From assembly GCA_002709695.1 (NCBI GenBank), contig PAQF01000038.1:3487-52911 (forward strand): a stretch of DNA of 49,425 nt, given 5' to 3'. Position numbers and translations under genes: made by a program. Origin of the DNA: Candidatus Poribacteria bacterium. GTDB taxonomy: Bacteria; Poribacteria; WGA-4E; UBA9662. Shown here piece by piece: positions 1 through 49,425 of the stretch; position 1 is the first letter of the stretch; each line of letters opens with the position of its first letter. Below the pieces are notes generated by a model. That model saw nothing but the letters and a program-made list of their open reading frames with translations. It had not been told where the DNA came from and made no database searches.

Positions 1-344
1 TCTGTAAACCAGAGTCGCCCCTTGGAATCAAAGGCTAAGTCATTTGGGCTATTCAGTCGTTTCTGTTGAAAGTTATCAATAATTGTAGTTGACGTCCCAT
101 CGTCATTGTAGCGTGCAACCCGACGTCCTCCACCTTCACACGCATACAATTGACCATTTGAATCAAACATTAAACCGTTGGCTTCGTTAGTATTATCCCG
201 GAAAACTTTTGTTTGATTACTTGTAGGATTATAATTCATAATCCTGTTGTTAGGAATATCGGCAAATAATACTGTTTCCCCTGTCCATACGGGCCCTTCA
301 GTAAAACCAAATGGTCCAGCAACAAGCTTAAAGTTCCAATTCAT
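1..344 (-). CDS. SMP-30/gluconolactonase-type beta-propeller protein, C-terminus beyond the window
   Basis: The minus-strand frame from the ATG at 344 stays open to the window edge, giving about 114 residues. It begins MNWNFKLVAGPFGFTEGPVW and contains SPNDLAFDSKGRLWFTD, both hallmarks of SMP-30/gluconolactonase/LRE proteins. These are six-bladed propellers that bind a divalent metal and often hydrolyse sugar lactones; the Glu of FTEGPVW and the Asn of SPND are usual metal ligands. The start is supported by a purine-rich AAGGATAA about 7 nt upstream. The gene follows the PhyH dioxygenase gene on the same strand after only 21 bp, so the two are probably co-transcribed. No signal peptide is visible. 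The substrate is unknown, and the missing C-terminus prevents finer assignment. Confidence 0.8.
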   Translation of the reverse strand, partial: MNWNFKLVAGPFGFTEGPVWTGETVLFADIPNNRIMNYNPTSNQTKVFRDNTNEANGLMFDSNGQLYACEGGGRRVARYNDDGTSTTIIDNFQQKRLNSPNDLAFDSKGRLWFT

Positions 345-365
345 CTTTAATTTATCCTTCCTTTT

Positions 366-1112
366 TCAAATTGTCCAATATTTCCATAAATCTTCAGGGA
401 TTTCATAACGCATTTTCTCTTTATCTTTATAACTCCATCGGGCAAACAAACCAAATCTGGGAATGCTGCGTACATTTCCAGAACCCGTGTGACAAAGAAA
501 ACAATGCCAAAAAACGACAGATCCAGCTTTGGCAATATATTGCTTTGGGCCTTCCGGCGACCGATCCGAAAAAAGGTGCCATCCCCAATCTTCAATTTGG
601 TTAAAACTTCCATCAATCTGCTCCGGGTATTCTCGGAAATACTCATGGGTTGAGAAATGACTTTTCGGCCAATATACGAAAGCTCCTCCTCGAGGTTCCA
701 CATCGTATAAATAGGTCGTTGCCCCAAGCATAAATCCACCCGACCATCCATTTGGGCCGTAACCGTCAATATGACCACTGCCCGGCATACCCCACTCTTG
801 ATCTTGCTTAGGCCATTGGGCTAAAATCTGTCCGCCACCACCAGTAAACATTCCTCCTCCTAATTGTTCAATTACTGCATTTACCTGAGGCAAACGACCA
901 AAAGTGTGTTCTGGAGGTGAAATACTGAATCCTTCTATGACGTAATCATTAGGCCAACTCTGACGATCTTCCAAGTTCGATCCCAAATGATTCCAAAGCT
1001 GGTCTCTCCAACTCTGCAAAATTTCTTCTTCGACGAATTTCTCAATTATTAAATATCCATTTTGTTTAAAATCTGAAATTTGTTTATCTGTTAGATGGTA
1101 AGGGACTGACAT
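366..1112 (-). CDS. Phytanoyl-CoA dioxygenase (PhyH) family protein
   Basis: A 248-residue protein of the Fe(II)/2-oxoglutarate oxygenase superfamily. From the preferred start it begins MSVPYHLTDKQISDFKQNGY, the usual PhyH opening. The iron ligands appear to be His114 and Asp116 (GSGHIDGYG) and a distal His at about 208 in FWHCFLCHTGSGN; Arg219 (RSIPRFG) probably binds 2-oxoglutarate. The frame extends upstream to an ATG at 1169, but the extra 19 residues are outside the domain. The ATG at 1112 has GGTGA about 6 nt before it. The family hydroxylates diverse lipids, osmolytes and natural products, so the substrate cannot be named. It sits just upstream of an SMP-30 gene on the same strand. Confidence 0.85.
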   Translation of the reverse strand: MSVPYHLTDKQISDFKQNGYLIIEKFVEEEILQSWRDQLWNHLGSNLEDRQSWPNDYVIEGFSISPPEHTFGRLPQVNAVIEQLGGGMFTGGGGQILAQWPKQDQEWGMPGSGHIDGYGPNGWSGGFMLGATTYLYDVEPRGGAFVYWPKSHFSTHEYFREYPEQIDGSFNQIEDWGWHLFSDRSPEGPKQYIAKAGSVVFWHCFLCHTGSGNVRSIPRFGLFARWSYKDKEKMRYEIPEDLWKYWTI

Positions 1113-1244
1113 GAATTCACCAAACAATTTTTTTGGCGGTAGCATAACAAGACCGATTAAAAACATCAAGGAAAATGATTGGAGTTCATGTAAACTTGTA
1201 TGCTAGATTTTGTGTCTACAGATATTGCAGTTGTATTGGCGTAA

Positions 1245-3278
<2,034 letters not shown>

Positions 3279-3312
3279 TAAAGATTGTATGATTTTTCGC
3301 TTTTACGAGTTT

Positions 3313-6240
3313 TTATTCACTCGTGTATAAATCGAGAGGCGGACAAGTACACACTAAGTTTCGATCACCGTAAACCTCATTAATCCGTGCAACAGGAGGC
3401 CAATATTTTCGATTGCTAACCCAAGAAGTAGGAAAAGCCGCTTTCTGGCGAGAATACGGATGGGCCCATTCTGTTTTTGTCACCTGTTGGGCTGTGTGTG
3501 GAGCGTTCTTGAGTACATTATCGTTTTGGTCTGACTTCCCATTCTCAATTTCAGCAATTTCCTTCCGTATTTCGATCATCGCATCACAGAATCTATCCAA
3601 TTCAGCCTTTGATTCGCTCTCAGTCGGTTCAATCATCATGGTTCCTGGAATAGGCCAGGATACCGTGGGTGCATGGAACCCATAATCCATTAGACGCTTG
3701 GCCACGTCAGTAACTTCAATTCCCGTAGTGTTCTTAAAATCTCGTAGATCGATGATACATTCATGAGCTACCAGTCCATGCTTACCCTTATAAACTACAG
3801 TGAAGTGAGAGGATAAACGTTTGGCAATGTAATTGGCGTTTAAGATAGCGATCTCTGTTGCTTGTTTTAGCCCATCTGGTCCCATCATAGCAATGTAACT
3901 CCACGAAATTGGCAGTATATTCGCACTACCCCATGGAGCAGATGAAACAGGGCCAATACCACCAAATTCCTGTGCGTGGTCAGTAAGTGTATGTTCAACG
4001 GTATAAAAACTCCCATTTTTAAAGACAATCGGATGGGTCGGCAAAAACGGTATAAGATGTTCATTAACTGCTATTGGTCCCATGCCAGGACCTCCTCCAC
4101 CATGGGGAATGCAAAAAGTTTTATGTAGGTTCAGATGGCAAACGTCTGGGCCGAAATTACCTGGTCTACACAGGCCAATCATAGCGTTCAGGTTAGCACC
4201 GTCCATATACACTTGTCCACCATACTGATGTGTAATCTGACAAATTTCGCTAATGGCCTCTTCAAAAACTCCGTGAGTCGAAGGATAAGTAATCATCATT
4301 GCGGCTAAATTTTGCTTGTGCTCTTCGGCTTTACGTCGAAAATCAGTCAAGTCCACATTCCCTTCGTTATCGCAGTCTACAACAATGACACGCATGCCAG
4401 CCATGATAGCACTTGCTGGATTAGTTCCGTGGGCTGACTTGGGAATCAGGCATACATTTCTGTGGCCTTCCCCACAACTTCGGTGATATTGACGAATCAC
4501 CAAGAGACCTGCATATTCACCTTGTGAACCCGCGTTCGGTTGTAACGAAACACCAGCAAAACCGGTAATTTCGGACAACCAAGTTTCAAGTTGGTCAAAC
4601 AATAATTGATATCCTTCTGCCTGCTCGATTGGCACAAATGGATGGATTTGGCTAAATTCCGGCCATGTCACGGGAACCATTTCAGCAGTTGCATTCAACT
4701 TCATAGTACAAGACCCAAGCGGAATCATAGAATTGGTTAAAGAAAGATCTTTCTCCTGAAGCTGATGTATATACCTCAACATTTCCGTTTCAGAATGATA
4801 TTTATTAAAAACCGGATGAGTTAGATAAGGACTTTCCCTTCGCAATTTCCCAAAAAACGACAGGTTCGGTTCGACCATACCATCGGTTAGTTGGTTAACA
4901 TCGAATAAGAGTTCTTGATTGACAGAAAAAACTTGAAGCAGATTTTGAACGTCCTCCACTGAAGTTGTTTCATCAAGAGAAACACCGACACAGTCAGCAT
5001 TGAAAACCCTTAAATTAACTTTTTTCTGTGCCGCAACTGACAGCAATGAATCAAGAGTAACGGAACCAAGATTAACACTAATTGTATCGAAAAATTGCCC
5101 CTCGGTGATCGAATAGCCTAGTTGTTTGAGTCCTGCGCAAAGCAGTTGCGTAAGCGCATGAATCCGTTCGGCAATACGACGAATCCCTGTTGGCCCATGA
5201 TAGACAGCATACATACTTGCCATTACAGCCAGTAGCACCTGTGCTGTACAAATATTGCTGGTTGCTTTCTCTCTCCGGATATGTTGCTCACGTGTTTGTA
5301 GTGCCAGACGGATTGCTGGGGCCCCTTCGTGATCCTGCGAAAGTCCAACAATTCGACCTGGCACTTTGCGTTTGAATTTTTCTTTAGTAGAAAAGTAGGC
5401 AGCATGCGGACCTCCATAACCCATTGGCACTCCGAATCTTTGTGTAGAACCAACAGCAATATCCGCGTCAAATTCTCCAGGAGGCTTTAGTAATGCCAGG
5501 GATAGTAGATCGGCAGCAACAATCAATAACCCGTTAGCAGCATGAACTTTCTCTGCAAACTCTTCATAATCGTGGATAATACCATCTGTAGCAGGATACT
5601 GAACAACCGCGCCTATGATTTCTTGATCAAAAATTATATTTTGATGATTACCAATTATTAGCTTAATATCGAGTGGTTCAGCACGGGTACGGACAACTTC
5701 GATTGTTTGAGGATGGCATGTTTCTGATACGAAGAAAAATCTTTCGCTATCAGAGGGTCCCACTGATAAACACATTGTCATGGCCTCAGCCGCCGCTGTT
5801 CCCTCATCAAGAAGCGAAGCATTAGCAATTGGTAAGCCTGTCAGATCAGCAACCATTGTTTGGAAATTTAACAATGCTTCAAGTCTCCCTTGGGCAATTT
5901 CTGCTTGGTAAGGTGTATAAGCAGTATACCAACTTGGGTTTTCAAGAATATTTCTTTGGATAACAAGAGGTATAATACAATTGTAATAACCCATGCCAAT
6001 AAACGATTGATAAATATCGTTTTTAGAAGCGATCTCTTTTAATTTGTCTAGGACCTCGGATTCAGTCCAAGCCTGATCAAGCTTTAATGGTCGGGTATCT
6101 TGAATCTGCTTTGGTACAACATCGGTTATGAGTTCATCAATCGAACCGTACCCAACGGTCTTCAGCATCAATTCGATCTCTTCAAGCCTCGGACCAAGGT
6201 GACGTTTAGCAAATGGATCCCTTTGGTGAACGTCTAACAT
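3313..6240 (-). CDS. gcvP: Glycine dehydrogenase (decarboxylating), P-protein of the glycine cleavage system
   Basis: A 975-residue single-chain P-protein that decarboxylates glycine with PLP and passes the aminomethyl group to the lipoyl arm of GcvH. Both halves are present: the N-terminal half ([32 protein letters not shown]) and the catalytic C-terminal half. The PLP lysine is near residue 706 in [20 protein letters not shown], followed by the Gly-rich stretch typical of the family. Length matches the fused bacterial/mitochondrial form rather than the split gcvPA/gcvPB form. The start codon overlaps the gcvH stop by one base (TAATG), so translation is probably coupled. The cluster order is gcvT-gcvH-gcvP. 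Confidence 0.97.
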
Positions 6241-6650
6241 TATTCACTCATTTCTTCGCTATTGATGTTGGCATGGTAATCTTCAGCAGAAAGTAAATTG
6301 CTGAGTTCACTAGGATCATCCATCCGAATTTTTACCATCCATCCTTGATTATATGGATCTTCATTCACCAATTCTGGAGCATGTTCTAGTTCCTGATTGA
6401 TTTCAATAATTTCGCCACTAACAGGTGCGTACAGTTCATAGGCGGCTTTGACAGATTCGATTACGCCAAATTCCTCCTTCTGCTTGGTGTTAACGCCTAC
6501 TTCAGGTAGTTCGACATAGACAACATTTTGTAGCTCAGCCTGAGCATGATCTGAGATACCAACTGTAACAGTGTGATCTTCGCATCTAGCCCACTCATGA
6601 GATTCATTGTATCTAAGATCCTCCGGATAATTAAGTTCGTCCCCCATCAT
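6240..6650 (-). CDS. gcvH: Glycine cleavage system H protein
   Basis: A 136-residue lipoyl carrier that shuttles the aminomethyl group between GcvP, GcvT and lipoamide dehydrogenase. The lipoylation site is Lys68 in [20 protein letters not shown], an exact family motif, and SHEWAR near residue 17 is also typical. Two ATG codons lie side by side at 6650 and 6647. The GGAG of the ribosome binding site is 2 nt from the first and 5 nt from the second, so 6647 may be the real start; the difference is one Met. It overlaps gcvP by one base and lies 270 bp downstream of gcvT. I see no gene or clear element in that 270-bp gap. Confidence 0.97.
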
Positions 6651-6920
6651 TTCTCCTTTCTCAGTAAAATCTGTACCCTTCGCTTACTTCTTTAATTTGC
6701 CATTTTGTTCAAAATTTGCTCTCTCCCTCTCCAAATCCTCCGTTTCCTATACTGGATGAGATTTCAAGAATGATCACGTTTGAAACAGATTGAATAAGGA
6801 TAAGCTTCTTGACCATTAATAACTCAAAAGCGGTAAGAAAAACAAAAAGTGTAATCAGGTAAAAAGCTGACTCATCTTGTGTTTATCCACTCGATTTTTC
6901 TAAAACATTGACGAGAGGAA

Positions 6921-8030
6921 TTATGCGGTAAGTTCTTGGGATCTGTAAAACGGTATAGGAACAACCTCAGCGGGATGCAACTTTTGCCGAATCTGGATCT
7001 CGATTTTCGACCCAACCTTTCCTTTTCCACTTGGCAGATATGCTAAACCAATACTAACACCCAACGTTGGTGAAAGTCCACCGCTCGTAACTTCGCTGAT
7101 ACATTCTCCGTCTTGGTAAATTGGATAATGTGAACGGGCAATACTCCGATCCAACATTCGGAAACCAATTAACCGATTTACAATTCCCTGTTTTTTTTGT
7201 TCTATTAATGCCTCCCGCCCAATGAAATCTCCTTTTTTGAGAGACACTGCCCAATTCAATCTCGATTCAAAGGGGGTAGTTGTTTGGTCAATGTCATTAC
7301 CATGTAAAGGCAGACCCGCTTCTAATCTCAGAGTGTCTCTAGCACCAAGCCCAACGGGTAAGCCTTCCTCTGCGATGACTGATTTGTAAAGGCTATCCCA
7401 GAGAGTTGCTCCATAGCAAGAACCAGTATACAATTCAAATCCGACTTCTCCTGTATACCCTGTCCTTGAAATGATAACAGGAATACCTTGAATATGCCCT
7501 TCCTGAAACCAATAGTATTTAATGGTAGTGACATCGATATCTGAGAGCATTTGGAGGGTCTGAACTGAGCTCTGTCCCTGCAAAGCGATCAAAACAGTGC
7601 GGTTGCTATGGTCTTCAACTTCCGCATTTTCGTTATTGTTTGCACAAATCCATTCAAAATCTTGCCTGATGTTAGAAGCATTAACTACTAGCATGTACCT
7701 ATCTTCTGCCAATCGGTATACGAGCAAATCGTCGATAATACCACCAGCTAAATTGCACATTGGACTATATAGAACACGTCCATCCACCAGTTTTCCTGCT
7801 GCATCATTAGTAATTAGCCTCTGAAGCAATTTTAGTGCACCTTTTCCAGAAATTTCTATCTCTCCCATATGAGACAGGTCAAACATTCCCATTTTTGACC
7901 TAACTGTCAGATGTTCTTCGATGATGTTACTGTATTGAACTGGCATCTCCCATCCACCAAATTCAATTAGTTTTGCACCAAGTTGTGTGTGTGTATGATA
8001 AAGAGTTGTGCGTTTTAAGTCTTCTGACAT
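6921..8030 (-). CDS. gcvT: Glycine cleavage system T protein (aminomethyltransferase)
   Basis: A 369-residue aminomethyltransferase that releases ammonia from the H-protein-bound intermediate and forms 5,10-methylene-tetrahydrofolate. Family signatures include FGGWEMPVQY, MGMFDLSHMGEIEI, SRTGYTGEVGFELY and GARDTLRLEAGLPLHGND, in normal order over the full length. The ATG at 8030 has AGGAAA just upstream, while the in-frame ATG at 8042 (four residues longer) has none, so 8030 is preferred. It is the first gene of the gcv cluster. The 376-bp region before it, down to the aquaporin gene, holds a nested inverted repeat, but I could not recognise a glycine riboswitch core there. Confidence 0.95.
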   Translation of the reverse strand: MSEDLKRTTLYHTHTQLGAKLIEFGGWEMPVQYSNIIEEHLTVRSKMGMFDLSHMGEIEISGKGALKLLQRLITNDAAGKLVDGRVLYSPMCNLAGGIIDDLLVYRLAEDRYMLVVNASNIRQDFEWICANNNENAEVEDHSNRTVLIALQGQSSVQTLQMLSDIDVTTIKYYWFQEGHIQGIPVIISRTGYTGEVGFELYTGSCYGATLWDSLYKSVIAEEGLPVGLGARDTLRLEAGLPLHGNDIDQTTTPFESRLNWAVSLKKGDFIGREALIEQKKQGIVNRLIGFRMLDRSIARSHYPIYQDGECISEVTSGGLSPTLGVSIGLAYLPSGKGKVGSKIEIQIRQKLHPAEVVPIPFYRSQELTA

Positions 8031-8194
8031 TTTCCTAGGCATCGAACATCTTGATTGACAATATACCGTTTATTCAAGCTGTATTCATTCGCATCAATAG
8101 GCGCTTGATTGGTAGAATCAGCTAATCGAAGATATAGAAAATCCGGTGTTCATCACAGCAAAGAGCTGCAGGTAAGGTAATTATGCTAAGCTAA

Positions 8195-8257
8195 GTTCCA
8201 ACCTTCCACATGATAACTCAGTGACCTGAGATTGTAAAGTGGTTTTATAGTTGGAAC
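8195..8257. repeat. Nested three-level inverted repeat upstream of gcvT
   Basis: Outer arms GTTCCAAC (8195-8202) and GTTGGAAC (8250-8257) pair perfectly over 8 bp. Inside, CCAC (8206-8209) pairs with GTGG (8239-8242). At the centre CTCAG (8217-8221) and CTGAG (8226-8230) close a TGAC tetraloop. All arms are collinear, so either strand could fold into one long interrupted hairpin. It lies in the 8031-8418 gap between the aquaporin stop and the gcvT start, about 165 bp before gcvT. It has no U-tract and does not look like a simple terminator. It could be a leader structure or the symmetric site of a regulator. No other copy was noticed in the window. Confidence 0.5.
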
Positions 8258-8418
8258 ACTGGAGAAAGGCGTATACTTGGACCTAAGTTCGGGTAGTGGT
8301 ACTGGAGAGAAAGAGAGATGATTACATATAGAGCTGAGAACGTTCAGTTTGAAGCTAATCCACTATTACATTTCTGTCTTTTCAAGCTATGTGCACGGGA
8401 GAATAATTGCTGATTATT

Positions 8419-9105
8419 TTATGGTTTTGGCAATTGGCTTTTTTCTAAAAATTTCCATGTACCCACCGCTAAGAGCATACCAACCAACTGCATGATAATA
8501 AACACAACAGCGTCCGTAGGTCGAATTCCAGCTTGCGAGTATGTGAATATTCTAGCCAAGGTAACCTGTGGATTTGCAAACATCGTGCTAGATGTGGTAA
8601 TGAGTTCACCCCCAACTATTAATCCAATAATCAATGCTATCTTGTCAGATTGGTAGTGTATCAACAATAAAATGGCAACTAATAAGATAAAGGTGCCTAA
8701 TACCTCGGCCACATAATTCCCACCACTCCTAACTTTTTCCGAGATCGAAAGGACTTTTGGAATTTGGTGATAAAACATAAGATGTGAGCAAAAAACACCC
8801 ACAAGGCCTCCAAGTATCTGTGAAATGATATAGCTTGGGACAACTTTCCACTTTATCTTGCCAGTGATTGCTAAAGCGACACTAACAGCGGGATTAAAAT
8901 GCGCACCACTAATTGGGCCAAAAATCTCAATTAAACCGAACAAAACAAAACCAACGGCCAGACTGTCAGCAAGTACTGCTATAGCCATGCCTGATTCCAA
9001 AACTTGGTCAAAAAGAATAATTGGTGAAACGGCAGATAAGACCAGAAAAAGCGAACCCAAAAACTCGCAAAGGATTATGGCTGGCGTCGAATATCTCACT
9101 GACAA
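8419..9105 (-). CDS. MIP/aquaporin family channel, AqpS-like (arsenic-associated)
   Basis: A 228-residue membrane channel with about six hydrophobic segments and the two half-helix loops of aquaporins. The first NPA is intact (GAHFNPAVSVAL, Asn71). The second is NPQ (FANPQVTLAR, Asn178-Gln180), with Val181 where water channels have the filter Arg. That combination, together with an arsC directly upstream, fits the AqpS type that lets arsenite out of arsenate-reducing cells. The frame opens with TTG at 9105, abutting the arsC stop with no gap; an in-frame GTG two codons later is the alternative start. It is the last gene of the porin-phoR-arsC-aquaporin run. A general glycerol or water facilitator role is the alternative. 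Confidence 0.8.
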   Translation of the reverse strand: MSVRYSTPAIILCEFLGSLFLVLSAVSPIILFDQVLESGMAIAVLADSLAVGFVLFGLIEIFGPISGAHFNPAVSVALAITGKIKWKVVPSYIISQILGGLVGVFCSHLMFYHQIPKVLSISEKVRSGGNYVAEVLGTFILLVAILLLIHYQSDKIALIIGLIVGGELITTSSTMFANPQVTLARIFTYSQAGIRPTDAVVFIIMQLVGMLLAVGTWKFLEKSQLPKP

Positions 9106-9543
9106 TCAGTTCTCGCTTTGTTCTTGTTGAAATTGAACAATTCTTTGTTCTATTGATCTAAGTGTTTCAGCGAAAACATTTTGTATCTCGTTTTCCGAGC
9201 CTGAAGATGAGGCTGGATCAGACATCGGCCAAGCCAGGCGCGTTACGGTAGTTGAGAAAGTAGGACAAGTGAGCTCCTGCTCTTGGCATAAGCTGACAGC
9301 ATAGTCTATGTCATCCGGGATTTGATCGAAAGATTTTGAAAACAACGTAGAGGTATTATACCCAAAATTTTCTAGGGTTTTTAAAGCATATGGATTCGGT
9401 TGCGTCGGTTTTGATCCGGCACTATAAACATCGAATTTGTGTCCTAGATAGTGGAGACCTAACACCTCTGCCATTTGACTGCGACACGAATTAGCCACGC
9501 ACATAAAAAGGATTTTTGGTTTCTTCATCACAGTACTACTCAT
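9106..9543 (-). CDS. arsC: Thioredoxin-coupled arsenate reductase (LMW-phosphatase fold)
   Basis: About 145 residues with the low-molecular-weight phosphatase P-loop CVANSCRSQMAE (Cys15, Asn18, Cys20, Arg21). A second redox pair, Cys86 and Cys93 (SLCQEQELTCP), has the C-x6-C spacing of the Staphylococcus-type ArsC. Together with the WPMSDPA segment near residue 109 this indicates arsenate reduction coupled to thioredoxin rather than protein-tyrosine phosphatase activity. The frame opens at a TTG (9555). ATG codons at 9543 and 9528 are more plausible starts; the later one puts the P-loop Cys near residue 10, as in the family. It sits 39 bp downstream of phoR and abuts the aquaporin gene, so arsenate reduction and arsenite exit appear to be expressed with phosphate-regulation genes. 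Confidence 0.9.
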   Translation of the reverse strand: MSSTVMKKPKILFMCVANSCRSQMAEVLGLHYLGHKFDVYSAGSKPTQPNPYALKTLENFGYNTSTLFSKSFDQIPDDIDYAVSLCQEQELTCPTFSTTVTRLAWPMSDPASSSGSENEIQNVFAETLRSIEQRIVQFQQEQSEN

Positions 9544-9582
9544 CCTGTTAAGCAAAGGTTGAATTTATCTAACAGAGAAGCA

Positions 9583-11043
9583 TTATTTAGCAGTTCCTTT
9601 TTTGACGGAAAAAAACACACTTGTCCCCTTACCAACCTCGCTTTCCACCCAAATTCTTCCATCGTGTTGTAATACGATGTGTTTGGCAATAGACAGCCCT
9701 AAGCCAGTTCCTTTGACTTTATTGGTGCTGTCGGTATCCACACGATAAAATCGCTCGAAAATCCGTTCAAGCTCTTGCTTTGGAATACCTATACCCATAT
9801 CTTTGATTTGAAAGATGATGTTGTCTTCCTTAGTCTGAAACAATACAGATATTGTACCACCTGATTCAGTGTATTTAATCGCGTTATCTATCAAGTTGAC
9901 TAAGACTTGGGTAATCAGTTCTGGATCCACGTAGATCTCTGTTGGGTCATCTGGGATTTCCCATTCGAAATTCATTTTTGATTCCGAGAAAAGCGGTTCA
10001 AACAAGTTCGTAATTTTCTTTCGTAAGTCAGCTATTTTACAGGTTTCAAAATTAAGCTGCAGACTACCAGATTCAATTTTTGAAAGATTAAGTAAATCTG
10101 AAATTAAACCTGATAGATAGACCGCTTGTTCATAAATTCTGACTATGAATTGCTGACGCTGCTTCTTCTTGCCATTTGCTTTATCTAATAAAGTTTCAGC
10201 ATATCCTTGGATTGCTGTTAAAGGGGTTCGTAATTCATGTGACGCGTTAGTAACGAAGTCGGACCTGACCTGCTGAAGTTTCCTGAGCATACTAATATCC
10301 TGCATCACGATAAGATATTGCTGCTTCGATTCAGAAAGAGAACTAAAACTCTGAAAGATAGGAATTACCGCAAGTGAAACAACAACTTTACTGACATTGT
10401 CCAATAGAATTTCATCTGACTGCGCTTTTCGAGTCTCGATACATCGTTTGACAATATCATTCAAGCTGGGGGTTCGATCAATTTCAAAAAGTGACAAACC
10501 TATGCTATTTTCACTATCAATTCCCAACAAATCAAATGCACTTTGATTCCCATATTCAATAAAAAATTTCTGGTCAATCAACATAATGGCTTCAGATATG
10601 TTGTCTAACATTAACTGCTTCATTTGCGCAGAGTGACGTGCCGCATTCAAATCACTCTGAAAGAACAACACCAATTTATTCAAGTGAGTTGATAATCCAG
10701 AAAATTCAGCGAAACCTTCGATTAAATTAGGGTGGCTATATTGTTCCAAAGCAGACTGACTGCGTTCAAGATCTTCTAGAAAGTTTTTCACACTTTCTAT
10801 CGATCGAGAAGCACGTTTAGCTATTGCCCATGAAAGAACTATAGCCAAACACACACTGATGATAATAGCAACTAGCAGATACCTTAAAAGTTGACTGTGC
10901 AGATTGAGGATCACAAGTTTCGGCAGATTGGAAGGTGGGCCCTCTAATGTATCAATAACATTGTTAAAACCCAAAACAACAATCAGGCAGAAAGCTAAAG
11001 CGATTCCAAGCTGACTGAAAATTAAAACTGTTCGAAAACCCAT
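9583..11043 (-). CDS. phoR: Sensor histidine kinase PhoR
   Basis: A 486-residue inner-membrane kinase. It has two N-terminal membrane segments (about residues 7-27 and 52-76) with a short periplasmic loop, a HAMP-like linker, a PAS domain (about 140-250), and then HisKA with the phosphoacceptor His near 268 (TNASHELRTPLTAIQGYAET). The ATPase domain has an N box (NLIDNAIKYTESGG) and G boxes (DMGIGIPKQE, KGTGLGLSIAK). The short periplasmic loop and PAS match PhoR, which senses phosphate status through the Pst complex rather than by direct binding. It is flanked by a porin and arsC on the same strand. Its probable partner phoB is 8 kb away at the other end of the phosphate block, also on the minus strand. 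Confidence 0.88.
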   Translation of the reverse strand: MGFRTVLIFSQLGIALAFCLIVVLGFNNVIDTLEGPPSNLPKLVILNLHSQLLRYLLVAIIISVCLAIVLSWAIAKRASRSIESVKNFLEDLERSQSALEQYSHPNLIEGFAEFSGLSTHLNKLVLFFQSDLNAARHSAQMKQLMLDNISEAIMLIDQKFFIEYGNQSAFDLLGIDSENSIGLSLFEIDRTPSLNDIVKRCIETRKAQSDEILLDNVSKVVVSLAVIPIFQSFSSLSESKQQYLIVMQDISMLRKLQQVRSDFVTNASHELRTPLTAIQGYAETLLDKANGKKKQRQQFIVRIYEQAVYLSGLISDLLNLSKIESGSLQLNFETCKIADLRKKITNLFEPLFSESKMNFEWEIPDDPTEIYVDPELITQVLVNLIDNAIKYTESGGTISVLFQTKEDNIIFQIKDMGIGIPKQELERIFERFYRVDTDSTNKVKGTGLGLSIAKHIVLQHDGRIWVESEVGKGTSVFFSVKKGTAK

Positions 11044-11128
11044 GATTCTAAACTATTTTACGCGCCATTCCACTGTAAAGCGAATGATTGTTTGTATTAT
11101 TATGATATTGCCCTGCCAAGCAAAGATA

Positions 11129-12199
11129 CTAAAATTTATAGTAAAGTGTCAAACGAGGTTGTAGATCCATATCCGGTTTGTTCCCCTTTTCCGGTTCGTC
11201 ATAGAGGATTGCTACCAGATTCGGAATAATATGGGTATTTGCTGCTGGTGACCAGTCAACACCCAAAATAATTGTATTAGATGCTGCAGTGTCTGCATGC
11301 GGTAAATACGAAATTTTCTCCCCAGTGGCATGTGGGTCAAAGTTCCTATCAATACGCCCAAGTGCCGTCAATTTATCTCCTAGTTGCATGGAGCCAAAGA
11401 CGGATCCAGCTAAACGCGTTTCATCCTCCTTGCCTTTGCCTTTCTGCTTTGTTTTATTGCTAACCAACAGACCAAGATTCAGTCGATCTTTTTGATAACC
11501 TAATAATCCATGAAACATGTAGTTACTGGTTTGGTCAGCACCCGTACCAAATTCACCATACACTTCCGCAATCAGCCCTTCAACCGGGCGAGCAGTGAGT
11601 GATAAATAAGCCTTCTTATCGCTGTTGGCTTCACCTTTGGTTCCGGCCCCGTTTCCTAGCATAGCATGATAGCTGAATTTTTTATCCGTGTCGAAGTTAC
11701 CTTTGATTGCTACACCGAAATCGGTGCTGCTACCCAATTTATGAAGATCTTCCAGTGTCTTGGCCACTGACCGGTAACCCCAGATTTTCTCGACTGTAGC
11801 AAAAGTTGGTGTGCCGACAAGGCCAAAATAACTGGTTGTCCTCCAATCCGAATTGGACCACTTCAAATACCCATGTTTGACAAAAGGTGCTATTTTTCCT
11901 GGTTCTTTGGCGTTGAAAGATGGACTATTCATTTCAAATCGTAGGCGGATAGCCAAGTCATCGGCAACCCCCTTGTCGTAATTGAGGTAGATACGCCGGT
12001 ATTGGAATCCATGCCGCCCTTGCCAATCTTCGTTATGTGCAGAGGCTAAATAATAATAATCTCCAATGTAATAACCACTAATTTTTCCGTTTTGGCTCCA
12101 TGAGAGTGAAACGGAACTTAGTACAATAGCCAGTGCAAATAACAGACACTGGTAACTCTTCAACATCCTTTTAATCGGATGATTAATTTTGATTTTCAT
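11129..12199 (-). CDS. Outer-membrane porin, probably phosphate-related
   Basis: A 356-residue protein with a signal peptide (residues 1 to about 35, ending SLSWSQ), then alternating amphipathic strands and a C-terminal TLYYKF. The final Phe is the recognition signal for outer-membrane barrel assembly. Segments such as GFQYRRIYLNYDKG and LAIRLRFEMNS resemble the OprO/OprP phosphate-porin family, but the match is by style, not by specific residues. An AAGG lies about 8 nt before the ATG. It is divergent from the PiT gene across a 431-bp region with Pho-box-like repeats, and it heads a minus-strand unit with phoR, arsC and the aquaporin. Phosphate or general anion uptake is inferred from this context. 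Confidence 0.75.
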   Translation of the reverse strand: MKIKINHPIKRMLKSYQCLLFALAIVLSSVSLSWSQNGKISGYYIGDYYYLASAHNEDWQGRHGFQYRRIYLNYDKGVADDLAIRLRFEMNSPSFNAKEPGKIAPFVKHGYLKWSNSDWRTTSYFGLVGTPTFATVEKIWGYRSVAKTLEDLHKLGSSTDFGVAIKGNFDTDKKFSYHAMLGNGAGTKGEANSDKKAYLSLTARPVEGLIAEVYGEFGTGADQTSNYMFHGLLGYQKDRLNLGLLVSNKTKQKGKGKEDETRLAGSVFGSMQLGDKLTALGRIDRNFDPHATGEKISYLPHADTAASNTIILGVDWSPAANTHIIPNLVAILYDEPEKGNKPDMDLQPRLTLYYKF

Positions 12200-12397
12200 T
12201 AGAATTACCTTTTTCTCAGATGCTAGTTTTAAAAACCCAAAGCTGCAAACCCTGCTTGTTAATCAAGTCCACGTTGGCGATGTAATCGTTAATGGACGTA
12301 CCAGTACTGATTACATCATTCCTCAAGTTTCTTAAGAGCATCAATCAATAATTATATTATAGTCCTATGGCGAACAAGCTTGAATTTTAGCCGAGAG

Positions 12398-12419
12398 TTT
12401 TTACATTTCTGTTACAGGT
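12398..12419 (-). promoter_or_regulatory. Candidate Pho box for the porin-phoR-arsC unit
   Basis: On the minus strand the repeats read CTGTAAC followed, 11 bp later, by ATGTAAA, the 7+4 spacing of PhoB half-sites. A TAAAAT hexamer that could serve as a -10 lies about 6-8 bp downstream on that strand. Read on the plus strand, the same bases give two 11-mers in phase with the second box at 12442-12463. The rest of the 12200-12630 gap shows no gene. Confidence 0.5.
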
Positions 12420-12441
12420 ATGTATATAAAGCGCAGCATAT

Positions 12442-12463
12442 CTGTAACATTTCCGTGATATTA
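12442..12463 (+). promoter_or_regulatory. Candidate Pho box for the PiT transporter gene
   Basis: Two half-sites, CTGTAACATTT and CCGTGATATTA, sit 11 bp apart and resemble the E. coli CTGTCAT-N4 repeats. With the following TT the site aligns with the box before pstS (14170-14191) at 20 of 25 positions. It begins 33 bp after the end of the divergent candidate box, keeping the 22 bp between them in whole 11-bp turns. The PiT start is 167 bp downstream. Confidence 0.6.
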
Positions 12464-12630
12464 TTATTTTGAAAAGCCACATTTTGCTCAGGTTGAACTA
12501 GGAATTACTCCAAACAAACTATGAGGAAAGAAGCGAAACGGAAATATCATCTGAAATATAATCTCTCATTCTGCTTCGAGCAGTTATGATGTAATTAGAA
12601 ACATAACAATTTTTTACAAGAAAAGAAAAA

Positions 12631-13917
12631 ATGGGAACTGAATCAATCATCATCCTGACTCTCGCTTTGGGTTTCGGGTTTTATATGGCGTGGAACATTG
12701 GTGCGAATGACGTGGCAAATGCCATGGGTACTTCAATTGGTTCGGGAGCGTTAACAATGAAAAAGGCCATTCTTATTGCAGCCGTATTTGAATTTGCAGG
12801 GGCATTCCTTGTTGGATCCCATGTCACCGAAACTGTGCGAAAAGGAATAATTGATCTCAGTATCTTCACCGAGATGGAAAATGGTACTAGTATCTTGATG
12901 TATGGGATGTTGGCTTCATTACTTGCGGCAGGAGCATGGTTGCAAATTGCTAGCTACTTTGGATGGCCAGTTTCAACCACGCATTCGATTGTTGGTGCAA
13001 TCGTTGGATTTGGGATTATTGCTGGTGGTGCAGCAGGCGTTGATTGGGGACAGATCGTCAAAATCGTTATGAGTTGGGCTATCTCCCCATTGTTGAGTGG
13101 AACGATTGCTTTCGTCGTTTTCTCGGTCATTCGCCATTCAATGATGAATGTTCCTAATCCTATTCAAGCTACAAAACGGTGGGCACCTGCCTTTATTTTT
13201 CTGGTTTTTGCTATCTTGACTCTTGTAACCTTCTTTAAAGGCCTCAAAAATCTTCACCTCAATTTGAGTTTCTCCGAAGCCCTAGTGATTGCCGCTGGTA
13301 TCGGATTGGTTGCCTCAATTATTGGATGGCTACTGATTAGACGTATACATGTGGATGAAGAGACAGCGACACATGGAGATGTCCAATTTGTCGAGAAAAT
13401 CTTCACCCATCTTCAAGTTATGAGTGCTTGTTTTGTCGCTTTCGCCCATGGTGCCAATGATGTTGCCAATGCTATTGGCCCACTTGCTGCGATTGTCTCT
13501 ATCGTAAATGGAGGAGCAAACGCACTTGTTAGCAAAACACCTGTTCCTGTTTGGATTTTGGGGTTAGGCAGCATCGGTATTGTAATCGGTTTGTCGACGT
13601 GGGGATGGCGAGTTATTGAAACCATCGGTAAAAAGATTACTGAATTAACACCGGTACGCGGTTTCTCAGCCGAGTTTGCAGCAGCGACGACAATTGTCCT
13701 TGCGTCTAGGTTGCGTATCCCAATCTCTACAACGCATACACTTGTTGGCGGGGTTCTAGGTGTTGGGATTGCTAGGGGGATTGAAAGCTTAAATCCGCGT
13801 GTAGTTCGTGATATATTCACTTCCTGGATTGTAACTTTACCTGCAGGTGCTGGAATGTCGATTGTCTTTTTCTTAATAATAAAAACTGTTTTTGACAATT
13901 TTGGAACAGCAATCTAG
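12631..13917 (+). CDS. Low-affinity inorganic phosphate transporter, PiT family
   Basis: A 428-residue integral membrane protein with about ten hydrophobic segments. The duplicated PiT signature GANDVANA occurs at residues 24-31 and again near 274 (FAHGANDVANAIGP). Further family motifs are GWPVSTTHSIVGAIVGFG and IPISTTHTLVGGVLGVG, one in each half. PiT carriers move metal-phosphate with protons, or phosphate with sodium, and also carry arsenate. It is divergent from the porin and followed by the pst genes. The ribosome binding site is only a weak A/G run (AAGAAAAGAAAA). A Pho-box-like site lies 167 bp upstream, so this copy may be phosphate-starvation induced. A short weak hairpin follows the TAG stop. 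Confidence 0.93.
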   Translation: MGTESIIILTLALGFGFYMAWNIGANDVANAMGTSIGSGALTMKKAILIAAVFEFAGAFLVGSHVTETVRKGIIDLSIFTEMENGTSILMYGMLASLLAAGAWLQIASYFGWPVSTTHSIVGAIVGFGIIAGGAAGVDWGQIVKIVMSWAISPLLSGTIAFVVFSVIRHSMMNVPNPIQATKRWAPAFIFLVFAILTLVTFFKGLKNLHLNLSFSEALVIAAGIGLVASIIGWLLIRRIHVDEETATHGDVQFVEKIFTHLQVMSACFVAFAHGANDVANAIGPLAAIVSIVNGGANALVSKTPVPVWILGLGSIGIVIGLSTWGWRVIETIGKKITELTPVRGFSAEFAAATTIVLASRLRIPISTTHTLVGGVLGVGIARGIESLNPRVVRDIFTSWIVTLPAGAGMSIVFFLIIKTVFDNFGTAI

Positions 13918-14122
13918 AACGAACTTTATCGTCATCGAAATAAAGTCTTTCACTGAAAATCTGGCTTCCGTACTATTTGCCACAACATTACATACAAAGC
14001 GTCGGATAATTTTCCAGCGCAAATGAACAACTTCCAAGGCGACAACCTACCGCATTGAATCCTTACCTAAGCTAGAAGAGTGTAGCCTGAATTACTGTCA
14101 GCAAACCTATCTGCTTATTTCG

Positions 14123-14191
14123 ATGTTACATCTTTTTATAACAAGTGCAACGTATTTGTAACATTTAACCTGTAGTATTTCTGTGGAATTA
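14123..14191 (+). promoter_or_regulatory. Candidate multi-unit Pho box upstream of pstS
   Basis: Four 11-bp units run from 14123 to 14166, three of them alike: ATGTTAC at 14123, GTGCAAC at 14145 and TTGTAAC at 14156. After a 3-bp phase shift come CTGTAGTATTT (14170) and CTGTGGAATTA (14181), the closest match to the PiT box. A TATATG that could be the -10 starts at 14201, about 10 bp beyond the last half-site, as in PhoB class II promoters. pstS starts at 14239. The 13918-14122 stretch holds nothing else I can recognise. Confidence 0.65.
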
Positions 14192-14238
14192 TTAAAATTC
14201 TATATGGAATAAGTTTCGAATAATATAAGGAAAAATAA

Positions 14239-15153
14239 ATGTGTAATACCCCTAGACCGCGGTTAACGGGGCTATTGTTAGTTTTGGCAGTGTATGTTTT
14301 ATTGTTAAATGGGTGTTCCAAGAAAGATGAAAGTACATCCCCACCACCTCCTCAAAAAGTGGTGATCCAGAATGCTGGTTCTGACACGATGGTTAATTTA
14401 GCTCAGGCTTGGGCTGAAGCATACGCAAAGGTCTCTCCTAACGTGTCAATAGAAGTTTCTGGTGGTGGGTCAGGTACTGGCATTGCGGCGCTGATTAATG
14501 GTACGGTGGATATTGCTAACTGTAGCCGGAAGATGAAACCAATAGAGATTGAAAGAACCAAGAAAAATACAGGAAAAGAACCGCAAGAATTAACTGTTGG
14601 TTACGATGCCTTAGCGGTTTATGTGCACAAAGGTAACCCACTAAGTGAAATCTCGATTGAGCAACTGGCCAACATCTATGGCGAAGAAGGAACAATAACC
14701 AAATGGTCTCAGCTAGAAATTCAATATGCTGCTTGTGCCAATGACGAAATCATCCGGATCAGTCGTCAGTCAAACTCGGGAACCTATGCCTATTTCCGAG
14801 AAGCTTTGCTGGGTAAAACCAGTGACTTTAAATTAGGCTCAAGAGATCTGCATGGCTCTAAAGATGTGGTTGAGCTCGTTAGCAGTACACCTTGTGCCAT
14901 AGGTTACAGCGGTATGGGCTACGCTACTAAGCATGTTAAAATGCTAAAAGTTTCAAAAAACACAGGAGGACCTTCTGCGAGCCCAAGTGTAGAAAACACG
15001 TTGAGTGGAGACTATCCGATTGCTCGTCCATTGTATATCTACTCCTTAGGCACACCAAACGGAGAAATCAAAAAATACTTAGATTGGGTGCTGTCTGAAA
15101 CAGGACAAAGCATTGTTAGCGAAAATGGATATGTACTCCTGCCAAAAGAATAG
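14239..15153 (+). CDS. pstS: Phosphate-binding lipoprotein PstS
   Basis: A 304-residue periplasmic phosphate-binding protein anchored as a lipoprotein. The signal region ends in the lipobox LLNGC (Cys at 26), followed by a Ser/Pro-rich linker. Phosphate-site motifs are present: NAGSDTMVNLAQAWAEAY, SGGGSGTGIAALINGTVDIA and RQSNSGTYAYFREALLG. It captures phosphate and delivers it to PstCA. The ATG has AAGGAAA about 8 nt upstream. It is the first gene of pstS-pstC-pstA-pstB1-pstB2 and sits behind a strong Pho-box candidate. An arsenate-preferring variant cannot be excluded given the nearby arsC, but nothing in the sequence indicates it. Confidence 0.95.
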   Translation: MCNTPRPRLTGLLLVLAVYVLLLNGCSKKDESTSPPPPQKVVIQNAGSDTMVNLAQAWAEAYAKVSPNVSIEVSGGGSGTGIAALINGTVDIANCSRKMKPIEIERTKKNTGKEPQELTVGYDALAVYVHKGNPLSEISIEQLANIYGEEGTITKWSQLEIQYAACANDEIIRISRQSNSGTYAYFREALLGKTSDFKLGSRDLHGSKDVVELVSSTPCAIGYSGMGYATKHVKMLKVSKNTGGPSASPSVENTLSGDYPIARPLYIYSLGTPNGEIKKYLDWVLSETGQSIVSENGYVLLPKE

Positions 15154-15191
15154 AACAAAAATCATCGTTATTTAAGTTACTGATAAAAACA

Positions 15192-16145
15192 ATGGAAACA
15201 GGAACAAAAAAACCTATTGATCCTAAGCAGCAAGGACGGATCTACGAACTAACACATTCTCCGGGGCAGTTCGCCGAATCCGTAATTGAGTGGATCATCC
15301 GCATTTGTGGTATTAGTGCTATTGTATTTGTATTTGGAATCTTCTTTTTTGTCTTTAGGGAAGGGGCTGCTTTTCTGTTTGGTGGACTAGATCTGGTCCA
15401 ATTTCTGACTAGCACCGAATGGTACCCGTCTTCTGTCAGTAATCAGCGTTATGGTGTACTGGCGCTGATTGTAGGAACAATTAGCGTGACAATCCTTGCA
15501 ATGGTAATCGCAGTCCCTTTTGGCCTAGGGGCAGCCATCTTTGTTTCTGAGTTTTGTGGTCCGAAACTGAAAGAAGTCTTTAAGGTCGTCATTGAACTAT
15601 TAGCTGCTATTCCGTCAGTAGTTTGGGGGTTTATTGGTCTACAGGTGATGAACCCGTTAATTATCAAATATCTTGATGCACCTATTGGCCTCTCCGTCTT
15701 GAATGGGGGTTGTATCCTAGCTTTAATGAGCGTACCAATTATCGTTTCAATTGGTGAAGATGCCTTGAAAGCAGTTCCAGATTCCTACCGGGAAGCCGCG
15801 GAGGCACTGGGTGCTAGCCATTGGCAGGTGGTCTATCGCGTTCTGTTACCCGCAGCCAAAAATGGGCTGTTGGCCGCTGTCCTACTTGGAACCGGTCGCG
15901 CTATTGGTGAAACCATGGCGGTCTTGATGGCAACGGGCCATTCCGTCAACATTCCGACTAGTTTGCTTGATTCCGTTAGAACCTTAACCGCTACTATTGC
16001 AGCAGAATTGGGAGAAGCACCAGTTGGGTCAGATCACTATCAAGTATTGTTTATCATCGGTATTTTGCTCTTTACAATTACTTTTATCGTCAATCTGACA
16101 GCGGATTTGGTAATTAAAGGGATTAGTACTGAAAATGATCTCTAG
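15192..16145 (+). CDS. pstC: Phosphate ABC transporter permease PstC
   Basis: A 317-residue inner-membrane permease with about six membrane segments. The cytoplasmic coupling (EAA) loop reads SYREAAEALGASHWQVVYRV, followed by LPAAKNGLLAAVLLGTGRAIGETMAV, both standard for PstC. With PstA it forms the transmembrane channel and docks on the ATPase subunits. It follows pstS by 38 bp and precedes pstA by about 37-50 bp depending on the pstA start. It ends in a TAG stop. Nothing unusual is seen in the coupling loop. Confidence 0.95.
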   Translation: METGTKKPIDPKQQGRIYELTHSPGQFAESVIEWIIRICGISAIVFVFGIFFFVFREGAAFLFGGLDLVQFLTSTEWYPSSVSNQRYGVLALIVGTISVTILAMVIAVPFGLGAAIFVSEFCGPKLKEVFKVVIELLAAIPSVVWGFIGLQVMNPLIIKYLDAPIGLSVLNGGCILALMSVPIIVSIGEDALKAVPDSYREAAEALGASHWQVVYRVLLPAAKNGLLAAVLLGTGRAIGETMAVLMATGHSVNIPTSLLDSVRTLTATIAAELGEAPVGSDHYQVLFIIGILLFTITFIVNLTADLVIKGISTENDL

Positions 16146-16181
16146 GTTGTATCAAAGATACAGTGTTTCGTATCAAGATGT

Positions 16182-17147
16182 ATGTTGGAGGATATATTGG
16201 AGGCAAACCGCCAAATCTTAGAAGCAGAATTAGAGAGGGAAATTTTCACTCATTCACAAACATTGTTTACCCAGACAGCGAAAAGTCGCCAGGAGCAGTG
16301 GATTGAAAATCTCGTTAAGACGACTCTTTTGATTCTGACTCTGCTGATTATTTTTCCCTTGATTTTGATTGTTGGGTTCCTATTTTATAAATCCTTACCG
16401 ATTCTTTCCTTCGAGTTCTTATTTTCAAATCCTATTCGTGGTATGCGAGCCGGAGGGGTTTGGGCACCATTTTTGGGTACAATCTATCTGGTGGTGGTCT
16501 CTCTGCTAGTGGCTACACCAATTGGTGTCTTAGCAGCAGTGTACCTAAATGAATATGCTCGTAACAATTGGGCTACCCGAATCACCAATCTGGCAGTGGT
16601 CAACTTGGCAGGAGTTCCTAGTATCGTCCATGCTTTGTTTGGATTGGGTGCATTTGTGCTGTTTGCTAGAATGGGACGTTCGATTCTCGCAGCTTCCTTA
16701 ACTTTAGCAATAATGACACTCCCTGTCATCATTGCTAGTACCAAGGAAGCACTGGGGGCCGTCCCTATGGCCTTCCGTGAAGCCTGTTGGAACGTTGGAG
16801 CTTCGCGCTGGCAGACTATCCGACAGATTGTATTACCTAACTCAACCAGCGGTATTTTGACTGGAATTATCCTGCAAGTCTCTCGAGCCGCCGGCGAAAC
16901 TGCACCGATCATGTTCACTGGAGCAATCTTCTTCAAAGCTCTTGATGAGGGAAACATTTTTGCCTACAATATATTCGATCAATGTATGGCACTATCGATG
17001 CACTTATTTACGATCTCGACTCAGGTACCAGATGTTCCCGAAGCTTTACCTTATGGAACGGCAGTGGTTCTGTTGGGCGCAGTTTTACTGATCAATGCGG
17101 TGGCAATTCTATTTCGCGTTTATTTCCGATCTAGGAAGAAGTGGTGA
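16182..17147 (+). CDS. pstA: Phosphate ABC transporter permease PstA
   Basis: A 321-residue permease. An N-terminal cytoplasmic stretch of about 40 residues, rich in Glu and Gln, precedes six membrane segments. The coupling loop is FREACWNVGASRWQTIRQI, followed by LPNSTSGILTGIILQVSRAAGETAP, typical of PstA. The first ATG (16182) has no ribosome binding site. The in-frame TTG at 16197 has a perfect GGAGG 5 nt before it and is probably the true start, which would remove five residues. The stop is 13 nt before the TTG start of pstB1. It presumably pairs with PstC, each contacting one of two different ATPases. Confidence 0.93.
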   Translation: MLEDILEANRQILEAELEREIFTHSQTLFTQTAKSRQEQWIENLVKTTLLILTLLIIFPLILIVGFLFYKSLPILSFEFLFSNPIRGMRAGGVWAPFLGTIYLVVVSLLVATPIGVLAAVYLNEYARNNWATRITNLAVVNLAGVPSIVHALFGLGAFVLFARMGRSILAASLTLAIMTLPVIIASTKEALGAVPMAFREACWNVGASRWQTIRQIVLPNSTSGILTGIILQVSRAAGETAPIMFTGAIFFKALDEGNIFAYNIFDQCMALSMHLFTISTQVPDVPEALPYGTAVVLLGAVLLINAVAILFRVYFRSRKKW

Positions 17148-17160
17148 AGGAGAACCCGAT

Positions 17161-17925
17161 TTGTACAACATAACTGAAAAAATTGAAATCTCTGGCTTAC
17201 AGGTTCGATATGGTGAAAAACAAGCGCTCAAGGGAATTACCTTTTCTGTTTACGAAAAAGAAATTGTTGGTATCATTGGGCCAGCGCAGTCTGGTAAAAC
17301 AACACTCCTGAAAACACTCAATCGTACTATCGACTTTGTTACTAATGCCTGTGTCTCAGGAATAGTAAAAATCGACGGAATTGATGTCTCAAAAATCAAG
17401 AATGCAAATCAACTCAGACGAAAAGTGGGAATGGTTTTTCCTCTACCTGTTGGTTTGCCTTTATCGATTTATGACAATGTAGCCTTTGCTCCACGTGCGG
17501 CTGGTATTCGACGTCAGGATCAACTGGACGAACTTGTTGAAAAATGTTTAAAACAGGCGGCTCTTTGGGATGAAGTTAAAGACCGTCTGGGTAGCCTTGG
17601 GACGAAGCTATCTGGGGGGCAGCAACAACGTTTAACAATTGCGCGCGCCTTATCTCATCAACCCGAGATCCTCTGCTTGGATGAATTTTCTATAGCTATC
17701 GATCCTGTAACTACGATGAGGATTGAGGATGTGCTTAGAGAACTCAGGTCTGAAATGACGATTTTGCTAGTAACCAATTTAGTACAACAAGCTCATCGTT
17801 TGGCCGATCGAACTGCATTTCTTTGTAATGGAGATCTCGTCGAAATAGATGATAATGAGATTATCTTTTCAGATTCCCCTGCGCAGAAAATGACCTACGA
17901 TTATGTAAATGGTAACTTTGGATGA
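17161..17925 (+). CDS. pstB: Phosphate transporter ATP-binding protein PstB1, degenerate Q- and H-loops
   Basis: A 254-residue ATPase of the Pst importer. The start is taken as TTG 17161, with AAGGAG upstream, because the longer frame from 17095 runs back into pstA. Intact elements are Walker A GPAQSGKTT (residues 40-48), signature LSGGQQQR (150-157) and Walker B LCLDEF with Glu175. Two catalytic positions are lost. The Q-loop reads MVFPLP, with Pro94 where PstB has Gln. The H-loop reads LVTNLVQQ, with Asn206 instead of the switch His. The D-loop is also changed (SIAIDP). The protein otherwise aligns along its full length, so it is not a pseudogene. Its stop overlaps the pstB2 start (ATGA). 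It probably supplies a working signature motif to PstB2. Confidence 0.92.
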   Translation: MYNITEKIEISGLQVRYGEKQALKGITFSVYEKEIVGIIGPAQSGKTTLLKTLNRTIDFVTNACVSGIVKIDGIDVSKIKNANQLRRKVGMVFPLPVGLPLSIYDNVAFAPRAAGIRRQDQLDELVEKCLKQAALWDEVKDRLGSLGTKLSGGQQQRLTIARALSHQPEILCLDEFSIAIDPVTTMRIEDVLRELRSEMTILLVTNLVQQAHRLADRTAFLCNGDLVEIDDNEIIFSDSPAQKMTYDYVNGNFG

Positions 17926-18728
17926 ACGCTGGAGCTGAAGCAAAATACGAAGGGAATGGTGGGCGAATCTATAGTATTGAGACTAATCGTTTGAACTTTT
18001 GGTACGGAGATTTTCAAGCCCTAATAGATATTAGTATAAGCATTCCTGATGGTTTGATCACAGGATTAATTGGACCTTCTGGTTGTGGAAAAAGCACCCT
18101 ACTTCGGTGTTTCAACCGGGTTAATGAGCGTTATGGCAATGTTACTACTACCGGTGAAATCAAAATTATGGGCAAAAACATCTACGATTCCGATGTTTCC
18201 CTACCTGAACTTCGTAAAGCTGTCGGCATGGTTTTTCAGCGCCCGAATCCATTGCCAATTTCAGTCTATGAGAACATCATTTTCGGTGCGCGGATACATT
18301 CTCAGTTTGGAGCTTTCTCCAAATCGGAAACCGACGGCATAGTCGAGCAAGCCCTGAAAGAAGTATCTCTGTGGGAAGACCTAAAGGATAAACTGAAATC
18401 AAAAGCAACCACCCTTCAACTTGAACAGCAACAGAAACTGTGTATTGCACGATTACTGCCACTCAAACCCCAAGTTATTTTGATGGACGAGCCGTGTTCT
18501 GCTTTAGATACTAAAGCCACTCATGCAATAGAAGAATTGATGTCAACTTTAGCCAGCCGTTATACCATTCTGATCGTCACCCATAATATGGCGCAGGCAC
18601 GACGAATTAGCAAGGAGTGTTTTTTTATGTTGCTGGGCGAAATGGTCGAACATGGTCGGACTGAAGATTTGTTTCTTTCCCCACAAGATCCAAGAACTGC
18701 CGACTATATCGAAGGTCGATACGGCTAA
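17922..18728 (+). CDS. pstB: Phosphate transporter ATP-binding protein PstB2, degenerate signature motif
   Basis: A 268-residue ATPase, translationally coupled to pstB1 by an ATGA overlap. Walker A GPSGCGKST (51-59), the Q-loop Gln106 in VFQRPNP, Walker B ILMDEP with Glu190, D-loop SALD and H-loop His221 (IVTHNMAQA) are all canonical for PstB. The ABC signature, normally LSGGQQQR, reads LQLEQQQK at 165-172, so both glycines and the serine that grip the ATP gamma-phosphate are lost. This is the mirror image of PstB1. In a PstB1-PstB2 dimer one ATP site would be fully canonical and the other fully degenerate. No phoU follows; the next gene is 494 bp away on the other strand. Confidence 0.92.
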   Translation: MNAGAEAKYEGNGGRIYSIETNRLNFWYGDFQALIDISISIPDGLITGLIGPSGCGKSTLLRCFNRVNERYGNVTTTGEIKIMGKNIYDSDVSLPELRKAVGMVFQRPNPLPISVYENIIFGARIHSQFGAFSKSETDGIVEQALKEVSLWEDLKDKLKSKATTLQLEQQQKLCIARLLPLKPQVILMDEPCSALDTKATHAIEELMSTLASRYTILIVTHNMAQARRISKECFFMLLGEMVEHGRTEDLFLSPQDPRTADYIEGRYG

Positions 18729-18934
18729 AGTAAAAAACGTTCTGCAATGCATTCTAATTTTCTAGAGCTGCTAAAGTCGAAGTCCACAATGCAATTTCCC
18801 AAAACGTTGTTGGCAGTAGATGCCAAATTTCTTAGCTTTTAAATGCTAATCTAAATAGAATATTATCAATAATACGTGAGCTTGTGCATTATATTTCCCC
18901 AAAAGGGCGGATTTAACCAAGGCCCAAATAAGAA

Positions 18935-18956
18935 TTGTAATATTTTTGTTTAAAAT
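18935..18956 (+). promoter_or_regulatory. Weak orphan Pho-box-like repeat
   Basis: TTGTAATATTT is followed at 11-bp spacing by TTGTTTAAAAT, resembling the half-sites before pstS, and a TATATA lies about 13 bp downstream. No plus-strand gene follows in the 18729-19222 gap, which holds no open frame I can support. It may be chance in AT-rich DNA, or it may drive a small RNA. Confidence 0.25.
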
Positions 18957-19222
18957 GCATGGAATTATCTATATAAGTTGCTATTGTACCTCTTACACAA
19001 ACCAAAGAAATTGAAGTTATGAGATTTTGAATCACATCGACTCAAAACCATAAAATTCTGATGGGCAGTACATAGATTAATAACATCAGATATGGTGTAG
19101 AAGATGGTCAAAGATGCACTTGATGTTTTGTCATCTCGAAAGACTAGATTATTTAGCTGAGAATATAAGCAAACAGATATGTTATTTAATCAAAGGGCAT
19201 GCAATTAATGATCAATCTATAA

Positions 19223-19909
19223 TCATTCCTTGAAACGATACCCAATTCCATGTACGGTCTGAAGATTCTTACCACCACCGCCCAGTTTTTGCCGTAGACG
19301 ACTCATATGTGTATCCACGGTCCGGTCAACACCATAGTAATCCTGCCCCCAGACTAGATCCATCAACAAGTTTCGAGTGAAAACGCGACCTGGAGTTTTG
19401 GCTAAAATCAAAAGCAGGTCAAATTCAGTTGCGGTTAAATTGATCGGCTTTCCCTTATAATTCACCTGTCGTCGATCAATGTCGATAATTACACCATTAG
19501 CTTCGATTTGCGCAGTTATTTCTTTTTGGGAGTTGGCAACAGATCTTTTCAGAACTGACCGTACTCGGAGAACAACCTCCCTTGGGCTGAATGGCTTGAT
19601 AATATAATCATCCGCTCCAAGCTCTAATCCGACAATTCGATCAACTTCTTCTCCTTTTGCAGTTATCATAATGATGGGAACATTCTTTGTTTCCGGCTCA
19701 CCTTTAAGCAGACGACAAACTTCTAACCCATCAACTTTGGGTAGCATAAGATCAAGCAAAATCAAGTCGGGAAGACGCCTCTTAACCTCTGCTAATGCTG
19801 AGCTACCATCAGGGACTGATGTAACTTTGAGGTCAGCTTGTTTCAAGTTATAACTTAAGATATCAACAATATCCGGATCATCTTCAACAATCAGTACTTT
19901 AGAAGGCAT
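19223..19909 (-). CDS. phoB: Phosphate regulon response regulator PhoB (OmpR family)
   Basis: A 228-residue OmpR/PhoB-type regulator. The receiver domain has the acidic pair Glu9/Asp10-11 (IVEDDPDI), phosphoacceptor Asp53 (LLDLMLPKVDG), the conserved Thr of IMITAKG and Lys in DYIIKPFSP. The C-terminal winged helix (about 130-228) includes LTATEFDLLLILAKTPGRVF and VDTHMSRLRQKLGG, close to PhoB. It should bind the 11-bp repeats upstream of the PiT and pst genes. It lies at the opposite end of the phosphate block from phoR and reads toward pstB2. No strong ribosome binding site is visible. Its own upstream region lacks a clear Pho box. Confidence 0.9.
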   Translation of the reverse strand: MPSKVLIVEDDPDIVDILSYNLKQADLKVTSVPDGSSALAEVKRRLPDLILLDLMLPKVDGLEVCRLLKGEPETKNVPIIMITAKGEEVDRIVGLELGADDYIIKPFSPREVVLRVRSVLKRSVANSQKEITAQIEANGVIIDIDRRQVNYKGKPINLTATEFDLLLILAKTPGRVFTRNLLMDLVWGQDYYGVDRTVDTHMSRLRQKLGGGGKNLQTVHGIGYRFKE

Positions 19910-20237
19910 TTACTTTTCACTTTATACACAATTCTCAAATGGCAATTCACAAGTATTCTACCATGTGTTCCTCACATAGATACTACAATATTTAAATTTT
20001 GGCGGTTTGGTAAAATATTGTACCCGGCTGTGATCATCGTAAACATACTAAAGCTATCATTGGCAATGTGAAACTTCGTGTTTTCAACAAGATTTTACCC
20101 AGTTGTGAAAACAGAACGTGATTCTCGCATGAATCCCTAAAATCCTACAGATCAAATGTTGCGATTTTGTTGCAAAACTTATACATGTTTGCACAAGCTA
20201 TGTTGTTACCTGGTTTTTGTTTTAATGATGCGTATTA

Positions 20238-20399
20238 ATGTCGGATTTAGATGTTGACCAGCTTAGGCAAATGACGGGTAGAGAATTAATGAATGGCTTA
20301 AGTAATAAAAATCCCCCAAAAGCTGGATGCTACATTAATAGCCCATTAGAAAATTCCATGCGCAAAATCAACTCAAATCGCTCTTTTGCACAGATATAA
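20238..20399 (+). CDS. Possible 53-residue hypothetical protein
   Basis: An open frame beginning MSDLDVDQLRQMTGRELMNG in the 527-bp gap between phoB and the amidohydrolase. The first 20 residues could form an amphipathic helix, and the rest is polar with one Cys. No ribosome binding site is visible before the ATG, and I recognise no family. It is antisense to nothing and the composition is protein-like, but chance is quite possible. The remaining gap sequence (19910-20237) shows no other gene. Confidence 0.25.
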   Translation: MSDLDVDQLRQMTGRELMNGLSNKNPPKAGCYINSPLENSMRKINSNRSFAQI

Positions 20400-20436
20400 G
20401 GTGTATTCCAGATCCAATGAAACTTTGTCTAGAAGA

Positions 20437-21960
20437 TTAATCAGCCTGTTGCTTTTGAATCCAACCCCAGTAAAGATTATCGCGCTGGTTCCCTGCCATC
20501 AAATACTCAGCTTTCAGTCGTGAAATTTCGTCGTTTTGATAATTCTCAACGGGATAACCGTTGATGTCCAATTCAATGTTGTACTGCTCGGCAGCGTTAA
20601 TACCAAAGATTGCATTTTTAACTGGGCTATTAGCTGGCCCCAGTGGTTCAAAATTGTGTTTGTCCTGTAGATCAGTGGGAATCTCGATACGGCGAAATGC
20701 TTCGATCTGCCATTGTGGTGACCCTGCCCAGATTGAATCGGTACCCCACAGCACGTGATCCTCCCCTAAACCCTTGATTAACTTACCTAACATGGCGGCA
20801 GCCAACCTAGGATATGTAATGGCCAGCGCACCAAATGAAAGACCAATGTCGGCATATACATTCGATACTCCATACTTTTCTGGGATAGCAGCCATCTCGT
20901 CAATCCATGCTAAGCGTCCAGTTTTCTCAAAAGCCTCACTCACCCCATGCCCATCGCGCCACATTTTCAAACCAGCATGATAAATATGAAAGTTTAGACC
21001 GGGCCAGTCTTGGGCAGCTTTACCAACATCATCCAACGAAGCATAACGCCAATTGGGAATCTTTTCGTAATCGATTGGCAATACTCCCTTGTGAACACAT
21101 ATATTCCGGATTCCATATTTAAGTGCCTTTTCATAGGTCGGATAGGTCAAATCTTCGTCGTCCATACGCCATGGTTTGTCGAAGGTAGGCTCAGCTCCCA
21201 GCACGTCACCAATAGTATAGCCCTTCCAAGAATCCACCTTGAGTTCTGTACTCGCGCGATCCATTGATTCTAAGTATTCCGGAACCGAGGGCCAGATTAC
21301 ACCGTGGGCGAACATTCGTCGCGTGCCTGACAAGCGATTCACCAGATTGCGTGTAGCGACCATCTGGTCATCGGACAACAGTATTTTATACGGATCAACC
21401 GATGGCGATGTGCTAAGGAGAGCAGTTGTAGTGTCGCTATCAAAGAACATATCCTTCAGATAGTATTCGAACTTGTAGTATTTCAGATCAAGTTCTTGCC
21501 CCACAAGTTCTGGATTCCAAGGTGTCTTGTCTTGATTGTTGCCACGAGCGGTATCACGTAACCAGAGCTGGCCTTCCCAACTATAGTCATCATGGACATG
21601 ATGTGTATGGACATCAAAAATGAATTGCCCTTTAGTATCGTCATGGCGTTCCTGAGCAGCTTCCTGATCTTCTGCTTCGGTAGAATCAACGCTATAAACG
21701 TTGCCAAAAACTTGATTCATGGCTAGAAACGCAACAGCCATACCGCTTTGAGAACGCAAGTACGATCGACAAGGCATCCCTTGTTGATCAGCATAAAAGT
21801 TTGCTTTTTCCTGAATCAGTGATTCAACTTGTGCTTGTTGTTTGGTTTGCGGAGGAGGGAAACATTCACCACTGGAGATGACCTGTGTTGGGACCGGACA
21901 TTCCGTTTTTTTGTAATATGCACGCTGCAGATTCTTAAGTTGCTGATCATTGAGCCACAT
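20437..21960 (-). CDS. Amidohydrolase family 2 (TIM-barrel metal hydrolase)
   Basis: A 507-residue protein of the amidohydrolase-2 (COG2159-like) group. An N-terminal extension of about 110 residues includes SGMAVAFLAMNQVFGNVYS. The barrel opens with the metal motif HTH (His118, His120) in IFDVHTHHVHD. Further ligands are likely in NICVHKG and FHIYHAG, and the catalytic Asp in VLWGTDSIW. These enzymes hydrolyse or decarboxylate ring or carboxylate substrates, and the exact reaction cannot be read here. No signal peptide is seen. A GGAGG lies about 12 nt before the ATG. The next minus-strand gene upstream encodes a small hypothetical protein, and nothing in the context fixes the substrate. Confidence 0.85.
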   Translation of the reverse strand: MWLNDQQLKNLQRAYYKKTECPVPTQVISSGECFPPPQTKQQAQVESLIQEKANFYADQQGMPCRSYLRSQSGMAVAFLAMNQVFGNVYSVDSTEAEDQEAAQERHDDTKGQFIFDVHTHHVHDDYSWEGQLWLRDTARGNNQDKTPWNPELVGQELDLKYYKFEYYLKDMFFDSDTTTALLSTSPSVDPYKILLSDDQMVATRNLVNRLSGTRRMFAHGVIWPSVPEYLESMDRASTELKVDSWKGYTIGDVLGAEPTFDKPWRMDDEDLTYPTYEKALKYGIRNICVHKGVLPIDYEKIPNWRYASLDDVGKAAQDWPGLNFHIYHAGLKMWRDGHGVSEAFEKTGRLAWIDEMAAIPEKYGVSNVYADIGLSFGALAITYPRLAAAMLGKLIKGLGEDHVLWGTDSIWAGSPQWQIEAFRRIEIPTDLQDKHNFEPLGPANSPVKNAIFGINAAEQYNIELDINGYPVENYQNDEISRLKAEYLMAGNQRDNLYWGWIQKQQAD

Positions 21961-22057
21961 ATTGGTAGTATGCCTCCAAATGGTTTAGATTAGTTTACGC
22001 TAAAACTGCAGATGTCAGACTTCTGAAGTAAGGAAAAACGACCGAATTTGGCTACTA

Positions 22058-22426
22058 TTAGGCATTAAATCGAGAGTCGTTCGAAAAACACACAGGACAC
22101 TTGGTGGTTTGGCCTTCATCTGGTTCCGGATGTTGCTCATTGTCAAGCTTACCCGTGGGACCTCCCAAATTGTGCCAGAGCCTGCACTGTCGATCAAATA
22201 CAGCATTCTCTCCTTGTACATATTCAAAACAAAAAACACGGTAGTCGGAAGAAAGCCATCGTTTGAGTTTTTGCTTTAAAGTTCCATGAGGAGCACGCCC
22301 AAGTAAACCCTTGTAGTAAGCATATTTTTCTGTTTCTTCGATGCGACGAATGAGAAAAACGGCGGGTGTTGCTCTTGTTACAACTGTATCGATAACGCTT
22401 TCTAAAAGTTGAAAAGGTCCTTCCAT
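22058..22426 (-). CDS. Hypothetical protein with possible metal-binding cysteines
   Basis: A 122-residue frame from the ATG at 22426 (MEGPFQLLESVIDTVVTRAT). The open frame continues upstream to 22639, but that part is rich in aromatic residues and looks non-coding. The body is strongly protein-like. The C-terminal third has Cys-Arg-Leu-Trp-His and then CPVC, with HPEPDEGQ in between, which could be a small metal site. I do not recognise the family. There is a modest GGGA about 6 nt before the ATG. It lies 97 bp upstream of the amidohydrolase on the same strand and could be co-transcribed with it. The 22427-22772 stretch holds nothing else I can support. Confidence 0.5.
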   Translation of the reverse strand: MEGPFQLLESVIDTVVTRATPAVFLIRRIEETEKYAYYKGLLGRAPHGTLKQKLKRWLSSDYRVFCFEYVQGENAVFDRQCRLWHNLGGPTGKLDNEQHPEPDEGQTTKCPVCFSNDSRFNA

Positions 22427-22772
22427 TGTTAGTCCCGTAATGAAACGTTGAAGATTTCTTCTTGGGAAAGCAAAGTAGGTTGCTTCAAGCTTTGAATTAT
22501 AAATAAAATAAAGTAAAAATGCCCAATTCCTCATTCCAATTTTTTTGCTTAGGCATATTTTTTTCAATATTCCCTCATCTTTATTGCTACAATGCAATTG
22601 AACTAGGATTGGAACACCTGTAATCAACCGGAATTCCACTTTTAGGCTTTGTCAGGTATTATCCGATTTTTTTGGAGAGTTACGGAGATGCCATGCGACA
22701 AAAAATGGCTAGCAATTACCATTCCAGCACTTATATTATACTCTAAATACGGCAGTTTGATGAGAAAGGATT

Positions 22773-25703
22773 ATGATGCAAGCAATTTGCTATGCTATGT
22801 GTTTTGTTTATTTATACACTGATGTTAACCAGAATTATGAAATTGTAGGTCAGTCAGAACCCGAAGGTCACGATTACCAACGATGGGATGGCCCAGGAAT
22901 GGGCTCCATGGTTCTTTCAACAGTTGCTGGGGCACAGAACATCGCCGTGATTCAGAGTCCAGATGCCAGTCCCATTCAAGAAACCGCCTATCGGGAATTT
23001 TCACGCTTGACGGCATTAATAATGGGAAGAGCTCCTTTACAAGTTAAGGAAAATGTACTAGATCACGTTCGCGAACGAACAACGGACATCGTCTTAATAG
23101 GTGATTCAGCATTAAGTAATCAGATTATGCGAGATAACAATATTAGTCTCGATCCAATTACAGGTTCTGATGGATATCTTATTCGTTCTGTTGAGCTAGA
23201 TGGAAAAAATTATCTCCTGATCCTAGGAGAACGTGCTGTTGCCGCCTTATATGGTGTTTATGAATACTTTGAAAGGTTCTGCGACGTTGGTTATTTCCCC
23301 GAAGGGGATCGTATACTAAAGAAAGAAAAATTACCACTAGAAAAACTGGATATAGTGGATCGACCACGGTTTGCCCACAGAGTACAACACTTGGAAAGTC
23401 GTGCAGTCAACCTAGTCCAAAGTTCGTATTATTGGAATCTAGACCAATATCGACATGCCATTGATTGGATGGCGAAAAACAAATTCAACATGGAACTCCC
23501 GATGAACAAGCGGGGATTTGCTACCAATCCCTCAAATGAGGCTAACGATGGTGCTTTCCGCTATGTGGCTCTAGAACGATATGCTATGGAACGCGGTTTT
23601 CGTTACCTCCTTTATCATCCCTTTGATGTCTATCCAAATGGTGAGCATCCTGACATGCTTCTGCCAAAAGAATTCAACCGCCAAGAAGATCGAGAGAAAT
23701 ATGGGTTCCATGATTCTGTAGACTACTATTACAGTAGCGGGGAAGGTGGCGTCATGGAGGAGCGCATCAAAAACGCATTGGTTGTCCACGCCAAGGATCC
23801 AGAAGCAAAAGTATTTCAGGATATGTGGGATTTGACGGGATTATCTCCAACCGACTTTGCTAATAAACTTCCTGATTATGTAAGCGTTGGTGAATTAATG
23901 GTTTTTCGTGAACCAGCTCATATAGAAGCGAATTACTATGGTGGCAAGGAGTGGTTTATGGTCTGGATCCCATCGCTATTCTGGGGTGAGACCTTAGGTG
24001 GCGATCTAAAACGGATCGTAAGAATTATGAGGGAAGTCGCAGAAGACCCTAAAGCAAGAAAATGCGATGGATTTTGGCCCATGTCCGAAGGCCAATACTA
24101 TTGGAATCATCGACTCTATGGATTTGCTAGTGCACGCTTAGCATGGAACCCCGCTGATTGGACTTTAGACCGTCTGATTAAACGTTATGTGGAACTTCGT
24201 TACGACCTTCCATTCCGTGTACCTATGACTCGGGCGATGAACCAACTTGTGGAATGGATGGCTAACCATGACCCTGCGCGCCCAATGCATATGCAAGCAC
24301 CAAGAATGTATAGTTCTGTAGGTGGATGGGCTTATTCGGAAAATCTGGCAGATTATGCAGATAATCCTGATCTTCGCCATGTATTGGATACCGGTCTGAC
24401 TTTGGCTGATCAATTAGAGAATGATCCCTTTTTCGAGAGCGATCTTACTGAAATTGCACGCACATATTATACACAAATATGGGCATCTAATTTCTTGGAA
24501 CTTCGTCGAGCTGGGCGTGAAGCAGCTAATGCCGTCCGTGGTAACCGGTCTTACGTCACTCACGGTTTGGACAATGTGCTATTCGACGTTGATTTCGATC
24601 GGAAACAGGATGAGTCACCAAAATTCAAGCTTAAGGGACCGTGGCGCGTTGAAAATAATGTACTAACCAGTGATAATGATTCTAATCAATATCAACCCAA
24701 AAAGGAAGAAATTGCTGATGGAATCACGCGTTTAGAACCACAAGCACTTCATCCTCAACTGATCGTGGTTGATCCCAGCAGTAACAATTACGCATTATCT
24801 ATACAATTTCAGCCTAAGCAAGAACATGGAACAATTGTTTTCTTTGTTAGAGGAAACAATCCTCAAGAAGCAATCACAGTCAAATTTAATTATGGTGATG
24901 GACAAGTCGTTGTCCATGCCAATGGATTTGGTGATCACCCCCAAGAATTAAAGCAACAAAGTTTTGGCGTATACACTTTATCAGATGCGACATGGCATCA
25001 AGCAGTAATTCAGGCAACCGGTAGCTTGGTTAAACTTTATATAGACAATGAATTGATCGTTAATTTTGACCACCAAGAACGTAGAGGATACATACCCATA
25101 GAACTTCAGGAAAAAAAGTGGGATCAAGGCGGATTTGGAATTGAAGTTCATGGTCCTGGAATTGCTATTAAACAGCTAAAAGCATGGACGATAAATCCAG
25201 AACCTCCATCATTACTAGCCGTTACTATAGAGGATCAGGATAAGTTCGAAGAAGCCAGTCTTAGAGCGCAAAAACACGCTCGTCTTTGTGATACTATCTT
25301 TGAAGCCATGAACAATTTGTTAGCAACAAGACCCGAGTTTTCTGTAGAGAAATTCATTCGACCTGAATACAGAGCCATTGATCCAGAAGGCTGGCTAAGT
25401 TTTTCAACCAGTGTTCGTTCCAACGGTTTTCTTAGAGCCTATAATCGAACCGAGAGCTTCGAAGTAAATGAACGTGTCTATCGGCGAGAGGCACAAGCCT
25501 TTTCCAGCCGTGTGTTGGAACAAATTAAATCAAAGTCAACGGAACAAGTTGCCATTGGTGATCCCAAATTTTGTCAAGGCATTCATCAAATTTGGCGAGA
25601 ATGGGTTATAGATCCTGTCCCATCTCGTTCGAAGTTCAAAGGTTCAACCACAAAAGCTGTTCTACAAGGACTTGCTTCTATAGACAATTTAGATCAAAAT
25701 TAA
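22773..25703 (+). CDS. Very large putative glycoside hydrolase with inserted LamG-like sandwich domain
   Basis: A 976-residue protein. Residues about 45-185 resemble the alpha/beta domain that precedes the barrel in GH20, GH67 and GH89 enzymes (DIVLIGDSALSNQIM, AALYGVYEYFERF). From about 196 (RPRFAHRVQHLESRA, IDWMAKNKFNMELPMNK) a TIM-barrel-like region follows with GH89/GH67-like features, including LYGFASARLAWNPADW near 450. Residues about 603-808 look like a beta-sandwich of LamG or 3-keto-disaccharide hydrolase type (GPWRVENNVLTSDN, DNELIVNF). An alpha-helical tail ends the chain. AAAGGA precedes the paired ATG codons. The short hydrophobic N-terminus is not a convincing signal peptide, so the enzyme may be cytoplasmic. 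The family assignment is tentative and no catalytic acid was identified. Confidence 0.7.
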   Translation: MMQAICYAMCFVYLYTDVNQNYEIVGQSEPEGHDYQRWDGPGMGSMVLSTVAGAQNIAVIQSPDASPIQETAYREFSRLTALIMGRAPLQVKENVLDHVRERTTDIVLIGDSALSNQIMRDNNISLDPITGSDGYLIRSVELDGKNYLLILGERAVAALYGVYEYFERFCDVGYFPEGDRILKKEKLPLEKLDIVDRPRFAHRVQHLESRAVNLVQSSYYWNLDQYRHAIDWMAKNKFNMELPMNKRGFATNPSNEANDGAFRYVALERYAMERGFRYLLYHPFDVYPNGEHPDMLLPKEFNRQEDREKYGFHDSVDYYYSSGEGGVMEERIKNALVVHAKDPEAKVFQDMWDLTGLSPTDFANKLPDYVSVGELMVFREPAHIEANYYGGKEWFMVWIPSLFWGETLGGDLKRIVRIMREVAEDPKARKCDGFWPMSEGQYYWNHRLYGFASARLAWNPADWTLDRLIKRYVELRYDLPFRVPMTRAMNQLVEWMANHDPARPMHMQAPRMYSSVGGWAYSENLADYADNPDLRHVLDTGLTLADQLENDPFFESDLTEIARTYYTQIWASNFLELRRAGREAANAVRGNRSYVTHGLDNVLFDVDFDRKQDESPKFKLKGPWRVENNVLTSDNDSNQYQPKKEEIADGITRLEPQALHPQLIVVDPSSNNYALSIQFQPKQEHGTIVFFVRGNNPQEAITVKFNYGDGQVVVHANGFGDHPQELKQQSFGVYTLSDATWHQAVIQATGSLVKLYIDNELIVNFDHQERRGYIPIELQEKKWDQGGFGIEVHGPGIAIKQLKAWTINPEPPSLLAVTIEDQDKFEEASLRAQKHARLCDTIFEAMNNLLATRPEFSVEKFIRPEYRAIDPEGWLSFSTSVRSNGFLRAYNRTESFEVNERVYRREAQAFSSRVLEQIKSKSTEQVAIGDPKFCQGIHQIWREWVIDPVPSRSKFKGSTTKAVLQGLASIDNLDQN

Positions 25704-25707
25704 GTCC

Positions 25708-26436
25708 TCAATTCCGCTTGTATGGAATTCCTTCTAACAAACCAGCATCGTACATCTGGTCCCAATTTTCTAGGAAAAGAGAGTTCCATTCATCCGTTAG
25801 AGAAGAAACCATCATATCTTGGAAAACCGACCAAAAAATAATGATTCCGTCTGCACCATCCCTTAAAGCACGATAAGCGGTATCCACTGATCGTATCAAT
25901 GCAGCCGTAATATATGGACGGTTTTCCCAGTTCTCAAACATGGTACAGCATTCTCGAATCAATTTCGTAGGATCGCCATTAACTGCTAAGAAAGGATCGC
26001 AAAATGGCAGAACATGCGTGACACCAGCTCGTGCTACCGCTGCCGCTTGGGACAGAGTGAATACCGTAGTACAAAAGGTTTCGACCCCCTGTTTTTCAAG
26101 TTCCGAAAAAGCATCCAAAGCATATGTTGTCATCGGAATCTTCAGGATTATCCTATCGGAAAGTTTAGTAAAAACCTCGCCCACATCAAGAAGTTCTTGA
26201 GTTGAGTGGCCATCAATCTCGACTGCTACTTTTTTATCTGTTATGTCCAAGTAGCGCTTGATCACTTCAGTGATTTGACCATATTTTTTTGTCATTTCGT
26301 TCAGGACAACAGTATTGGTGACAATTCCAGCTATCCCTGATAACATCCACTGTTTTAGATCTTCTGGATCTCCAGCTAACCAAATAGCAGGTCCACTTAA
26401 TACTTGATGATGTTTGTTAACTGAAACTGTTGGCAT
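25708..26436 (-). CDS. Transaldolase/fructose-6-phosphate aldolase-like protein
   Basis: A 242-residue class I aldolase. SGIAGIVTNTVVLNEM corresponds to the TNP-type motif, VAVEID to the second strand, and the Schiff-base lysine is probably Lys99 in RIILKIPMTTYALDAF. The region GVTHVLPFCDPFLAVNGD is also family-like. It may cleave or form sugar phosphates or sugar-acid derivatives. The open frame reaches 26454, but the ATG at 26436 has a clean GGAG six bases upstream and is preferred. Its stop is four bases from the stop of the convergent glycosidase gene, and it is divergent from the Gfo/Idh operon. A role in processing the sugar released by that enzyme is inference only. Confidence 0.82.
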   Translation of the reverse strand: MPTVSVNKHHQVLSGPAIWLAGDPEDLKQWMLSGIAGIVTNTVVLNEMTKKYGQITEVIKRYLDITDKKVAVEIDGHSTQELLDVGEVFTKLSDRIILKIPMTTYALDAFSELEKQGVETFCTTVFTLSQAAAVARAGVTHVLPFCDPFLAVNGDPTKLIRECCTMFENWENRPYITAALIRSVDTAYRALRDGADGIIIFWSVFQDMMVSSLTDEWNSLFLENWDQMYDAGLLEGIPYKRN

Positions 26437-26568
26437 AATAAACTCCAAATTCATTTATGAATCAAAGACAAGCGAACGCTTGAAAAATTCACTTTTCTCT
26501 TGTTCTTGCTGTGTAAATTATTTTACCAGTTTTTGTGGTTTTAGCAACAGGGTGCTACTGTTTAAGAG

Positions 26569-26599
26569 TTGACACATATTGGATCTACTAGGATATAAT
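26569..26599 (+). promoter_or_regulatory. Candidate sigma-70-type promoter for the Gfo/Idh operon
   Basis: TTGACA at 26569-26574 and TATAAT at 26594-26599 are both perfect hexamers, but the spacer is 19 bp, slightly longer than ideal. The first gene starts at 26761, leaving a leader of about 150 nt with no riboswitch I can recognise. The surrounding 26437-26760 gap is otherwise empty. Confidence 0.45.
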
Positions 26600-26760
26600 T
26601 AGAATAGTATAGTTTATTTGGTAATCTCTGAATTGCGTACATAGACGGGCAAGCATGTTGAAAACCAGAATGTAGTTAATGTTTATTGCGTCTTCCAAAT
26701 GCACATTTTTTGAAACACTGCTTAATTTAATCAACTCGAATATTTAAAAGGAAGTGAAAG

Positions 26761-27891
26761 ATGGCTTTAAAAGTTGGGATTGTCGGCCTAAGCGGCATTG
26801 GTAACAATCACGCAAATTGCTATACACAAGACGATCTGGCAGAATTAGTTGCTGTTTGTGATTTCGTGAAAGAAAGAGCAGACGATACTGCCGAAAAGTT
26901 TGGGGTAAAAGCTTATTATAACCTTCAAGATATGATAGATGGAGAACCAGACCTAGATATAGTTGATGTCAGTACTGGTGGAAACGAAAACGGCAGTTGG
27001 CATTATGAACCAACTATGCAAGCTTTGGATGCCGGCAAGCATGTTCTAGTGGAAAAGCCAATTTCTAACGATATTAACGAAGCGCGACAAATGGTAGCTA
27101 AGGCAGACGAACAAGGTGTTTATTTGGCTTGTAATCTGAACCACTATTTCACCCCACCTGCCGAACGAGCCATGCAATACATGGACGAAGGACACGTGGG
27201 AGAGATCACCTACTGCCTACACAAAATGGGGTTTGCTGGTGGTGAACAGACGTATGGGCCGCAAAACTCCCCACGTATCAAAGGCTTTCCCTACTTTCAC
27301 GTTAAGGCGTTTTTAGCTCATCCGTTCAGCGTAATGCGTCATTTTTGTGGCGACATTACACATGTGCAGGCCTTCATGAGTCAGCCCAGTTTCCGAAAAA
27401 AAGCGGGTGATGTGATGGTGTCAATCAATAGTATTCACGTCAAATTCCAAAGCGGAGCTATCGGTTATTTATTAAGTCAACGGGGTGATACCACCTTCGG
27501 TTTGGGTGGATGGTGGAGTGTGGAAGTTGGTGGTACACGTGGTACCTTCTGCATCGAAAACTGCATCGAAAAAGTGACTTTTTGGCCAGCACCAGGCACA
27601 GAAGGTGCCGCTGCACCAGAAAAACTAAGTGTAGGAGCATCTCCAGGTCCAGTAGTGCACGAATCGGGTCAATCCGATTTTGGAGCCACTTTCCCTTTGC
27701 GGATTCACGCCTTCTTGGAGGATGTCACAAACCAAGTACCGCTCAACCAAATTCGGGCTTCCGGTAGAGACGCTCTGGCCACGCTAGAATACACTTGGGC
27801 AGCAATAGAATCATATGAACAAGGCGGGATTTTGGTTCGCCCCCATCCATTACCAACCCTCAAAGGAAACCCCGTTACTCAAAATGGGTAG
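26761..27891 (+). CDS. Gfo/Idh/MocA family oxidoreductase
   Basis: A 376-residue NAD(P)-dependent sugar or inositol dehydrogenase. The Rossmann dinucleotide motif is GIVGLSGIGNNHANCY at the N-terminus. VLVEKPISNDINEA carries the catalytic Lys of the EKP motif near residue 98. The C-terminal alpha/beta domain follows, with FHVKAFLAHPFSVMRHFCGD in the region that normally bears the substrate-binding Asp/His. The ribosome binding site AAGGAAG is clear. It is the first of four plus-strand genes (dehydrogenase, isomerase, nucleotidyltransferase, MetE-like), with gaps of 64, 34 and 6 bp, so they probably form one operon. The substrate is unknown. Confidence 0.9.
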   Translation: MALKVGIVGLSGIGNNHANCYTQDDLAELVAVCDFVKERADDTAEKFGVKAYYNLQDMIDGEPDLDIVDVSTGGNENGSWHYEPTMQALDAGKHVLVEKPISNDINEARQMVAKADEQGVYLACNLNHYFTPPAERAMQYMDEGHVGEITYCLHKMGFAGGEQTYGPQNSPRIKGFPYFHVKAFLAHPFSVMRHFCGDITHVQAFMSQPSFRKKAGDVMVSINSIHVKFQSGAIGYLLSQRGDTTFGLGGWWSVEVGGTRGTFCIENCIEKVTFWPAPGTEGAAAPEKLSVGASPGPVVHESGQSDFGATFPLRIHAFLEDVTNQVPLNQIRASGRDALATLEYTWAAIESYEQGGILVRPHPLPTLKGNPVTQNG

Positions 27892-27955
27892 AAGATAAGA
27901 AATACCATCTTGGCTTCAATAATCATTAACATTTAAAATTACAAGGAGTTAGTTA

Positions 27956-28807
27956 GTGAAACTCGGTGCAAATTCAGTTTTGTTTGGCGGTTACGATATG
28001 GAAACCGCCTTTAAATACATCGCTATGGCGGGTTACGACGGTATCGAATTGGCGGCTATCGACGGTATGAGCCAACACTTGGTTCTCGACCGTTGGCAAG
28101 AATTAGTTGATGAAATCAAGCAATTGGCTAAAACCTACGAGCTTGATCTATTAGCTATGGAACAACCATCAAGAGATGCAGAAAAAATGGAGAAAGCCTT
28201 TCAAGCAGCGGCCGAAATCGGTATCCCAATTGTCAATTGTGGGCCTGGTGGTAAGAGCGACGACGAAGACGCTTGGCCAGAAATGATTGATTCATTGGGC
28301 AATTTGTCTGACAAAGCGGAGCAGTACGGAGTGACGCTCTGTGTCAAAGCGCACGTTGGAGGCAGCATCTACAATACACCAACTACGATTCGAGCAATGG
28401 AAGCCATTTCTTCACCTGCTTTTGGCATTGACATGGATCCGTCACATATCCATCGAGCTGGCGAAAATCCAGTCGAGGCCATCGCCGCGGTTGTCTCACG
28501 GGTCAAGCATGTACATATTCGTGACTGTGAAGGCAATTTCCAGACCCAAGCGTCGGAAGATGATGGCCAGTTCGATACTGTCGTAACTGGTCACAGGGCA
28601 CCAGGAAAACCCGAAATGCAGGCTAATGGCCGAGGCGGCATCGATTTGGTTGGTTACATCGCCGTTTTGCATCAGAACGGTTACACAGGTCCATTGAACT
28701 TAGAAGTTATCGGTGCCAAAGAGTATTCACTAGAACAGTGCTGTATCATTGCGGCTGAGTCGCGAGGACACATGCAAGCCAGCTTACAAAGCTGTGGTGC
28801 TAGGTAG
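27956..28807 (+). CDS. Sugar phosphate isomerase/epimerase (xylose isomerase-like TIM barrel)
   Basis: A 283-residue TIM-barrel protein starting at GTG with AAGGAG eight bases upstream. Metal-site candidates are the Asp/His of FGIDMDPSHIHRAG, the His of VKHVHIRDCEGN, and the Glu of LNLEVIG near the C-terminus. The family (AP_endonuc_2 fold) interconverts ketoses, inosose derivatives or hydroxypyruvate, and it commonly sits beside Gfo/Idh dehydrogenases, as here. A 3-keto-sugar or inosose step following the dehydrogenase is a reasonable inference, but no residue identifies the substrate. The C-terminal extension after LNLEVIG is short, with two adjacent Cys (QCCIIAAES). Confidence 0.88.
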   Translation: MKLGANSVLFGGYDMETAFKYIAMAGYDGIELAAIDGMSQHLVLDRWQELVDEIKQLAKTYELDLLAMEQPSRDAEKMEKAFQAAAEIGIPIVNCGPGGKSDDEDAWPEMIDSLGNLSDKAEQYGVTLCVKAHVGGSIYNTPTTIRAMEAISSPAFGIDMDPSHIHRAGENPVEAIAAVVSRVKHVHIRDCEGNFQTQASEDDGQFDTVVTGHRAPGKPEMQANGRGGIDLVGYIAVLHQNGYTGPLNLEVIGAKEYSLEQCCIIAAESRGHMQASLQSCGAR

Positions 28808-28841
28808 CCTCAAGTAGCTCTAACATAAACCTATTAATTCG

Positions 28842-29588
28842 ATGAAAGCTATTATTATTGGTGCAGGTCGTGGTCGACGGTTGATGCCACTAACAGAAGA
28901 TACGCCAAAATGCTTTGCGAAAATTGGAGAGAAACGTATACTCGACCTGATTATCGAAGCTTGGCTTACAGTGGGCATTGTGGACTTTGTATTTATCGGT
29001 GGATATCAAATCGAGAAAATACAGCAAGAATATCCGGATCTGAGATATTATTATAACCATGACTGGCAAAACAATAATATCCTAGCTTCCCTCTTTTGTG
29101 CAGAAGCTGAGATGGATTCACCATTTGTCTGCACCTATGCCGATATCATTTATCGTCCATGGGTGGCAGAGCAACTGGTGAAAACCAACCAGGATATTAG
29201 TTTAGTTCTTGATGTTGATTGGAGAAAGCGATACGCAATACGTACTATGCACCCTGAGGATGACGCTGAGAAGGTTCTAACAAAAGGCGACAAAATCACT
29301 GAAATAAGCCGTAAAATCTTGCCGGAAGAAGCCAATGGAGAGTATACCGGGGTAGCAATGTTTAGTCAAAAAGGGGCAAAAATCTTGCGTCAACATTATC
29401 ATCGTGCGTTGGATAAATATGACAATAAGCCCTTTCAGGGTGCTGTGTCATTACAAAAGGCATATTTAATTCAACTTTTCCAAGAGATGGTTCAAGAGGG
29501 TATAAAGATCTGCAAACTTGACGTCGCTGGTGGGTACTATGAAATTGACACCACGCAAGATTACGAAATTGCAAACAAAGAATGGTAA
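28842..29588 (+). CDS. Sugar/choline-phosphate nucleotidyltransferase (LicC/GlmU-like)
   Basis: A 248-residue NTP-transferase fold. The activation motif is GAGRGRRLMPLTEDTPKCF at residues 7-25, with the usual Arg and Lys. VCTYADIIYRPW near residue 95 supplies the metal-binding Asp. The segment YNHDWQNNNILASLFCAEAE resembles the NN-I-S-L region of LicC-type phosphocholine cytidylyltransferases more than that of hexose-1-phosphate enzymes. It would activate a phosphorylated compound as an NDP or CDP derivative. It lies in the four-gene operon, 34 bp after the isomerase and 6 bp before the MetE-like gene. No strong ribosome binding site is visible. Either assignment (aminoalkyl-phosphate or sugar phosphate) is open. 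Confidence 0.82.
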   Translation: MKAIIIGAGRGRRLMPLTEDTPKCFAKIGEKRILDLIIEAWLTVGIVDFVFIGGYQIEKIQQEYPDLRYYYNHDWQNNNILASLFCAEAEMDSPFVCTYADIIYRPWVAEQLVKTNQDISLVLDVDWRKRYAIRTMHPEDDAEKVLTKGDKITEISRKILPEEANGEYTGVAMFSQKGAKILRQHYHRALDKYDNKPFQGAVSLQKAYLIQLFQEMVQEGIKICKLDVAGGYYEIDTTQDYEIANKEW

Positions 29589-29594
29589 AAGAAA

Positions 29595-30683
29595 ATGGCA
29601 GGTTCCAATTCGCTGACCAAGGAAAACGGACAGCGATTATTTCCTACTAGTGTTGTTGGCAGTATGCCGAGACCCGATTTTGTACAGGACCTTTTTTTGT
29701 TGGGGAACAAAGAAAGCCCAAATAAATTGGATAAACATGATAATCTTGATGCTGCGGTACGCTACATCATTGCACTTCAGGAAGCCAGTGGGATTGACAT
29801 TATTTCGGACGGTGAATGGCGCCGCCGGTCTTATATTGGTATCATCGCAGATATAGCCAATGGTTTTGAACTGAGTATGCATAACGGCAAACATTGGACA
29901 ACAGTAGTAGATAAACTTGAGATTAAACAAGAGGGTGTAATCGCTGAAGAAGCTAAATTTTTGGTTCAGAACACAAATTGTAACACAAAAGTTTGCCTTC
30001 CTTCGCCATACCTTCTGGGACAGCGAATGTGGGATCAAGAAAAATCAAAAAACGCTTATCCCACCCGTGAATCCTTTATGTACGATCTAGTTCCCATACT
30101 GCGCAATGAACTGCGTTTATTAAAGGATGCTGGCGCAACTATTGCGCAGTTTGATGACCCGCATCTGTGTTTATTTGTCGATGAGAGTATTCGAGCCACT
30201 TATCAGGACCCAGAAGCTGAAATGGAACTATGCGTTGAATTACTCAACCAAATTGTCACAGACATTGAAGGAATCCATATCGCAATTCACCTATGCCGAA
30301 GAAATAAAGGACGAGAAGGATGGATAGGAGAGGGTGGTTACGAGCCCTTACTCCCTTATTTAGCAAATCTTGATGTGGATCAATACGTAATGGAATTTAC
30401 CATTCCTGTGGCGGGTGATGTCTCAATTCTGAAGGCCATTCCTGAAGATAAAATGGTCGGACTCGGTTGTGTTGACTGTCGTAGCGAACATATCGACACA
30501 CCGGAAGAAATAGTCGCCCGGGTTGAAAATGCACTTCGCTATCTGTCACCACAACAAATCGTATTGAACCCAGATTGTGGCTTTGCTCCGGGGAATGCCG
30601 CAGACATACCTCTAGATGAAGCCTATCAAAAGCTTAAGAACGAGGCTAAAGCCGCCGAGATATTACGTAACAAATACGCATGA
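29595..30683 (+). CDS. MetE C-terminal-like zinc methyltransferase
   Basis: A 362-residue barrel related to the catalytic half of cobalamin-independent methionine synthase. Zinc ligands can be read as His232 and Cys234 (IHLCRRN), Glu267 (VMEFTI) and Cys328 (LNPDCGFAPG), the same order as in MetE. VVGSMPRP and SDGEWRRRSY are also family signatures. The N-terminal MetE half is absent, as in the methionine synthase II/epoxyalkane:CoM-type branch, whose members transfer alkyl groups to thiols. It is the last gene of the four-gene operon and starts 6 bp after the nucleotidyltransferase. The thiol acceptor and methyl source are not evident, and it need not be a methionine synthase. Confidence 0.87.
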   Translation: MAGSNSLTKENGQRLFPTSVVGSMPRPDFVQDLFLLGNKESPNKLDKHDNLDAAVRYIIALQEASGIDIISDGEWRRRSYIGIIADIANGFELSMHNGKHWTTVVDKLEIKQEGVIAEEAKFLVQNTNCNTKVCLPSPYLLGQRMWDQEKSKNAYPTRESFMYDLVPILRNELRLLKDAGATIAQFDDPHLCLFVDESIRATYQDPEAEMELCVELLNQIVTDIEGIHIAIHLCRRNKGREGWIGEGGYEPLLPYLANLDVDQYVMEFTIPVAGDVSILKAIPEDKMVGLGCVDCRSEHIDTPEEIVARVENALRYLSPQQIVLNPDCGFAPGNAADIPLDEAYQKLKNEAKAAEILRNKYA

Positions 30684-30749
30684 GATCCATCTCAAATTCA
30701 ACTTCAGCAACTGGAGACTAGCTGAACGAATCAAATCTGGTTGCCAATT

Positions 30750-32263
30750 TTAATTTGGAATTCGGCTTAGTCCTTTCCCCTCTATCACTCGTAAAAATTG
30801 GTCGGCATTAATTCCTTTGAAGTGTTCAATGAGTCCACTTGGCCAACGAATTTCCACAAGATCGACAACCGTTGAATGTCCCAATCCAAAGTGTAGACGC
30901 ATATCACTGTGGGAAGGATAGCTACCACCACTTTTGACTTCGCGTATCTGAGAGTGTTCTGATGTCACCACTTTGATACGAACACCAATACCATCCAAAT
31001 TACCCCGCATACCGACTACCTCAAAGACCAGCCAGTGATTCTGGCTATTCGTGTCGTTTCTCAAGAGATTCAGCGACTGAGAGGAATTGGTGACTAAAAT
31101 ATCGATATCCCCATCATTGTCATAATCTCCCAAGGCTGCTCCACGGCTTACCATTTCCAGATCTAGCCCTGAACCAGATTGACTTGAAACACCCTTGAAA
31201 CCCTTGTCCTTACTGTTTTTGAACAGTTGGTTGGGTTGATCATAGGTCATACTTGGCCGAACTAGTCGAATATTATCATCAATGTGCCCGTTAACAATAA
31301 ACAGGTCTAAATAGCCGTCGTTATCTAAGTCCACGAATTCGGCTCCCCTTCACTCAAATAAAGCGTACCGTTAGTAACAAGTATAGCGCGCTGATGCGAA
31401 AAAGGATCCGTCTCATCTTTTTTCCGCTGCAGAAACGTCTTCATTTCTGTTTCTGCTTCTGCTTCCTTCCCTTGCTTAAAGTATAGCAGTGCCAATTGGT
31501 AATGAGCATAGGGTAGCGATGGATATATTTGGATAGCTGAAACAAATGCCTCTTCCGCTATTTCCCATTTCTTCTTGCGGATTGATACAAGACCTAACTG
31601 GAAATGAGTTTGGGCCAAAGGTTGTATTTGAATAGATCGGAGACAGTACTTTTCTGCTTTATCCAATAATCCTTGCTCCAACGAAATTCGACTTAGATAG
31701 TAAGATATCTCAGCCTTTGATATTGCTGTTATGTTACCAATCCGATCCCAGCTCTCGTTTTTGACATGGGATAGTGGCAGAAAATGTTGAAGTGGGTTTT
31801 CCGTTGGTTTAATTAGATGTACCGATCGTAAAAAGGCTTCTTCTGCTTTTTTATATTGGTGCAATTGAAAGTAAGACAGTCCAAGTTGGGTATAGATATC
31901 GCTGTAATTTGGGAACCGACGGATTAATTCTTGGAATATCGCAATAGATTTCTCGTACTTTTTTTGTAATTGATAAGTTCGGCCGAGCCAATAATTCCCT
32001 TCTTTGGATTCCAAATCTAATTTGATCACCTGACGGAATATGAGATTCGCTTCTTCCAAAATATCATGAAAAAAATAAGCTAAGCCCAGAGAAAGCCTTG
32101 CCTCGATAGAATCAGGATCCTCCAATATAACCTACTGATATCTTGTTATCGTTTGGACAATATCATTTTCTTTCTCGTTATCCTCTGCTAGTAAAAATGA
32201 ACAAAGATATAGGCTTAAAAATGAAATAAGGATCCAAACCATTATTGATTGCATAGGTATCAT
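30750..32263 (-). pseudogene. Broken secreted TPR / FG-GAP / ASPIC-UnbV protein
   Basis: Three fragments read as one damaged gene. From ATG 32263 there is a 43-residue start with a clear signal peptide (VWILISFLSLYLCSFLLAED). It is stopped by an in-frame TAG at 32132-32134. The same frame continues through about 270 residues of tetratricopeptide repeats down to EGEPNSW at 31331, then shifts. The other frame carries LDNDGYLDLFIVNGH, one more VCBS repeat (DYDNDGDIDILV) and a complete ASPIC/UnbV tail to 30750. A one-base change at about 31330-31334 would rejoin the frames. The propeller part is only about 195 residues, so earlier VCBS repeats also seem deleted. Intact relatives are large secreted or surface proteins. 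Confidence 0.8.
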
Positions 32264-32598
32264 GAATGAGTGATTTCGTTTAGACGCGTTTGAAATTGGT
32301 GAGTAGAATCATCATGCAAAGGGTATTAAACACTTATACATGAATAGGTTATTAGGCTGGTGGTGGTTTTCGTTACCGGAAAAATCTCTGGCTATTTCCT
32401 TCCTCGACACAGAAGGCAATAATCATGCATTGGATGCAACAGCCTGTTTTCTAGCACAAGGAAAGCAATCGAAATTAAAATGATAGACCCATTTACTACC
32501 CGTGCTTCCTCTGAACCTCGCACGTTTTAGCTAACAATCGCTCCCTGAAACTTACGTTTGTAGTTCTATCAAAGTGGACTGCTGTCTAATTGATTCTC
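32264..32598. other. Intergenic region without recognisable feature
   Basis: About 335 bp between the broken TPR gene and the ion-channel gene, both on the minus strand. Stops occur in all frames, and I see no strong hairpin, repeat or RNA gene. It may hold the promoter of the degraded gene. Confidence 0.4.
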
Positions 32599-33924
32599 TT
32601 AACGACGTTTTTCCGCGATTTCTTGAATCTTATCAGCAAAACTAGGATAATCGGCCATGACTTGAGAAAAATCGTTTTTCTCTAATACAAATAATTCGCA
32701 ATACGTCAATGTCTTAACCGAAGCTGTCCGTCTGACTGAATAAAGTAACGCTAGTTCACCAAAAAATGCCCCGCTTTCCATGTTCTCAATAACTTTGTTG
32801 TCCTTTTCAGAAAAGACTTGTACTTCACCATGGTTGATAAAATACATTTCGTGACCAATCTGGCCTTCATGAATCACGTAATCTTCAGGAGGAAGTACAA
32901 TTGGCTGTAGTTTTGCCAATATTTGTTCAATGAACTGGGGTTCGGCACCTTTAAACATAGGTACAGATTCAATAAGATTCTGATTTAGGCACAGGGATAT
33001 TTGTGTACTCAAACTTCGAGGTAAATCATTCAGATAATATTTCTCGACCGACAGAAAATCTGTCGATGTGTCCCTATTATATTCCCACATGTACTGATAA
33101 TAGCTCCTAACTTTTCTTTGCAATCCTTGGGGGACCTTCTTTTCTCGCAAATAAGTTTGGATTCTGTCTAATTTTTCACGGAACCGTGATCGGCTCGCAT
33201 TCATATCTGTAATCACAGAAGCGACGTTACCAATGATGAATGCATACATGGTTACACCTAGCATCATGACGAATATAGTGAAACTAAGTTCTGGAACTGT
33301 TTGCTCACCTGCAGGAATATTATCATAACCAACAGTTGTCAATGTCATAACAGACCAGTATAAGGCCTGCAGATAACCATGAAAACTAATATTAATGTTG
33401 CGAATCAAGAACCAAGTACAAGCAACCCAATGTTCTACTAGGAAGATAACGATCAGCAACCTTAGTAATCGGACAATAACTGGGTTGGAATTAATACTAT
33501 CTTCCCAAAACTTGGAAGCGGAGAAGCTGTCAAAAACGCGTAATAAGCGTGGAATCCTGAGAAGTGCTATTATCCAGACTTCCAGATTTGGATAGAATAA
33601 TCTGGCTACAATATCGAGGGGAAGACAAGAAAGAAAGTGCCTTTTAAAATCAGTTTGAAAGTAATTTTTTCTAACAGGTATTTTATCATTAACAAATTGA
33701 CCTCTCTCAATGTAACCAACATTAAACCTTAAGAAGAGATCAAAAATTAAGATTGAATCAAATCCAAGATCTAGAAAAAAGCCGAGACCTAGAAATGAGT
33801 TACCAATTATATTACCTTTAGTCGCCATTTGAAACGGAACAAAAATATAATTATAAATGGTGGTCAATACTATTAGTATATTCCAAGAATTAACAATCCT
33901 GGATTCTGGATGTAAAATCTTCAT
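32599..33924 (-). CDS. Cyclic-nucleotide-gated, voltage-sensor-type cation channel
   Basis: A 441-residue channel of CNG/HCN/KCNH architecture. S1-S4 lie at about 10-140 with a charged S4 (LLRIPRLLRVFDSF). S5, the pore and S6 follow (about 155-240), then a helical C-linker (RSRFREKLDRIQTYLREKKV, YYQYMWEY) and a cyclic-nucleotide-binding domain (about 310-435). The phosphate cassette FGELALLYSVRRTASV has the expected Glu and Arg, so nucleotide binding is likely. The filter reads TLTTVGYDN rather than TVGYGD. It has the C-linker found in SthK and eukaryotic channels but absent from MloK1. It probably conducts K+ or mixed cations across the inner membrane. It is a stand-alone gene. Confidence 0.92.
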   Translation of the reverse strand: MKILHPESRIVNSWNILIVLTTIYNYIFVPFQMATKGNIIGNSFLGLGFFLDLGFDSILIFDLFLRFNVGYIERGQFVNDKIPVRKNYFQTDFKRHFLSCLPLDIVARLFYPNLEVWIIALLRIPRLLRVFDSFSASKFWEDSINSNPVIVRLLRLLIVIFLVEHWVACTWFLIRNINISFHGYLQALYWSVMTLTTVGYDNIPAGEQTVPELSFTIFVMMLGVTMYAFIIGNVASVITDMNASRSRFREKLDRIQTYLREKKVPQGLQRKVRSYYQYMWEYNRDTSTDFLSVEKYYLNDLPRSLSTQISLCLNQNLIESVPMFKGAEPQFIEQILAKLQPIVLPPEDYVIHEGQIGHEMYFINHGEVQVFSEKDNKVIENMESGAFFGELALLYSVRRTASVKTLTYCELFVLEKNDFSQVMADYPSFADKIQEIAEKRR

Positions 33925-34160
33925 CTCATCTTAGTTAGCTAATTTGGCAGTCAACCTGCCTACCATCAGGAATCATACTGTTTCTTTCTACCAATTGATA
34001 AACCAAATCATACAAGTGACTAAACTGGGTTATAGAGTCATACGCCCAGTGTAACACTTTTCTAAGAAACTACACTAGTTAGAAGTCTTAGCAGAAGCAT
34101 TAGTTAATTATATGGAAGCTGTAAGTCTTCGTTAGATATAATTTTATGCATCAGGATCTT

Positions 34161-35789
34161 TTAGTCAACTCTAGAAAAGGCCCCCTCCTCTCGTGTAATC
34201 ACTTCGAGCAGTGCGGGCCGCCCAGCTTCTGTCTCTTTCTGAGCACGTTTTATGGACGGAATGATATCATCTGGAACTTCGACCTTTTCGCTGTACCCAC
34301 CTAATCCCTCAGCCACTTTGGCGTAGTCTCCAGACAAAAACTTGGTTCCGTACTTCTCCGTGGCAATGGGTAAGTGGTCTTCATAGCCACCAAGTGCTGA
34401 ATTGTTGAGAATAATAGTCAAGATCGGGATTCTTTCACGAACGGCTGTTTCGAAATCCATCCCTGCCATCCCAAAAGCAGCATCACCCATTACATTCACA
34501 GCTAGCTTCTCAGGTGCAGCCAATTTCGCCCCCATGATCAACCCTAGCCCATAACCTAGTTGTGTAGACTTACCCCACCCGATATAACCGCGGGGTACAA
34601 CAGTTTCACAAAACGGTACCATCTGATCACGTGGATTCCCGGAATCGTGGGTTATAATAGTCTGTTCCCTATCAACAGTCTGCATTAAATCCCAAATTAA
34701 ACGATAGGGGTTGATAGGGATTTCATCTGAGGTAAGTTTCGGCATCCACTCTAACAACCACTGTTCCTTAATCTGCCTAATTTCTGAACTAGGGTCGTTT
34801 CTAAGCTCCACATCACGCTGGACCTTAGCCTGATCAATTAGTTGTTTCAAAACTAACTTGGTATCCCCAACAATGGCTTGGTCTATAGCATAATCCTTAT
34901 TGATATCATACTCATCAATCGAATTCTGTATCATAATTTTGCCGCCAGGAATTCGTGTTGACATGACGGATTTTGAAAAACTACACCCTAACCCAAAAAC
35001 GAGGTCAGCTTTAGGCAGGAAATGCCTAACCATACCAGTACCAGTGTAACCACTAGTACCTAGAGACAAAGGATGATTTTCAGGAAAAGCACTTTTACCA
35101 GCTAGTGTCGTCATTACTGGAACCTTTGTTAACTCCGCAAACTCGACTAACTCATCGGTCGCTTCAGCATAAAGAACACCCTGTCCAGCATGAAGAATTG
35201 GATTCTTCGAAGACTTCAGCATCTTAATTACCTTCTTGATAGACTGTGGATCACCAGACGGCCTAGAAGGTTGTGGAATATGGTACTCGAAGTTGTCTTG
35301 AATGTCTTCAGTAGCTACATCAGTTGGGATTTCAAGCATCACTGGTGCAGGATGTCCCATCCGTAACAAACTGAAGGCTCTTCGCATCATGTCCGGAACT
35401 CGGTCAGCAAGGTTAATCTGAGCTACCCATTTAGTTACTCCAGCATAATTCTTAACAGATTCGAAATTAGTAGGTATATCCATACTGCGTCGACTAACAC
35501 AACCTGGAAGAATCAGGATCGGTACAGAATCGGAAAAGGCTTGGGCTACACCAGCGAATGCGTTCTCACTACCCGGACCTGCTTGTATAGTGGCTACACC
35601 TAGACGTTTTCCATTTGTCACTCGGCTAAATCCATCAGCCATGTTGACTAGTGTCCGTTCGGTACGCGTCATGATAGGGCGTATGTCAATTTTCGCCGCA
35701 GCGTCGATCAGCGTATTAGCAGGAAAGCAAAATAGGTATTCTACTCCTTCTGATTTTAATATTTTGGCGATAGCATCAACACTTTTCAT
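34161..35789 (-). CDS. Thiamine-diphosphate-dependent enzyme, acetolactate synthase-like
   Basis: A 542-residue protein with the three-domain ThDP decarboxylase/AHAS fold. The N-terminal Pyr domain has the catalytic Glu in TRTERTLVNMADGFSRVT and the QAGPGSENAFAGVAQAFSDS region. The central domain includes LHAGQGVLYAEA. The PP domain binds Mg-ThDP through GDAAFGMAGMDFETAVRERI, ending in LNNSALGGY; the usual GDG is GDA here. The annotation as a large acetolactate synthase subunit is only by fold; benzoylformate- or sulfoacetaldehyde-type reactions are equally possible. GGGGA lies about 8 nt before the ATG. It is the last gene of a minus-strand operon after an amidohydrolase and a mannonate dehydratase-like protein, suggesting a sugar-acid or keto-acid pathway. 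Confidence 0.85.
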   Translation of the reverse strand: MKSVDAIAKILKSEGVEYLFCFPANTLIDAAAKIDIRPIMTRTERTLVNMADGFSRVTNGKRLGVATIQAGPGSENAFAGVAQAFSDSVPILILPGCVSRRSMDIPTNFESVKNYAGVTKWVAQINLADRVPDMMRRAFSLLRMGHPAPVMLEIPTDVATEDIQDNFEYHIPQPSRPSGDPQSIKKVIKMLKSSKNPILHAGQGVLYAEATDELVEFAELTKVPVMTTLAGKSAFPENHPLSLGTSGYTGTGMVRHFLPKADLVFGLGCSFSKSVMSTRIPGGKIMIQNSIDEYDINKDYAIDQAIVGDTKLVLKQLIDQAKVQRDVELRNDPSSEIRQIKEQWLLEWMPKLTSDEIPINPYRLIWDLMQTVDREQTIITHDSGNPRDQMVPFCETVVPRGYIGWGKSTQLGYGLGLIMGAKLAAPEKLAVNVMGDAAFGMAGMDFETAVRERIPILTIILNNSALGGYEDHLPIATEKYGTKFLSGDYAKVAEGLGGYSEKVEVPDDIIPSIKRAQKETEAGRPALLEVITREEGAFSRVD

Positions 35790-35871
35790 TTTTGGTTCCC
35801 CTAAAAATATTAGGATTTAAACTAAGTGCGTATTTACATTCAAATAGATTTAAAAACAGAACGGTTCTAGG

Positions 35872-36675
35872 TTAGGAAAAATCTAAAAGTTCAACCAAAT
35901 TTCCCCCCTTGACCTTTCGTTTGTCGGTGTCTGAAAATTCATCCATATGCGCATCAACAATCTGATGACTACCGCCCCCCCATACCATTCGTCCCGGCCC
36001 AAAAGCCTCAATCACTTTGGCAGTAAAAGGTCGAACACTAAAATAAAAAGGAGCGTCTTGAGCAAAGTGGTTCAAACCGGAGAGCTTCATGTAGACTTTT
36101 TCGAAATTAGCGAGATCTAGCACGTGTGCATATTCAACCGCATCACCCATATGCGGTTCTGCCAAATGATCGATTAGCACGGTAGATTCTGGGTAGCTTT
36201 CCAACACCTCTGCTATTTGAAGAGCGTAATTTGGTCCAATGTGGAGCTCGATTATTAGCTTGAGCTCCAAAGCTTTCTTCCAAAGGTTTCGGACACCTAT
36301 ATCCGCAAAACTATTCAGATACATCTCTTTGCCACGATGTGCATGAAACCTGATAGCAACGATCTGTGGCAACTGTGCTACTAAGGCCTCCAGTTTTGAA
36401 GGAGCATCGGGATCATGAGGATAAAACAGGCAGGTACCTCGAAGTCTTTCCTTTTCCCGTTTCAAACAATCAAAGATTAATTGATGGTTATCCCCGTAGG
36501 GTTCTGGATGTACCAATACCGCTCGATCAATCTCTTCTCGCTTCATATGGGCCAAATAATCTTGCAGAGGGTCAACCGATTTCTGTGACAAATCTGGGTA
36601 GTAAACAGCCTGAGAGTGAAAAGGATAACGCTCTAAATCTGGACTAAAAATATGGGTATTCCACTCAATAATCAT
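35872..36675 (-). CDS. Amidohydrolase family 2 protein, lactonase-like
   Basis: A 267-residue TIM-barrel amidohydrolase. From the start at 36675 it reads MIIEWNTHIFSPDLERYPFH; the first metal motif is N-T-H rather than the common H-x-H or D-x-H. VLVHPEPYGDNHQLI, AIRFHAHRGKEM, ELHIGPNYALQIAEVLES and VLIDHLAEPHMGD follow the barrel strands. GRMVWGGGSH occupies the position of the usual W-G-(T/S)-D, so the expected catalytic Asp appears replaced. The open frame extends to 36756 but overlaps the upstream gene; GGAGG nine bases before 36675 fixes the start. It is the middle gene of the mannonate dehydratase-amidohydrolase-ThDP operon. Confidence 0.8.
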   Translation of the reverse strand: MIIEWNTHIFSPDLERYPFHSQAVYYPDLSQKSVDPLQDYLAHMKREEIDRAVLVHPEPYGDNHQLIFDCLKREKERLRGTCLFYPHDPDAPSKLEALVAQLPQIVAIRFHAHRGKEMYLNSFADIGVRNLWKKALELKLIIELHIGPNYALQIAEVLESYPESTVLIDHLAEPHMGDAVEYAHVLDLANFEKVYMKLSGLNHFAQDAPFYFSVRPFTAKVIEAFGPGRMVWGGGSHQIVDAHMDEFSDTDKRKVKGGNLVELLDFS

Positions 36676-36692
36676 TTCAATCAGCCTCCATT

Positions 36693-37661
36693 CTATCGAT
36701 ACACAGACTGAATCAACCCACGAATATAACCAACCGCATAGGCACGCCCTGCCCAACCAGCTTGTGGCTGTGCAAACAACGGAGTATGATCCATCATAAA
36801 TGGACCTTTAAACCCAACATCCCGGTATACTTTCATCGCACTATACATATCGATATCACCTTCATCCAAGAAAACTTCCTGAAAATGGGGTAAGACACCG
36901 CGAACATTTCGAAAGTGGACGAAAATAATTTTGTCCTGAGATCCCATCTCTGCAATTGCATCGTATACGTTCACTCCCATCTCAGTCACACATCCTTGGC
37001 AAAATAGCATCCCATTAGCCTTGGAAGGGACGAGGTCAAAAATCTGGTGGTACTGATCCAAAGTCGAAGCAATTTGAGCCACACCAGCCAGAGGTTCAGG
37101 AATCGGTGGGTCGTCGGGATGAAGAGCCATACGAACTCCAGCGTTTTCCGCTACCGGAATTACCCGTTCAAGAAAACAGGTCATATGCTCCCACATCTGG
37201 TCTTCAGAAACAGCCGGTTGCCGAGATCGTGGGCGATTTTGGTCAAACTCATTGTAGTTGAAGGTACTGTACTTAACACCACCTCTACCTGTTTTTGACG
37301 ATGTTCGAAAATTACCCATCGGCTTGAAATTGTATCCGAGCGCGGGAATACCTACAGAACCAATATTTCGAACCATCTGACACCAAGCTTCAATTTTCTC
37401 GTCCCGATCAGGCATAGCCAACGTGATTTCATCCCAACCCGCCATGAAGACACTGTGGAGCAGCATCCCGTGTGATTCCACTCTAGTCTTAGCCGCTTCA
37501 AAGAAATCAGTACTATCCCTATTTTCTCGTAAATCCAGTCCACCATCCATCCGATGCATGTTTCGGATGTCGAGACAAAGATAATCAATGCCTATAGTCC
37601 TGAAAAAGCTGAGATGCTCGTCATCAAACTGATTCCAGCTTAATAAATCTTGAATGTACAT
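36693..37661 (-). CDS. Mannonate dehydratase (UxuA)-like protein
   Basis: A 322-residue TIM-barrel protein with UxuA-like sites: RMALHPDDPPIPEPLAGV, LFCQGCVTEMGVNVY, IIFVHFRNVRG and PFMMDHTPLFAQPQAGWAGR. These His, Cys and Asp positions bind the metal in D-mannonate dehydratase, which makes 2-keto-3-deoxygluconate. It is shorter than E. coli UxuA. The ATG at 37661 has AGGAAAA before it and is chosen over the upstream start at 37727. A 17-bp gap separates it from the amidohydrolase gene. It is divergent from the RND pump. The true substrate may be another aldonic acid, as paralogues of this family are common. Confidence 0.83.
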   Translation of the reverse strand: MYIQDLLSWNQFDDEHLSFFRTIGIDYLCLDIRNMHRMDGGLDLRENRDSTDFFEAAKTRVESHGMLLHSVFMAGWDEITLAMPDRDEKIEAWCQMVRNIGSVGIPALGYNFKPMGNFRTSSKTGRGGVKYSTFNYNEFDQNRPRSRQPAVSEDQMWEHMTCFLERVIPVAENAGVRMALHPDDPPIPEPLAGVAQIASTLDQYHQIFDLVPSKANGMLFCQGCVTEMGVNVYDAIAEMGSQDKIIFVHFRNVRGVLPHFQEVFLDEGDIDMYSAMKVYRDVGFKGPFMMDHTPLFAQPQAGWAGRAYAVGYIRGLIQSVYR

Positions 37662-37830
37662 GATTTTCCTAGTAAACGGTCCAATACCTAAACCCATTAT
37701 AGCTCGAATAACAGTTAAATATGGCAAGAAATTTGTTACATCCTATTTCTTAAAACTACTGGACATGGTATAATTCGCCTTTGTATTTTGTAAATAATTT
37801 CCTGTGTAATTGCTTGGTTGGGAGCATAAT

Positions 37831-40800
37831 TTGACAATTCCAAAAATATCGGTACAGAATCCCGTCCTATCGAATTTGTTGATGATTCTGATCATTATAT
37901 TCGGCATCCTTGCTTGGATCGAACTGCCAAGAGCCCTAGCACCGGAAATTACAATCTACTCTGCTCGAATTGTAACCTTTTATCCCGGATCTTCACCCGA
38001 AGAAGTAGAGAAACTGATAACCGCTCCAATTGAAAGGTCAATTGAAGGCGTAGATCAAATCGACTTAGTTCTATCAACTTCATCGGAAGGACGATCGGAA
38101 ATCACGGTGCAGTTTGAAGAGATGAGCGACCGTGAATTTGATAAGCGGCTCCAAGACTTACAGACTGCAGTCGACCGAGTTCAGGATCTTCCTGAACAGT
38201 TGCCTAATGACCCTGAAGTTATTGAAGTTGAGATTTCAAGCAGAATGCCCTTAATCACTATCGCAATTGCGGGTCAGACTGATGAAAGCTCAATGAAAAA
38301 AATAGCTGAGAATTTAAAAGACACCATTTTGTTAATTCCCGATATTGCGGACGTTAGGTTAGTCGGTGTTCGTGACCGACAGATCTGGGTCGAAGTTGAC
38401 CCAGATCGTCTAAGAGCACACAATTTACCTATCGATCAGATTATTACAGCTTTAAGAGGGCAGAATCTCAATTTACCTGCTGGAACACTCGAAGTCGGAC
38501 CATCAGAGTTCCTCGTTCGAACTATGGGCGAATTTGGAAGTTTAAATGATATCAGCAATACAATTGTTAAAGTTAAACCCGCAGGTACTCCATTGCGGAT
38601 TAGTGATATCGCCAAGATATCCGACAAGTACGAAAAACCAAATACGCTTTCAAATCTTAAAGGATTTAAATCAATAAGTCTAACTCCACAAAAAAAGTCT
38701 AAAGGCAACACTCTCAAGCTAGTTGATCAGATTCGCACACTGACGGAGGATTTCAAAAAAGATTTGCCCGGGGAGGTAGAGATTGTTCTTATGAACGACT
38801 ACTCGGTTATTCTTCGAGAGAGAATTGGCATCCTACAGAATAACGCCATTTTAGGATTGATATTGGTGATTATTTTGCTCTACCTTTTTATGGGAGGACG
38901 GAACGCGATATTCGCAGCATTGGGGATTCCCGTCTCGTTTCTAGCCACATTCTGGTTTTTGAATCAAATTGGTCAAGGATTAAATGGCCCTTCCCTTTTT
39001 GGCTTGATTTTAGTGATTGGTATTGTCGTTGATGACGCAATTGTAGTTATTGAAAATACTTTCCGCCACATCCAAGAAGGTATGTCCCCAAAAGACGCAG
39101 CAATATTGGGTGCAGAAGAAGTAGGATGGCCCGTTCTATCCGCAAGCCTAACAACGATTGCAGCCTTCGGGCCATTGATGTTTATGTCAGGAACATCAGG
39201 ACAATTTATGCGGATTGTTCCCATTACGGCGATTGCAGTGATCTTAGCATCCCTCATTGAAGTTTTTATGATTTTACCTTCACACGTCGCTGAGTGGGGA
39301 AAACGGCAAGATTCATCCGACCCACGCCAAGTCTGGTTTGAACGTGTTCGCCAACGTTATATGGAAGTTCTCAGGAAAACTTTTCCATGGCGGTACCTCA
39401 TCGTTTTGAGTATTGTTCTTTTTGCCGTAATAGTTTCTTTCACAGCTTTTCTCCTGCTCGACAAAGCTTTCTTCCCTGGCGAAGACTTCCCACAGTTTAC
39501 ACTCAAGGTTGAAATGCCAACCTCTTTTGGAATCAAAGAGACCTCGGAAGTGATGATGGAAATTGAACAACAGATAATGAGCTCACCGGAAAATAGTGAG
39601 ATCGTTGCAGCTATAACAAATATAGGATTGCACACACCAACTACAGTAATGCAATCAAGCAGCCTACGATCAAACATCGCTGAACTTACAGTAGAACTTG
39701 TACCTAAATATGACCCACGTAGGAAACAAACAACAGACCAGATTATTGATAATTTGCGAGAACGATTCAACGACTTTGAGGGACCAGCAAACATTCGTTT
39801 CACCAAAATGGAAGGAGGACCTCCTCAAGGGAAAGATGTCGAAGTTAAAATCAAGGGAAAACGTTTTGATACTCTGAGAGAAATTTCCTCTCTGCTTCAA
39901 TCCAAGTTGAAGCAGATTGATGGCGTGAGCGAAATTCAAGACGATTTCCGACTTGGGAAATCAGAGATACGTATTAGGGTTAAACAAGAAAAAGCAGCCC
40001 AATATGGACTAAGTGTTTTTCAGATTGCTCATAGCGTTCGTAATGCCTTGGAAGGCAACACCTGTACTACTTACCGAGATGCGGATGAAGCCATCGATGT
40101 TATAGTCAAATACGACACCAAATTGTTAAAAACAATCACGGAACTGTCTAATTTGTTAATAACCACTCCCATAGGTGGAATCGTACCACTTAGAGACGTA
40201 GCTGAGATAAACGAAGAAAGCGGCTACGCTGAAATCCATCGATTCGAAAATGAACGCTCAATCACTGTCTCTGCGACAGTCGACAAAGAGCAAATCTCCG
40301 TTTGGCAACGATTTATTCGCTTGAGATTTATTCGCTTGATAACAGGCAATACTTATAAAAACAAATTAAGTGCTGTCGATGTTAACCAAAAACTGATCCA
40401 GGAGTTTAGCAATATCAAACTACTGTACCCCGGCTATCAGCTTGACTTCCGCGGCGTCTTTGATCAAATTGAGGAGTCATTTAGAGAACTCATCAAACTT
40501 TTTATGATCGGGGTTTTGTTAATGTATGCCATCCTAGGAGCCCAATTTAAGTCTTTTCTCCAACCTATTATTATTATGTTTGCCGTACCATTTGGAGTAA
40601 TTGGAGCCATGGTAGGATTGCTTTGTATTGGTGCAGAATTAAGTATCATTGCTATGTTCGGAGTGGTAGCTCTGTCTGGTATTGTAGTTAATGACGCCAT
40701 CGTATTGATTGACTTCATCAACAAGAGAAAATTAGAACATGAAAATGTTTTGGAAGCTATTGTAAACGGCAGTAGTTTACGGTTACGTCCAATTATTCTG

Positions 40801-40995
40801 ACAAGCGTAACCACAATTTCAGGACTTATTCCAATGGCAATTGGTCTAGGAGGTAAATCCCCAATTTGGGTGCCATTAGCATACATTATAATCTTTGGAC
40901 TATTCTTCTCAACACTCCTAACATTGTTTGTTATGCCAAATCTGTATGCTATCACAGATGATATCAGCAACTTTTTCAGGCGTTCCCGACGTTAG
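37831..40995 (+). CDS. RND family efflux transporter permease (AcrB/MdtB-like)
   Basis: A 1054-residue inner-membrane pump. The TTG at 37831 has GGGAG six bases before it; a longer frame opens at 37810 without such a site. The N-terminus ISVQNPVLSNLLMILIIIFG is typical. Porter-domain motifs include FYPGSSPEEVEKLITAPIE. The proton-relay Asp pair is in GIVVDDAIVVIENTFRHIQE (TM4), and TM10 has GIVVNDAIVLIDFINKR. About 12 membrane segments and two large periplasmic loops are present. It carries an exact 15-bp tandem duplication at 40310-40339. No membrane-fusion or outer-membrane partner gene is adjacent, so the substrate and tripartite partners are unknown. Confidence 0.93.
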   Translation: MTIPKISVQNPVLSNLLMILIIIFGILAWIELPRALAPEITIYSARIVTFYPGSSPEEVEKLITAPIERSIEGVDQIDLVLSTSSEGRSEITVQFEEMSDREFDKRLQDLQTAVDRVQDLPEQLPNDPEVIEVEISSRMPLITIAIAGQTDESSMKKIAENLKDTILLIPDIADVRLVGVRDRQIWVEVDPDRLRAHNLPIDQIITALRGQNLNLPAGTLEVGPSEFLVRTMGEFGSLNDISNTIVKVKPAGTPLRISDIAKISDKYEKPNTLSNLKGFKSISLTPQKKSKGNTLKLVDQIRTLTEDFKKDLPGEVEIVLMNDYSVILRERIGILQNNAILGLILVIILLYLFMGGRNAIFAALGIPVSFLATFWFLNQIGQGLNGPSLFGLILVIGIVVDDAIVVIENTFRHIQEGMSPKDAAILGAEEVGWPVLSASLTTIAAFGPLMFMSGTSGQFMRIVPITAIAVILASLIEVFMILPSHVAEWGKRQDSSDPRQVWFERVRQRYMEVLRKTFPWRYLIVLSIVLFAVIVSFTAFLLLDKAFFPGEDFPQFTLKVEMPTSFGIKETSEVMMEIEQQIMSSPENSEIVAAITNIGLHTPTTVMQSSSLRSNIAELTVELVPKYDPRRKQTTDQIIDNLRERFNDFEGPANIRFTKMEGGPPQGKDVEVKIKGKRFDTLREISSLLQSKLKQIDGVSEIQDDFRLGKSEIRIRVKQEKAAQYGLSVFQIAHSVRNALEGNTCTTYRDADEAIDVIVKYDTKLLKTITELSNLLITTPIGGIVPLRDVAEINEESGYAEIHRFENERSITVSATVDKEQISVWQRFIRLRFIRLITGNTYKNKLSAVDVNQKLIQEFSNIKLLYPGYQLDFRGVFDQIEESFRELIKLFMIGVLLMYAILGAQFKSFLQPIIIMFAVPFGVIGAMVGLLCIGAELSIIAMFGVVALSGIVVNDAIVLIDFINKRKLEHENVLEAIVNGSSLRLRPIILTSVTTISGLIPMAIGLGGKSPIWVPLAYIIIFGLFFSTLLTLFVMPNLYAITDDISNFFRRSRR
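40310..40339 (+). repeat. Exact 15-bp tandem duplication inside the RND gene
   Basis: The 15-mer gatttattcgcttga occurs twice back to back at 40310-40324 and 40325-40339. It adds five residues in frame, giving RFIRLRFIRLITGN in the second periplasmic region. Perfect identity suggests a recent slippage event. Confidence 0.9.
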
Positions 40996-41180
40996 TATTC
41001 AGTGAAACTGAACAACCAAAGTTCAAATATTTTCTCTGTTATCGCCTCTTTCGGCTTAGACTTTATTGTCTAGAAAACAGCTTGATATGAAAGGCACAAA
41101 AGAAAATGAGGTATAGGTTTTTCAACACAGAAAAACGTGCTTGTGGCCACCATCTCATTTTGATTGAAAAATCCTAAGTA

Positions 41181-42030
41181 TTGCATTCTACCGAGCTACA
41201 AAAACCGACTCATATTCGTACAGATAAATATCAGCTTAGGTTGGATTTGTATTGGGACCCAGAGTCCATAGAACCATTACCTTTGATTATTTGGGTGCAT
41301 GGTGGGGCTTGGCGGACTGGAACCAAAGATATTCCTAACTGGGTCACCTCCTGCTGTCAAGGAAAGTACGCAATAGCCAGCATAGAATACCGTTTAAGCC
41401 ATCAGGCAATTTTCCCAGCTTAGATCAAGGATTGCAAAGCCGCAGTAAGATGGTTAAGAGCAAATGCCCAATGTTATCGAATCGATCCAAACCGATTTGG
41501 TGCTTGGGGTAGCTCAGCTGGTGGTCACTTGGTTACACTACTGGGGACATCCGGGTGGGTAGATTCATGGGACACAGGAGATAATCTTCATCAAATGAGT
41601 TGCGTTCAGGCAGTTTGCGACTGGTTTGGCCCAACCGATTTCTTGCGTATGAATGATGTTCCCGGAAACATTGATCATGACACGCTTCACTCTCCAGAAT
41701 CGCAACTAATCGGAGGGTTGATTCAGGAGAACAAGGAAAAAGTAGCCAAGGCAAATCCAATTACCTATGTTTCTACATCCACCTCCTCCATTCCTAATCA
41801 TGCATGGTAAGCTAGACTCAACAGTAATAAAAAACCAGAGAGAATTGTTACATCAGGCCCTACGTCAAAAGGCAAAAGGAAATCCCTCGAAGTTAATTCT
41901 TATTGATAATGTAGCTCATGATTTCTGGGAAGTTGGTACTAACCTTCGTCAGGACATTCTTCGTCAAGTCCAATCTTTCTTTGACCACCACCTGAAACAA
42001 TCACGTAACAAGAAGAACAAGATATGTTAA
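41181..42030 (+). pseudogene. Broken alpha/beta hydrolase (esterase/acetylxylan-type)
   Basis: A lipase/esterase of the alpha/beta-hydrolase-3 type with the oxyanion motif WVHGGAWRTG and nucleophile elbow GAWGSSAGGH. An in-frame TAG at 41421-41423 interrupts the conserved FPA-Q-IKDCKAAVRWLRA segment exactly where a Gln is normal (CAG to TAG). The frame then continues to about 41774, where one extra base moves the C-terminal part into another frame (HPPPPFLIMHGKLDSTV, IDNVAHDFWEV). The C-terminal part contains the expected Asp and His region. Two lesions make it a pseudogene unless the assembly is wrong. The annotated opening codon is TTG, and the original start is uncertain. Confidence 0.85.
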
Positions 42031-42075
42031 ACTTTAAGCTTTGCGTTGAAAAATGAGTAATGCAAGGTTTTTGAA

Positions 42076-43485
42076 ATGCCGTTTTCTCGGTTTATATTCA
42101 TTTTAATCGATGGAGCACCGTATAGTGTATTCCACGAATTGATTAAAAATAATGAACTTCCTAATATAAAGAAATTCATTACGAATAAAGGATGCCTCAA
42201 AAAGGCTGTTTCAGTTTTCCCTTCCACTACAGGCCCCGCTTTCATTCCATTTTTTATGGGGCTTTTTCCTGGAACAGCTAACGTTCCAGGATATCGTTGG
42301 TTATCAAAAAAAGACATCCTCCAACACAAGTATGGCAGACCCGGTTTATGTAGTTATCAGGGAACTGATGGGCTTAATTTTATAGTTGATTTACCCGATC
42401 AACCAACTTTATTTAATTATTTTTCACCAGTTAGTAACATCTATAATTTATTGACTAAAGGATGTTCTCCCACAGACGATAGGACACGTCGAAAAAAACC
42501 ATTGGCTTATGCTACCGCACATTTTTTTCATGGGATATGGCAACATATCACTGCCGTAGCATCTCAGGAATTAATTAAAGCCGTCGAGGAAGGGGACCAG
42601 TTCATTGCATGCCTCTTCTCTGCTGTAGATGGTCATTCACATTTCTCGCACACCAAGTCAAAAGCAGTGATTCAAAGCTATAAAGCCGTCGATCAAGCTA
42701 TTGGAAAAGTATGTCAAAGTTTGTATAAGTCAGGTGATCTAGATAAAACAATGATTTTAATTTCCAGCGATCATGGCATGACCAATACAAAGACGCACAT
42801 TGATATCGCTCGTTGTTTGGACCAATCCGGCCATCGGTGTCTACACTACCCACTGATTTGGCGACGAAATGTTAAATCAGCAAGTATGGTTTCTGGAAAT
42901 GGCATGGCTAACCTTTATTTTAAAGCTAATGCAATTGATTGGGGAGAACGTATGCCTATCGAGGAAATTAATCAAAGAGGAATTATTGATTTTCTGCTTA
43001 AGGTTGAAGGGCTTGGATTGATTGCTGGGCAAAGTGAAGATGGGAGCATTATTGTTCGAAACAGATTAGGCAAAAGCCAAGTTTCTGTTGCCAATGGCAC
43101 TATATCTTACGAGTTTGACGGGGTCGACCCATTGGGATATAACACATGCTATCATAATCTCTCCTCTCGGGAAGCGCTAATTGAAACCTATAATACAAAA
43201 TATCCAGATGGATTGGTTCAGCTTTTACAGATATTTAGGAGCTCTCGTGCAGGGGATTTGGTCTTGAGTGCGGAACCAGGCTATGATTTGCGGGCACGAT
43301 ATGAATATCCTGAACATCGCGCGACGCATGGAGGGTTAACAGCAGAACAAATGCTAATACCGCTTGCCGTTAATTTTCCGATAGAGACCGATTTTATCAG
43401 GTCCGTTGACATCTTCCCCACGGCCTTAAACCAATTCGGCCACCAAATAAAAGATTTTGAAATTGATGGTCAGATTGTCAAATAA
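42076..43485 (+). CDS. Alkaline phosphatase superfamily phosphodiesterase/pyrophosphatase-like protein
   Basis: A 469-residue metalloenzyme of the nucleotide pyrophosphatase/phosphodiesterase type. Metal ligands can be read as Asp12 (ILIDGAP), Asp185 and His189 (AVDGHSHF), Asp232 and His233 (SSDHGMTN), and a late His in HRATHGG. The nucleophile is Thr51 or Thr52 in VFPSTTGPAF. No signal peptide is seen, which is unusual for extracellular relatives, so a cytoplasmic substrate is likely. AAGG lies about 8 nt before the ATG. It is followed after 22 bp by the dipeptidase gene, and the two form a small plus-strand unit. The substrate (phosphodiester, phosphonate or nucleotide) is not evident. Confidence 0.82.
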   Translation: MPFSRFIFILIDGAPYSVFHELIKNNELPNIKKFITNKGCLKKAVSVFPSTTGPAFIPFFMGLFPGTANVPGYRWLSKKDILQHKYGRPGLCSYQGTDGLNFIVDLPDQPTLFNYFSPVSNIYNLLTKGCSPTDDRTRRKKPLAYATAHFFHGIWQHITAVASQELIKAVEEGDQFIACLFSAVDGHSHFSHTKSKAVIQSYKAVDQAIGKVCQSLYKSGDLDKTMILISSDHGMTNTKTHIDIARCLDQSGHRCLHYPLIWRRNVKSASMVSGNGMANLYFKANAIDWGERMPIEEINQRGIIDFLLKVEGLGLIAGQSEDGSIIVRNRLGKSQVSVANGTISYEFDGVDPLGYNTCYHNLSSREALIETYNTKYPDGLVQLLQIFRSSRAGDLVLSAEPGYDLRARYEYPEHRATHGGLTAEQMLIPLAVNFPIETDFIRSVDIFPTALNQFGHQIKDFEIDGQIVK

Positions 43486-43507
43486 TAACTAAACACAGGA
43501 AACACTC

Positions 43508-44536
43508 ATGGTCCAAATCCATAAAGATTCTCTGGTTATTGATTCACACAATGACTTGATTGTCGCCCATATCCGACGTGGGAATCAAAGTATTTCAGAT
43601 AATCCCGAACCGGATAGGATCCGTCATTCAGGAACTGTTAACTTTCTGCGCGGTTTATTGAGCGAAGATCAAAGGAAACAGGAAATTCAAGCCAATTTTT
43701 CCAAAGTCCAAGCAGGAGGGATTAATGCAATTTTTTGTGCTGTTGATGTAACAACAGCATGGAAAAATCATCTGGCATATGCACTTGATGCATTCGGTTA
43801 CTTTCAAGCTGAAATTGAAGATAACAACCAACAGGTAACTATCGCCAAATCTGCCAATGACATTCGCCAAGCAAAGGAAGATGGTAAAGTTGCAATCGTT
43901 TTGGTGATTGAGAATAGTGAAGCTATTGAACGAAGCCTCAATATATTAGCAATGCTTTATCAGATTGGTGTTCGCTCTATTGGTTTAACACATAACCTCA
44001 ACACATGGGCAGCAACTGGTGTTTATGAAGCAGATAGTGGCGGCTCCTTAACTCAATTTGGGGTTCAGCTTGTTAAGGAGATGAATCGTTTGGGAATGCT
44101 TATTGATGTTTCGCATATTAGCGAAACAAGTTTTTGGGATGTTCTGGAGGTTTCCGAACGTCCTATCATAGCCTCACATAGCAATTGCAAAGCTATTTGT
44201 GATCATGTCCGAAATTTGACTGCCGAGCAAATTAAACACATCGCCCAAAACCAAGGATCTATAGGGGTAACGTTTGTTGAATCTTTTATTGAACAAAATA
44301 GATCACGTCAGACGCTAGACCGGCTGATTGACCACATCGATTATATTACAGATCTTGTCGGTATAGAACACGTCGGAATTGGATCAGATTTTGACGGTGG
44401 AGGAGACTTATTGGCTGATGCCACTGAGTATCCTCGAATTACCGAGAAACTAATCCAACGCGGGTATTCCGATGCAGACATCGGAAAAATTCTTGGAGAA
44501 AATCATCTACGCGTTTTTCAGTCAGCTTGTGGTTAA
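43508..44536 (+). CDS. Membrane dipeptidase family (M19, renal dipeptidase-like)
   Basis: A 342-residue zinc peptidase-like TIM barrel. Ligands are His14 and Asp16 (VIDSHNDLIV), bridging Glu135 (VLVIENSEA), and His203 and His224 (DVSHISETSFWDV, IIASHSNCKAI). GIGSDFDGGGDL near residue 290 supplies the catalytic Asp. It cleaves dipeptides, including D-amino-acid-containing ones in many bacteria. The ATG is preceded by AGGAAAC. There is no signal peptide or membrane anchor, so it probably acts in the cytoplasm. It is coupled to the phosphodiesterase gene and followed by an EamA transporter 156 bp away on the same strand. Confidence 0.92.
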   Translation: MVQIHKDSLVIDSHNDLIVAHIRRGNQSISDNPEPDRIRHSGTVNFLRGLLSEDQRKQEIQANFSKVQAGGINAIFCAVDVTTAWKNHLAYALDAFGYFQAEIEDNNQQVTIAKSANDIRQAKEDGKVAIVLVIENSEAIERSLNILAMLYQIGVRSIGLTHNLNTWAATGVYEADSGGSLTQFGVQLVKEMNRLGMLIDVSHISETSFWDVLEVSERPIIASHSNCKAICDHVRNLTAEQIKHIAQNQGSIGVTFVESFIEQNRSRQTLDRLIDHIDYITDLVGIEHVGIGSDFDGGGDLLADATEYPRITEKLIQRGYSDADIGKILGENHLRVFQSACG

Positions 44537-44692
44537 ATCCGCTGTCGTTCGTGTAATGGATACATTCTACCTGTGAAATACAACAAGTACATTCTTACTT
44601 AGATTAATACCTATACTCTCAGCCGTTCCCAAACCCAATACAATCGAAAACTGAAGCCGCTCCCAAAACAAAGCCTAAGGACTGTAGGTCAC

Positions 44693-45553
44693 ATGCACCC
44701 TACTATCTCATTCGCCCTACTGAGCTTGTTATTCGCTGGCATAAACGATGTTACCTTCAAATATTATTCGCGTAAAAAACGCTCGAAAGGAATGTACGTT
44801 TTTGGTATTGGTATCGTATGGACTGTATTACAGGCCATTACTTTTAGAATACAAGGCACAACACTTTTGATCGACCAGAACACACTCCTCTTCGGGCTAG
44901 TATCAGGGGGGTTCTTGACAATTTCCAACATCCTGTTGATTGAAAGTTTAACGTATATCGATGTTAGTTTTGGTTCAACAATTTATCGGCTAAACACAAT
45001 AGGTGTCATCGCCCTTTCTGCCTTATTTTTAAGAGAACCACTGACTCTTCTAAAGTCTCTAGGCATTATCTGCGGCATCATCGGAGTATCATTACTTTAT
45101 CATAAACAACACAACAATAATTCTAATAATACTACGTTCACTATTTCCTTTGCGATTGCTGTTATTGCATCATTAGCTAGAGCAGCATACGGCGTAACTG
45201 CCAAAGCGGGGATATCACAGAATGCAGACCAAAATACAATGTTGATACTGTTCTCTTCAAGCTGGGTCATAGGTGGTGTGTGTTATGCCAAGTTGCGCGA
45301 AAAACGTTTTCGTCTGACGACAAAAAAGGTCTTGTACTCACTACTATCAGGCACACTCGTATACTTCATCGTCAATTTCCTGATGCTAGCAATACAACAC
45401 GGTGAAGCTAGCATTGCCATTCCGGTTGCTAATTCGAGCTTTGTCATCGCGCTTTTCCTCTCAATGGTACTCAAAATAGAAGCACTAACCCCAAGGAAAC
45501 TATGTGCTATAAGCTGCGCAGTGGTATCGATTATATTACTGTCACAAGCATAA
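44693..45553 (+). CDS. EamA/DMT family transporter
   Basis: A 286-residue inner-membrane protein of ten predicted hydrophobic segments arranged as two EamA repeats. Features include FGSTIYRLNTIGVIALSALF with FLREPLTLLKSLGIICGIIG in the first half, and GEASIAIPVANSSFVIALFL with EALTPRKLCAISCAVVSIIL in the second. DMT carriers export or import small metabolites such as amino acids; the substrate is unknown. It follows the phosphodiesterase-dipeptidase pair, and export or uptake of a dipeptidase product is only a guess. The AAGGA near the start is about 20 nt upstream, so the binding site is weak. Confidence 0.88.
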   Translation: MHPTISFALLSLLFAGINDVTFKYYSRKKRSKGMYVFGIGIVWTVLQAITFRIQGTTLLIDQNTLLFGLVSGGFLTISNILLIESLTYIDVSFGSTIYRLNTIGVIALSALFLREPLTLLKSLGIICGIIGVSLLYHKQHNNNSNNTTFTISFAIAVIASLARAAYGVTAKAGISQNADQNTMLILFSSSWVIGGVCYAKLREKRFRLTTKKVLYSLLSGTLVYFIVNFLMLAIQHGEASIAIPVANSSFVIALFLSMVLKIEALTPRKLCAISCAVVSIILLSQA

Positions 45554-45593
45554 GTTTTGAATCTGCTTGACAGGAACTAAGAATATTCCCCCC

Positions 45594-45659
45594 TTACTCA
45601 GCTACCCTAGAATCAGCCACTAGAGGCTACGGAAGATCTATTCCCAGTTATCTCCACAA
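45594..45659 (-). pseudogene. Remnant of a third SnoaL-like gene (C-terminal end only)
   Basis: Read on the minus strand, these 66 bases give LWR-stop-LGIDLP-stop-PLVADSRVAE. That matches the last 21 residues of the adjacent intact gene (LWRQLGVDPPQPPATDSSTA, then Glu), ending with the same TAA. Two stops interrupt it. It is a decayed tandem copy. Confidence 0.75.
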
Positions 45660-45697
45660 CCCCGATTAGGCTTGATAAGGCTGACAATCGAACATTC

Positions 45698-46612
45698 TTA
45701 CTCAGCTGTACTGGAATCAGTAGCTGGCGGTTGAGGTGGATCTACTCCCAGTTGTCTCCATAAGTTCAATGGATCCCACATAGCATCGTCTGCCACAATT
45801 TTACCTTTCGCAAAGGTCAATATACTAATTCCTTTATTTGTCACTTTCTTGCCTGTAGCAGCAACTCCCATAAATTCCCCTTGGTGTGTGCCACTGAATG
45901 TCCACTGTGCTGTCACTTTATTCGCTCTGGCAATCATCCCCCTATTAATAGTAAGCTTTGCATCAGGAAAAGCCGTTCGGACACCAACAACAAATTGTTT
46001 AAATTCTTCAATACCATTGGTAACAGTACCCGTACTTAATGGTTCTGTGTGAACAACATTTGGTGCACATAATTCATCTGCCACAGACAGATTACCTTTA
46101 TTAAAGACTTCTTCTATAAACCGGTTAGTCATATCTACAAGGTCGTTGGTTATATGTGATGCATGCTGATGAAGACGAAGCCACTTCCCATCTGTATGAG
46201 TCCATATTTGTGACACTGCAGTTCGCCATTCCCTACCATTTCTTTTACCAGTACCAGTTTGATTATACGTTACCACAGCTGTACTACCTTGAATGTTGAA
46301 GTTCAGATTAGTTATTTGAAAATCCCTGTTCTCATTCATTCTAGTAATCCAACCACGGATTTGCTCGACATTCTGAATACCATCCTGCACAACCCCAATA
46401 CGACCGTTAGCAGTAATCCTACTACCTGCAGGATGAACAGTGCTAAAATGTGCTTCCAAATCAGCTGCTCTCCATGATTCTCTACTAAGATTAAACGCCT
46501 CCTTCAACGAAGCAAGATCATCACTCTCTTTCTCATGGTGCGCTGCCATAATCATCATGCCAATAGCTATCATAAGTACAACACTAATGGACTTGTAAAC
46601 CATACTCCTCAT
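45698..46612 (-). CDS. Secreted two-domain SnoaL/NTF2-like protein (ester cyclase-like)
   Basis: About 304 residues. A signal peptide (ISVVLMIAIGMMIMAAHHEK) is followed by an NTF2-like domain (about 40-155: FNLSRESWRAADLEAHFSTV, WRTAVSQIWTHTDGKWLRLH). A SnoaL/ester-cyclase domain follows (about 160-285: MTNRFIEEVFNKGNLSVADE, VTAQWTFSGTHQGEFMGVA). The first frame start is 46636. The neighbour gene has the same leader (AAGGAGAAT) with its ATG ten bases after AAGGAG, which places the start of this gene at 46612. The SnoaL fold binds hydrophobic ligands or acts as a cyclase, and no catalytic residues can be assigned. The domain duplication and tandem paralogues suggest a recent family expansion. 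Confidence 0.8.
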   Translation of the reverse strand: MRSMVYKSISVVLMIAIGMMIMAAHHEKESDDLASLKEAFNLSRESWRAADLEAHFSTVHPAGSRITANGRIGVVQDGIQNVEQIRGWITRMNENRDFQITNLNFNIQGSTAVVTYNQTGTGKRNGREWRTAVSQIWTHTDGKWLRLHQHASHITNDLVDMTNRFIEEVFNKGNLSVADELCAPNVVHTEPLSTGTVTNGIEEFKQFVVGVRTAFPDAKLTINRGMIARANKVTAQWTFSGTHQGEFMGVAATGKKVTNKGISILTFAKGKIVADDAMWDPLNLWRQLGVDPPQPPATDSSTAE

Positions 46613-46712
46613 AATTGACATTCTCCTTAGAATCAACGGTTAGTATTAACTAACCCCATCTATCGCTAAAACTGATAATAGAACATTCTTCCCTTACTTA
46701 GTTGTACTGGAA

Positions 46713-47153
46713 TCAGCTTGGCTGCGGTGGGTCTACTCCCAGTTCCCACCATAAATTCAGGGTATCCCACATAGAATAGGAATCCACTATCTTATCTTGC
46801 GCAAAGGTCAATATGAAAATTCCTTTATTTATCACTTTCTTGCCTGTGGCTGCAACTCCCAGAAACTCTCCGTGATGTGTAGCATTGAACGTCCACCGTG
46901 CTGTCACCTTATTGTCACCAGCGCTAATTTCATCTATTATTATCTTATAATCAAAGGCAGTTCGGATAGCTACCAGATATTGCTTCAGTTCTTCAATACC
47001 ATTGGTAACAACACCTCCTGCACTTGGTGGTTCTGAGCAAACAATATCTGGTGCACAAATTTCATCTGCCAGAAACAGATTATCTTCATTAAAGACTTCT
47101 TCTATGAAACGCTTGGCCGTAGCTACATTATCAACATCATTATGTGCTGCCAT
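46713..47153 (-). CDS. SnoaL-like/ester cyclase family protein, cytoplasmic paralogue
   Basis: A 146-residue single SnoaL domain closely similar to the second domain of the downstream gene (RFIEEVFNEDNLFLADEICA, GEFLGVAATGKKVINKGIFI, MWDTLNLWWELGVDPPQPS). It lacks the signal peptide and first domain, so it should stay in the cytoplasm. The 5' leader is almost identical to that of the downstream gene, with AAGGAG ten bases before the ATG. The C-terminus is cut short by a small deletion relative to the paralogue, so its stop is earlier. It looks like a partial duplicate that kept the ribosome binding site. The 247 bp upstream to 47400 are very AT-rich with nothing recognisable. Confidence 0.8.
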   Translation of the reverse strand: MAAHNDVDNVATAKRFIEEVFNEDNLFLADEICAPDIVCSEPPSAGGVVTNGIEELKQYLVAIRTAFDYKIIIDEISAGDNKVTARWTFNATHHGEFLGVAATGKKVINKGIFILTFAQDKIVDSYSMWDTLNLWWELGVDPPQPS

Positions 47154-47400
47154 AATTAGTATTCTCCTTAGAATTTTTGGGTTCTTACCGTCACCAAATG
47201 AGGCAAGATTGACACTCTAAAGTATTATATACATATAACACTACACTATACTTCCAAACATATCAAGCATGTTAAATCGAAAATAAATAATACATATAAT
47301 TCAAAGTTTGTCAGAATATTTATTAAACATAATACAAGTTTTAATAAAATATAATACAGCAAAATAAGATTCTCATAGAGTAGTCACAAGGATTGGTTGA

Positions 47401-47687
47401 ATGAAGCGTGTTTTTGTCTGTTTTGTTTATCTTGTTTGTGGAGTAATAGGAATACTAGGAGGACTTATTGGCGGGTTCATGTTCTTAGCCTTCTTGGGAC
47501 TAGCGTTTTTTGATAATTATGAAGCCTTCTCTCCTTCCGATGCACTATCATCCTTATCAAGACGACTAATTGGGGGTGTCATCCTATATGGCTCTCCAGT
47601 TATCGGTTGTCCATCGGGCTATTAACACCTTACTTGTTAACCCATAAACGATTTCCTTGGCAAACTCCAGAAGAGCAGGAAAACTAA
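47401..47687 (+). pseudogene. Small membrane protein gene with a likely frameshift
   Basis: The ATG frame gives 74 residues with two hydrophobic segments (VFVCFVYLVCGVIGILGGLI, MFLAFLGLAFF) and ends just after SPVIGCPSGY. Moving frame by one base at about 47606 (GGTTGTCC, perhaps originally GGTTTGTCC) continues smoothly into SIGLLTPYLLTHKRFPWQTP, ending at 47687 and giving about 96 residues. The continuation is hydrophobic then basic, as expected for the end of a membrane protein. It may be a real lesion or an assembly error in a T run. I recognise no family. Confidence 0.5.
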
Positions 47688-47890
47688 CCAGAGTTCTTTT
47701 CCCCACACTATGGTTTGTTGTCCCAGTTTATCCTCCAGTTGGTGTTTTGGCCATCGTTTTATTAACAGTTTTCTTGCTAATAAAACGATGGGCTCCCGGC
47801 AATAAGATGCTGCATAAGCGCACAAGTAAGAATGAGAATTATCTAAGTAGCTGCTGTTGCGATTCTTGCCTACTGCCTTTTCCAGGGTAA
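47657..47890 (+). CDS. Doubtful small membrane ORF overlapping an inverted repeat
   Basis: A TTG-initiated frame of 77 residues with one hydrophobic segment (VYPPVGVLAIVLLTVFLLIK) followed by basic residues. It overlaps the end of the frameshifted gene, and its middle is made of the perfect inverted repeat at 47751-47791. No ribosome binding site is evident. The C-terminal SSCCCDSCLLPF looks non-native. It could be a decayed remainder of the preceding gene. Confidence 0.2.
   Translation: MANSRRAGKLTRVLFPTLWFVVPVYPPVGVLAIVLLTVFLLIKRWAPGNKMLHKRTSKNENYLSSCCCDSCLLPFPG
47751..47791. repeat. Perfect 14-bp inverted repeat with 13-base loop
   Basis: CCATCGTTTTATTA (47751-47764) and TAATAAAACGATGG (47778-47791) are exact reverse complements. 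The loop is 13 bases. The stem is AT-rich with GC ends. No U-tract follows on either strand, so it is not a standard terminator. Confidence 0.85.
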
Positions 47891-48081
47891 CGCTAAGAGA
47901 TCAAGTGTCATATCAGCAGTACAGGTTAAAACGCAGTTTCCAGAGGTATCTTCCTAGCGTCACTTTACCAAAGTGACATCAAACCAGAGACAAGTGAATA
48001 TGGTACTAAGCATAAAGCTGTGCTAATCTGAAGATAGGGATGAGTATAATCAGGTATATAATTCAATAAGGAGAGGATATT

Positions 48082-48219
48082 GTGGAGTCTATTGTTAGGA
48101 TATGGCGAATAGCACTACCTGAATCCCTCGAAGTCCTATCTTTCATTGTTTTGATCACCGATATTATTTTAGTCCTATTTGCCATATGGTGGTTCTGGAA
48201 TAGGATTAGAAAAAACTAA
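48082..48219 (+). CDS. 45-residue single-pass membrane micro-protein
   Basis: A GTG-initiated frame with a good AAGGAG eleven bases upstream. It starts MESIVRIWRIALPESLEVLS, then a 20-residue hydrophobic helix, then aromatic-basic WWFWNRIRKN at the C-terminus, so the positive end is probably cytoplasmic. A damaged second copy lies 28 bp downstream with the same C-terminal pattern. I do not recognise the family. The good ribosome binding site and the tandem copy support a real gene despite its size. Confidence 0.55.
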   Translation: MESIVRIWRIALPESLEVLSFIVLITDIILVLFAIWWFWNRIRKN

Positions 48220-48246
48220 AACGTAGGTTCAACAATAAATGGAGAC

Positions 48247-48408
48247 TTGATTATAAAGCTACAATACGAGAAGGGTCGTAGGTTACTTAGAACTATAACT
48301 ATACCCCCAAAATACATCAGGTTATTTAGAATATTGCCAATATTATTACTTGTTTTAGTCCTATTTGGTGTTTGATGGTGGTGGAACAGGATTAGAAAGG
48401 ATAATTAA
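48247..48408 (+). pseudogene. Degenerate tandem copy of the membrane micro-protein
   Basis: A TTG-started frame runs 42 codons (through FRILPILLLVLVLFGV) to a TGA at 48373-48375. In the same frame the following codons give WWWNRIRKDN and a TAA. This matches the tail WWFWNRIRKN of the preceding micro-protein, and the stretch ttttagtcctattt is identical in both. The internal TGA marks it as broken. Confidence 0.5.
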
Positions 48409-48414
48409 CTACAA

Positions 48415-49401
48415 ATGGAAAAAGTCAAAGTTGGATGTATTGGTACCGGAAGAAGAGCAAACTCTCATCTGAGTACTCTGGCTACTCTTGAAAACGCGGA
48501 AATCGTTGCTTTATGCGATATTTCTGAGGAACGAGTAAGCTCAGCAGTAGCAACATATGGTGGAATTGCCTATACAAATGCAGAAAAAATGATCAATGAA
48601 ACAGAACTCGATGCTGTTTATTTCTGTCTGCCACCGTTTGCCCATTCCGAGACTGAAAAGATCGTAGCCGAGAACGGTCTTCATATCTTCGTTGAAAAGC
48701 CGGTTACTATGGATCTTGAGCATGGCTTATCGGTTGTTGAAGCAACTAAAAAATCGGGCGTAATTTCCAGCGTTGGCTATCAAGGAAGATACCAGAATGC
48801 AGAAAGCACACTAAAGAAGTTTCTTACCAATAAGACAATCGGTATGGTTGCTTGTCATCGTTGGGGAGGAATTGCTGGCGGCCCAGAACATTGGTGGAGA
48901 GTAATGGAAAAATCAGGGGGAATGTTGCATGAGCAAGCCACGCACCAAATCGACATGATCCGCTATTTGGCTGGAGAGATAACCGAAGTTTATAAAATTG
49001 ATAGTATGTGTATTAACATTGATCAGGAAAATAACACCATTCCTGATGCAGAAGTGGTAACACTCCAATTTGAAAATGGAGCAGTTGGCTATATCACCAC
49101 GACATCAGCATTAACTCGTGGTGGAGGCAGTATGCGAACCGATTTTATTCTTGAAGACCATATAGTACTTCAGTTAGGTCGGGGAAATTTTACAATTGTG
49201 CCGGAAGGTGTGGTAAAAATTGAGGTTCCAGACACTCCACAGGTTTCAGCACATGAGGCTTTTATCAACGCCATTCAGGCCAACGATCAATCCATTGTAA
49301 AGTCCTCCTACGCTGATGGACTTAGGTCAGCACTTGTATCGATATGTGCTAACCAATCCGCAATCGAAGGAAGGCCAATTCAAATTCCGAAAGTTCCATA
49401 A
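48415..49401 (+). CDS. Gfo/Idh/MocA family oxidoreductase
   Basis: A 328-residue dehydrogenase with the N-terminal Rossmann motif VGCIGTGRRANSHLSTL and the catalytic EKP lysine in IFVEKPVTMDLEHG near residue 94. The C-terminal domain has MLHEQATHQIDMIRYLAGE, where the His/Asp pair of the substrate site is expected. It is only about 30% alike by eye to the copy at 26761. AAGGA is 13 bases before the ATG, a weak placement. It starts 6 bp after the degenerate micro-protein and ends 24 bp before the window edge, so downstream partners are not visible. The sugar or cyclitol substrate is unknown. Confidence 0.9.
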   Translation: MEKVKVGCIGTGRRANSHLSTLATLENAEIVALCDISEERVSSAVATYGGIAYTNAEKMINETELDAVYFCLPPFAHSETEKIVAENGLHIFVEKPVTMDLEHGLSVVEATKKSGVISSVGYQGRYQNAESTLKKFLTNKTIGMVACHRWGGIAGGPEHWWRVMEKSGGMLHEQATHQIDMIRYLAGEITEVYKIDSMCINIDQENNTIPDAEVVTLQFENGAVGYITTTSALTRGGGSMRTDFILEDHIVLQLGRGNFTIVPEGVVKIEVPDTPQVSAHEAFINAIQANDQSIVKSSYADGLRSALVSICANQSAIEGRPIQIPKVP

Positions 49402-49425
49402 GCAACTAGGAAGAGTTATGGAAGA

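Follow-up and report, generated by a model that had tools for sequence, protein, structure and literature searches.

A conserved nucleotidyltransferase and MetE-like gene pair in Poribacteria and other bacteria: a probable two-step alkyl-transfer module

Results

Gene content of the locus

We examined a stretch of 49,425 nucleotides (the window) from the genome of a Candidatus Poribacteria bacterium (GCA_002709695.1, contig PAQF01000038.1; hereafter G000). The locus comprises four genes and one promoter-like site:

26569..26599, + strand: TTGACA-N19-TATAAT promoter-like site 5' of g1, exact hexamers
26761..27891, + strand: g1, Gfo/Idh/MocA dehydrogenase, module A (376 aa; PF01408)
27956..28807, + strand: g2, xylose-isomerase-like TIM barrel, module A (283 aa, GTG start; PF01261)
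28842..29588, + strand: g3, LicC/Cj1416-branch nucleotidyltransferase, predicted CTP-dependent, module B (248 aa; PF12804/PF00483)
29595..30683, + strand: g4, predicted core MetE-like zinc alkyltransferase, module B (362 aa; PF01717)

All four genes gave Pfam matches above the cut-off (GFO_IDH_MocA for g1, AP_endonuc_2 for g2, NTP_transf_3/NTP_transferase for g3 and Meth_synt_2 for g4), and the intergenic gaps were 64, 34 and 6 nt (g1/g2, g2/g3 and g3/g4, respectively). The ORFs, gene families and gaps thus agree with the original prediction. The promoter that it had placed upstream of g1 was confirmed only as a pair of exact hexamers (TTGACA at 26569-26574, TATAAT at 26594-26599), and because of its 19-nt spacer the site was absent from a scan with spacers of 16-18 nt. 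When spacers of 15-20 nt were allowed, the pair was matched once in the window and at least once in 12 out of 100 shuffled sequences. In the same-genus genome G001 neither hexamer is kept, the -35 being interrupted by 4 inserted nt and the -10 altered; given these chance matches and this loss, the site is weak evidence for a promoter.

Two modules joined in one genus

Module A is an independent poribacterial dehydrogenase/isomerase pair. The g1 protein belongs to the Gfo/Idh/MocA family (PF01408, E 3.8e-27, 95.8 bits against a cut-off of 24), and g2 matched PF01261 with an E value of 1.3e-28. Orthologues of g1 (75-96% identity) were present in 9 other poribacterial genomes, two of them with one stop within the aligned range, and a further genome, G009, carried a contig-edge fragment; orthologues of g2 (75-92% identity) were recovered in 10 other poribacterial genomes. 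Eleven of the 19 poribacterial genomes searched have both genes, and in 9 of these, the window's genome included, the two are adjacent; four genomes (G004, G007, G040 and G045) had module A without module B. The families are those of IolG/IolE-like pairs, which combine a Gfo/Idh dehydrogenase with a sugar isomerase, but unlike those pairs neither g1 nor g2 reached any NCBIfam cut-off.

A search of 19 genomes for g1, g2 and g4 showed the two modules side by side only in G000 and G001, both of the window's genus. The order and orientation of the four genes were the same in G001, with gaps of 119, 10 and 7 nt, while three other genomes (G002, G003 and G006) contained both pairs at separate places. 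Among the loci of the best 80 of 184 g3 relatives, g2 together with a close g1 match (96% identity) was found only in L120, which corresponds to G001; seven more of these 80 loci had weak g1 matches (27-33% identity) at least 2 kb from g3. The locus is composed of two modules placed end to end and joined only in one genus.

The g3-g4 pair across bacteria

Loci were collected by g3 alone, taking the best 80 of 184 relatives; in four of them (L143, L156, L183 and L198) the ORF filter gave no g3 ORF and the gene was recovered by tblastn. In 71 of these 80 loci g4 followed g3 directly on the same strand, within 1.5 kb, at a median distance of -1 nt. Its hosts include Planctomycetota (among them the cultured Aeoliella straminimaris, L135), Verrucomicrobiota, Gemmatimonadota, Poribacteria, Chloroflexi, Acidobacteria and others, so the association of nucleotidyltransferase and MetE-like enzyme noticed in the original prediction is real and extends far beyond this genome. 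All 12 Poribacteria with g3 also had a g4 orthologue (at least 52% identity), including seven (family f4) in which the two genes were not adjacent, whereas the best g4 match in the seven searched Poribacteria without g3 reached at most 42% identity. The distance matrices of g3 and g4 were correlated (r 0.70, 44 loci; maximum of 1000 permutations 0.32), a correlation that is also expected from shared descent alone. On plasmids, relatives of g3 and relatives of g4 were each searched separately.

In 19 loci the pair was accompanied by an MFS transporter of the organophosphate-antiporter (OPA) type (two members were classified), and in 18 of them this gene directly precedes g3. In just two species, both of one genus, an inositol-phosphate synthase (MIPS) gene precedes g3 by 480-690 nt, a single weak hint towards the cyclitol-like substrate suggested originally. 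No methyltransferase or transferase was noted among the recurrent neighbours of the pair, and neither were glutamine kinase or gamma-glutamyl hydrolase. Rfam matched nothing in the window or in 27 loci, and thus no SAM or B12 riboswitch in these 28 sources. The open-licence literature that we searched offered no description of the pair. We conclude that g3-g4 is a conserved two-enzyme unit and probably an undescribed two-step alkyl-transfer module.

Fold, site residues and relatives of g3

Assignment of g3 to the LicC-like cytidylyltransferase superfamily is well supported by its sequence and its predicted structure (model pLDDT 95.1). The model aligned with PntC (6pd2; Z 28.6, rmsd 1.9, 226 aligned) and LicC (1jyl; Z 27.2, rmsd 1.9, 221 aligned), and g3 shows the features of the superfamily: the GXG(T/S)RX4-8PK loop, the metal acids and a fold Z of 25-29. 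In the g3 family, position 4 of this motif is often not T/S. R13, P22, K23, D101, E234 and D236 were invariant in 55/55 sequences.

LicC and PntC resemble g3 in fold, in the GXGxR...PK loop and in the metal acids D101, E234 and D236, but they are only about 20% identical to it and lack its extra loop, W-x3-Y-x2-R-x2-HP-x2-D-x-EK. They also carry an acid beside the substrate amine (LicC D105, on the choline side, and PntC E104), at which column g3 has an invariant tyrosine, Tyr99 (55/55), a departure from LicC proper. The column was set by the PntC alignment and a wider alignment, the HMMER alignment to LicC being shifted by one residue there. This replacement weakens the choline-like substrate of the original prediction, while an amino-phosphonate remains compatible, since L208, a relative from a phosphonate locus, also has Tyr99 (32% identity to g3, loop signature absent).

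Tyr99 and the substrate-loop signature (W127-Y/W131-R134-D141-E143) are common to g3 and to the Cj1416-type phosphoglutamine cytidylyltransferases of methyl-phosphoramidate cassettes. Of the 11 relatives compared, the 5 that come from Cj1416-like cassettes carry the signature and the remaining 6 lack it; W127 was present in 4 of the 5 rows, and W131 (Y in g3), R134, D141 and E143 in all 5. These relatives, which are cassette sequences and exclude C. jejuni Cj1416 itself, were 27-29% identical to g3, a value that L208 slightly exceeds. The tree placed g3 as sister to the Cj1416-like clade with moderate support (89/83). The partners differ, however: a PEP-utilising kinase and a gamma-glutamyl hydrolase in the cassettes, a MetE-like enzyme next to g3. 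A further cytidylyltransferase, CpgD (CTP:phosphoglycerate cytidylyltransferase), acts on a small acidic phosphate and is similar in kind to g3 by description only (PMC13228409).

Zinc and homocysteine sites of g4

The class of g4, a core MetE-like enzyme, is likewise well supported by the PF01717 match (E 3.8e-26) and by the predicted structure (pLDDT 88.3), which aligned with 3rpd (Z 36.7, rmsd 2.5, 321 aligned) and with MetE (1xdj; Z 35.4, rmsd 2.5, 331 aligned). No nearer fold family was present among the structure-library matches listed, an absence that carries no evidential weight. The zinc ligands H232, C234, E267 and C328 and the homocysteine ligands S23, E74 and D187 were invariant in 54/54 sequences, so that g4 has the full zinc HCEC and homocysteine S, E, D set defined for core methionine synthases (PMC7857596). 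The 54 sequences include L064, a poribacterial paralogue that does not adjoin g3, and exclude L127, where a second MetE-like gene had been picked. R26, R77 and R235 are also found in the Listeria protein 1ypx and are no proof of a phosphorylated donor.

The protein shares the catalytic-domain fold and the metal/homocysteine site of MetE but, at 362 aa, has no N-terminal domain. MesA, MesB, MesC and MesD are, like g4, single catalytic barrels with zinc and homocysteine residues, and MesD also has a dedicated partner gene, which is DUF1852/MesX instead of a nucleotidyltransferase. Unlike the Mes types, the window's g4 fell below every NCBIfam methionine-synthase cut-off that it matched, and g4 occurs with or without MetH. 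It scored 55 bits against 930 for TIGR01371 (full MetE), 166, 142 and 108 against 406, 313 and 392 for PRK04326, PRK06520 and PRK09121, and 93, 85 and 53 against 258, 576 and 399 for PRK00957, PRK06233 and PRK01207. The MesX search (PF08908) was silent in all 58 genomes, as was its control.

Methionine background of the genomes

A strong MetH match (E<1e-100) was found in 4/12 pair-bearing Poribacteria against 40/46 others (41/46 if a contig-edge fragment in G050 is included; Fisher p 0.0002-0.0005), and full-length MetH was missing from 8/12 of the former. Among 50 genomes that carry the pair and were reached through other loci, 38 had a MetH-domain match (30 of them with E<1e-80). On this ground, and because the poribacterial MetH gap follows family lines, we rejected the idea that the pair is in general the sole methionine synthase. 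A strong match to the MTHFR of about 630 aa was missing from 8/58 Poribacteria, six of them pair-bearing, which keep only a divergent MTHFR. The idea that the window's genome has no MetF was also discarded: its weak match proved to be an MTHFR that carries a DUF5981 tail and lies next to RACo, a corrinoid reactivator, which also adjoins a pterin-binding methyltransferase. RACo was present in 17/18 Poribacteria searched, including six without g3 (G004, G005, G007, G009, G016 and G045), and in 27 of the 50 pair-bearing genomes reached through loci, where it was commoner without MetH (10/12) than with MetH (17/38; Fisher p 0.024).

Discussion

Our tentative reading is that g3 may make a CDP-activated compound, from which g4 may move an alkyl group, probably methyl, to homocysteine; we infer the link between the two enzymes as well as the substrate and alkyl group. 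In a first step g3, whose enzyme class is supported and whose reaction is predicted, would use CTP to place CMP on a small phosphorylated substrate that may resemble an amino acid; PPi would be released and a CDP-activated intermediate would result. Where the OPA-family transporter accompanies the pair, the phosphorylated substrate may be imported. In a second step, suggested by the conserved sites, the amino-acid pocket of g4 (S23, E74, D187) would bind homocysteine, with its sulphur as a thiolate on the zinc held by H232, C234, E267 and C328. The thiolate would then accept the alkyl group of the g3 product, and methionine or a different S-alkyl-homocysteine would form. The methyl transfer to a thiol in the original prediction fits these sites, with the identity of the alkyl group a presumption. 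In this scheme g3 would be a dedicated partner of g4, as MesX is of MesD, a folate-independent core methionine synthase.

A bolder version, which we regard as improbable, is CTP-driven thioether formation with no folate, cobalamin or SAM; it would count as a fifth mode of methionine-type synthesis independent of folate. The CDP derivative of a phosphate ester or phosphoramidate would provide a good phosphate leaving group, and the zinc-bound homocysteine thiolate would then take the alkyl group. Several observations run counter to the transfer from a g3 product: the RACo/MTHFR/pterin-binding cluster of the window's genome could supply methyl-corrinoid instead, g3 joins the Cj1416-like clade with moderate support only while L208 is slightly more identical, MetH-domain matches are frequent elsewhere, and Rfam was silent.

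That cluster favours a somewhat doubtful alternative, in which g4 is a core methionine synthase with a corrinoid protein as donor, like MesA/MesB, and g3 serves envelope decoration by making a CDP-compound; methionine or SAM derived from g4 would methylate the g3 product, and g3 would not be the source of the methyl donor. The wide presence of RACo in Poribacteria, its excess in pair-bearing genomes without MetH and the use of methylcobalamin by a bacterial core-MetE (PMC7005905) agree with it. Against it, 23/50 pair-bearing genomes had no RACo match, RACo also occurs in the six Poribacteria without g3, and the recurrent neighbours included no noted methyltransferase or transferase.

It is unlikely that g4 belongs with the ordinary small MetE proteins (YxjG/YxjH/1ypx-like), be they folate-dependent or of broad specificity, and is only co-regulated with g3 from an unrelated pathway. 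The protein keeps the MetE catalytic-domain Trp at the aligned position and aligns almost end to end with 1ypx, and the same genomes hold many small MetE-like paralogues; but adjacency across phyla and co-occurrence when the genes are apart make co-regulation alone hard to sustain, and the divergent MTHFR of six pair-bearing Poribacteria also speaks against it. A single pathway of four steps that begins with sugar oxidation and ends in activated alkyl transfer, as originally predicted, is very unlikely, since the like order in two species of one genus is all the conservation found, the pairs being unlinked in three genomes, module A standing alone in four and the modules meeting in one locus of the best 80 of 184.

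The g3-g4 pair is a two-gene unit of many phyla that combines methionine-synthase catalytic residues with a nucleotidyltransferase partner. Should the two enzymes be chemically coupled, a central alkyl transfer of metabolism would gain a CTP-driven route, and the coupling could explain the methionine supply of some Poribacteria that lack full-length MetE, MetH and a typical MetF.

Gene organisation in the window

The four genes lie with gaps of 64, 34 and 6 nt, exactly where the original prediction had placed them, and the family names given there agree with Pfam throughout; NCBIfam cut-offs were reached by none of the four.

26761-27891, + strand: g1, Gfo/Idh/MocA dehydrogenase
27956-28807, + strand: g2, xylose-isomerase-like TIM barrel
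28842-29588, + strand: g3, LicC/Cj1416-branch nucleotidyltransferase
29595-30683, + strand: g4, core MetE-like zinc protein

The promoter proposed for them stood in part: both hexamers (TTGACA/TATAAT) are exact, with a 19-nt spacer, but neither is kept in the same-genus genome G001, and at least one such match occurred in 12 of 100 shuffled versions of the window. The source genome, G000, is 5.2 Mb long and 96% complete.

Divergent from g1 is a small transaldolase/fructose-6-phosphate-aldolase-like gene (25708-26454, -), and beyond it lies a large protein (22773-25703, +) that matches a GH67 N-terminal domain and, below threshold, a 3-keto-disaccharide hydrolase; G001 has both neighbours too, the large one broken into several ORFs. 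FG-GAP/VCBS-like and TPR-like ORFs (30750-31334 and 31325-32125, -; named by eye) are far shorter (194 and 266 aa) than their G001 counterparts (562 and 640 aa), which suggests frameshift or decay. The g2 motif LCVKAHVG carries its Lys in 10 out of 10 aligned orthologues, at the position of the usual metal-site Glu in this TIM-barrel family, and an insertion of 18-19 aa was found only in the three of these rows that belong to f1, the window's family.

Two modules rather than one operon

We searched for g3 in 58 poribacterial genomes and for g4, g2 and g1 in 19 of those. Orthologues of g3 (at least 50% identity) were found in 12 of the 58, the G021 copy being split across two contigs. The four-gene order, which the original prediction had taken as a single operon, was kept in G001 but in no genome beyond that genus among the 19. 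In G002, G003 and G006 the g1-g2 pair was separate from the g3-g4 pair, either on another contig or with about 111 kb between them. Of the 11 genomes with both g1 and g2, 9 had them side by side (exceptions: G005, different contigs; G009, broken at contig ends). Because the order is limited to G000 and G001 and the pairs stand apart elsewhere, the best reading of the arrangement is that two modules were brought together recently, at the level of this genus.

Spread and linkage of g3 and g4

A scan with the g3 alignment of one genome per species (84,980 species) gave 184 relatives, and the best 80 were kept. Their record titles named Planctomycetota, Verrucomicrobiota, Lentisphaerae, Gemmatimonadota, Latescibacterota, Hydrogenedentota, Chloroflexi, Acidobacteria, Abditibacteriales, Rokubacteria and proteobacteria. 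In 71 of these best 80 loci, tblastn placed g4 immediately after g3, no more than 1.5 kb downstream; the median distance was -1 nt, with a range of -27 to 423. Six of the nine remaining loci were poribacterial and had g4 elsewhere in the genome; the other three were L151, L167 and L139, the last with just 1.7 kb of contig remaining. When ORFs were counted instead, the figure was 66 of the 76 loci with a recognised g3. Among the same best 80, g2 was present only in the G001 locus, where g1 was 96% identical; seven others had weak g1 matches (27-33%), at least 2 kb from g3.

All 12 g3-bearing Poribacteria had g4 (52-100% identity). The two genes were not adjacent in seven: in G021 about 3.6 kb of a single contig separated them, and in the other six they lay at a great distance or on other contigs. 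The best MetE-like match in the 7 searched genomes without g3 was at most 42%. The g3 and g4 distance matrices correlated (r 0.70, 44 loci; maximum of 1000 permutations 0.32), as co-inheritance of two genes would itself give. We regard g3 and g4 as almost certainly a functional unit.

None of the further neighbours was universal. An organophosphate-antiporter-like MFS gene was found in 19 of the best 80 of 184 loci, immediately upstream of g3 in 18 (best NCBIfam matches of two scanned members: PgtP, UhpC and GlpT, all below cut-off), a cluster c12 gene was immediately upstream in five (scanned member nucleoside-hydrolase-like), and an inositol-phosphate synthase was upstream in G003 and G006. 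At L103-L107, in Poribacteria of family f4, g4 is flanked by the genes for a macro-domain protein and an MFS transporter (one member scanned), with hydantoinase-A-like and CocE/NonD-like genes next to it (all but the scanned MFS member named by eye).

The nucleotidyltransferase g3

The g3 AlphaFold2 model (pLDDT 95.1) was closest by VIA-align to PntC (Z 28.6, rmsd 1.9, 226 aligned) and LicC (27.2, 1.9, 221), followed by inositol-1-phosphate cytidylyltransferase (25.4, 2.1, 222); Foldseek ranked LicC first. All 55 sequences compared, 47 from the best 80 of 184 loci plus 8 poribacterial rows, had the same catalytic-loop and metal residues, and g3 is very likely a CTP-dependent nucleotidyltransferase.

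The substrate amine is described as flanked by D105/D192 in LicC and E104/E196 in PntC (Rice et al. 2019, PMC6697681). The D105/E104 position corresponds to an invariant Tyr99 in g3, placed via the PntC alignment and a wider one (HMMER's LicC alignment is off by one there), so the choline-like substrate first proposed may be disfavoured. We examined 11 of 96 records of plasmid relatives. Five (Vibrio, Azospirillum, a deltaproteobacterium, Roseovarius and Agrobacterium vitis) lie near a PEP-utilising or pyruvate-phosphate-dikinase-type gene, in four cases adjoined by a gamma-glutamyl-GABA-hydrolase-family gene. This neighbourhood matches that of Cj1416-1418, which with Cj1415 are described as converting glutamine, ATP and CTP to CDP-phosphoramidate 3'-phosphate (PMC11800397). 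Like g3, the five have Tyr99 and a loop of the form W-x3-(Y/W)-x2-R-x2/3-P-x2-D-x-E, except that the W is missing in Agrobacterium and the P in Roseovarius, and the tree groups them beside g3 (support 89/83). The other six lack the loop and have phosphonate, CDP-alcohol, sugar-transport, aminotransferase-fusion or unannotated contexts; one of them, L208 (beside aepX and aepY), does carry Tyr99, and its identity to g3 (32%) is a little above that of the cassette relatives (27-29%, L216 being outside that alignment). Judging from the residues common with the Cj1416-like-cassette relatives, the g3 substrate may be an amino-acid-like phosphate or phosphoramidate rather than phosphocholine; a phosphonate is possible. 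CpgD, by its description another such cytidylyltransferase, uses 2-phosphoglycerate (PMC13228409).

Apparent phosphoramidate-type plasmid cassettes outside Campylobacter were seen at L206, L210, L211 and L216 (Vibrio alfacsensis, a deltaproteobacterium, Roseovarius and Agrobacterium vitis), comprising a PEP-utilising kinase, a cytidylyltransferase and, in the hydrolase place, a gamma-glutamyl hydrolase or unannotated ORF.

The MetE-like protein g4 and methionine synthesis

The g4 model (pLDDT 88.3) was closest by VIA-align to the core methionine synthase MesD (3rpd; Z 36.7, rmsd 2.5, 321 aligned) and the MetE catalytic domain (35.4, 2.5, 331), with a full MetE as top Foldseek fold. The ligands reported for zinc (H641, C643, E665, C726) and homocysteine (S433, E484, D599; Price et al. 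2021, PMC7857596) correspond to H232, C234, E267, C328 and S23, E74, D187, which did not vary in any of 54 sequences: 45 from the best 80 of 184 loci and 9 poribacterial rows, among them the paralogue L064. The window's g4 scored far under the cut-off of each methionine-synthase model matched (for the other 53 sequences the comparison gave E-values). Given these ligands, fold and scores, g4 seems to be a core methionine synthase that forms its own family, and it probably binds zinc and homocysteine.

Full-length MetE was found in none of the 58 Poribacteria (E<=1e-100). Strong MetH matches were present in 4 of 12 pair-bearing versus 40 of 46 other genomes, and eight of the 58 missed a strong MTHFR match, six of them pair-bearing. 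This pattern fits g4 replacing MetH, a sign weakened because family membership explains most of it and because G005 and G016 have neither full-length MetH nor g3. A stand-alone frame of 280-292 aa belonging to the MetH activation-domain family was seen in G008, G010, G012, G014, G016, G018 and G019 (family f4), with no MetH beside it in G012 (L204) and next to full-length MetH on the same contig in G019.

Proposed mechanism

In the proposed mechanism, g3 would convert CTP and R-phosphate to CDP-R and PPi, and the zinc-homocysteine thiolate of g4 would react with CDP-R, or a derivative, to give S-alkyl-homocysteine. The classes and sites of both enzymes have support, while we infer what R is, the direction, and that the two steps are linked; the overall mechanism is tentative, and its bolder form, a CTP-driven alkyl donor, is unlikely. 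A methyl-corrinoid as methyl donor for g4 stays a live rival because of the distribution of the corrinoid reactivator RACo: among 50 of the 71 pair loci examined for MetH (49 with labels other than Poribacteria, plus L133, which carries that label), 38 genomes had a MetH-domain match and 27 had RACo, including 10 of the 12 without MetH. G000, itself without a MetH match, carries a corrinoid methyl-transfer system at L200 (G000:C7:36000-40000), a cluster of RACo, MTHFR (DUF5981) and pterin-binding methyltransferase genes.

We found no description of the g3-g4 pairing in the open-licence papers searched; g3 and g4 each come from already known superfamilies.
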